33,454 nucleotides of DNA from a virus, in IMG/VR virus record IMGVR_UViG_3300021963_000401, positions 1 to 33,454 of that record; one strand, 5' to 3'. The notes under the pieces were generated by a model, which saw only the letters and a program-made list of their open reading frames with translations, was not told the DNA's origin and made no database searches. Below, piece by piece: positions 1 through 33,454 of this stretch (position 1 is its first letter; each line of letters opens with the position of its first letter). The position numbers and the translations under genes are program-made.

Positions 1-1
1 T

Positions 2-580
2 CGGCTAAACATAACGCCCTTGCTCTATAGGACGTTTGACCACCTTGCGCAAGAACTGACTTACTCGGGCAGCTATGAGCCAGCAGATCCAAGCTTCGAT
101 CCCGAGCCCGGTCTCCCCGGCGGTAGCGGCCCCGCAGGCGGCGCCCTCGGCGGACCAGGGCTCTACAGCCTACCCCCAGTGGGTAGCAACTACCCAGGGG
201 GCACCTTCGGCAACTATGCCGCAAGCGCCGTCGCCGGCAACACCGGTTACGGCCCCTTCTACCAACAACCAGTTCAACCCGTCTCTGTCAACGTCCTCCC
301 CGGCCAATCCGTGGGAAGCGGCAATGGGCAGCCTGGAACGGGTGGTCTCCCGTCTCTCCCCGTCCCCCAGCCAGACAGCATCGTATCCGCAGTACCAGAC
401 GGCGCCGCAGGATACTCAACTGTACAGTCAGAGTTTACAGGCCCAACCGTATCTTTACCAAGCGCCTACGGCTCAGCCGACCTCGTACAGCAGCGACTAT
501 ACAACCCAGACTTCCTCTCCGACTTCTACGGAAGCTCAACAGGGTCTGCAGCTAAGCGCGGAAACCGCCGCCGTCGTTAA
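2..580 (+). CDS. C-terminal end of an upstream gene (5' partial), Pro/Gly-rich tail
   Basis: This reading frame is open from the left edge to a TAA at 578-580, giving about 192 residues. It starts with a folded-looking stretch (RLNITPLLYRTFDHLAQELT) and continues as a Gly/Pro/Ser/Tyr-rich tail ending in an Arg-rich terminus (KRGNRRRR). Its codons mostly end in C (ggc, ccc, aac, tac, gcc, ctc), as in the capsid genes downstream. That favours real coding over a chance open frame. It overlaps the next gene by about 500 bases in another frame. I do not recognise the product. A gene lying just before a scaffold and capsid gene is often a portal or protease, but that is only a guess from position. 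Confidence 0.55.
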   Translation, partial: RLNITPLLYRTFDHLAQELTYSGSYEPADPSFDPEPGLPGGSGPAGGALGGPGLYSLPPVGSNYPGGTFGNYAASAVAGNTGYGPFYQQPVQPVSVNVLPGQSVGSGNGQPGTGGLPSLPVPQPDSIVSAVPDGAAGYSTVQSEFTGPTVSLPSAYGSADLVQQRLYNPDFLSDFYGSSTGSAAKRGNRRRR

Positions 581-986
581 TCACTTCGGTGTTGAAGCTC
601 CTGGCATTCTGAATCAGTACGCCACGGTGCTTGAGGATGCTCTGATCCAACAGCACGGTGTTCTGGAGAACGTCGCTGCCCGTGGCGCTGCCATGGAGCA
701 AATCCTGACTGATCCTGATCACCTGGCCGATTACACCAATCGGTTCTTCACCGAGGTTTACCCCGTGGATACCGAAGCTGATACCCAGAGCTACCAGCCT
801 CGTTACGATCAACTTCCCGCCGTGCCTGCTTCGGCCATGGCCGGCGCTCCTTCGGCGGATACCGACACCCAGTGGCAAGGTTTTAGCGAAGCTATGAACC
901 GCAGCCCCGAGCAAGCTTGGCGCTATCTGTCTCAGATGAGCCCCGACGCTTTCCGTGGCAAGCTCCTGTTCATGGATAACGCCTGA
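75..986 (+). CDS. Probable capsid scaffold or assembly protein
   Basis: The protein has 303 residues. Residues 1 to about 150 are a low-complexity Pro/Gln/Ser/Thr/Ala segment. The rest is helical and acidic, ending in a conserved-looking tail (EQAWRYLSQM, then FRGKLLF). Acidic helical proteins with disordered ends encoded just upstream of the major capsid gene are typically scaffolds, so the role is inferred from layout and composition rather than a recognised domain. The ATG at 75 has no clear Shine-Dalgarno, and ATGs at 216 and 324 in the same frame are alternatives. Codons before about 540 favour ccg, gcg and tcg, unlike the neighbours; that part overlaps the end of the upstream gene in another frame. 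A strong terminator follows the stop. Confidence 0.6.
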   Translation: MSQQIQASIPSPVSPAVAAPQAAPSADQGSTAYPQWVATTQGAPSATMPQAPSPATPVTAPSTNNQFNPSLSTSSPANPWEAAMGSLERVVSRLSPSPSQTASYPQYQTAPQDTQLYSQSLQAQPYLYQAPTAQPTSYSSDYTTQTSSPTSTEAQQGLQLSAETAAVVNHFGVEAPGILNQYATVLEDALIQQHGVLENVAARGAAMEQILTDPDHLADYTNRFFTEVYPVDTEADTQSYQPRYDQLPAVPASAMAGAPSADTDTQWQGFSEAMNRSPEQAWRYLSQMSPDAFRGKLLFMDNA

Positions 987-1011
987 TATACTCTGAAGGC
1001 GAAACCATGAG

Positions 1012-1039
1012 CCCCGTCCTCTGTGACGGGGTTTTTTTT
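1012..1039 (+). terminator. Intrinsic terminator after the scaffold gene
   Basis: A perfect 7-bp stem (CCCCGTC at 1012-1018, GACGGGG at 1025-1031) with a 6-base loop is followed by eight Ts. It sits 25 bases after the stop of the putative scaffold gene and should separate its transcript from the small genes downstream. Confidence 0.9.
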
Positions 1040-1069
1040 GTCTATAGTTAATTAGAGTCGTTTTCCGTT

Positions 1070-1243
1070 ATGCCGTTCGCAAGCGAAAGTCAAAGGCGCA
1101 AATTTTACGCGATGGCTGAGCGTGGAGAAATCTCCAAATCCAAAGTTGCAGAATACGAAAAAGAAACAAAAGGCGATTTACCCGAACGGGTAAAGGCGAA
1201 GAAAAAAGCTCAGAAGTATACTGAAGCTAAGAAAGGTTCTTGA
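1070..1243 (+). CDS. Small basic phage protein, 57 aa
   Basis: An ATG at 1070 opens a 57-residue frame that ends in TGA one base before the next gene's ATG. The N-terminus (MPFASESQRRKFYAMAERGE) resembles short phage proteins beginning MPF.SE.QRR.F, which I recognise as a recurrent but uncharacterised theme near phage head genes. The rest is Lys/Glu-rich and probably one charged helix with a very basic C-terminal end. One-base spacing to the next gene suggests translational coupling. Function unknown. Confidence 0.6.
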   Translation: MPFASESQRRKFYAMAERGEISKSKVAEYEKETKGDLPERVKAKKKAQKYTEAKKGS

Positions 1244-1244
1244 A

Positions 1245-1436
1245 ATGCCTAATCCTCTTGGTCGCCGCCGTGATGTTTCCGGCAGTCCCTCTGCTGAAAT
1301 CGATCAGTTGAAAGCTGAGTTAGCCGAGCTGCGCTCCGCTTACGTGCAGGATATGAAGAATATCAGCGCGGACATGAGCAACCTGAACGAGAAGATTGAG
1401 CCCGCTACTCCCGTCGATACGGAAGTCGTTAGTTAA
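1245..1436 (+). CDS. Small coiled-coil protein, 63 aa
   Basis: Residues 18-52 form a clear heptad-like helix (AEIDQLKAELAELRSAYVQD onward) that should be a short coiled coil. The N-terminus is basic (GRRRDV) and the C-terminus acidic. The gene starts one base after the preceding small gene and ends 35 bases before the virion protein gene at 1472. No family is recognised; it could be an assembly cofactor or a small virion component. Codon usage matches the neighbouring structural genes. Confidence 0.55.
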   Translation: MPNPLGRRRDVSGSPSAEIDQLKAELAELRSAYVQDMKNISADMSNLNEKIEPATPVDTEVVS

Positions 1437-1471
1437 AATCTTATACTTGGTGTAGGCCCGCGAGTACCCCC

Positions 1472-2599
1472 GTGGTTTATACACCTCTTTCTAATTACAA
1501 ATACGACACGGGTTTTCATCGGATTCAATCCGGTCCGAACCACGAAGGTTACATCGTTGTCAGTTCTGGTATCCAAGATACTGGAGCTGACCTCGGTATC
1601 ATTGTCGCGGGCCCCCCTGATCACAGTTACGGAGACATTTATAACGAACAAATAACAACTTATTTAAATGTAAAAGTAGCTAATCCTGGGACAGGAAATA
1701 TTTTTTACATTAATAATCAACCCCAAGCTGTTCTTCAATTGCGGCGAGGTCAGACTTTTATCTTTAATCAATCTGATCCGTCCAATTTAAATCACCCATT
1801 CCGATTTTCGACAACAAGCAACGGAACCCACGGTGGTGGGGTTCAATATACGGTCGGGGTAACGACTAGCGGAACACCGGGAAATCCAAACAGTTACACG
1901 CAAATCGTTGTCGCTGATTCCGCTCCTTCCCCTCTTTACTACTACTGTGCTGTCCACCCAAATATGGGTAGTTCCGCAGTGGTTTCAAACGTGAACAGCA
2001 CGCAGTGGTATAAAAGCACTGCTTACAGAGCTGTTCCTCAGGCTGTTTCCGGTTACTGGGTCGATTATGAGAATAAAGATTATTTGCCTAGCGGATCGCT
2101 GAGTTCGTATAACGGGTACAGGCCCCTTAGTGTCACCACAATTGCGAACGCCAAAGTTGTTACCTCAGCTGGCCCAGAGTATGGCTTAAGAAACGAAGGC
2201 ACTTACATTTATTACCGAGGTGTCGCCCCCTCGGATCAGAACTATAACCCCTACAACACACCGGAAAGTAATACGGCAGCGCAGGGCAAAACCGGCGGTG
2301 GTGTTACGCATAAAGGCTATGAGAGCACTCTGCTGACTAATTCTCTAGGAAGTCAGGGAACAGCTAATCGAGCTGAGTGGGTATACAACGCTCCTGTTTA
2401 TTGTCAAACTTTTACAGAAACGGTTCGGTCTCAAGCTCCGGGTCTGATGTCTTCGGCTCTCCGGTACGTCTATCGGGGTAAGTCCACGCGTTATGCGTAC
2501 AACTATGGCTCCGTTTATCTGCAGGGCTCGGAATCTGTGCGCAATATGGTACATCGTTTTAGTTCAAGCGTTAATTCGAGCAACCAAAAATCGATTTAA
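1472..2599 (+). CDS. Virion structural protein with a cupredoxin-like domain
   Basis: This 375-residue protein starts at GTG 1472. Residues about 65-175 match the cupredoxin-like module often seen in cyanophage virion proteins: a beta-sandwich with the HPFRFSTTSNGTHGGG stretch and a terminal YYYCAVHPNMG loop. His108, Cys159, His162 and Met165 have the type 1 copper ligand pattern H...C-x2-H-x2-M, with loop spacing like amicyanin. The C-terminal half is Tyr/Ser-rich and unrecognised. It lies between scaffold-like and capsid genes, so it is probably part of the head or neck. Metal binding is inferred; in phages the fold may serve only as an adhesive or decorating domain. Confidence 0.75.
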   Translation: MVYTPLSNYKYDTGFHRIQSGPNHEGYIVVSSGIQDTGADLGIIVAGPPDHSYGDIYNEQITTYLNVKVANPGTGNIFYINNQPQAVLQLRRGQTFIFNQSDPSNLNHPFRFSTTSNGTHGGGVQYTVGVTTSGTPGNPNSYTQIVVADSAPSPLYYYCAVHPNMGSSAVVSNVNSTQWYKSTAYRAVPQAVSGYWVDYENKDYLPSGSLSSYNGYRPLSVTTIANAKVVTSAGPEYGLRNEGTYIYYRGVAPSDQNYNPYNTPESNTAAQGKTGGGVTHKGYESTLLTNSLGSQGTANRAEWVYNAPVYCQTFTETVRSQAPGLMSSALRYVYRGKSTRYAYNYGSVYLQGSESVRNMVHRFSSSVNSSNQKSI

Positions 2600-2602
2600 C
2601 GC

Positions 2603-2610
2603 TATAAATG
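2603..2610 (+). promoter_or_regulatory. Possible T4-type late promoter before the capsid gene
   Basis: TATAAATG matches seven of eight bases of the T4-like late consensus TATAAATA. It lies just after the upstream stop and about 70 bases before the capsid start. Similar heptamers also occur inside genes in this window, so the assignment rests on position. Confidence 0.35.
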
Positions 2611-2679
2611 CGACAATAACAGTTTACTTTTACACACTCTTAGTTAAATTAAGTATGTAGTTCTTCGGAGGTTGACGCT

Positions 2680-4794
2680 TTGTTCGTCGACAATGATTTT
2701 CCGAAGCTGCTCGGTGCAGAACTCTACCGTCCGCATCCTGCGTACGTTGTAGAGATGGCTGCAGAGCCCGTGGTTGTGCACGATTTCTTGACCTGTTAAG
2801 GTCCGGGAACTTCCAGGCGAAATCCTGGTCGACAACTCCGTGAATTGCTGGAAAGCCGGACCCGAAAGGGAGGCCAATCAGCAGCCAAGCCAATCAGAAA
2901 TGGTTGGAAGGTTCAACGACTAACACTGCTCGAATGCTCTCTCGAAGCGACCGTTCCTTTTTAAAAGGTTCTTGTTTGGGCGATGGTTGCCTTAGGCACC
3001 AAGTGACTTATCCGAGTCTCTATATCGCTCATTCCAAAAAGCAGTTTGAGTATCTTCGCTGGAAAGTGGGGAGGCTTAACAGAATTTTTGGGATAAAACA
3101 ACCTATAAAAGAAAGGATATGCACTAATCAATTAGGAGAATATCCTGGTTGTCAGTGGTGGTCAAATCAACAAGAGCTGTTGCTTCCTCTGTATAAGGAG
3201 CTGTATCCGCAAGGAAAAAAGGTTTTAACCCCTGCATTTCTTCGCGATATTGGCTTAGAGGGTTTAGCTGTCCTTTATATGGACGACGGAAACCTCCATC
3301 TCCGCAAGCGTGGCCAATCCGCGCAAACCGGAGAACCTTACGTCAGAGAGCGCATTGTAGAGCTAGCTTTATACGTCCCTTACGACACTGCTTTATTTGT
3401 GTCGGATTGGATCGAAAGCTTAACCGGTGCCTCATTGACTCCACGAGAGCCGATGAAATCGAAGAGCCCCGATAAGTGGAATCTTCGCGGTAACGGAACT
3501 CAAGCTCGGTTATTCGTAGAGGCTCTTAAGCCCTATGGATGTAAAGCTATGGCTTACAAATTCGACCTCCGCTACGACACTCGAACTAATCGAGGTAAGT
3601 CCAAGTGGAGCGAGGCTGACCGCAACAAATTTGTTGTAGAAGCCGATAAGGTGACACGAGCGCGGAGCACCCAAACAGATCAATCTAATTGACGCTGTGG
3701 GTGATGATATAGTCTACTTACTACCGTCCTTAAGGTAGTATTACGTGAAGATAAAGAGCTTCACGGTACTCGATTGAGTATTAAAGGCGAAGCAACCCGG
3801 CCAGACCGTTCAGCTTGACCGTTATCGTTTCTGGGGCAACCCCGGCTCGAAAGAGTCTCGGGAGCGCACTGCTGAGCAGACCCTCGGTACTGCCAACAGC
3901 CGGAACATCGTCAAGGACAAGGTGCTCGTGACCCTCCGCGAGTACACCGGTCCTGCCGACCCGACTGACCCCACCCAGCCCAGCACCTTCAAGATTGCTC
4001 GCGAGACTCTGATCACCGCGCAGCGTCTTCTGCTGGACACCGGCAACCTGACTGCTTTCCACCAGTCCATCGGTTCTCTGACTCTGCTCGACGACTATCG
4101 TCGTTGGCGCGATCGGGTGTTCATCAACGAACTCCTGAAAGCTGTTTCCAAGGGTCAAGCTTCCGACAGCCAAGGTGGTTACTACTACCCCGGCAACCTG
4201 GCCGTCGGTAGCCTCACCTACACCAACGCCGAGCAAGCTAAGTTCGACGTTAAGGACGACCTGCTGCGCGTGGTGAAGAGCCTGCGTAAGCGTAACGTCC
4301 CCACCTTCCAGGATGGTTTCTATCGCTGCGTTTGCGATCCGACCTTCCTGATGCACCTGCGTCAGAACAGCGACTTCCGTGAAGTTGCTCGTTACCCCGG
4401 CAACGGTCAGATCAACCCCCTCATGTCGGCAATGCAGCCCAACGCTGCGCTGTACATGGGTCAAGGCTTCGGCCAAGCCACCTTCGTGGCTGGCGAGCCG
4501 ATCATGCCCACCGGCTTCGTGTTCGAAGGCGTGCGCTTCTTTGAGTCGACAAACATGCCGTCTCAGAACGCAACCGCTTCCATCGGCGGTGCCTCGGCCT
4601 CTTACGAGACTGCGATCGGTATGTTCTTCGGTCCCCAGAGCGTTGGCGTCGGTATCGGCGGTAACAATGCTCAGGTGCTGCTGAACAATAATGACGACTT
4701 CAGCCGTTTCATCATGATGATTTGGAGCCTGTACGCAGGTTTCGAACTTCTGAACGCTGACTTCGCCACCGTCGCTTACTCCTTTAACGCTTGA
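2680..4794 (+). CDS. Major capsid protein, interrupted by a group I intron (exons 2680-2788 and 3788-4794)
   Basis: Exon 1 encodes MFVDNDFPKLLGAELY... to VVVHDF; exon 2 resumes with KQPGQTVQLDRYRFWG and runs to FATVAYSFNA. Joining 2788 to 3788 restores frame through a Ser codon and gives 371 residues. The start is taken as TTG 2680 because a GGAGG (2667-2671) lies eight bases upstream and no ATG precedes it in frame; ATG 2755 is the alternative. Capsid identity is inferred from size, place after a scaffold-like gene, strong C-ending codon bias and tight coupling to the next abundant structural gene. Without splicing, ribosomes stop at TAA 2797. The exact junction is predicted from intron base pairing, not from a transcript. 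Confidence 0.8.
2789..3787 (+). mobile_element. Group I self-splicing intron, 999 bases
   Basis: The conserved core elements are visible in order: P (AATTGCTGGAAA, 2843-2854), Q (AATCAGCAGCCAAG, 2876-2889), R (GTTCAACGACTAA, 2911-2923) and S (GATATAGTCTA, 3706-3716). GACTA in R pairs perfectly with TAGTC in S to form P7. Three hairpins follow S (CTACC/GGTAG, CGTGAAG/CTTCACG, TACTC/GAGTA), as in the P9 region. A P1 can form between exon TTTCT (2784-2788) and GGGAA (2805-2809), placing a U-G wobble at 2788; the intron then ends in G at 3787. The endonuclease gene sits between R and S, in the P8 loop. Splice sites are predicted. Confidence 0.9.
2934..3692 (+). CDS. LAGLIDADG homing endonuclease encoded in the intron
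   Basis: The protein has 252 residues from ATG 2934; a TTG at 2904 in the same frame would overlap the intron R element and is less likely. Two LAGLIDADG-type motifs are visible: LKGSCLGDG at residues 10-18 and GLAVLYMDDG at 110-119, so one chain may form both half-sites. The acidic residues D17 and D118 are at the positions expected for catalysis. Such enzymes cut intron-less alleles of the host gene, here presumably the capsid gene around the 2788/3788 junction, and spread the intron by repair. The gene is more AT-rich than the exons, fitting separate ancestry. Confidence 0.9.
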   Translation: MLSRSDRSFLKGSCLGDGCLRHQVTYPSLYIAHSKKQFEYLRWKVGRLNRIFGIKQPIKERICTNQLGEYPGCQWWSNQQELLLPLYKELYPQGKKVLTPAFLRDIGLEGLAVLYMDDGNLHLRKRGQSAQTGEPYVRERIVELALYVPYDTALFVSDWIESLTGASLTPREPMKSKSPDKWNLRGNGTQARLFVEALKPYGCKAMAYKFDLRYDTRTNRGKSKWSEADRNKFVVEADKVTRARSTQTDQSN

Positions 4795-4808
4795 GGAGGT
4801 AACTAACG

Positions 4809-5669
4809 ATGGCTATTAATCCCGCTCAGATTGCAGTTGCCAAGATCTATCCTGGTAACTACACCAACGTTCTCCGCTACTGGCATTCCACCAGCAGCTT
4901 CAGCTTCCTGAACGAGAACGGCACTAACGAGACCTACACCAATCAACCGATTGGCGGTCCCGTCGGCGTCGTGTTCCGTCCCGGTTGGATTGCCCAGCAG
5001 GCTGTGGGCTACGTTGACCTGTCTTATCAGGCCAGCTCTAGCACCAACCAGCTGGATTACTACACCCAGCCTTATGGCTCGGGTCAGGCCAGCAACCAGC
5101 CCTTCAAAGCCGCTGACGTTATTATTCCGTCCCCCGACGCGTATAAGGACGTTCGCGCTGACATCACCGACGGCATCACCGTGCCTTCCGGTGCTTATGT
5201 GTATCGCGTGTCTGTCCGTCTCGACGGCGGCGACGTGATCAGCAGCGGTATCGCTGGCGCTCAGGCTGCCCCCGCTCTCGGCGTGGGTCCTGCTCTGTCC
5301 TCCGGTCTCACCACCGCTCCCAGCCCCAGCGGTTTCTTCGCGAACCTGGTGGGCTCCAACAGCCGTATCGAAAACGGCGCGTTCGTGTCCAGCAACGCCT
5401 GGAACGACGCCAACATGCACGTCGTTACTTCGGATACGAAGTACCGTCTGTACAGCACCGCTACCGTTCCTGGCTCCGGCCTGGGTCTGGGTTCCGGTGT
5501 GTACGACCCCCGCGCTCAAGCCAACAAACTGTCTGGCAAGAACAAAGCGCTGGGTATCTGCGAAGTGTGCTGGCTCATCCCCGACGAAGCGCCCAAGCGC
5601 GACGATCTGGCTCTGCAGCCCGCCGGCCTCGTGGAGTCCAACGTGTACACCTCCACCGTGCCCTCCTGA
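4809..5669 (+). CDS. Abundant virion protein, likely capsid decoration or accessory head protein
   Basis: The 286-residue protein follows the capsid gene by 14 bases. A strong AGGAGGT Shine-Dalgarno (4795-4801) abuts the capsid stop. Codon bias is as strong as in the capsid gene, pointing to high expression, and a terminator follows, making a two-gene capsid transcript likely. The sequence is Ser/Gly/Tyr-rich and predicted beta-rich, with no domain I recognise. Its place directly after the capsid gene suggests a decoration, cement or minor head protein, but a tail role is not excluded. Confidence 0.65.
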   Translation: MAINPAQIAVAKIYPGNYTNVLRYWHSTSSFSFLNENGTNETYTNQPIGGPVGVVFRPGWIAQQAVGYVDLSYQASSSTNQLDYYTQPYGSGQASNQPFKAADVIIPSPDAYKDVRADITDGITVPSGAYVYRVSVRLDGGDVISSGIAGAQAAPALGVGPALSSGLTTAPSPSGFFANLVGSNSRIENGAFVSSNAWNDANMHVVTSDTKYRLYSTATVPGSGLGLGSGVYDPRAQANKLSGKNKALGICEVCWLIPDEAPKRDDLALQPAGLVESNVYTSTVPS

Positions 5670-5694
5670 TAAACTTGGTTTATCGGAGTCTCAG

Positions 5695-5718
5695 CCCCCT
5701 CTTCGGAGGGGGTTTTTT
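5695..5718 (+). terminator. Intrinsic terminator with UUCG tetraloop
   Basis: A perfect 7-bp stem (CCCCCTC at 5695-5701, GAGGGGG at 5706-5712) is closed by a TTCG loop, the very stable C(UUCG)G form, and followed by six Ts. It ends the capsid transcript. Confidence 0.95.
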
Positions 5719-5762
5719 ATTGTCGATTGTGCTATAACTAAAAACAGATCACTGTCTACATA

Positions 5763-6197
5763 ATGACTGCGGTTACCTCGAAAGAGTTTACTTTCACACC
5801 CAACGGCGTAAAGATCGAAGTTCTGAGCGAGCACGACGACGGTGAATATAAGATGGTGCGTTCTTTAACCACCGGGAAGGTTTTCTTCGCTCACAAAAAC
5901 CAAATCCTTGAGGAAGAGAAAGAAATCGAAGAAGCTGATAAGCCCTCGAAGCAGCGTCGTGGGCGTCAGATTGTTAAGCCGGAAGTTCAGGTTCATAACC
6001 GCGTCAACATCAACAGCGCTACTCCTCAACTGCTGACTCAAGTTCTGAAGGGAGTCGGTCTCAAAACCGCTACCGAAATTAAAGAGCTTCAGCAGTCGAT
6101 GCCTGGCGAACGCTTCACCAAACTCGATCAGCTGCGGTCGATCACCCGTGTGGACTGGGACACCGTTTTAGAAGGGGATCACGTCTACGTTGAATGA
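5763..6197 (+). CDS. Helix-hairpin-helix protein, 144 aa
   Basis: Residues 81-136 resemble the ComEA-type helix-hairpin-helix DNA-binding module, with the signature RVNINSATPQLLTQVLKGVG and a second hairpin toward the C-terminus. The N-terminal 50 residues look like a small beta domain (FTFTPNGVKIEVLSEHDDGE), followed by an acidic then basic linker (KQRRGRQ). The gene starts just after the capsid terminator and must have its own promoter; a GCTATAACTA stretch lies about 30 bases upstream. Position among head genes suggests a DNA-contacting head-completion or packaging role, which is inferred only. Confidence 0.7.
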   Translation: MTAVTSKEFTFTPNGVKIEVLSEHDDGEYKMVRSLTTGKVFFAHKNQILEEEKEIEEADKPSKQRRGRQIVKPEVQVHNRVNINSATPQLLTQVLKGVGLKTATEIKELQQSMPGERFTKLDQLRSITRVDWDTVLEGDHVYVE

Positions 6198-6229
6198 TTT
6201 AAGTAGGGTCTAGAGATTAAGAATTAGAA

Positions 6230-6237
6230 TATAAATA
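6230..6237 (+). promoter_or_regulatory. Possible T4-type late promoter, exact TATAAATA
   Basis: The octamer TATAAATA is an exact match to the T4 late promoter consensus and lies 17 bases upstream of the GTG start at 6255, inside an AT-rich intergenic stretch. It is the best such match in the window. Confidence 0.45.
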
Positions 6238-6254
6238 TCTAGTAGGCTTTAGTA

Positions 6255-6875
6255 GTGGCGCAGTTAACTACTCAAGAGCTTCAGCAGATACAAAGTTATC
6301 TGGCTGGGCAGGGTGTTGTATTTCAGCCCGATACAACTGACGCCACCAAGCGTGAAGTAATTTACGCGGCTATTAATCAGCTAACCAGAAACCCTGCTCA
6401 GGTTTTTGGTTACAGACTTGACGACTTTAACTTTAGTCGTACAGCGTATCACCTGGGTTATAACATAGCGACCGTTCCCGCTGGGGATTACGCCCGTCTC
6501 ATGGAGGCGTGCAACTCGATTCCTAGTGAGTTCTATTACGACAAAATTGTTCAGCAAATCGAACGTTGTGAGGAAGCTGAGCGTTTAACTGAACTCGCCA
6601 CAGGGCGTGCGACCAGTCGTCAAGAGACGATTTTGGGTGACGTTAGTCGTTCGATCAACATTCAGGACAAGCGCGAGACTGCAAGGATCTGGCGTGAAAA
6701 TTATCTATATGAATGTGATCGTTTAGCGCACATGCTTTACGTCCCGAATTATCGAGATCCCGTGGCAGCTCGGTATCGCTTTGAGCGGAGTGGTGGTGAG
6801 TTTATTCAGGCAATTCCTGGGCCCCCCGATACTTCACGAGCTGACCGTTTGTATTTCTATGCGAACTGGCGCTAA
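6255..6875 (+). CDS. Unassigned head or connector protein, 206 aa
   Basis: The gene starts at GTG 6255. The product is mainly helical and charged, without membrane segments or a recognised motif; it begins with a Gln-rich helix (TTQELQQIQSYLAGQG). It lies between the HhH protein and a large Ala-rich virion protein. Its size and place would suit a head-tail connector or completion protein, but no sequence signature supports that choice. The frame is long, well bounded and uses codons like its neighbours, so the gene itself is secure. Confidence 0.6.
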   Translation: MAQLTTQELQQIQSYLAGQGVVFQPDTTDATKREVIYAAINQLTRNPAQVFGYRLDDFNFSRTAYHLGYNIATVPAGDYARLMEACNSIPSEFYYDKIVQQIERCEEAERLTELATGRATSRQETILGDVSRSINIQDKRETARIWRENYLYECDRLAHMLYVPNYRDPVAARYRFERSGGEFIQAIPGPPDTSRADRLYFYANWR

Positions 6876-6919
6876 CATTAATAACAGAGATAGTCTTTTA
6901 ACAGCGAGGCTCGCCCAAC

Positions 6920-8659
6920 ATGAGTTTACTTAAAATGTTAGGTGGGGGAGCTGCATCAGCTGCTGGCCGTAGCGCAGATGATATTTTGCGTCAAGTTGGA
7001 CCCGCAGCGATGATGGCGGGCGGCGAATTTGCTGATTTAGTTCGACGTTTTGCTCGGCAAACCGGCCTCCTTCAACCGACTGTCCGTGAATCGGTGCAGG
7101 CTGGTGCTCGCGGCGCCTTTGAAGCCGGCCAAGCAGCATTGCGTCAAGGTCCTAAACAGGCTTACCGTTTAGGTCAAGAAGTTGCCGAGCAGGCTGCGCA
7201 ACCAGTTCGTCGTGCTCAACCTGCAGTTAGAGGTATCTTTGAGGCGCCCACAACTCCAGCTCTTCGCACACCGCCGGCAGCGCAACCTCAGCGAGCCCCA
7301 GGTTTTCCTTCCGTAAAAGGAACTGTGGACCCAGCTGAAAACCTAAAGTTATATCAAGATCCTTCGGGTAGACAGTTTTACGTTGATGCTTTAGGTCGCG
7401 AACTATCACCGGCTGAGCTGACCACGGCCATGCGTACGGGCGTGGGGAACGCCCCAGTGGTCACACGAGTTGGAGATCAGATTGTTGTTCGTCCTGGCGG
7501 GGTGCCTTCTTTAGAAGCTCCTACCCCCGGTGTGCGTCCGCCCGTTCCTGAAGCTCCTGGTGCAACTTATCGGCAAACGAGTCTTTTTTCTCCCGCAGAT
7601 AACGAGGCTCTCCAGGCTTTTTACCAACGCGGCGGTCTGCCGCGAGATATAAGTTATAAGAGCAAAGGTGGGTTGCCCGGCTTAGAGCCCGAAGCTCAGC
7701 TCGGGGCACGAGCTTTTGTTGAGGACGCATCGGGTCGTTTGGTTCCGAGTTCTTCACGTATTTTTCCTGGGGAAGTTGAAGGTCAGCTTCCTCTGAACAT
7801 CTCCACACAAATTGCAAGCCGTTTAAGCGACGCTCCCCGTAATCTGTTAGGTAGCACCATTCGAAATTTATCTGGTTTTGTCAAAGAGAATCCTTTATTA
7901 GCAACCGGCATTGGATCCGGCGCTTTAGGCGGTGGTCTGTTGGCTGCCTATGTCATGCAGCAACAGGGAATCCAGCAAAATCCTGCTGCTCCCGAAGCGC
8001 CTCTGCAGACTCAGATGGGTCCAACCACCGAGAGCGCAGACGCTGGCGGCCTGGTTAACGATCCTCAAGCGGCTCAAAATCGTCAGGCTAGTATCGCCCA
8101 ACAAATCGCAGCGGGTATGTCCCCCGGTGCGCGGGCTACACTCCCCGAGCCCCGCTACAGAGGCGCTGACGGACAAACCGTCATTATCCAGCGTGGTCAA
8201 GATGAGGGATTAACGGCAGCTAAGCAGCAGTACGTCAAACCGCAAAATGCTTTGGCTGCGGCGTATGCCCGTCGTCAACAGTATGCCGAAAGTCCCGTTA
8301 ATAAAGCTCAAGTTATTAATCAACTAACCCAGCGCGGAATTCTGGATACCCCTGAGTTAGTCGCTTGGGCGGGCGCTAACCCCACTTTGGCTTACGACCT
8401 TTTACGTAAAGCTGCAGGCGGAAACACTTTACCGAGCCAGCAAGTTCCTCAGCCCATGCAGAAAGTTATTACCGCTCCGGCTGGTTCTAACACCCCTAAT
8501 AACATGATCGGGAATACGGCAGCCACTGCCGAAACCTCAGTGGGCGGCACACAAGGTTCTTCCGATCTGCGTGGATTTACTTCCCCGCAACTGTCGGATG
8601 AAATTATGCGTCTTGATCCGGCTCTTATTTATGCCCTGCAGGGACGTAATCTTATCTGA
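6920..8659 (+). CDS. Large Ala/Gln/Pro-rich virion protein with one membrane-like segment
   Basis: This 579-residue protein is Ala, Gln and Pro rich. Residues 1-100 look like amphipathic helices, and a Pro-rich linker follows. A short folded stretch lies near residues 135-170 (LYQDPSGRQFYVDALGRELS). One hydrophobic Gly/Ala segment (LLATGIGSGALGGGLLAAYV, about residues 325-345) resembles a membrane helix. The C-terminal third is again Gln/Ala-rich. A virion protein with a membrane-like helix could be carried inside the head and act during DNA entry, but that is inference. No known family is recognised. Confidence 0.6.
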   Translation: MSLLKMLGGGAASAAGRSADDILRQVGPAAMMAGGEFADLVRRFARQTGLLQPTVRESVQAGARGAFEAGQAALRQGPKQAYRLGQEVAEQAAQPVRRAQPAVRGIFEAPTTPALRTPPAAQPQRAPGFPSVKGTVDPAENLKLYQDPSGRQFYVDALGRELSPAELTTAMRTGVGNAPVVTRVGDQIVVRPGGVPSLEAPTPGVRPPVPEAPGATYRQTSLFSPADNEALQAFYQRGGLPRDISYKSKGGLPGLEPEAQLGARAFVEDASGRLVPSSSRIFPGEVEGQLPLNISTQIASRLSDAPRNLLGSTIRNLSGFVKENPLLATGIGSGALGGGLLAAYVMQQQGIQQNPAAPEAPLQTQMGPTTESADAGGLVNDPQAAQNRQASIAQQIAAGMSPGARATLPEPRYRGADGQTVIIQRGQDEGLTAAKQQYVKPQNALAAAYARRQQYAESPVNKAQVINQLTQRGILDTPELVAWAGANPTLAYDLLRKAAGGNTLPSQQVPQPMQKVITAPAGSNTPNNMIGNTAATAETSVGGTQGSSDLRGFTSPQLSDEIMRLDPALIYALQGRNLI

Positions 8660-8673
8660 TTACGATTTTTCAC

Positions 8674-8681
8674 CTAAACTT
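8674..8681 (+). promoter_or_regulatory. CTAAACTT motif upstream of a virion gene
   Basis: One of three exact plus-strand copies of CTAAACTT in the window (others at 20247 and 23185). All three lie in intergenic gaps upstream of plus-strand genes. Here it is 22 bases before the TTG start at 8703. A promoter or processing role is conjecture. Confidence 0.25.
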
Positions 8682-8702
8682 ATAACAGCACGGGGGTAAG
8701 TT

Positions 8703-9059
8703 TTGACCGATTACAGCTCAATCTTTAGCTCTTCTGCGGGTGCGTTTAATCCTGCAGCTTTTACGGGGATGGATTTATCCCCGGCTGTTTCGTACAACAC
8801 AGCCAGTCCGTCTAAACCCGGCTTCGACTGGATGGCTGCTGGTGCTGCTGCTTCAGACTTCATGGGCGGCGTCGGTGACTTAATCCGAGGCATCCGTGGT
8901 GATCAGCCTGTGTATCGGATGGCGGGCTCCCGCTTACAGGATTACCTGTCGTCTCAGAAACAAGACGCTTATTTAGAGCAGTTATTAAAGTCAATTATCG
9001 GTAAAAATACCGGGCTTTTCGAGGACTTTAATCCTAAAAAAAGTCAACCCCTCCAATAA
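8703..9059 (+). CDS. Small virion-block protein, 118 aa
   Basis: Start is TTG 8703, the first in-frame start after a GGGGG-containing purine-rich stretch (8692-8696). The product is Ser/Ala/Gly-rich in its first 60 residues, with a helix (WMAAGAAASDFMGGVGDLIR) of moderate hydrophobicity, and ends in a charged helix. No family recognised. It sits between the large Ala-rich protein and a beta-rich protein, both likely virion components, and probably belongs with them. Confidence 0.55.
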   Translation: MTDYSSIFSSSAGAFNPAAFTGMDLSPAVSYNTASPSKPGFDWMAAGAAASDFMGGVGDLIRGIRGDQPVYRMAGSRLQDYLSSQKQDAYLEQLLKSIIGKNTGLFEDFNPKKSQPLQ

Positions 9060-9074
9060 TACAGACCGCATCCA

Positions 9075-9629
9075 ATGGCCTCGACTTCCACGAATAAGCA
9101 GCCTTGTCTTATTGACCGCCCGTTTCTTCGCGGGGCTCGCATCACCAGCGCTACTGCCACTTGCGATCCGACTAACCCCAATCTGACTGACCTGATTCAG
9201 TTAGTCCGTGTGGGCGATCTTCCCTCTGAGGATGCTGCCTTAGTCGAAGACATTACGATCGTCAGCAACGAAGACTATCCCGATAAAAGCGGCATCCGAA
9301 CTGCCGACATCGGTCTCTACGTTTACGCCCCCAACCAAGCAGCTCCGTCTACTTCGGCTGCTTTGATGGTTGGCCGTTTTGAGGTTGGCTTGAGTGGCAG
9401 CACCTTTGGTTACCCGCTGCCAGTCCAGTTATTCGCGGTGAACGCTCCGGTGCCCAAAACCGGGGACACCGCATTGGTTGCTCCGATTCAGATCGGTAAG
9501 GGCGAGGGTTTGTATCTTGAGAAGGGCTACATCCTTTGCGCTGGCTACCTCGGTAATGGCCCGACTTCTGTGTCTGGCGGTCTCAGTTCTTCTGGTATCA
9601 CGGTTTGGGCCCAAGGTGGGTTCTATTGA
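9075..9629 (+). CDS. Beta-rich virion protein, 184 aa
   Basis: An ATG at 9075 opens a 184-residue frame rich in Gly, Ser, Val and Pro, with alternating hydrophobic residues typical of a beta sandwich. It ends close to the next gene (stop 9629, next start 9633), so the two are likely coupled. I recognise no domain. The composition resembles small tail-tube, cement or adhesin subunits, but there is no basis for choosing. Codon bias is moderate to strong, suggesting a structural protein. Confidence 0.55.
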   Translation: MASTSTNKQPCLIDRPFLRGARITSATATCDPTNPNLTDLIQLVRVGDLPSEDAALVEDITIVSNEDYPDKSGIRTADIGLYVYAPNQAAPSTSAALMVGRFEVGLSGSTFGYPLPVQLFAVNAPVPKTGDTALVAPIQIGKGEGLYLEKGYILCAGYLGNGPTSVSGGLSSSGITVWAQGGFY

Positions 9630-9632
9630 TCC

Positions 9633-11168
9633 GTGGCCAGGAAAAAAGGATCCGATGATTTCGGATTCAAGAGTTTTAAAAGCAGTAAATCTGTAGAGCA
9701 ACCCCGCGATGTTCGTGGGGCTGACAATACGAATGAGCTTATTAATCCGCTGCCTTTTAAGCGGCGGTTTCGTCCGGCCACGGGGACGAAGGACTTTAGT
9801 CTTTTAAGTGACTACGATTACGCGTCGCTTTGGGTTAGGTGGCGCCGTGGTTATGAGCTTGCGATGTATTCGCAACAGGCTTACGACGGTTTAACTTACA
9901 GCTTTAAATATTTCGTATCGGGTTCGCCTGGGGTGGGCACGTTCCTGCCCGGTATCGCTTTTATGTATCCGACTACCCGTGCAGACATGCGCATGTGGAT
10001 GGTTGGTATTCGCCCTCGCGACTCCTTTAACTTCCTAAATTTTGGTTACTCGATTGTTTCTGTAACTGATTACGACGCGAATACTTATGCAGTGCGTTTG
10101 AGTTCCAACTTCGGTGCACCAGTTTCATTCTTTACAGGTGAAGTTTTATCGAACCGCTTTAATGCAGACGGTACGGAGAAGCAGTACGGATACAACAATT
10201 ACACGGTCACAGCCGTAGGGATTAACGGTGTACCTGTAACTCCTGGTTTTGCCCCCATTTATAACACATTATTTCTATCGCACACTGATGCGAATAGCTG
10301 GAGCGTTGTTAACTCCACGACGATGGCTGTTCCGGCCACAGGTCCACCAGCCGTGGGCGAATACTTGACTACGGAGATGCGGTCGCAGTGTACGTGCCCG
10401 GATTTCCTTGCTCGCGAAGGTTTTAACCTTTATCAGGCTTCACTGCGAAGAAAATATCCGTTTACTCGTGTTCAGAACTTAGACCCTGGTTTTTATGACG
10501 CTGGTCCTACAGCGGACGTTCGTAGAGTTCCTTCCAGCGATGATCCTGGTTTCGCCAGGACTTTCGGTTTTATTTACTTAAACGAGATTTATAACATCCC
10601 GGACTACACCGAGGCTGTCTACTCAGACCCAAACGTTTTTTATTATCAACCACGCTGGTGTAAGCACATCTACGCGGCGATGTGGGACCTTCAGCTGCGA
10701 TTCAATCAGACCACAACGACCTCGATGTGGTTGTCGCAGCCGAATGACGAACCGATGAACGAATACTATCGGGAAAAATTTGAGATCGATTTAGCTAAGC
10801 AAACTAACTTCTACCGCCGCGAGCGGAACCTCGTGTGGTGGCAACGATATAGTCCGGCAAAAAACGATATGCCGACCCACATGATGTACCCCGACATGTA
10901 CAACATGATGGGCAAGACTTTGAATTTTGGAAATATAAATTCTATTACTGCGATGCAGGCTCAGAATTTTGAGATGTATACGATTGACGAATTCAACCCG
11001 TTTGCCCCGATTAACTTTGATCAATTAGATATTTACGATGGCGGTACATACGCAAACGGAGTCTTAGTCAGTCAACCCACTAACATTTTTGTCGGGGGTC
11101 AGTATGCTAACGGTACTCTGATACCGCCCGGCGGTTTCCCCTCACTGATTAACGGCGGCACGTACTGA
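9633..11168 (+). CDS. Large virion protein with a SWIM-like CxC...CxH zinc signature
   Basis: The gene starts at GTG 9633, four bases after the previous stop. The 511-residue product is Tyr/Phe/Asn-rich and mostly beta, typical of phage structural proteins. Cys253 and Cys255 (QCTCPDF) and Cys343 and His345 (RWCKHIYAAMW) give the CxC...CxH pattern of SWIM zinc fingers, including the usual CKHI.A.. ending. The 87 residues between the two pairs are much longer than in ordinary SWIM domains. A run of repeats near the C-terminus (YDGGTYANGVLVSQP, GGQYANGTLIPPGG) follows. A neck, tail or baseplate location is plausible but unproven. Confidence 0.65.
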   Translation: MARKKGSDDFGFKSFKSSKSVEQPRDVRGADNTNELINPLPFKRRFRPATGTKDFSLLSDYDYASLWVRWRRGYELAMYSQQAYDGLTYSFKYFVSGSPGVGTFLPGIAFMYPTTRADMRMWMVGIRPRDSFNFLNFGYSIVSVTDYDANTYAVRLSSNFGAPVSFFTGEVLSNRFNADGTEKQYGYNNYTVTAVGINGVPVTPGFAPIYNTLFLSHTDANSWSVVNSTTMAVPATGPPAVGEYLTTEMRSQCTCPDFLAREGFNLYQASLRRKYPFTRVQNLDPGFYDAGPTADVRRVPSSDDPGFARTFGFIYLNEIYNIPDYTEAVYSDPNVFYYQPRWCKHIYAAMWDLQLRFNQTTTTSMWLSQPNDEPMNEYYREKFEIDLAKQTNFYRRERNLVWWQRYSPAKNDMPTHMMYPDMYNMMGKTLNFGNINSITAMQAQNFEMYTIDEFNPFAPINFDQLDIYDGGTYANGVLVSQPTNIFVGGQYANGTLIPPGGFPSLINGGTY

Positions 11169-11174
11169 TCTGGT

Positions 11175-11777
11175 ATGACTTCAACACCTGTTATTTTACT
11201 TTTAAAGCGTTCCGGTCAGGCTTCCGATAGACCCAGCGGCACCGTGGTTCAGAACGGTGAACTCGCGATTGCCGTTGGTGCTGCCGATCCGGGACTCTAT
11301 TTTGAGGATTCGGCGGGCGCTATCCGGAAGATCGGTCCGTCTCATTACGGAACTACAGCCCCGAACTCCACCCCCGTAGGTCTAACAGGTAACTCTGTTG
11401 GAGAGTTATGGACCGACAGCTCTACTTCAGAATATTATTTAAAGGTTTGGACTGGTTCAGCCTGGCAAAAAATAGGGGCTTCGTTCGCTGATTCAGCAAC
11501 CTCTGCCGGATCTGCTGTTACTGCTGGATCCGCTGTACTGGCATCGGGAGCGATCCTCGCGTCAGGTACCGTCCTGGCGTCGGGAGCCCGCACAGCAATA
11601 TTGGCGTCAGGAGCGATACTGGCTTCTGGTGTTGTAAAAAGCGCAGATGTTGGCCTAAGCGGATTACCCAGCCCAACCGCTTACGGGTCGGGTTATATGT
11701 TCTACCAAATTCAAACGTCCGGTGTTTACCCGGCAGGTCTGTATATTCAGTTCTCTAACGCTTGGACTCAGGTTTAA
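11175..11777 (+). CDS. Fibre-like protein with ASG repeats
   Basis: The 200-residue protein begins with the module typical of phage fibres and tail adhesins: a short strand (VILLLKRSG) followed by NGELAIAVGAADPGLYFED. Then comes a G.LW.D....YLKVWTG..WQKIG motif, also found in the fibre gene at 20282. Residues 112-154 are a tandem repeat built on ASGAI/ASGTV units, likely a narrow beta or fibrous shaft. It closes the plus-strand virion block. Its stop overlaps the convergent Dps stop by three to four bases, so the two transcripts meet with no gap. Confidence 0.65.
   Translation: MTSTPVILLLKRSGQASDRPSGTVVQNGELAIAVGAADPGLYFEDSAGAIRKIGPSHYGTTAPNSTPVGLTGNSVGELWTDSSTSEYYLKVWTGSAWQKIGASFADSATSAGSAVTAGSAVLASGAILASGTVLASGARTAILASGAILASGVVKSADVGLSGLPSPTAYGSGYMFYQIQTSGVYPAGLYIQFSNAWTQV
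11507..11636 (+). repeat. Short tandem repeats coding for SAGSAV/ASGAIL units
   Basis: Imperfect 18-base repeats (ggcgtcgggagc-like) encode successive ASG-containing hexapeptides in the shaft of the fibre-like protein. Copies differ mainly at third codon positions, suggesting selection on the peptide. Confidence 0.6.
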
Positions 11778-12307
11778 TCGCGAAGCGTGGCCTTCAGGAA
11801 CCACGCCGCTTTGAACATCTGACCCACTAAATCAGCGGCGTAGTTTTCGATATCGGGAGCCTGAACCTCTTTTGCCAGCGTACCAATATTCTTGGCCAAC
11901 ATGCCGCCGGCTTCAAGATTCTTGGTATATACCGTCAGCATCTCGCGAGCGTCGTAAGACTTAACGCTCTTGAAGTTTTTGTATGCGCCTTGGAGCCCCT
12001 TGGCGCACATCGGCATCAGATAATCCATGGACCGCACAAACTCAGCGAGGGTATCGAACTGAGTGATGTGTGCGTCGTACTGCGTTTTTAAAAATTCGTG
12101 AATCGGTAAGAAAAGAGGGCCTTCGATATTTAAATGAATCAGGTGTGATTGTGTGTACAGCTGATTAACGTACGAACCCATGGCCACGAGCTGACTAATA
12201 AGTTCGTCAACCGTGGCCTTAGGCTGCACTTCCTGCTCTTCGATAACGACCATGCCCTCAATAGGCGCGGTCATTTGGGGTGTTTCGAAAGAGCCGGAAA
12301 ACGTCAT
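11774..12307 (-). CDS. Dps-family mini-ferritin
   Basis: The 177-residue product has the Dps four-helix pattern. Its ferroxidase ligands fall at exact Dps spacing: His58 and His70 (HLNIEGPLFLPIH, 12 apart), Asp85 and Glu89, matching H31, H43, D58 and E62 of classic Dps. About 30 extra N-terminal residues (Glu/Gln-rich) precede the first helix. Dps proteins form 12-subunit shells that oxidise iron with peroxide and store it; some coat DNA. Here there is no obvious Lys-rich DNA-binding tail. It follows a small HTH gene on the same strand with a two-base gap, so both likely share a transcript and the HTH may regulate it. Confidence 0.85.
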   Translation of the reverse strand: MTFSGSFETPQMTAPIEGMVVIEEQEVQPKATVDELISQLVAMGSYVNQLYTQSHLIHLNIEGPLFLPIHEFLKTQYDAHITQFDTLAEFVRSMDYLMPMCAKGLQGAYKNFKSVKSYDAREMLTVYTKNLEAGGMLAKNIGTLAKEVQAPDIENYAADLVGQMFKAAWFLKATLRD

Positions 12308-12309
12308 TT

Positions 12310-12576
12310 TCAGAAGGTGCAGGCAACTGCAACAGGCATTTCTTCTGTTTCTACTTTAGCGGTAGAGGAACTTTGGAGATATTCTTCGAGAGCAGTTTTG
12401 TTGACGCGGTACAGAGACTTGGCGCCATTGGGCTGCAGGTTCACGTAAACAGACTTAGGCCAACCGCCAGGCTGATTTGCTTCAGATAACGCAATGCGCT
12501 TACGGACAAAGCCGGAGCTGCAGTTAAGAAGTTCAGCGGTTTCAGCGATGGTAAGAAGTGCTTTACCGTCCGACAT
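12310..12576 (-). CDS. Small HTH (excisionase/MerR-like) DNA-binding protein
   Basis: Residues 8-33 (LTIAETAELLNCSSGFVRKR) form a helix-turn-helix like that of the excisionase or MerR-type small DNA-binding proteins. A wing-like stretch follows (WPKSVYVNLQPNGAKSLYRV) and then a C-terminal helix (LEEYL). The protein is only 88 residues and has no effector domain. It lies directly upstream of the Dps-like gene on the same strand, so local autoregulation and control of Dps is a reasonable guess. A TATAAATC sequence is 27-34 bases upstream of its start. Confidence 0.65.
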   Translation of the reverse strand: MSDGKALLTIAETAELLNCSSGFVRKRIALSEANQPGGWPKSVYVNLQPNGAKSLYRVNKTALEEYLQSSSTAKVETEEMPVAVACTF

Positions 12577-12602
12577 TGTATATGCGGAGAAGAAGTAACG
12601 GA

Positions 12603-12610
12603 TTTATATT
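12603..12610 (-). promoter_or_regulatory. Possible late promoter for the HTH-Dps pair
   Basis: On the minus strand this reads TATAAATC, seven of eight to the T4-like late consensus, about 27 bases upstream of the HTH gene start. It is suggestive only. Confidence 0.3.
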
Positions 12611-12659
12611 AGCTCCGTTTCTTCTGTGCGCAGCAAACTTAACGCGACTAAAGAAGTCT

Positions 12660-13346
12660 TTAATCTTTGTGTGAAGGAGGCGAATCGAGACGCGAACGGC
12701 TGTGTTTATGTTTTAACCCAAGTTCATTTTTAAGTCTTGATACTGTCGCAGAAGATGTTTTTAAAATTTTACAAATTTCTTTATTGTAGTATCCCTCTTT
12801 AAGCATATTTTTTATACTGTTGTACTTTTCAACATGTCTTTTTTTATGAGTTTGTTTAATTAAAAATTTAGTTTCATCTGTCGTTTTTTTACCTAAATGT
12901 GCTTTTACTGGGTTTTTATGCTTAGCTATTTTTAATTTAAGTTTATGGTTTTCAGATAATTTCCTTCCTTTTAATTTTTTACTTATTTTATCTTTAACAC
13001 TTTTTCTTTTTGCGGGGTTTTTTTCTCCCGTTAATCCTCCTCTGCCTCCCTCAGCTATGTTATAGCTAGGTTTTAATTTACTTATCCAATACTTTTCTTT
13101 ATCGTCAATATTATCTAAGGTTGTAAACTCTAGGACACCTTTAATACCTTTATTTTTTATTTTATTTGGTATAACACCTCCAGTATAATAATTTGATTTT
13201 GTGCCGCTACTTTTACCTACATATTTTATTTTGCCGTTATATACAATTGCGTAAATATGAGGCACAGAAAAAGTGTTGTTAAAATCGTAAGGGGAGCGCC
13301 ATTTATGTCTAAGCTTAATAGGTGAAGGCAAATTTAAAATGTCCAT
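12660..13346 (-). CDS. GIY-YIG homing endonuclease (free-standing)
   Basis: The N-terminal domain carries the two strands of the GIY-YIG fold (IYAIVY at residues 31-36, YVGKS at 42-46). Then come EKYWISKLKPSYNIAEGG, with Glu84 as the likely metal ligand and Asn97 of the final motif. A Lys-rich linker with NUMOD-like repeats (KISKKLKGRKLSENHK) and a C-terminal HTH (YYNKEICKILKTSSATVSRL) provide DNA binding. Base composition is markedly more AT-rich than the genes on either side, as expected of an invading Seg-type endonuclease gene. Its start codon overlaps head to head with the plus-strand gene at 13339. Confidence 0.85.
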   Translation of the reverse strand: MDILNLPSPIKLRHKWRSPYDFNNTFSVPHIYAIVYNGKIKYVGKSSGTKSNYYTGGVIPNKIKNKGIKGVLEFTTLDNIDDKEKYWISKLKPSYNIAEGGRGGLTGEKNPAKRKSVKDKISKKLKGRKLSENHKLKLKIAKHKNPVKAHLGKKTTDETKFLIKQTHKKRHVEKYNSIKNMLKEGYYNKEICKILKTSSATVSRLKNELGLKHKHSRSRLDSPPSHKD

Positions 13347-13587
13347 ACGTTTAGCGGGAGAGAGATTTCGTGATTTTAATGTACCAAAGCGTGACGTTCA
13401 GAGTGGCAAGGAATACTCCGTGGCAGCCAAAGAAGGTGATACGGTCCGCTTAGTTCGTTTTGGCGATCCTAATATGGAAAATAGGAGCGATGACCCTAAA
13501 CGACGTGCAGCATTTCGCTCTAGGCATAGCTGTGATGAAAAGAAGAGTAAGTTAACTCCAGGCTATTGGAGCTGCAAAAACTGGTAA
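13339..13587 (+). CDS. Small conserved cyanophage protein (LAGERF...YWSCKNW type)
   Basis: This 82-residue protein fits a small family I recognise from cyanophages: N-terminal LAGERF.DFN.PKR, central AKEGDTVRLVRFGDPNM, and a C-terminal RR..FR.RH....YW..K.W. I believe it is catalogued as a domain of unknown function (possibly DUF6321). It is basic and compact with several Cys residues near the end. Its first eight bases overlap the divergent GIY-YIG gene, which appears to have inserted immediately upstream. A terminator follows. Function unknown. Confidence 0.65.
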   Translation: MSIRLAGERFRDFNVPKRDVQSGKEYSVAAKEGDTVRLVRFGDPNMENRSDDPKRRAAFRSRHSCDEKKSKLTPGYWSCKNW

Positions 13588-13611
13588 TATAGAACTATTA
13601 AGACAATCTGT

Positions 13612-13636
13612 GCTCTGAGTTTCAGAGTCTTTTTTT
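13612..13636 (+). terminator. Intrinsic terminator after the small conserved gene
   Basis: CTCTGA (13613-13618) pairs with TCAGAG (13622-13627) around a 3-base loop and is followed by a T-rich run (TCTTTTTTT). The hairpin is shorter than those at 1012 and 5695. Confidence 0.75.
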
Positions 13637-13672
13637 AAGTAGAGCTAGACTTTAATTAGTCGGCTCACCGCG

Positions 13673-13924
13673 ATGGCTTCACGTAAGTCGAATGAGTCTC
13701 AAAGCCTTAATTGTGGTCTGACTTTAGAAGACGAGTTCGTTCTGACTCGGATTCGGACAAAAGCGCACTCATTAAAAGACAAGGACCGCGATCAGTATTT
13801 GTGGGCGACGGTTTTTAAATTGATTTGTCGGGAGCGTGCTTATAAAACTGTTATGAATGAAGTTGGTATAGCGATGGACACAAATATGAGCCTTTTCGAC
13901 GACGAATTAGATACTGACGAGTAA
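13673..13924 (+). CDS. nblA: NblA-like phycobilisome degradation protein
   Basis: The 83-residue protein aligns by eye with NblA: LTLEDEF (16-22) corresponds to the LSLEQQF of the first helix, and RERAY (53-57) to the REATY of the second helix, at matching spacing. NblA is a small helical adaptor that links phycobilisome subunits to the Clp protease so that the antenna is dismantled. The segment after RERAY (KTVMNEVGI) departs from the usual YxxLLK ending needed for phycobiliprotein contact. Active NblA has been reported from cyanophages, so a viral copy is plausible. It is a single gene after a terminator, upstream of a lysin gene, and begins with a 14-residue extra N-terminus. Confidence 0.7.
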   Translation: MASRKSNESQSLNCGLTLEDEFVLTRIRTKAHSLKDKDRDQYLWATVFKLICRERAYKTVMNEVGIAMDTNMSLFDDELDTDE

Positions 13925-13986
13925 TCCTGTTTAACGCAGATGCTCTAAAATTTATGTAAGAGCGACTGTTTTCGGTAATACCGCTA

Positions 13987-15348
13987 ATGACCGAACGCGA
14001 ATTACTAGAGCAGTTTCGTGGGACCCAGGAAGGTCAGCGATTACTGCAAGCAATTCGCTTTGCTGAGGGAACTTCGGGTCCCAAGGGCTACCAAACTATG
14101 TTTGGCGGCGGTACTTTTGCAGATTTAAGTAAGCACCCCGATACTATTGTCTCCAAAGGCGGCTACAAGAGTGCCGCAGCAGGTGCGTATCAATTTCTGC
14201 CCGACACGTGGTCTCGTCAAGCTTCCCGTCTTGGTCTGGGGTCGTTTGGACCTAAGGAACAAGATATCGCTGCTTTAGCACTGGCTCGAAATCGTTTGAT
14301 GGGACTTGGCGGCTTGGCTGCTCTGCAGCGCGAAGGCTTAAGCCCCAGGGTGGCCGCCGCACTGTCGCCGGAGTGGGCTTCCTTCCCCATGGAATCGGGC
14401 AAAAGTTATCACAATCAGCCCGTTAAATCCCTTGAATCTATTCAAAAGGTTTACGGTCAAACTCCTGCACCTGTTATTGACGGGACCGATCCCTCTGCTG
14501 TTGCGGCTACTCCTGTTAGCCCTGTAAGTCTGCCTCGATATGACTTTCAGGGTGCGATGAAGAGCATCGTTCAGGATTTTGCTCAGAAGCTCGTGGCTCC
14601 GCCCACAGGCGATGACGCGTCCATTCAATATTTAGAGTTAGCGAATGCTCTGGAAGGTCAGGGGAACGCGGACCTTGCGGAAGAATATCGGAGCAAAGCT
14701 TTGATGGCGTCGAGTACAGGGTCAGCCTCGTCGCTGGATCCTATTGCGTTAGCGCAACAGGTTGTGGCCGCCAAGTTACAGGAAAAAAGCTACAACCAGC
14801 AGGTGCAGAGTCTCGAAGACCAGATAAATAAAGCTATCGGAGCGCAGCCTGCGCAACAAACAGGCGCAACTTTACAAGGCGGTCCCGGAGGAGCCATACC
14901 CGGCGTACAAATTACATCCGCTGTGGATACCTCAGGGGAGCCCGGCTTTGACTTTGTTATTCCGGGGGGACGCGGAGCAGCGTTCAAGCTCCCTTTCCAA
15001 GCTCAGGTCCTTAAGGTCGTCAGCGATCCCTGGGAAACAAACTTAGAGAAAGGTCCTGGCCGCCGTGGTTACGGTAATTACGTTGACGTTCGCGGCGTAG
15101 ATCCGAAGACTGGTCAATCGTTTGATGTCCGGTTAGCTCATTTCGACAAGCTGAATCCAAACTTAAAGCCTGGCGCGGTTATTAACCCCGGTACGTTTAT
15201 TGGAACTCAAGGTCGTTCTGGTTCTACGACGGGCGCTCACGTTTCTGCTGATTTCTATGATCCGGGTAAAACTACAACGAGTTCTGAAGTTCTTAGACTT
15301 CGTGATCAAATCCGCGATAGACTAGCAAAAGGACAACCCGTGCTGTAG
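13987..15348 (+). CDS. Virion-associated lysin: lysozyme-like domain plus M23-like domain
   Basis: Residues 15-150 match a lysozyme-like fold of the lambda-R/GH104 sort: IRFAEGT with Glu27 as likely catalytic acid, GYQTMFGG, SAAAGAYQF (62-70) and the FGPKEQDIAAL motif. A low-complexity linker (160-310) precedes a C-terminal beta domain like LytM/M23 peptidases (GYGNYVDVRG, LAHFDKLNPNLKPGAVIN, GRSGSTTGAH). Zinc ligands are not all kept: Asp322 is present, but the usual His four residues before it is Glu318, and the final HxH is H418-x-S420. The M23-like part is therefore probably non-catalytic or altered. It would act on host peptidoglycan, likely from the tail. Confidence 0.8.
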   Translation: MTERELLEQFRGTQEGQRLLQAIRFAEGTSGPKGYQTMFGGGTFADLSKHPDTIVSKGGYKSAAAGAYQFLPDTWSRQASRLGLGSFGPKEQDIAALALARNRLMGLGGLAALQREGLSPRVAAALSPEWASFPMESGKSYHNQPVKSLESIQKVYGQTPAPVIDGTDPSAVAATPVSPVSLPRYDFQGAMKSIVQDFAQKLVAPPTGDDASIQYLELANALEGQGNADLAEEYRSKALMASSTGSASSLDPIALAQQVVAAKLQEKSYNQQVQSLEDQINKAIGAQPAQQTGATLQGGPGGAIPGVQITSAVDTSGEPGFDFVIPGGRGAAFKLPFQAQVLKVVSDPWETNLEKGPGRRGYGNYVDVRGVDPKTGQSFDVRLAHFDKLNPNLKPGAVINPGTFIGTQGRSGSTTGAHVSADFYDPGKTTTSSEVLRLRDQIRDRLAKGQPVL

Positions 15349-15350
15349 AA

Positions 15351-15917
15351 ATGGGCGCACGTCAATCACAATCAAGCGGAGGTTTTGGCTTTGAGTTTGG
15401 CAAAGCCCAGGACATTATTAACGCCGCTGTTCAGCGCCAACAGGAAGTTCAGCAACAATTAGAAGGTAAGGGCGCCACTTATATTGAACGCAGCGAAGCT
15501 TCTCAGCGTGCCCTCGATCAACTTTTCGGTCGTGGTGGAGCAGAGGCTCGTCAAGCGTATGAGACTAAATACGCCACCGAGTTACCGAAGCTCACTGAAG
15601 AATATAGAACCCGTCAAGAGCAGTTCAAACCCTCGATCTTAAACTTACAAGACCCCGAAAGTTCCTTTAATCTTCTCGCAAACGTTCTGCGTGGAAGCGC
15701 AAAAGAGTTTGCGACAGGTATGGATGAAGCAAGTACTCGTTCTTCTGCTCGTTTGTATCAAGCCTTAGCAGCGCCTGCAGCAGGGTTTGAAGCTATAGCT
15801 AATAAGCCGGCGTTTAATAAACTGTACGATCCTACGTATATGGAGTTAGCTAAAAAGCCTCCTACTGTTACCAGTGACGTAGACTCGTTTAAGTCTCTCT
15901 ATACGTATAATGTCTGA
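15351..15917 (+). CDS. Helical virion-associated protein, 188 aa
   Basis: An ATG two bases after the lysin stop opens a 188-residue frame. It is Gln/Ala/Glu-rich and mostly helical, with a central charged coil (RQEVQQQLEGKGATYIERSE) and a Gly-rich N-terminus. No family recognised. Tight spacing with the lysin and the next gene points to a shared transcript and perhaps a shared tail or internal location. Confidence 0.5.
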   Translation: MGARQSQSSGGFGFEFGKAQDIINAAVQRQQEVQQQLEGKGATYIERSEASQRALDQLFGRGGAEARQAYETKYATELPKLTEEYRTRQEQFKPSILNLQDPESSFNLLANVLRGSAKEFATGMDEASTRSSARLYQALAAPAAGFEAIANKPAFNKLYDPTYMELAKKPPTVTSDVDSFKSLYTYNV

Positions 15918-16215
15918 TTCCATAAGGGAATCTAGGCATGAGCGCAAGGTTCGTTTCCACGGTGAAGCGCCCTTCGCTAAGCACGACTATCGCTATCGGA
16001 GTCGTGATGTTATTCGACTGGCGGGGCAGGTTTGGGGTGAGAGCGGGAACGAACGCCAGCAACGCTTAAAGCGAGAGCGGACGTTCGCGAAGATGAAGAA
16101 CACCCCCGTGGGCTTAGGGTTTGCTAATCGGGATAACTACGGTCCAGACGACACCTATAAATCTGTAGCTATCCTTAGCAGTACACCCGACCCAGTTGAC
16201 TATATAGGTCAATAA
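15910..16215 (+). CDS. Basic protein, 101 aa, unknown
   Basis: The start overlaps the previous gene by 8 bases. The protein is strongly basic (Arg/His/Lys-rich), with RYRSRDVIRLAGQVWGESGN as a recognisable-looking helix and an acidic, Pro-rich tail. No domain recognised. Its last 41 bases overlap the convergent Dam-like gene. Confidence 0.5.
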   Translation: MSDSIRESRHERKVRFHGEAPFAKHDYRYRSRDVIRLAGQVWGESGNERQQRLKRERTFAKMKNTPVGLGFANRDNYGPDDTYKSVAILSSTPDPVDYIGQ

Positions 16216-16753
16216 AGTCCCCTATCCGTTCGTCGGTATTAAAGGGAGAGGGTAAATATAAAATAAAACCAAGACAGCGTGTGCTCTCTAATTTAGGTAA
16301 CCCAGGCACATCTAGATGTAACGTTGGGTGTTGCTTCAAAATACACATAGGCAAATCAATATTCAGTTTTTGCGTAACTAATAAAGCTACCTGCGAAGAA
16401 GTTAAAAAAATAATTGCCTCATCAAATTCAGCTTTTCGATAGCGACGAAGACACTCTTCGAGCCAAACACGTTGCGCCGACTTTTGAATTCGCTTGCGTC
16501 TGGTAAAAAGTAGAACTTCTTTCGGTTGTTCATTCGCGAGCAAGATATCTCGCGGTGGATACAAATAGACGTTTTTAGCCTTCCACTCTTGCTGTAAACC
16601 GTTATGTTCGAAAGTAAAAAATCGGTTGGCGTTTATAAGGGTATTTGCTGCGTCACTAGAGGCTGGATCTAAATCGATCGAGCCTCCAAAAAAAGATGTT
16701 GTAACACCTACGACATCAGGAGGAGAGACAAAATCAGTCGCGGCTAAAGGCAT
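16175..16753 (-). CDS. Dam-like DNA adenine methyltransferase fold with altered catalytic motif
   Basis: The 192-residue protein resembles the phage DNA N6-adenine methyltransferase family: IDLDPAS (26-32), AANTLINANRFFTFEHNGL and EWKAKNVYLYPPRD follow the family order. The catalytic [DNS]PP[YFW] motif, normally NPPY, reads YPPR (65-68), losing both the first polar residue and the aromatic one. Unless another residue compensates, the protein should not methylate adenine. It may still bind DNA or AdoMet. It is the last gene of the minus-strand cluster and overlaps its upstream neighbour by 20 bases, so it is translated with it. Confidence 0.7.
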   Translation of the reverse strand: MPLAATDFVSPPDVVGVTTSFFGGSIDLDPASSDAANTLINANRFFTFEHNGLQQEWKAKNVYLYPPRDILLANEQPKEVLLFTRRKRIQKSAQRVWLEECLRRYRKAEFDEAIIFLTSSQVALLVTQKLNIDLPMCILKQHPTLHLDVPGLPKLESTRCLGFILYLPSPFNTDERIGDFIDLYSQLGRVYC

Positions 16754-17153
16754 CGACTAGCTCTTTGATATGGACATCTACAGTGTTTAAGTCGATCAGA
16801 TGGATACTCATCGTCTGATTGTTAACCATAACCACAATCGCTTTATCTTCGTGTTGCTCCTCCTCAACAACCTTCAGTATTTTCCGTAAGAAGTCACGTA
16901 GGTCATCATCCATTAACTCCTCAGACAAAATAATATCGTTTTTTATATCCTTAATCGTCATGTAATTGCTGTTTTCCGGAGATACCGGATTAAAAAACAG
17001 CGCTCCTAAGCCTTCAGCTTTTCTGAACTCTTGATACAGGGTTACAATATCGCCTACGATCATCTTTATTGTATTTACAGCGATTTTATTTTGCACCTCG
17101 CTTTTACTAAATAATTTATTCGCGAGACGCTCACTATTTCGGCTGTTTGTCAT
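16734..17153 (-). CDS. Hypothetical protein, 139 aa, of the minus-strand operon
   Basis: The product is helical and acidic toward the C-terminus, with no recognised motif. It overlaps the downstream Dam-like gene by 20 bases and the upstream HTH gene by four bases (ATGA type), so translation is probably coupled. It could be a regulator partner or a small inhibitor; nothing in the sequence decides. Confidence 0.6.
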   Translation of the reverse strand: MTNSRNSERLANKLFSKSEVQNKIAVNTIKMIVGDIVTLYQEFRKAEGLGALFFNPVSPENSNYMTIKDIKNDIILSEELMDDDLRDFLRKILKVVEEEQHEDKAIVVMVNNQTMSIHLIDLNTVDVHIKELVDAFSRD

Positions 17154-17464
17154 TTGTTATACCCTGTAAAAGAGGTCCAGGCATCTTGAAGCACTTTAGC
17201 GCTATCAAAGAGGAAATTACTTGTGTTGGTTTCCGTCGGATCGAGCTTGCAATAATGCCGCCCTTCGACTAAACCAGACTCACCTTTTGAAGTGATGCCC
17301 TGATAAATCAATTTGTCGATAGATACCGGTGAGACGCCGAGTCTAGCCGCCACCGATTTTTTGTTAACAAACGCCGTGGTTACATTTCCTGAGTTTGCGT
17401 TCGCAATAATCTGCAGGCTTGTGTCGATGTTACGGATAGCATCGAGAAGTTCTTTGTTCAACAT
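17150..17464 (-). CDS. HTH DNA-binding protein of the minus-strand operon
   Basis: The sequence VNKKSVAARLGVSPVSIDKLIYQG reads as a helix-turn-helix of the small excisionase or MerR-like kind, followed by a wing-like GLVEGRHYCKLDP and a tail. ATG 17464 is preferred over the ATG at 17494, which lies inside an inverted-repeat region and would add ten residues unlike the rest. Its last four bases overlap the next gene. The structured upstream DNA (17491-17594) could be its operator. Confidence 0.6.
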   Translation of the reverse strand: MLNKELLDAIRNIDTSLQIIANANSGNVTTAFVNKKSVAARLGVSPVSIDKLIYQGITSKGESGLVEGRHYCKLDPTETNTSNFLFDSAKVLQDAWTSFTGYNK

Positions 17465-17490
17465 AAAAAAATTAAGTGGGGGCCGCCAAA

Positions 17491-17594
17491 GCACTTGGCA
17501 CCAAGCACTTCGGATCGCTTACGGCACATCGGAAAAGGTAAAAACGATGTGCGCCCCCACGGTACTGGTTCCAGACCTTTCTTACAAGAACCAG
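17491..17594 (-). promoter_or_regulatory. Non-coding gap with dense inverted repeats
   Basis: Three inverted repeats lie between the two operon genes: CTTGG-CA-CCAAG (17494-17505) flanked by two GCACTT copies, GCACATCG/CGATGTGC (17524-17531 and 17545-17552, 13-base loop), and CTGGTTC/GAACCAG (17565-17571 and 17588-17594). It contains no credible ORF. A regulatory RNA, an operator or a transcript-processing site are all possible. Confidence 0.5.
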
Positions 17595-17604
17595 CGCCTT
17601 CAGT

Positions 17605-18030
17605 TTAAGGGTGTCGTAACCATTCCGCTTCAGACAAATCAGATAACTTTGTTAGTTTGCGGTTAAATCCTGTTCGCACAGATTTAAAAACGTCAGGAGA
17701 CTCAAATCTAGAGCGATGATGCGCAGGGTTTACACAACCTACGGTCTGACAAATTCGTTTCAGCTTGAAGTTTCCGATGTCTCCTTTGTAAAAACCATAC
17801 AACACATTTTCGACCCGCAGTTTTTTACGCTCGATCATCACGTGGGTTTGATCGGTCTTCCAGCAGTCTGCTAAATCTCTGTTTTGCAGAGTTAACTGAG
17901 TAAATAAAGCCCGCAGTTCGGGCGTTATTTGATTTAAATCTGGTTCGCAGGCTGGTTCGTTGATTGTTTCGAGGCAATCAGCGCAGACCGTATCTAATTT
18001 TTTATGGGATTTATTGCGTAAGCAGATCAA
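17605..18030 (-). CDS. Cys/His HNH-like protein, 141 aa
   Basis: Near the C-terminus, CQTVGCVNPAHH resembles the zinc-binding loop of HNH-type (HNH_3-like) proteins, where C..P.CVNP.HL is the common form. An N-terminal VCADCLE supplies a possible second metal site. No clear catalytic histidine precedes the loop in the usual place, so a nuclease activity is unproven. The upstream gene's stop overlaps its start by four bases. A related protein is encoded at 18661-19362 in the same operon. Confidence 0.6.
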   Translation of the reverse strand: MICLRNKSHKKLDTVCADCLETINEPACEPDLNQITPELRALFTQLTLQNRDLADCWKTDQTHVMIERKKLRVENVLYGFYKGDIGNFKLKRICQTVGCVNPAHHRSRFESPDVFKSVRTGFNRKLTKLSDLSEAEWLRHP

Positions 18031-18446
18031 AGCAGAGCTTCGAGTTGTTCTACAAAGTCTTTCGGCTCATCGATGAGGAGACGAATAACTTTGTTCACCT
18101 TATTCGGTTCTGTTTGGGAGTTCTGTTCGCGCTCATTTAAAAGCAACCAGTATGTGTAAGCGTTTAACAGATACATGTGTGTCTGTTTGGCGCGTAACGC
18201 CTGGGCACGCCACTTCTGAAAGTCGAAGTTCGACGTGTGGCGGCTATTGCCAGTCTGCAGTTCCAGCTCCCGAACTTCGATTTGAAGTTCGATGTCCCGA
18301 ATGGTGTATTCCGTAGCGGAGATCTTGGCCTTGCACTCGGAGATCGAAGTCGGCTGGGCATTGTCGGAGTAAATCCAGACCGGCAAATTATCGATAACGT
18401 ACTCTTTCGACCACAGGCACGGTTTTTGCTCTTGTGTGAAAGTCAT
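18027..18446 (-). CDS. Hypothetical protein, 139 aa
   Basis: Mostly helical, with a central heptad-like coil (YTIRDIELQIEVRELELQTG) and no recognised motif. Four-base overlaps on both sides (ATGA type) tie it to its neighbours. The coiled coil may support dimerisation with another operon product. Function unknown. Confidence 0.6.
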   Translation of the reverse strand: MTFTQEQKPCLWSKEYVIDNLPVWIYSDNAQPTSISECKAKISATEYTIRDIELQIEVRELELQTGNSRHTSNFDFQKWRAQALRAKQTHMYLLNAYTYWLLLNEREQNSQTEPNKVNKVIRLLIDEPKDFVEQLEALL

Positions 18447-18775
18447 AGATTTAAAGTTCTGTTAATAAGTGTGTTGTAGTCACCGTTGATGACATAAAGA
18501 ACATGTGCTTCGAAAGAGATCTTCTTAACTAAATTTTGCTTTTGAAGTTGTTTTAAATCTCTTAAAAGCTTTTGTTTTGAGAATCCAATCTCGCTGAGAA
18601 GTTCTTTTGTCGATAACGGTTGACGAAAGTTTAGCAGATGAAGCAACTCTGTGTGAACTCTTATACAGGCAATGATTTTTTTAAATTCGTAATCGTTCTT
18701 AGAGAAAAAGAACGGTTGTATTTGATTTCTAGCAGTTGTTGAATTGTTCTGGGAGTTACTTTGTTGATAAACCAT
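18443..18775 (-). CDS. Winged-helix DNA-binding protein, 110 aa
   Basis: The segment PLSTKELLSEIGFSKQKLLRDLKQLQKQNLVKKISF has the helix-turn-helix and recognition-helix pattern of a small MarR-like winged helix, followed by a two-strand wing. From ATG 18775 it overlaps the upstream gene by 115 bases; a start at TTG within TELLHLLN would give about 67 residues and remove the overlap. The preceding N-terminus (QSNSQNNSTTARNQ) is disordered, fitting either reading. The recognition-helix region itself is secure. Confidence 0.6.
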   Translation of the reverse strand: MVYQQSNSQNNSTTARNQIQPFFFSKNDYEFKKIIACIRVHTELLHLLNFRQPLSTKELLSEIGFSKQKLLRDLKQLQKQNLVKKISFEAHVLYVINGDYNTLINRTLNL

Positions 18776-19362
18776 GATTGGACATCCTTTTTCATGTCGG
18801 GTGTCATCTTCGCTGCCGTGCTAGCAGCAAGCATCATGTGATACGGGTTAACACATTGCGGATCTCCGCAGGTATTGAGCACCTTATCACGCTGCTGTAG
18901 TACGACGTTGAAGAATTTGGCGTAGACAAACCGTCGTGGCCTCATGATCACCCCTTCCTCTGTGTCCACTAAACGTTGGAACGAATTGGGAAGATACAAA
19001 TGTTGATCTTTGGCTATCGAAGGGCGGTTCTGGAGAAACCATACCGCGATCTTGTCCGATGGGGTACGGGCATTCCTTAATTCATTCAGGCATAAGGTGC
19101 AGGCGAAGAGCCCCAAGGCCGGATGAATGCGCTCCAGGTCTGCGGAAGCCAGCAGGTAGGGCTCCGAACGGCAGCACTTACAGGTCAGCGAAGCCGACTC
19201 CCCGTGGTCGGAGACGACAAACGAGTCGAGAGTATAGGTTTTTTGTACTACAGGCCCTAAGGCTTTGACCGGAGTCGGTTCCAGGAGCCCGAAGACCGTA
19301 ACGAGGTCTAGAGGGTTCATGAATGGGTACAGAGTGCTCTGATACTCATGGCAGGATAGCAC
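18661..19362 (-). CDS. Cys-rich HNH-like and HTH protein, first gene of the minus-strand operon
   Basis: The 233-residue protein has CKCC (near residue 61) and CTLC (around 93) pairs, then the zinc-loop motif CGDPQCVNPYHM, as in HNH_3-like proteins, and a C-terminal HTH-like segment (TIQQLLEIKYNRSFSLRTITNL). It is a longer relative of the protein at 17605. GTG 19362 gives the full frame; ATG 19320 (MNPLDLV) is an alternative that removes 14 residues. Its 3' end overlaps the winged-helix gene in another frame. Such proteins can be DNA-binding regulators or homing-type nucleases. Confidence 0.6.
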   Translation of the reverse strand: MLSCHEYQSTLYPFMNPLDLVTVFGLLEPTPVKALGPVVQKTYTLDSFVVSDHGESASLTCKCCRSEPYLLASADLERIHPALGLFACTLCLNELRNARTPSDKIAVWFLQNRPSIAKDQHLYLPNSFQRLVDTEEGVIMRPRRFVYAKFFNVVLQQRDKVLNTCGDPQCVNPYHMMLAASTAAKMTPDMKKDVQSWFINKVTPRTIQQLLEIKYNRSFSLRTITNLKKSLPV

Positions 19363-19688
19363 GGTCGAAGGGGTTTTAAAAAGAGATTTTTTATTCCTTA
19401 GTCAGACTTAACCCGTTTTACGGCGGTCTGCAGCTTTTTAAATATGACTTACTGGTATTTAAAGGTTTATTCAGAATCGCAGCCTATCGTGTTACGCGTA
19501 GTTTTATAAGAATTAATTTTAAATACTCTAACTAATCCACCATTAAGAAATTCGAGTTAAGTCTGGAGTTTAGAGGAAGAGTTTTTGGGTTCCATTGTCT
19601 CCAGAACGCGTCGTGGAAAACCAGAATGCCAGATTTTCTTCAGGTTCTGTGCTAACTTTGGGTTATTAAGGATTTTTCAAGGACCCTT
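19363..19688. promoter_or_regulatory. Divergent intergenic region
   Basis: This 326-base stretch separates the minus-strand operon from the plus-strand genes. It is AT-rich (for example 19494-19545), with no credible ORF. A TTATAAG (19504-19510) is a weak late-promoter-like sequence on the plus strand. Promoters for both directions should lie here, but I cannot define them. Confidence 0.5.
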
Positions 19689-19862
19689 ATGGCTTCAGTA
19701 CCCTCTAAGACCTCAGAATTCTTAGATACCCCTGAGGTGCAGTTCTGGCAGGAGTGCCGCAGACGCTCTCAGGACCTCGGAGTGCCCGCCTGGTTACTTG
19801 CTGAGGAAGGCTTTATCCATCAGGCTATTGACAGGCGATCAGAAACTACGTACCCTCAGTGA
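19689..19862 (+). CDS. Small protein, 57 aa
   Basis: ATG 19689 opens a 57-residue frame ending in TGA at 19860-19862, preceded by an AAGGA-like Shine-Dalgarno (19669-19673). The product is helical (DTPEVQFWQECRRRSQDLGV), acidic to neutral, with no recognised family. The next gene starts 24 bases downstream. Confidence 0.5.
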   Translation: MASVPSKTSEFLDTPEVQFWQECRRRSQDLGVPAWLLAEEGFIHQAIDRRSETTYPQ

Positions 19863-19886
19863 GCGCGAGCAAACTTGAGTTTTTAA

Positions 19887-20219
19887 GTGCCTGAGATCCT
19901 TACAGCGGACCAGCGCCGCACCCGGTTTTGCCAAATTTACGATCTGTATTTGGATGGCCTGAGTCTTCGCGATATTTCCCTGCGGCTAGGTATTTCGCAC
20001 GAAAGGGTCAGACAAATCCTTAAAAAGGGCTCGACAACAGACGAATATAAAGTTATCAAGGCCGCTGCTGATCGCCGCCGTTCGCGGACGTGGCAGACAA
20101 CCGAAGCCATCAACCTTTTAAATGCCGGAAATAGCTGCTCGAAAGTGTCTAAGATCTTGGGGATATCAATAAGCTCAATTAAACGTCTTTCGGCGCAATA
20201 CAATAAAAGTAAGAAGTAG
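19887..20219 (+). CDS. HTH protein resembling sigma-70 region 4
   Basis: Residues 17-47 (IYDLYLDGLSLRDISLRLGI then SHERVRQILKKG) match the region 4 helix-turn-helix, including the HERVRQI recognition helix. A second HTH-like helix pair (LLNAGNSCSKVSKILGISIS) lies near the C-terminus, so the 110-residue protein has two DNA-binding segments and no region 2. It is not a full sigma factor. It may act as an activator or anti-sigma-like partner of host or phage polymerase. The start is GTG 19887. Confidence 0.65.
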   Translation: MPEILTADQRRTRFCQIYDLYLDGLSLRDISLRLGISHERVRQILKKGSTTDEYKVIKAAADRRRSRTWQTTEAINLLNAGNSCSKVSKILGISISSIKRLSAQYNKSKK

Positions 20220-20246
20220 TCTACTTATTTTTTCAAGTTGGGTCCG

Positions 20247-20254
20247 CTAAACTT
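20247..20254 (+). promoter_or_regulatory. CTAAACTT motif upstream of the fibre cassette
   Basis: Exact CTAAACTT 28 bases before the ATG at 20282, followed by a purine-rich ACAGGAGGGAC Shine-Dalgarno. See 8674 and 23185 for the other copies. Confidence 0.3.
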
Positions 20255-20281
20255 AAGGGTACAGGAGGGACTACGTTTTAA

Positions 20282-21205
20282 ATGGCCGAAGTAAACGTAC
20301 CCCCTTGTCCGACACACGGTAGTGAACCTCGGGCCTTACACACGCATAATTTTGCAGGTATTGTCCAGGTTATTGACCAACTCATCGAAACGGTAAGCGG
20401 CGTGGGCACCATTAGTTACTCCCGATGCCCCTACGGCTACCCGTGGAACTTTGAGGGCGTTGTTCGCGCTTTAGAGGACTTAAACACCAGCATTAGCGGC
20501 ATCAGCGCCGGCGGCGGTGGCACAAGTATTCAAGCTGGTTCGGGTATTTATTTCACTGCTAGTGGCACAACAACAGTTATAAACGCCACTGTAACGTCGG
20601 CGTCTGGCACAATCTTTACGGCTGGTTCTGGTTTATATTTGGTTGGCACTGAATTTAATATTAATTACAATAATGTTTTCCAAGGTTCTGTCTCTGGTCA
20701 CATTTTTGGCGCTGGTGATAATAGTGTTGCTTATAGCGGCAATACGGTAACCATCAGTGGCAGCGGCACTGCTGGCGGCGGCGGTGGAGGCGGCGGTGTC
20801 TCCGTCACGGTCTCCGGTAGTCCGGCTGCTGGTTACGGCAACGGCTCGCTCTGGTTCGATACGAACGAGGGCCGCCTGTTTGTTTATGCCAGCGGCAACG
20901 GTGTTTCGGATCCGTCCTGGTATCAAACCAACGCTGAAGCTCTGGCTTATAAAGGAGAGAGCCCGCCGTCTGGTGCCGGTTACAACGCGCCTCCTCGCGA
21001 TGGCTCGCTCTGGTTTAACAACCTTATGGGCTCGCTGTTCGTCTACGACGCGACCAGCAGCGGTTGGTATGAAACCGGACCCAGCCGTGGCCTTAGCTAC
21101 GGTATCGCAGCACCTGCACCTAGTACTGAAGGTGCTGTTTGGGTTGAGTCCAGCACCAACGTAGTGAAGGTCTGGGATGGCTCAGCGTGGACCTCTATTG
21201 CGTAA
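20282..21205 (+). CDS. Tail fibre-like protein with three G.LWFD repeats
   Basis: The 307-residue protein has an N-terminal part with several Cys and His residues (PPCPTHGSEPRALHTHNF), then a Gly/Ser/Thr-rich beta region with a poly-Gly stretch. It then carries three copies of a short module: GSLWFDTNEGRLFVYASG, GSLWFNNLMGSLFVYDAT and GAVWVESSTNVVKVWDGS, each followed by a WY.T or W..I end. The same module occurs once in the gene at 11175. These repeats are typical of phage fibre or adhesin shafts and tips. A strong Shine-Dalgarno precedes the start. Confidence 0.7.
   Translation: MAEVNVPPCPTHGSEPRALHTHNFAGIVQVIDQLIETVSGVGTISYSRCPYGYPWNFEGVVRALEDLNTSISGISAGGGGTSIQAGSGIYFTASGTTTVINATVTSASGTIFTAGSGLYLVGTEFNINYNNVFQGSVSGHIFGAGDNSVAYSGNTVTISGSGTAGGGGGGGGVSVTVSGSPAAGYGNGSLWFDTNEGRLFVYASGNGVSDPSWYQTNAEALAYKGESPPSGAGYNAPPRDGSLWFNNLMGSLFVYDATSSGWYETGPSRGLSYGIAAPAPSTEGAVWVESSTNVVKVWDGSAWTSIA
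20820..21205 (+). repeat. Three diverged G.LWFD protein-coding repeats
   Basis: Approximate copies at 20838-20935, 21000-21082 and 21130-21203. They are clear at the protein level and weak at the DNA level. Confidence 0.6.
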
Positions 21206-21295
21206 CGCTCACTTTAGTTATATAAAGTTTACAGCAAACTCAGTCGCTTGACGTTCCTGTTTTTGTTCCTAAGCTGACGCCGTTGCTTCTGCATT

Positions 21296-21421
21296 ATGGC
21301 CAAACCCAAGTCCACTCTTAACAAGATTGAGTCCAAGCCTAAGAAAACGCGCCAGGGTAACGGCATCAACTCAAAAGCCTCGCACGGCAGGAAAAAGAGT
21401 CGCGGACAGGGTAAAGGCTAG
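21296..21421 (+). CDS. Very small basic protein, 41 aa
   Basis: ATG 21296 opens a 41-residue frame with 14 Lys/Arg residues, ending SRGQGKG. The core KPKKTRQGNGINSK with a C-terminal GRKKSRGQGKG resembles a small basic protein I recognise from T4-like cyanophages. It lies in the 248-base gap before the next gene and is too short for many ORF callers. A nucleic-acid-binding role is likely from charge alone. Confidence 0.65.
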   Translation: MAKPKSTLNKIESKPKKTRQGNGINSKASHGRKKSRGQGKG

Positions 21422-21453
21422 TAGACTCTATTTAGAAGTAGGTAGTAATTATT

Positions 21454-21843
21454 GTGGCCTCCTTAGTTTCATTTAGGGCGGGTCAAGCTATTACCGCTGG
21501 TGATGTCGTAACGGTCAATGCCAGCGGTCTTTTATATAAGGCTTCTGCCGTTGCTGAAAATACCGCCCGTGTGGTCGGCCTCGCAATTAACGGCGGCGGC
21601 GTCAACGAATTAATTACTGTTACTAAGGATAGTTATTTTGCCTCTTTGTCTGGTTTAACGCCGGGTTCTTCTGTTTACTTAAGTATTACTTCTGGTGCTT
21701 TAAATTCTTCTTATTCAAGTTGGATTACTCAAGTTAATGGTGCGTCTTTATCTGGAGCTTATATTACAAATATTGGTAGAGCTGTTACAACTTCTGGTTT
21801 AAATGTTGAAATTTCTAAACCACTATTTTTTAATGTTCAATAA
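21454..21843 (+). CDS. Beta-rich fibre/cement-like protein, paralogue 1
   Basis: The gene starts at GTG 21454. The 129-residue product resembles DUF2190-like capsid or tail cement proteins: F.AGQAITAGDVVTVN, VVGLAINGGG, LTPGSSVYLS, and a C-terminal VEISKPLFF. The next gene encodes a longer relative with the same order of motifs. Its 3' half is visibly more AT-rich than its 5' half, suggesting exchange of the distal part. Confidence 0.6.
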   Translation: MASLVSFRAGQAITAGDVVTVNASGLLYKASAVAENTARVVGLAINGGGVNELITVTKDSYFASLSGLTPGSSVYLSITSGALNSSYSSWITQVNGASLSGAYITNIGRAVTTSGLNVEISKPLFFNVQ

Positions 21844-21909
21844 AGCATTTGTTTTTGAAGTTTGTTATTGTTAAACTAGCAGTAGGCTAACAATCGCTGT
21901 CCCGTTATT

Positions 21910-22419
21910 ATGCCCGATAGAGCGATTTTTAACCGAAAATATACTTCGTTTACCCCTGCTGGTACGCAAGTTTGGCTCGTTAATGGGGTCGGTGTAACAA
22001 CCACATTCCCCACGACTCAGACTTTTACCGCTGGCCAAAATCTGATTCAAGGTCAGGTCGTTTACGTCAGCGGCACCTCTGTTTTTTCGGCTACGGCACT
22101 CAGCGGCGTGCCTGCTGCTCAGTACGAAGCCATCGGCATCACGTCGGCTTCTGCCGGTGTTTCGAGCGGTGTGGCGGTCATCCTTGATGATGTCGCTGTG
22201 CTCGGTTCTGCCAACATTACGGCTGAATCGACTCTGGTTCCCGGCGAGTACTACTACTTGTCGAAGTACTCGGGCCAGGTCACGCGTTACAGCACTGCTT
22301 CTGGTGTGATTTCGGCTTCGGGTGCTAGTCAATATCAAGCTCTGGTGGGCATCGGTACGGCGCTGAGCACAACTGAATTAGAGGTTGAGATTGATCAACC
22401 CGTAGTTATTTACGGTTAA
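21910..22419 (+). CDS. Beta-rich fibre/cement-like protein, paralogue 2
   Basis: The 169-residue protein shares order and fold cues with its neighbour: FTAGQNLIQGQVVYVSG, IGITSASAG, LVPGEYYYLS and a C-terminal VEIDQPVVIYG. The pair looks like a tandem duplication that has diverged. Membership in a fibre or surface layer is inferred from the setting between two fibre-like genes. Confidence 0.6.
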   Translation: MPDRAIFNRKYTSFTPAGTQVWLVNGVGVTTTFPTTQTFTAGQNLIQGQVVYVSGTSVFSATALSGVPAAQYEAIGITSASAGVSSGVAVILDDVAVLGSANITAESTLVPGEYYYLSKYSGQVTRYSTASGVISASGASQYQALVGIGTALSTTELEVEIDQPVVIYG

Positions 22420-22448
22420 GAGTATACTTATAAAAGGAGGAGGTTCTG

Positions 22449-23129
22449 ATGGCAACACGTAAACCGTTAGTTCTTGTTAGCGGAGGTACTTCCGAGTTAC
22501 CACCTGGCGATAGCGTAGAAGGTGTAATTCTTACAACGACATTAACCGCCGGCAGCGGTTTACTCGGTGGCGGCCTTTTAGCGACAAATCAACGGATTGA
22601 TGTCGGTATTGCGTCAAATCCTAGTGGTCTTATTCTTGTCGGTAATCAGCTGGGTTTAGATGGTGTCGCTCAACGTACGGCAGATGCTGCTCAAGCAAGC
22701 GGTAATGCCGCTTTAACCACAAGGCTTCCATTAACCGGCGGGACATTAACAGGACCTTTAAATGTTTCTGGAACTATCGTTGCGTCTGGTGTAATTATAG
22801 ACACTTTCGGCAATGTTCGTACTGTCCCACAAACCGCAGTGGGAACTAGCACTTATACTTTAGCTTCTGGCGATGTAGGTAAACACATAGCAGTAGGGTC
22901 TGGTGTGATAACAGTGCCCAGTGGTGTTTTCCTTGCTGGCGACGCAATATCTATATTTAATACTTCATCTGGAGTTCAGACTATAAGTGGACAAGCAGGA
23001 ATTGTATTACGCCAAGCCGGTACAACTAATACAGGCCAAAGATCAGTATCTGCTTATGGATTAACAACGGTTCTCTGTGTGAACAATACACAAATATTTG
23101 TGATTACTGGGGCAGGCCTGCTCCCGTAA
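22449..23129 (+). CDS. Tail fibre-like protein with LTGGTLTGPL signature
   Basis: The 226-residue protein carries the widespread phage fibre signature LPLTGGTLTGPLNVSGTI (about residues 95-112). Repetitive Gly/Ser-rich beta segments precede it. A C-terminal domain (SVSAYGLTTVLCVNNTQIFV) resembles the tip strand found in many fibres. A strong AGGAGGAGG Shine-Dalgarno lies just upstream. It probably forms a trimeric fibre contacting the host surface. Confidence 0.75.
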   Translation: MATRKPLVLVSGGTSELPPGDSVEGVILTTTLTAGSGLLGGGLLATNQRIDVGIASNPSGLILVGNQLGLDGVAQRTADAAQASGNAALTTRLPLTGGTLTGPLNVSGTIVASGVIIDTFGNVRTVPQTAVGTSTYTLASGDVGKHIAVGSGVITVPSGVFLAGDAISIFNTSSGVQTISGQAGIVLRQAGTTNTGQRSVSAYGLTTVLCVNNTQIFVITGAGLLP

Positions 23130-23173
23130 ATACGTGAATAAAAGAACCATATTTTTTCATTTTATTACACATT

Positions 23174-23232
23174 GTTTAGACAAGCTAAACTTGAAGAGTA
23201 AAATACGCTATTGTTTAGGGCATACGCTAAAT
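23174..23232 (+). promoter_or_regulatory. Two tandem GTTTAG...CTAAAC/T inverted repeats
   Basis: The first is GTTTAG (23174-23179) and CTAAAC (23185-23190); the second is GTTTAG (23213-23218) and CTAAAT (23227-23232), 39 bases later. The first contains the CTAAACTT motif. Both lie in the 129-base gap before 23259. Confidence 0.5.
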
Positions 23233-23258
23233 TTAACGACTATTTTTAAGTTTCTACA

Positions 23259-23657
23259 ATGGCCCATTTTGCACAATTAAATAATCATAGTATAGTTCTT
23301 CGCGTCCTTGCCGTTTCAAACAAGGATACAGAAGACGAAAACGGAAACGAACGTGAAGAAGTTGGTGTAACATTTTTACAAAATATTTTTGGCTTAAATA
23401 CGATATGGAAACAAACATCTTATACTGGAAACTTTAGAAAAAACTACGCAGCAATAGGATTTTCGTATGATTCTTTATTAGATGCATTTATACCTCCTAA
23501 ACCGTTTCCTTCGTGGCTATTAAACACAACTACTGCGCAATGGGAACCTCCGACTCCTGAGCCGCCTTTAACAGAACAAGAAAAAGAACAGGGCTACTGG
23601 TATGATTGGGATGAAGACAGTTTATCTTGGCTTCTAAAATTTACGCCTAGAGGGTAA
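23259..23657 (+). CDS. Conserved cyanophage tail-associated protein, 132 aa
   Basis: This resembles a family seen widely in cyanophages and pelagiphages. Diagnostic parts are an N-terminal MAHFAQLNNHSIVLRVLAV, a central QTSY..N.RK.YA.IG..YD and a C-terminal PFPSWLLN..T..W.PPTP with a trailing W.WDED..SW. Its usual neighbours are fibre and Gly-rich tail genes, as here. Function within the tail is not known to me. Confidence 0.75.
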   Translation: MAHFAQLNNHSIVLRVLAVSNKDTEDENGNEREEVGVTFLQNIFGLNTIWKQTSYTGNFRKNYAAIGFSYDSLLDAFIPPKPFPSWLLNTTTAQWEPPTPEPPLTEQEKEQGYWYDWDEDSLSWLLKFTPRG

Positions 23658-24542
23658 ATGTCAATACTTCAATTATTACTTGGGGGCACTGGGCCTAAAG
23701 CAACTGGAGGTACTATTGTACTAGATGGTGGTTCTTTTATTCACGTATTTACGGGAGCAGGTACCTTTCAAGTTACGAATTCTACTCTTACTTCTGTTGA
23801 AGTATTGGCTATTGGCGGCGGCGGCGGAGGTGGCGGGGACAATGGTGTTGGAAATACTGGAGGTAGTGGAGGTGCTGGAGGCGCAGTTTATTACACAGCG
23901 TATCCAGTATCCATAACACCGGGAGCCTATACTGTAGCCGTTGGTGGTGGCGGAGCCGGTAGCCTAAGTGTAAATGGTACACGCGGAACAGACTCTTCTT
24001 TTGGCCCAGCGACTGGATTAGGTGGAGCAGGAGGGGCTCAATGGCTGAATAGCCCAGCTTCTCCTGGTGGCGGTTGTGGAGCGGGCGGGGGCGGATATCT
24101 TGCAGCAGCAACAAATGGATTACAGCCATCACAGCCACAACCGGTGCCTGGCGCTACCAATTACGGGGGGAACGGGGGTGCAGCAGGTCCGGGAAATCCA
24201 GGAGATTCAGCAGGTGGTGGAGGAATTGGCGGTAATGGCGCTCCGTCTCCTGATGGAGGCGCTGGCGGAGCTGGCCTTCAATTTTCTCAGTTTGCTGGAC
24301 CTATAATTGGTATACCCGCGTTGTCACCTTTAAATGGATTTTTTGGCGGTGGTGGGGGAGGCCAGACCTTAAGCGTTTCTCTTCGCCCCGCTAGTGCAGG
24401 TGGCGGAGGTCTTTACCCTGGTCTAACTCCTACAGCCCAATTTAACGGTTTTGAATTTACGGGTGGAGGAGGCGCATCTGGGGGACCTCTTGGTGTAGGA
24501 AACGGAGGAAAAGGTATTGTTTTAGTTCGTTATCCAGTATGA
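23658..24542 (+). CDS. Glycine-rich tail or adhesin protein
   Basis: The 294-residue product begins with a short hydrophobic stretch and a beta motif (FIHVFTGAGTFQV), then consists largely of poly-Gly and GG.GG motifs with strands between, ending GGKGIVLVRYPV. This is the Gly-rich fold of phage tail tips and adhesins that form polyglycine II bundles. It starts immediately after the upstream stop (23657/23658). Its role is presumably host recognition. Confidence 0.75.
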   Translation: MSILQLLLGGTGPKATGGTIVLDGGSFIHVFTGAGTFQVTNSTLTSVEVLAIGGGGGGGGDNGVGNTGGSGGAGGAVYYTAYPVSITPGAYTVAVGGGGAGSLSVNGTRGTDSSFGPATGLGGAGGAQWLNSPASPGGGCGAGGGGYLAAATNGLQPSQPQPVPGATNYGGNGGAAGPGNPGDSAGGGGIGGNGAPSPDGGAGGAGLQFSQFAGPIIGIPALSPLNGFFGGGGGGQTLSVSLRPASAGGGGLYPGLTPTAQFNGFEFTGGGGASGGPLGVGNGGKGIVLVRYPV

Positions 24543-24565
24543 TTTTGGCAGCTTGCTAACTTGCA

Positions 24566-25186
24566 GTGGCTTATCAAAGTATTTGGTATTTTACAGATTT
24601 GCCAGAAGATGTCGTTTCTATTATTGAAAAGGATTTAAAAGAGAAGTATGATGAGTTTCTAGCGGACTCCAGAATACATGGAGATGCTTTAAACAAAGAG
24701 CAAAGAAATTCAAAGAACGCGTGGATCCCCACTACCAGTTGGATTGGTGGATTTATTTGGCATTTTATTGAGCGAGCGAACAGAGAAAATTTTCTTTACG
24801 ATTTAAGGTGTATTGACGGTGAATCGATGCAATATACTCGGTATGAAAAAGGAGAATTTTACAATTGGCATAATGACGCGGGATTGTCAACACAATATAA
24901 ACCTGTTTCAATTGGAAATAGAGCAGACGGTTTAGCACAAGATTATTTAAATGAGAAATTAGAGATGGTTCGAAAACTTTCTTTTGTGCTTCAATTATCC
25001 GATCCGAACGACTACGAGGGAGGAAACCTTCAACTCCTAAACGAAGCTGGTAAAACATACATAGCTCCAAGAAAACGGGGAACTATTATTTTGTTTGATT
25101 CCAGAACTCAACATCGAGTAATAAAAGTAAGAAGCGGCGTAAGAAAATCTTTAGTTGGTTGGACAGTTGGCCCTCGTTGGAAATGA
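24566..25186 (+). CDS. 2OG-Fe(II) oxygenase, PKHD-like
   Basis: The 206-residue protein has the complete double-stranded beta-helix ligand set: His102 and Asp104 (YNWHNDAG), distal His183 (TQHRV) and Arg193, which would bind 2-oxoglutarate. LSFVLQLSDPNDYEGGNLQL matches the usual core strands. Such enzymes hydroxylate proteins, nucleic acids or small molecules; the substrate cannot be read from sequence. The start is GTG 24566. It is followed within seven bases by a second, different oxygenase. Confidence 0.85.
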   Translation: MAYQSIWYFTDLPEDVVSIIEKDLKEKYDEFLADSRIHGDALNKEQRNSKNAWIPTTSWIGGFIWHFIERANRENFLYDLRCIDGESMQYTRYEKGEFYNWHNDAGLSTQYKPVSIGNRADGLAQDYLNEKLEMVRKLSFVLQLSDPNDYEGGNLQLLNEAGKTYIAPRKRGTIILFDSRTQHRVIKVRSGVRKSLVGWTVGPRWK

Positions 25187-25192
25187 TCTAAA

Positions 25193-25903
25193 ATGGATAT
25201 TCAACAAATAAAGTTACAAGAAAAACTTAATACTGGGACTACCCAAACAAATAACAAAGAGTTTGAAAAAAACGGTTATTTGGTTCTTAACAAGCTTTGG
25301 GATCCGCAAGAGCTGTATTTTCCGTTACCGTGTGAACGAGGTCAGTTAAATTATTGGGGAAAACAGCTAGATCAATTTAATTTGAACCCAGTAGAAACTC
25401 AAGTTGTAGGGTCCTTAGCTAGATATTGGCACCCTCAATATCGTGATATACATACAAAAATTAGATTGAAACTAGAAAAAGTTTTAGGTAAATTTTTATA
25501 TAATACATATTATTATGATCGTTTTTATTTTCCTGGACAGGAGTTAAAGAAGCACGTTGATCGAGATGCTTGCGAAATTTCAGTTACAGTACACGTGGGC
25601 ACAAATTTACAAGGTAATAGTAAAAATTGGCCTATATGGATTAAAACACCAGATGTATATAAAGATAATAAAAAAAATATTATTCTTACAGCGGGAGAAG
25701 ATCATAAAGTAAATTTAGAACCGGGAGACGGAATGATATATAAAGGATGCGAACGCCCCCATTGGCGGGAATCCATGCCTGGTGTAACAAAAAATATTAA
25801 ATTATTTGGAAAAAAAGAACAGTTGTATTATCATCAAATATTTTTTCATTACGTTTTACAAGACGGTCAACGGGCTCACTGTGCTTTTGACGCGGCTAGT
25901 TAG
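25193..25903 (+). CDS. Second 2OG-Fe(II) oxygenase-like protein
   Basis: The 236-residue protein shows a similar fold pattern: His121-x-Asp123 (KKHVDRDACEIS), a core strand EISVTVHVGTNL, then PGDGMIYKGCERPHWRE with His190 and Arg192. It belongs to a type of oxygenase I recognise from cyanophages and marine viruses. Its N-terminal 90 residues are longer than the first enzyme's, and no clear homology joins the two. AT-rich codon use contrasts with the fibre genes upstream. It converges with the glycosyltransferase gene (gap of six bases). Confidence 0.75.
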   Translation: MDIQQIKLQEKLNTGTTQTNNKEFEKNGYLVLNKLWDPQELYFPLPCERGQLNYWGKQLDQFNLNPVETQVVGSLARYWHPQYRDIHTKIRLKLEKVLGKFLYNTYYYDRFYFPGQELKKHVDRDACEISVTVHVGTNLQGNSKNWPIWIKTPDVYKDNKKNIILTAGEDHKVNLEPGDGMIYKGCERPHWRESMPGVTKNIKLFGKKEQLYYHQIFFHYVLQDGQRAHCAFDAAS

Positions 25904-25909
25904 ACATCA

Positions 25910-26806
25910 TTATTCTACAAGAAGCATTATTTTATATTCAAACATTTTTTTCCAATTTGATTTCCAACGCGCCCAAAATTCTTGGCAGTTGCGTTGTACT
26001 TCATCACCCTTTTTATTTTTTTCAATATCCTGCACTTTTTCTAGAGCTTCTGCCCAAGAATCTGCAACTACGAACGGCATTGTGCTGTCGCCATAAAAGA
26101 CAGCGTGCCAATAGGATGGTTTTACTTGCAGGTGTTCTGCTGAAGCAAGCACCACGGGGATGCACCCAGCCTCAAGTGCCTCGTAAATTCGGAAACAGTC
26201 ATTATTAACTTGCCCTCGTGGGCACAAAGCAAATTTACTTTGCTCCAACATACTTACGTATTTGTGTGTTTCTAATCCGTCTTTCGCATTAAACCCGCTG
26301 ACCGAATGAATTTTATGCGGATTTAACTTTTTAAAAGTTTCAACTGCGTCTTTTCTAAAATCATCATGAAAACTACCCGCAAAACTCCAGATGTATCGTC
26401 GCTCGCTATATAGAGGTGATTTCTCCTTAGTCCTAAAATTGTTTTTGTAACCCAAACCAAACGTGAATACTTTTGGGTGCTTTAGATACAAGGGATTGAA
26501 GTAATTTCGCGCAACAAAAACACAGTTCGGATCGTGCACATACTCCATTTTTTCGCACACGTTTTCGTCAGATAATAAAACGACAGCGTATTTCTTATTG
26601 TTCTGACGCAAGGTATCGAGGTATTCTCGATAATTGATTGCGTGATTTGCAACAACCACCGTTGGTTTATTTACAGGTAATCCGTAAAACTCGTTTGTAA
26701 TCAAGAACTGCGCGAATGTATCTTCGAGTAGATAACTAAGCCAATCGTGCTCCCATTGATGCAGGTTCACATCTAGCCAGACAACGTTAACAGCAGAAAC
26801 TGACAT
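25910..26806 (-). CDS. Exostosin-like (GT47-type) glycosyltransferase
   Basis: The C-terminal half contains the exostosin/GT47 pattern KFALCPRGQVNNDCFRIYEALEAGCIPVVLAS, where FR.YEAL..GCIPV is the diagnostic nucleotide-sugar-binding block. The upstream part (NFRTKEKSPLYSERRYIWSFAGSFHDD) also fits this family. Start ATG 26806 (MSVSAVNV) is preferred; an ATG at 26830 would add eight residues. It may modify host or virion glycans, next to an array of fibre genes. Acceptor and donor sugars are unknown. Confidence 0.8.
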   Translation of the reverse strand: MSVSAVNVVWLDVNLHQWEHDWLSYLLEDTFAQFLITNEFYGLPVNKPTVVVANHAINYREYLDTLRQNNKKYAVVLLSDENVCEKMEYVHDPNCVFVARNYFNPLYLKHPKVFTFGLGYKNNFRTKEKSPLYSERRYIWSFAGSFHDDFRKDAVETFKKLNPHKIHSVSGFNAKDGLETHKYVSMLEQSKFALCPRGQVNNDCFRIYEALEAGCIPVVLASAEHLQVKPSYWHAVFYGDSTMPFVVADSWAEALEKVQDIEKNKKGDEVQRNCQEFWARWKSNWKKMFEYKIMLLVE

Positions 26807-26880
26807 ACACATTAAATTTGAAGTCAACAAAGCTTAGCGTGTTTTTTCTCAGTACACTACATTGGAATCTTTAGAAATGA

Positions 26881-27258
26881 ATGAAAGGCAAGCATCTTGT
26901 TTTAGACATGTATGACTGTAATGTCACTAAAATTAACGACCCTCTTTTTGTTGACTCAGTACTTACAGAAGCATCTAATATTGCTAAGTCTACTTTACTG
27001 AACCTAAAGCTTCATTTATTTGAGCCGCACGGTATTACAGGGTTTGCTCTGCTGGCTCAGTCGCACATTTCGTTTCACAGCTGGCCCGAAAACGGGTACG
27101 TCGCTGTGGACATTTATACGTGCGGCGAAGACACCGATCCCGCAGAAGCGATTAGCTACATTATCGACCAGTTTCAGGCTGAGCGATATTCGCTCAATAC
27201 CTTGAGTCGTTATTCACCTGAATCTTTAGTTAATGTTTCAAGTTTAGTAGCCGTTTAG
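26881..27258 (+). CDS. speD: S-adenosylmethionine decarboxylase proenzyme (prokaryotic type)
   Basis: The 125-residue protein has the pyruvoyl-enzyme pattern of SpeD: AQSHISFHSWPENGYVAVDIYTCG. Ser61 is the self-cleavage serine that becomes pyruvoyl, with His66 and Cys81 as catalytic residues, in exact register with the Thermotoga enzyme (63, 68, 83). The residue before the cleaved serine is Gln60 rather than the usual Glu. It makes decarboxylated AdoMet for polyamine synthesis; cyanophages often carry speD. It begins 75 bases from the divergent glycosyltransferase gene. Confidence 0.9.
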   Translation: MKGKHLVLDMYDCNVTKINDPLFVDSVLTEASNIAKSTLLNLKLHLFEPHGITGFALLAQSHISFHSWPENGYVAVDIYTCGEDTDPAEAISYIIDQFQAERYSLNTLSRYSPESLVNVSSLVAV

Positions 27259-27282
27259 ACTACCCATAACCGCACACTTTGT

Positions 27283-27723
27283 GTGAGTGAAACTAACGAA
27301 CAAGAGTTAGTTTTCAATCTTCAATGTTTACAGCGCCGTACAGCTAGAAAACGTTTTCGTAAGGATATTCTTGAGTCTTGGGACAATACGTGTGCCTACT
27401 GCGGTTCTGACAGGGCGCACACGTTAGATCACGTTGTTCCGCGTGCCAGGGGCGGCCCTACAAAGCGCGGCAACCTACTAGCGTGTTGTCCTACCTGCAA
27501 CCTCCAAAAATCTGACTTAGACTGGCTGTTATGGTTTCGCTCTCAGAGTTTCTGGACCTCTGATCGAGAAGATGCTATCTGGCATTGGCTGAGTTACAAC
27601 CACGAGTCTAGTATAGCTGCTCGCGAATACGAAGAAGCGTGCCGAGAGCCGTTGAAGCTCCCAGCACGCTTTGAAAATGAACTGGAATCAGCGCTTAGCG
27701 AGGCGAGTGACGATACCCGCTAA
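27283..27723 (+). CDS. HNH endonuclease with CxxC zinc pairs
   Basis: The core reads CAYCGSDRAHTLDHVVPRARGG...NLLACCPTCN. Cys37/Cys40 and Cys69/Cys72 form the structural zinc site; His50 (LDHV) and Asn64 (GNLL) belong to the HNH motif. A basic N-terminus (RRTARKRFRK) and a longer C-terminal extension follow. The GTG start 27283 lies inside a small hairpin (CACAC/GTGTG, 27273-27285). The gene overlaps the convergent holin-like gene by 36 bases. It could be free-standing homing or packaging-associated. Confidence 0.85.
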   Translation: MSETNEQELVFNLQCLQRRTARKRFRKDILESWDNTCAYCGSDRAHTLDHVVPRARGGPTKRGNLLACCPTCNLQKSDLDWLLWFRSQSFWTSDREDAIWHWLSYNHESSIAAREYEEACREPLKLPARFENELESALSEASDDTR

Positions 27724-27864
27724 GATTTCAAGCACTCGATAGTACTTAGCTACGGCTGCGTCGTCTTTCGGGGTTGGCGTAAGGTTGCATATTGCGAGCG
27801 CCAGCGCGTGGATCGCAAATAGCACCGCGAGAAGTTGTTGGAGGTGGTTGAGGATTTGATCCAT
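27688..27864 (-). CDS. Small membrane protein, holin-like, 58 aa
   Basis: The frame encodes one clear hydrophobic segment (LLAVLFAIHALALAICNL), then PTPKDDAAVAKYYRVLEIL and a basic end. The NLTPTPKDD...YYRVLEILAGI pattern is one I recognise from small phage lysis-type membrane proteins. Start ATG 27864, stop 27688; too short for common cut-offs. It overlaps the HNH gene end by 36 bases and is the last gene of a three-gene minus unit next to lysin genes. Holin function is inferred. Confidence 0.6.
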   Translation of the reverse strand: MDQILNHLQQLLAVLFAIHALALAICNLTPTPKDDAAVAKYYRVLEILAGIVTRLAKR

Positions 27865-27894
27865 GGTTTTAGTTAACCTCTATCAATATATTAC

Positions 27895-28209
27895 TCACTC
27901 TCTTTTAAAAGTACTTTTAATCTCGATTGCTCCACCTAGTAGTTCTTGAGCCTTGGATCCATCGGGCTCGTGCTCGATTACTAAGTATTTTGGAGGCTCG
28001 GTCGCCTCCCAAGACTTTTTTATTTTTTCAGCTTGACTGTCAACATCTTTTAACGTTGACTCTACCTTCCAGAGTATCCAATCGTGTTTACAATACTTTA
28101 GGATCATTTTTATGATTTTATTTTTTCTTAAGCTTGCAAAATGCTGAGAAAGATCATTTAAAATCTCATAAATTATCGCGAACCAAAAGTTGTAACTAGA
28201 GTTTTTCAT
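27895..28209 (-). CDS. Hypothetical protein, 104 aa
   Basis: The first 30 residues are hydrophobic-aromatic (SYNFWFAIIYEILNDLSQHF), the middle basic, and the C-terminus acidic; no family recognised. It overlaps the upstream coiled-coil membrane gene by 14 bases. Neighbouring lysis-type genes suggest a membrane-linked role, but nothing more can be said. Confidence 0.5.
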   Translation of the reverse strand: MKNSSYNFWFAIIYEILNDLSQHFASLRKNKIIKMILKYCKHDWILWKVESTLKDVDSQAEKIKKSWEATEPPKYLVIEHEPDGSKAQELLGGAIEIKSTFKRE

Positions 28210-28465
28210 TGATCTTGCTCATTATGAGCTGATCTAATTTGTCGTTGATGTGGTTTAGTCTATCTTTAATATCAGTGAGACCAGAGTTTAGATCTACTTT
28301 AGACGCATAAACTAGCGGGAATTCGGTTATATCGCGTTCGACTTTATCTAACCGTCTTTTAATAGAACCAAAGCGATCATTTAACACGTTTTGGCGCTGT
28401 TGATGTGACCACGTAAGAATACCCAACATAGTCGCAAACGCAGCGATGATTGCTTCCGCACCCAC
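28196..28465 (-). CDS. Membrane-anchored coiled-coil protein, possible lysis accessory
   Basis: The N-terminus is a short membrane-like helix (AIIAAFATMLGILTW), followed by a long charged coiled coil (LNDRFGSIKRRLDKVERDI and SGLTDIKDRLNHINDKLDQL). Small proteins of this build occur in phage lysis regions (for example hemolysin XhlA-like or spanin-like components), and lysozyme genes lie on the other strand close by. There is no signal peptidase site or lipobox, so a spanin assignment is not supported. It is the first gene of the minus-strand unit. Confidence 0.55.
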   Translation of the reverse strand: MGAEAIIAAFATMLGILTWSHQQRQNVLNDRFGSIKRRLDKVERDITEFPLVYASKVDLNSGLTDIKDRLNHINDKLDQLIMSKINEKL

Positions 28466-28514
28466 GAGAGGTTTTCCAACTAATTAAATTTTACTTTGCT
28501 GGATATTTTAAGCG

Positions 28515-28522
28515 TATAAATT
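28515..28522 (+). promoter_or_regulatory. Possible late promoter (TATAAATT)
   Basis: Seven of eight to TATAAATA, 36 bases upstream of the ATG at 28558, in the divergent gap 28466-28557. It may drive the lysin gene group. Confidence 0.3.
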
Positions 28523-28557
28523 TTCCCCTAAAATATAGACATCTTGAGCTTCCGTAC

Positions 28558-28995
28558 ATGTCGCAGTTCACTAAAAATTTAGAGCTGGATAGCGTCATTA
28601 ATAGCGGACTTACGGATCCCTCTCGCCGCACTGAGTCGACTCATTTCGACCAACGCCGTACCCTCGATGCCAGCGGCGTGGTTGTAATCGCAGCGTCTTC
28701 TCGTGAATATGCAGCTGACGGCATCTACGGTATTTCTGATTACTACCAGTTAACCCTGAACGCCACTGGTATTCTGCGCGTTAATATCCGTAATCAAAAT
28801 TCCTGCGGCGATGTTGTTGTCCTTAATTCCTCCGGTGTTCCCGTTTTAACGGCTGAACCTTCGAAGTTCAGCTCGCGGGCGACATCGACGACAACGACCA
28901 CGGTTAACACCTCGGGTACTTACTTCACCTACATCCAACTCAAGGGTCGTAGCGGCGCCGAGTACCGCGTGGGTATCGACGTTACTAGCGCCTGA
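28558..28995 (+). CDS. Beta-sandwich protein, 145 aa (PPC-like)
   Basis: ATG 28558 is chosen because it follows the intergenic gap and removes residues that would overlap the divergent gene; an upstream TTG at 28450 is the alternative. Strands such as YYQLTLNATGILRVNIRNQN and GTYFTYIQLKGRSGAEYRVG resemble the bacterial pre-peptidase C-terminal (PPC) fold. TGA overlaps the lysin ATG by one base, so the two proteins are made together. It may decorate the virion or bind the lysin's target. Confidence 0.65.
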   Translation: MSQFTKNLELDSVINSGLTDPSRRTESTHFDQRRTLDASGVVVIAASSREYAADGIYGISDYYQLTLNATGILRVNIRNQNSCGDVVVLNSSGVPVLTAEPSKFSSRATSTTTTTVNTSGTYFTYIQLKGRSGAEYRVGIDVTSA

Positions 28996-30239
28996 TGCGA
29001 GTTTCCCCAGAAGGGGCGGCTTTTATCAAGAAGTTTGAGGGTCTTCGTTTATCCTCCTACGAGTGCCAGGCCGGTGTCTGGACTGTGGGGTACGGAACGA
29101 CAGGCCCCGACATCGGCCCCGATACAAAAATTACCAAGCAGGAAGCGGAGATTTTATTCGCTTCTGATTTGATGCAATTTGAAAGCGGCGTTCGAGATTT
29201 TCTTAAAGTAACCGTTAATCAAAATCAGTTCGACGCCCTAGTCAGTTTTGCTTACAACGTCGGGCTTAGTGCGTTTCGTAATTCAACGCTTTTAAGATTA
29301 CTAAACGACCGAGCGGACACCCAGATTGTTGCAGCAGAGTTCTTACGTTGGATTTACGCTGGGAACAAAAAAGCGAGTGAAGGCTTAAAAATCAGGCGCG
29401 AGAAGGAAAAGCAGTTATTTTTAACCAAGCCCATCAACTCCGCTTTGGCGCACTCGATTCTTGCCCAACGGGACACGTGGCTGAAACGCAAGCCTCTCGA
29501 CGCCAATTCCTTGGCGGCGGAAGAGAAGTTATTCGTACCTAAAGGTTCCGCGCACATCTGGCAAACCATCACAATGGTGCCAGGCGAAACTCATTATAGA
29601 GTTCAGCTCGAAGCTCAACCCGATAAGCCCTGGTGGATCTATCCGCCGCATTGGAAGATTATTAACGATCCAAAGCCTTCAGAACAGGCAGCCCCTGCCA
29701 CGCCAGCAACAAAATTAGTTTTAGACGTTCCTTATTTTTCTCAGCGCGATAATCGACGGGATCCCTCGCGAACCTGTTTTTCCAGCTCATGCGCGATGCT
29801 GCTTAAATTTTTGAAACCCAACAGCATCAAAACTGATGATGACTATGTAAATACTGTTTTTCGTAAAGGAGATACTGTTTCTGCTAATGCACAGTTGGCG
29901 GCACTGAGTGAGTACGGCATCAAAGCTGACTTCAAGCAAAACGGTAGTTGGGCCGATATTGATGCTCAATTAGCTTTGGGTATTCCTGTTCCCATCGGCA
30001 TTCTTCACCGGGGGCCCGTTCAAAGCCCGACCGGCGGTGGTCATTGGATCATTGTTATCGGACGCAACGCAGATAATACGGCTTATATAGTTCACGATCC
30101 TTATGGTGATTTAGATTTGATTAATGGGGGTTACATATCCGATGATGGCGATGCCAAATCTTATTCGAGAAAGAACTTAGGCCCCCGCTGGCTTGTAGAG
30201 TCCCCTAAAAGTGGTTGGTTTATCAAGGCTTACAAATGA
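28995..30239 (+). CDS. Lysozyme (GH24-type) fused to a C39-like cysteine peptidase
   Basis: Residues 1-140 are a T4/P22-type lysozyme: Glu15, Cys24 and Thr30 have the E-8aa-C-5aa-T spacing of the P22-type catalytic triad (FEGLRLSSYECQAGVWTVGY). A linker with an SH3-like part follows (about 175-235). Residues 248-405 look like peptidase C39/papain-like: Cys261 (RTCFSSSCAM), His350 (GGGHWIIVIG) and Asp368 (VHDPYG). The peptidase could cut stem peptides or process virion proteins. Such a fusion is unusual; lysis, tail-tip or maturation roles are all possible. It overlaps the previous and next genes by one to four bases. Confidence 0.8.
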   Translation: MRVSPEGAAFIKKFEGLRLSSYECQAGVWTVGYGTTGPDIGPDTKITKQEAEILFASDLMQFESGVRDFLKVTVNQNQFDALVSFAYNVGLSAFRNSTLLRLLNDRADTQIVAAEFLRWIYAGNKKASEGLKIRREKEKQLFLTKPINSALAHSILAQRDTWLKRKPLDANSLAAEEKLFVPKGSAHIWQTITMVPGETHYRVQLEAQPDKPWWIYPPHWKIINDPKPSEQAAPATPATKLVLDVPYFSQRDNRRDPSRTCFSSSCAMLLKFLKPNSIKTDDDYVNTVFRKGDTVSANAQLAALSEYGIKADFKQNGSWADIDAQLALGIPVPIGILHRGPVQSPTGGGHWIIVIGRNADNTAYIVHDPYGDLDLINGGYISDDGDAKSYSRKNLGPRWLVESPKSGWFIKAYK

Positions 30240-30409
30240 AAGTCGACTGGAAGAACATCGAAGCGTGTGCCCAAAAACGCGCTGATTTAAAGACGTTTTG
30301 CTGGGATGAGGACGACAATCCCCTCGGTGATTTGGAAACCAGAGAAATGGCAAGAATGATGAATTACCGGGAAAACCTTATCGCCGCTTGTCTAAACTGT
30401 TTCAGCTAA
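30236..30409 (+). CDS. Small acidic protein, 57 aa
   Basis: ATG 30236 overlaps the lysin stop (ATGA), giving 57 residues. A longer reading from 30215 is less likely because it would overlap the lysin more. The product is charged with three Cys residues (EACAQ, KTFCWDE, AACLNCFS). Function unknown. Confidence 0.55.
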   Translation: MKVDWKNIEACAQKRADLKTFCWDEDDNPLGDLETREMARMMNYRENLIAACLNCFS

Positions 30410-30433
30410 GGTATTAGTCCGCACAGTTGCCTC

Positions 30434-30670
30434 ATGGCGTTCGATTTAGAAAAGATCCTTCGGACCTGGGATGTCGCCTGGGAACAGAGCAAAGCAGACT
30501 TTCTTGATGAGCTTTATGAGCATTATTCCCCCGACGACTACTGTTATACAGGCTTGTTTCAGCGGTACCAAAAGGACCTTGGCGAATTTGTCCGGGACTA
30601 CGCTCGTCTCGATCCTCAAGATGCTCGGTTCGGCAAGCCGTGGCTATTTCCTGTCCCTACAATTAGTTAA
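30434..30670 (+). CDS. Small protein, 78 aa
   Basis: ATG 30434; the product is acidic with aromatic residues (LRTWDVAWEQSKADFLDELY) and no recognised motif. Between a lysin-linked small gene and an HNH-like gene. Function unknown. Confidence 0.5.
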   Translation: MAFDLEKILRTWDVAWEQSKADFLDELYEHYSPDDYCYTGLFQRYQKDLGEFVRDYARLDPQDARFGKPWLFPVPTIS

Positions 30671-30684
30671 GAAGAACTAATTTA

Positions 30685-30909
30685 GTGGCCTCCAGGGACT
30701 ACCGAGAGGAATACGACTCGTTCCATGGAACGCCCGAGGAAAAAAAGCGTCGTGCCGCTAGGAACAAAGCCCGCCGTCATTTAGAACGCGAAGGTCGTGT
30801 TCATAAAAATGACGGTAAAGATGTTGATCACAAGGACCACAATCCGTTGAATAATAGTTCGAGTAATATAAGAGTTAGAGACCGTTCGGCTAATAGGAGC
30901 GACCAGTAG
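30685..30909 (+). CDS. Small HNH-type protein, 74 aa
   Basis: The core VDHKDHNPLNNSSSNIRV is the small HNH pattern found in many phages (GKDVDHKDGNPLNN..SN.RV). The first His (H in DHKDH) and Asn of the loop are kept; the third ligand position is Asn rather than His. The N-terminus is highly basic. GTG start. It may be a packaging-associated nuclease or a homing remnant. The stop overlaps the next gene by one base. Confidence 0.75.
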   Translation: MASRDYREEYDSFHGTPEEKKRRAARNKARRHLEREGRVHKNDGKDVDHKDHNPLNNSSSNIRVRDRSANRSDQ

Positions 30910-31403
30910 TGGCGATCTTACCGGGCTCAGGCCCCAGCAAAGCCCCTGAGAGCCAACCCACCCTGATGGTGCCTCCTGGTATCGGGGGCATCAACCAAGA
31001 GCCGTACCTGGGCATCAGGCGCGTCGCTCAGCTCGATAACGCCAACCGGATCGCGTCTCAGTTAGAGCATGATCGCGGCGCGTACTCCCGGCCCCCCGTG
31101 GGACCCGTCGAATACGCCGAAGGCAATATCAAAAAAAGCACCGCTCTGACAGGTCCCGCCGGATATAACCAGAAGAATGTCCCGCTGCCGGATAGCCCGG
31201 ACGATATGAGCCAAGCTCAGTATCTGTTATCGCTGCAGCAAGCTTCGCCGCAGCAACGGATGCGTATGCAAACCGCACTTGCCGGTGCTCAGCAAAACTT
31301 CCTGAATACCCGTCTTGCTCAAACAGAGTATCCTTTAAATACTCACAACATGATGGACAATCTGATGTCGATTGCCCGCGCTAAATTACAGAAAGGAAAA
31401 TGA
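30909..31403 (+). CDS. Hypothetical virion-block protein, 164 aa
   Basis: GTG 30909. Pro/Gly-rich N-terminus, helical Gln/Ala-rich C-terminus (YLLSLQQASPQQRMRMQTAL). No recognised domain. It is bounded by short overlaps on both sides (one base with the HNH gene and four with the next), suggesting a single transcript. Confidence 0.55.
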   Translation: MAILPGSGPSKAPESQPTLMVPPGIGGINQEPYLGIRRVAQLDNANRIASQLEHDRGAYSRPPVGPVEYAEGNIKKSTALTGPAGYNQKNVPLPDSPDDMSQAQYLLSLQQASPQQRMRMQTALAGAQQNFLNTRLAQTEYPLNTHNMMDNLMSIARAKLQKGK

Positions 31404-31531
31404 GGGACACTGATTTTCCCATTCGGATGGCCGGTCAGCGGATGGGTCTGGAGCCCTACAAGTTGACCGGGATTACACCCACCGAAATTACCCGTCGCCT
31501 TCGTTATCAGGAAGCTTTCCCCCGTACTTGA
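31400..31531 (+). CDS. Small basic protein, 43 aa
   Basis: ATG 31400 overlaps the previous stop by four bases; TGA at 31529-31531. Product: RMAGQRMGLEPYKLTGITPTE plus a basic end (RRLRYQEAFPRT). Too short for common ORF cut-offs. Function unknown. Confidence 0.5.
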   Translation: MRDTDFPIRMAGQRMGLEPYKLTGITPTEITRRLRYQEAFPRT

Positions 31532-31533
31532 TC

Positions 31534-31698
31534 ATGCGTTTTGCTGGACCTGCGATGCACACGGATCCCTCCAAGATCCCGTATGTTACTGATCGGATGG
31601 CAGGAGAGCTGCCGAAGAAAAATCCGGGGTTGGTAGAGCGAATCACAGACGCTATAGTTCCTGGGTCGAAGCAAGCAAGTAGTGGCGGCTCGCAATAG
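31534..31698 (+). CDS. Small protein, 54 aa, overlapping thyX
   Basis: ATG 31534 to TAG 31696-31698; the product is Pro/Gly-containing with no recognised family. It overlaps the thyX start (GTG 31682) by 17 bases, supporting coupled translation. Function unknown. Confidence 0.45.
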   Translation: MRFAGPAMHTDPSKIPYVTDRMAGELPKKNPGLVERITDAIVPGSKQASSGGSQ

Positions 31699-32392
31699 GC
31701 TTCATTCGGTATCTCTCGACTGGATTACGCCGGAAGCTGAGCGAATTGTCGCTTCGCACGCGAGAGTATCGACTAAAGATCCAGACCGTGGCGAAGCAAT
31801 CCGCCTACTGAACTACTGCATCAAACACGGACACTGGAGTGTGTTTGAGCAGGTTTGTGCGTCGTTTGAGATCATAACAACTCGTGCAATCTCACCTCAG
31901 ATCTTACGTCACAGAAGTTTTACATTCCAGGAAACGAGTCAGCGCTACTGCGATCCGTTAGATGTTTTAGATCAGGTAACGCCCGAAGCACCTCTCTTCG
32001 AGCTTCGCGCTCAGGATCAAAAAAACCGTCAAAACAGTTACGCCTTTGATGACGACTCCGTTGAGCAGGAGTTTCGGGATCGAATTTTCGATCTGTTTGA
32101 GCGGTCTCAGGAGCTGTATCAGGATCTTTTGAACGCCGGCGTGGCGAAAGAGTGCGCCCGTAACGCGCTTCTTATGTGTGTCCCGACCCGTCTTCACATG
32201 ATGGGCACGCTGCGTAGCTGGATCTTCTATGTGGGTCTTCGCAATGCGCCGGGCACGCAGCTAGAGCATCGGTTTATCGCCCAGGAGATCGGGCAGCGCC
32301 TGCAGCAGGAGACTCCCGTTATCGTTGATGCTCTTGTGAATTCTGCTGCGGCGGACAGCTCCAACGGTCTCGCTGGTTGGCTACATCTATAA
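31682..32392 (+). CDS. thyX: FAD-dependent thymidylate synthase
   Basis: The 236-residue protein has the ThyX signature RHRSFTFQETSQRY at residues 76-89, the cyanobacterial variant of RHRxxSxNExSxRY, plus the C-terminal EHRFIAQEIGQRL block. ThyX makes dTMP from dUMP with FAD, NADPH and methylenetetrahydrofolate. The start is GTG 31682. Cyanophages often carry thyX to support genome replication. A shared terminator-like hairpin follows, facing the convergent minus-strand gene. Confidence 0.95.
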   Translation: MAARNRLHSVSLDWITPEAERIVASHARVSTKDPDRGEAIRLLNYCIKHGHWSVFEQVCASFEIITTRAISPQILRHRSFTFQETSQRYCDPLDVLDQVTPEAPLFELRAQDQKNRQNSYAFDDDSVEQEFRDRIFDLFERSQELYQDLLNAGVAKECARNALLMCVPTRLHMMGTLRSWIFYVGLRNAPGTQLEHRFIAQEIGQRLQQETPVIVDALVNSAAADSSNGLAGWLHL

Positions 32393-32398
32393 GCGAAA

Positions 32399-32424
32399 GC
32401 CGGGCTTGATTAGGCCCGGCCTTT
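32399..32424 (+). terminator. Intrinsic terminator-like hairpin after thyX
   Basis: GCCGGGC (32399-32405) pairs with GCCCGGC (32414-32420) around an 8-base loop, followed by only three Ts. It lies between convergent genes and could serve both directions. The weak T tract lowers confidence. Confidence 0.65.
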
Positions 32425-32450
32425 AGTCCGCCTCGCGTCGCGTTCCCTCA

Positions 32451-33017
32451 CTATAAAAGTTTATTCCACGGATCTTGTTCTTTTTCATCATTTCTTAACG
32501 GTTGTACCATCTGTTGCGCAGCCTGTGTGTTTATGTACGATTGAAGTCGCACAAGCTCAGCTTTGAGCGTGGCGTTCTCCTGCAACAGCGGATCGGCTTG
32601 GCTTTTAACCCAGGCTTGCGCATTAGCGGTTAGTTGATCCAACACATTTGCAGGGTGCGGGAAGTTGAACACGTCGCCTTTGTCCGTGCGGATAAACCGC
32701 CCTTGCTGCTGATCAGATAGGGCTTTGAGGAAGATCGAGGTCTTTTCCAGAGGCACCCCACACATCAGGCTGAGCTGCTGTGGGCTGATCAGACCCTTAT
32801 TGAATTCGTATAACCCGTTGAAGGTTGCCGCAACCTTTGCCGCCTCTTCGATCTGTTCTTCCTTTTTACGGTTGAGTTCGATAGCAACAGACGCGCCGCC
32901 GAGAGTTCCACCCAGAGCCACAAGGCTCACGGGAAGCATCGATGGTTGCGCCACGATTGCCGCAGCGGTCGCCACTGCGCCAGCACCCAAAATGCCGCCA
33001 AGTAATTTGATGCTCAT
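32451..33017 (-). CDS. Membrane protein with coiled-coil tail, 188 aa
   Basis: ATG 33017 (MSIKLLGGI) is preferred; the frame opens at 33071 but those 18 residues overlap the upstream gene. Two hydrophobic Gly/Ala segments (LLGGILGAGAVATAAAIV and LPVSLVALGGTLGGASVAI) suggest a membrane hairpin. A winged-helix-like stretch follows (ISPQQLSLMCGVPLEKTSIF) and then a C-terminal coiled coil (ADPLLQENATLKAELVRLQS). Not recognised. It starts one base beyond the stop of the primase-like gene. Confidence 0.55.
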   Translation of the reverse strand: MSIKLLGGILGAGAVATAAAIVAQPSMLPVSLVALGGTLGGASVAIELNRKKEEQIEEAAKVAATFNGLYEFNKGLISPQQLSLMCGVPLEKTSIFLKALSDQQQGRFIRTDKGDVFNFPHPANVLDQLTANAQAWVKSQADPLLQENATLKAELVRLQSYINTQAAQQMVQPLRNDEKEQDPWNKLL

Positions 33018-33018
33018 G

Positions 33019-33454
33019 TTAGTTGTTGGTGTCGTCTTCTTTAGGGGTGTCATGTGCTGCAAATGCAGCATCCCATGTTGTTGGATCCGAGGCGTATTCT
33101 ATAGGTGATGGCAATCTAGTGTCACCGCTCGAAGCTCGATCCGTGGTGATGTCATAAGGTTTGAGTCGCAGACCTTTGACGACTGCTCTGCCGTTTATAA
33201 ATTTCGGTTCCACACCGGGGATTTTTAGAACGTTGTTTACCGTTTCCTTGAGTCGATCAACAAAACGCGGCTTAGCTGCCGCCTTGTAGCCGTTTGATTT
33301 GGCGAAATTGGCGTAGGAAGCGTAGATCTCCTGGTATGCGTTTTTGACATACAGCCCGCGCTCCTGCTCGTCGATGCTCGGCCTGAACGCACCGCCGCCC
33401 AACGTCGTGTGGCTATTGGGCGCATAGAGACAGCACTCGGCAAGCCACGCGCAG
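33019..33454 (-). CDS. Partial D5-like primase/helicase C-terminus (5' truncated by window edge)
   Basis: The frame is open to the right edge and ends with TAA at 33019-33021. The visible 144 residues (CAWLAECCLYAPNSHTTLGG, then RPSIDEQERGLYVKNAYQEI, YKAAAKPRFVDRL and VVKGLRLKPYD) fit the C-terminal part of phage/plasmid D5-type primase-helicases. This is an appearance-based match; the ATPase core would lie outside. It marks the replication genes beyond the window. A TTG at 33402 is only an internal codon. Confidence 0.65.
   Translation of the reverse strand, partial: CAWLAECCLYAPNSHTTLGGGAFRPSIDEQERGLYVKNAYQEIYASYANFAKSNGYKAAAKPRFVDRLKETVNNVLKIPGVEPKFINGRAVVKGLRLKPYDITTDRASSGDTRLPSPIEYASDPTTWDAAFAAHDTPKEDDTNN

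Follow-up and report, generated by a model that had tools for sequence, protein, structure and literature searches.

An NblA-like gene among virion genes

Cyanobacteria feed their light-harvesting antennae to a protease with the small adaptor NblA. Phage-borne nblA genes have been known since Ma-LMM01, and versions from marine phages were reportedly described by Nadel et al. in 2019. The locus studied here raises the question of whether a short open reading frame among the virion and lysin genes of an uncultured virus encodes such an adaptor, and what the adaptor would do there. The window, that is, the whole stretch of DNA analyzed, is 33,454 nucleotides long. We assign a probability of about two in three to the reading that the protein is a protease adaptor: a remote NblA homolog of an S-EIV1-like cyanophage lineage, which would trigger phycobilisome breakdown late in infection. 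The homology to NblA is well supported at the sequence level, and the function is what we infer.

The open reading frame had been described correctly, with its start and stop codons in place and a product of 83 residues (Table 1). Scans of viral contigs yielded 64 further loci that encode the window protein at 53–93% identity. Seventeen positions were invariant in a 40-row alignment (C14, L16, E19, D20, E21, F22, L24, T25, A31, R39, D40, W44, E54, R55, A56, V60, and G65). Among the relatives of the window gene, dN ranged from 0.05 to 0.33 and synonymous sites were saturated in most pairs, which indicates strong purifying selection on the frame. The NblA-like ORF is a genuine, strongly constrained gene.

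Table 1. Features of the NblA-like locus, in window coordinates.
Feature	Position	Strand	Remarks
Dps/ferritin-like protein	11774..12307	-	fixed marker left of the locus; Pfam Ferritin 39.6 bits
Helix-turn-helix protein	12310..12576	-	fixed marker left of the locus
phrog_7595 gene	13339..13587	+	upstream neighbor in most window-type phages; also near the S-EIV1 NblA-like gene
Terminator-like hairpin with T run	13612..13628	+	between the upstream gene and the NblA-like gene; one found, shuffles average 3.7, weak alone
GCTAGACTTTAATTA, candidate promoter -10 region	13644..13658	+	about 27 bases before the start codon; kept in many relatives
NblA-like protein gene	13673..13924	+	ORF of 83 aa (ATG 13673, stop 13924); 64 related loci; purifying selection
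Cys14 codon	13712..13714	+	fully conserved across the window-type family, unlike in NblA and the S-EIV1 type
NblA-like helix-loop-helix core, residues 16–61	13718..13855	+	Pfam NblA profile positions 2–47 of 50, 16.4 bits; predicted helices 18–32 and 37–64
LTLEDEF, residues 16–22	13718..13738	+	corresponds to the reported ClpC-binding motif of NblA; L16, E19, D20, E21, F22 invariant in 40 relatives
RERAYKTVMN, residues 53–62	13829..13858	+	corresponds to the reported phycobiliprotein-binding end of NblA; N62 at NblA position 53 (position table)
Added C-terminal tail EVGIAMDTNMSLFDDELDTDE	13859..13921	+	conserved, acidic; T70, N71, F75 in at least 90% of 40 relatives
Lysozyme-like/M23 virion peptidoglycan hydrolase	13987..15348	+	downstream neighbor; phrog_90 1.7e-25; M23 match below the Pfam cut-off

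Homology to NblA

The preliminary description had proposed a profile search for NblA. NblA (PF04485) was indeed the sole Pfam family matched by the window protein (E = 0.013), but the score of 16.4 bits fell below the gathering cut-off of 25 bits. By Pfam's standard, the protein is not an NblA member, and it is named NblA-like here. The E value was 4.2e-4 when the 33-kb record was searched by itself. Among 25 relatives scanned singly, 19 matched Pfam NblA (best E = 0.0012), and every other Pfam family was matched by at most one of them. The NCBIfam and PHROGs searches gave no match for the window protein; this result and the subthreshold Pfam score both count against the adaptor reading. A PDB sequence match to Hsp104 (E = 0.21) was at chance level and was discarded.

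Direct tblastn searches with the window protein and with Anabaena NblA against 50,697 phage records returned nothing, so profiles were required. The NblA reference alignment comprised 46 rows, of which three came from the PDB and two were phage NblAs; the others were drawn from a range of cyanobacterial genomes. Profile–profile comparison of the window family with these NblAs gave an alignment of 51 columns with a probability of 90% and a score of 33.4. Column shuffling, repeated 150 times, reached at most 19.2, and the reversed alignment scored 9.6. Identity over the 51 columns was 18%. The profiles thus point to remote homology with PF04485, and the alignment ran without a gap, which bears out the earlier claim that the motifs are spaced as in NblA.

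A counterpart in the nearest isolate came to light through the head protein of the window, which matched a single phage record, Synechococcus phage S-EIV1, at 64.5% identity. The window protein had no direct sequence match in S-EIV1, and it was a home-made NblA profile that picked out AHV82245 (KJ410740, 73902–74222), annotated as hypothetical. The neighbors of AHV82245 are a phrog_7595 gene (131 bits) and a lysozyme. In the window, phrog_7595 is followed by the NblA-like gene and then the lysozyme-like gene; in S-EIV1, a small ORF and the lysozyme come after phrog_7595, and the NblA-like gene is last. AHV82245 matched NblA and nothing else in Pfam (16.3 bits). The family of this S-EIV1 type, drawn from 31 related contigs, scored 45.2 against NblA in the profile–profile comparison (shuffle maximum 18.2). 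All 13 members scanned matched Pfam NblA (best E = 6e-6), two of them above the cut-off at 27.1 and 26.5 bits. In a search of 6122 distinct ORFs from the two phage groups with an NblA profile, ranks 1–60 all lay at the NblA-like locus, and rank 61 was the first elsewhere.

The profile–profile score between the window family and the S-EIV1 family was 14.1, not above that of shuffles (up to 17.0), which counts against the adaptor reading. The two families are joined by their shared genomic place and by a common pull to NblA. Both types have the phrog_7595/lysozyme neighborhood, the NblA core, an acidic tail, and a position 53 without a basic residue. The S-EIV1 type, represented by AHV82245 and its metagenomic relatives, differs in being closer to NblA, with two members over the Pfam cut-off, and in having a longer second part, for which an additional helix is predicted. 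With the profile–profile score, the relatives matching Pfam NblA, and an S-EIV1-type counterpart partly above the cut-off, the earlier assignment of the window protein to the NblA homologs is probably right.

Predicted structure

Single-chain AlphaFold models were of modest confidence, with a mean pLDDT of 63.9 for the window protein and 72.3 for the S-EIV1 protein. Both were helix-loop-helix, with helices at residues 18–32 and 37–64 in the window protein and 16–30 and 34–61 in the S-EIV1 protein. The registers of the two proteins lie two residues apart in the NblA alignment, and the helices therefore coincide within one residue. Neither Foldseek nor VIA-align listed a solved NblA for either model; such modest models, each comprising two helices of a dimer, make a weak query. 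At this model confidence, the structure comparison suggested in the preliminary description speaks neither for nor against an NblA fold.

Kept and lost NblA residues

According to published accounts, NblA binds ClpC through a conserved motif close to its N terminus and phycobiliproteins through one close to its C terminus (PMC4103541; PMC7760959). LTLEDEF, RERAY at residues 53–57, and the following YKTVMNEVGI were found in the window protein where they had been placed. Anabaena NblA numbering corresponds to the window residue minus 9. LTLEDEF agrees with the LxLExxF pattern of NblA: the equivalents of its L, E, and F are nearly invariant in the 46 NblAs, and L7, L9, E10, and F13 (Anabaena numbering) are retained in the window family. 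Toward the other end, R44-E45 is kept as window R53 and E54, position 49 is basic (K58; 37 of 40 relatives), and positions 51–52 are still hydrophobic (V60, M61), so that the NblA pattern of R/K-E/D at 44–45, basic 49, and hydrophobic 51–52 is present. These five residues of the window protein are conserved among its relatives.

Position 53 is where the window protein departs from NblA. It is K or R in 38 of the 46 NblAs, N62 in the window protein, mostly D, N, A, S, or Q in the relatives, and an invariant Ala in the S-EIV1 family. The basic residue is gone from both phage groups, a loss near the reported phycobiliprotein-binding end that counts against the adaptor reading. Leu51 and Lys53 of NblA are presumably the pair that binds phycobiliproteins. 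The claim that a conserved YxxLLK end had been replaced holds mainly for this one residue. YxxLLK itself is the Nostoc form and no rule of the family (of the 46 NblAs, 19 have Y and 16 have I at position 48, and 39 have R/K at position 49), and Y57, K58, V60, and M61 of the window protein match. What had been called an altered phycobiliprotein-binding end is thus an end that lost one conserved basic residue and gained an acidic tail, with most of the helix end retained. By the published motif map, the protease-docking end is preserved, as is most of the cargo end apart from the telling change at position 53.

The tail follows the consensus G-x-x-x-DTN-xx-LFDD in the window family, and its last 16–20 residues carry a net charge of -2 to -8 in 40/40 relatives. 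The S-EIV1 type bears its own acidic tail. Neither Cys14, which precedes the first helix, nor the acidic tail was found in the cyanobacterial NblAs of the 46-row alignment. A second cysteine, Cys52 (codon 13826–13828), is present in 38 of 40 members of the window family and is not typical of NblA. Bilin handling or dimer linkage is a possible role for Cys14 and Cys52. A Cys14–Cys52 disulfide is unlikely as a rule; two relatives with Cys14 carry Leu at position 52. We also considered NMSLF in the tail as a sliding-clamp-binding motif. Such motifs begin with Gln, and this candidate was dropped, as none of the sequences has the leading Gln and NMSLF is replaced by KIIEDD in two relatives. The kept ClpC-docking half and a cargo half rebuilt by the free position 53, Cys14, and the DTNxxLFDD tail could mean a target other than, or besides, phycobiliproteins, which we regard as unlikely.

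Genomic setting and expression

In 64/64 relatives, the locus forms one syntenic block, consisting of Dps (minus strand), the helix-turn-helix gene (minus), phrog_7595 (plus; in most), the NblA-like gene (plus), and the lysin (plus) where the contig extends, with a Dam-like gene (minus) beyond. Loci were also picked by the head protein, independently of the NblA-like gene, although this set overlaps the earlier one in some contigs. All 19 loci of this kind that span the interval carry the gene, which makes it a core gene of the lineage. Virion and lysin genes do surround it, as noted from the outset, but a place apart from photosynthesis genes is nothing unusual, because the nblA of S-SCSM1 likewise lies outside them.

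While letters resembling GCTAGACTTTAATTA persist in many relatives, the rest of the spacer drifts. The core of the element, YTARACT, occurs in 10 copies on the plus strand of the window. Eight of the 10 are found 15–90 bases before a plus-strand gene, a zone that makes up 8.6% of positions; the binomial value of 1e-7 is optimistic, as the pattern was chosen after one site had been seen. Sites upstream of plus-strand genes include those at 8674, 13645, 20247, 21871, 23185, 27255, and 30392. YTARACT looks like a candidate phage promoter class of the lineage, common to structural genes, and this sharing suggests late expression of the NblA-like gene.

An ORF at 12660–13346 (minus strand) resembles a GIY-YIG homing endonuclease; the N-terminal motif was recognized by eye, and Pfam gave weak helix-turn-helix matches. 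The window, L064, and L065 carry it, whereas the other 62 relatives do not. This restricted presence marks it as a mobile insertion adjoining the NblA-like block.

Host and origin

S-EIV1, the nearest isolate, infects Synechococcus, and the kinship of the head proteins indirectly supports a cyanobacterial host for the window phage. psbA was not found in 27 related contigs, so the host assignment rests on the S-EIV1 kinship. NblA was found above the Pfam cut-off in 90 of 244 cyanobacterial genomes. The window-family profile revealed no credible relative in these 244 genomes, where its matches were short fragments at chance level, several with stop codons, and genome contigs scanned with it yielded none. 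These searches therefore lend no support to a recent capture from a host; as far as they tell, the gene is an old phage version. A match of the same profile in S-SCSM1 lay inside a lectin gene, contained two stops, and was rejected as chance.

Proposed function and alternatives

If the protein acts as an adaptor, LxLExxF at its N terminus would serve as the docking site for the host ClpC chaperone, and the helix hairpin together with the C-terminal end would hold phycobilisome proteins. The host Clp protease (ClpC–ClpP) would then degrade the antenna during infection, which could free amino acids for virion synthesis and lessen light damage. The protein is probably produced with the late genes, because its gene lies within the virion block and has the promoter-like element common to structural genes. 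Expression of other phage NblAs in Synechocystis or S. elongatus was reported to bring about phycobilin loss (PMC9602691). The lineage of uncultured cyanophages with this gene probably dismantles host antennae too.

The position of the gene in the virion block counts against the adaptor reading. The protein could instead be an NblA descendant that now serves the virion, as a small helical hairpin that helps to assemble the tail or lysin or is itself packaged. The constant position of its gene next to a virion-type lysozyme in every relative, the promoter-like element, and the lost basic residue at position 53 would fit such a role. The ClpC-docking motif is, however, the most constrained part of the protein and would not be needed structurally, and in S-EIV1 the gene lies on the opposite side of the lysozyme, which argues for a loose tie to one partner gene. 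We consider a virion role unlikely.

A Clp adaptor with a new target would keep the docking end and use the cargo end and acidic tail to bring another host protein to ClpC. The invariant N-terminal motif, the freedom of position 53 to vary among D, N, A, S, and Q, and the new conserved tail with DTNxxLFDD are in line with this, but the C-terminal helix end is mostly retained (basic 49, hydrophobic 51–52), and among cyanobacteria NblA cargo binding tolerates broad sequence variation, which makes a change of target quite unlikely. Convergence of two unrelated small helical hairpins is highly improbable: the subthreshold Pfam match of the window protein, the 18% identity over 51 columns, and the Foldseek result without NblA would suit it, but the shuffle controls, two families at one locus that point to NblA alone (one of them over the Pfam cut-off), and a nearest isolate that infects a phycobilisome-bearing host all speak against it.

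As a protease adaptor, the window protein can be set beside the known NblAs. Cyanobacterial NblA (PF04485; 1OJH, 2Q8V, 2QDO, 3CS5) has LxLExxF, the helix-loop-helix that is predicted here, R/K-E/D at 44–45, basic 49, and hydrophobic 51–52 in common with it. Cyanobacterial NblA has about 60 residues and a basic position 53, whereas the window protein has 83, lacks the basic residue, carries Cys14 and the acidic tail, and scores below the Pfam cut-off. The NblAs of the freshwater cyanophages Ma-LMM01 and PaV-LD are phage-borne, like the window protein, and activity has been reported for them (PMC9602691, PMC4103541). In contrast to it, they are clear Pfam members (52 and 45 bits), keep the basic residue at 53, and belong to other lineages and gene settings. 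S-SCSM1_237 and the marine phage NblA of Nadel et al. 2019 are distant NblA homologs in picocyanobacterial phages. The published S-SCSM1 nblA lies between a virion gene and a helicase, and S-SCSM1_237 has no Pfam NblA match. On the same home-made profile, the window protein scored 16.3 bits and the published S-SCSM1 NblA 9.2 bits; judged by usage in the field, the window protein would therefore be called NblA.

Phage NblAs as such were already known; new here is the window type with its tail, Cys14, and lost basic residue. According to the tree legend in PMC9602691, the sequences of Nadel et al. 2019 included environmental and siphovirus ones, and the S-EIV1 type may already be among them. The literature searched contained no report of nblA in S-EIV1, nor does the table of PMC5332604 list one. 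Standard annotation overlooks the gene, through the Pfam cut-off, NCBIfam, and PHROGs, and the S-EIV1 counterpart is labeled hypothetical. If the gene is functional, antenna breakdown would be built into infection throughout a widespread cyanophage lineage and be no occasional extra, in a group whose 27 searched contigs yielded no psbA. The family also offers a natural test of which NblA residues dock ClpC and which hold cargo.

Other genes of the window and S-EIV1

The head-protein ORF of the window matches one continuous plus-strand reading in S-EIV1 (KJ410740 60970–61986; L229 5971–6987), at 66% over 340 aa. The KJ410740 annotation has a minus-strand ORF at 60784–61545 and a shorter plus-strand ORF at 61540–62010 in this place; the head gene of S-EIV1 appears to be mis-annotated. 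Upstream of the head gene, the window encodes a LAGLIDADG_2 endonuclease (2904–3692), and an HNH protein weakly similar to IscB lies at 27283–27723. Cargo typical of cyanophages includes a 2OG-Fe(II) oxygenase (24566–25186), an exostosin/RXYLT1-like glycosyltransferase (25910–26830, minus strand), S-adenosylmethionine decarboxylase (SpeD, 26881–27258), and ThyX (31682–32392). An endolysin at 28995–30239 combines a phage lysozyme with a C39-like peptidase domain, and its best match is in Synechococcus phage S-CBS2 (39.8%).
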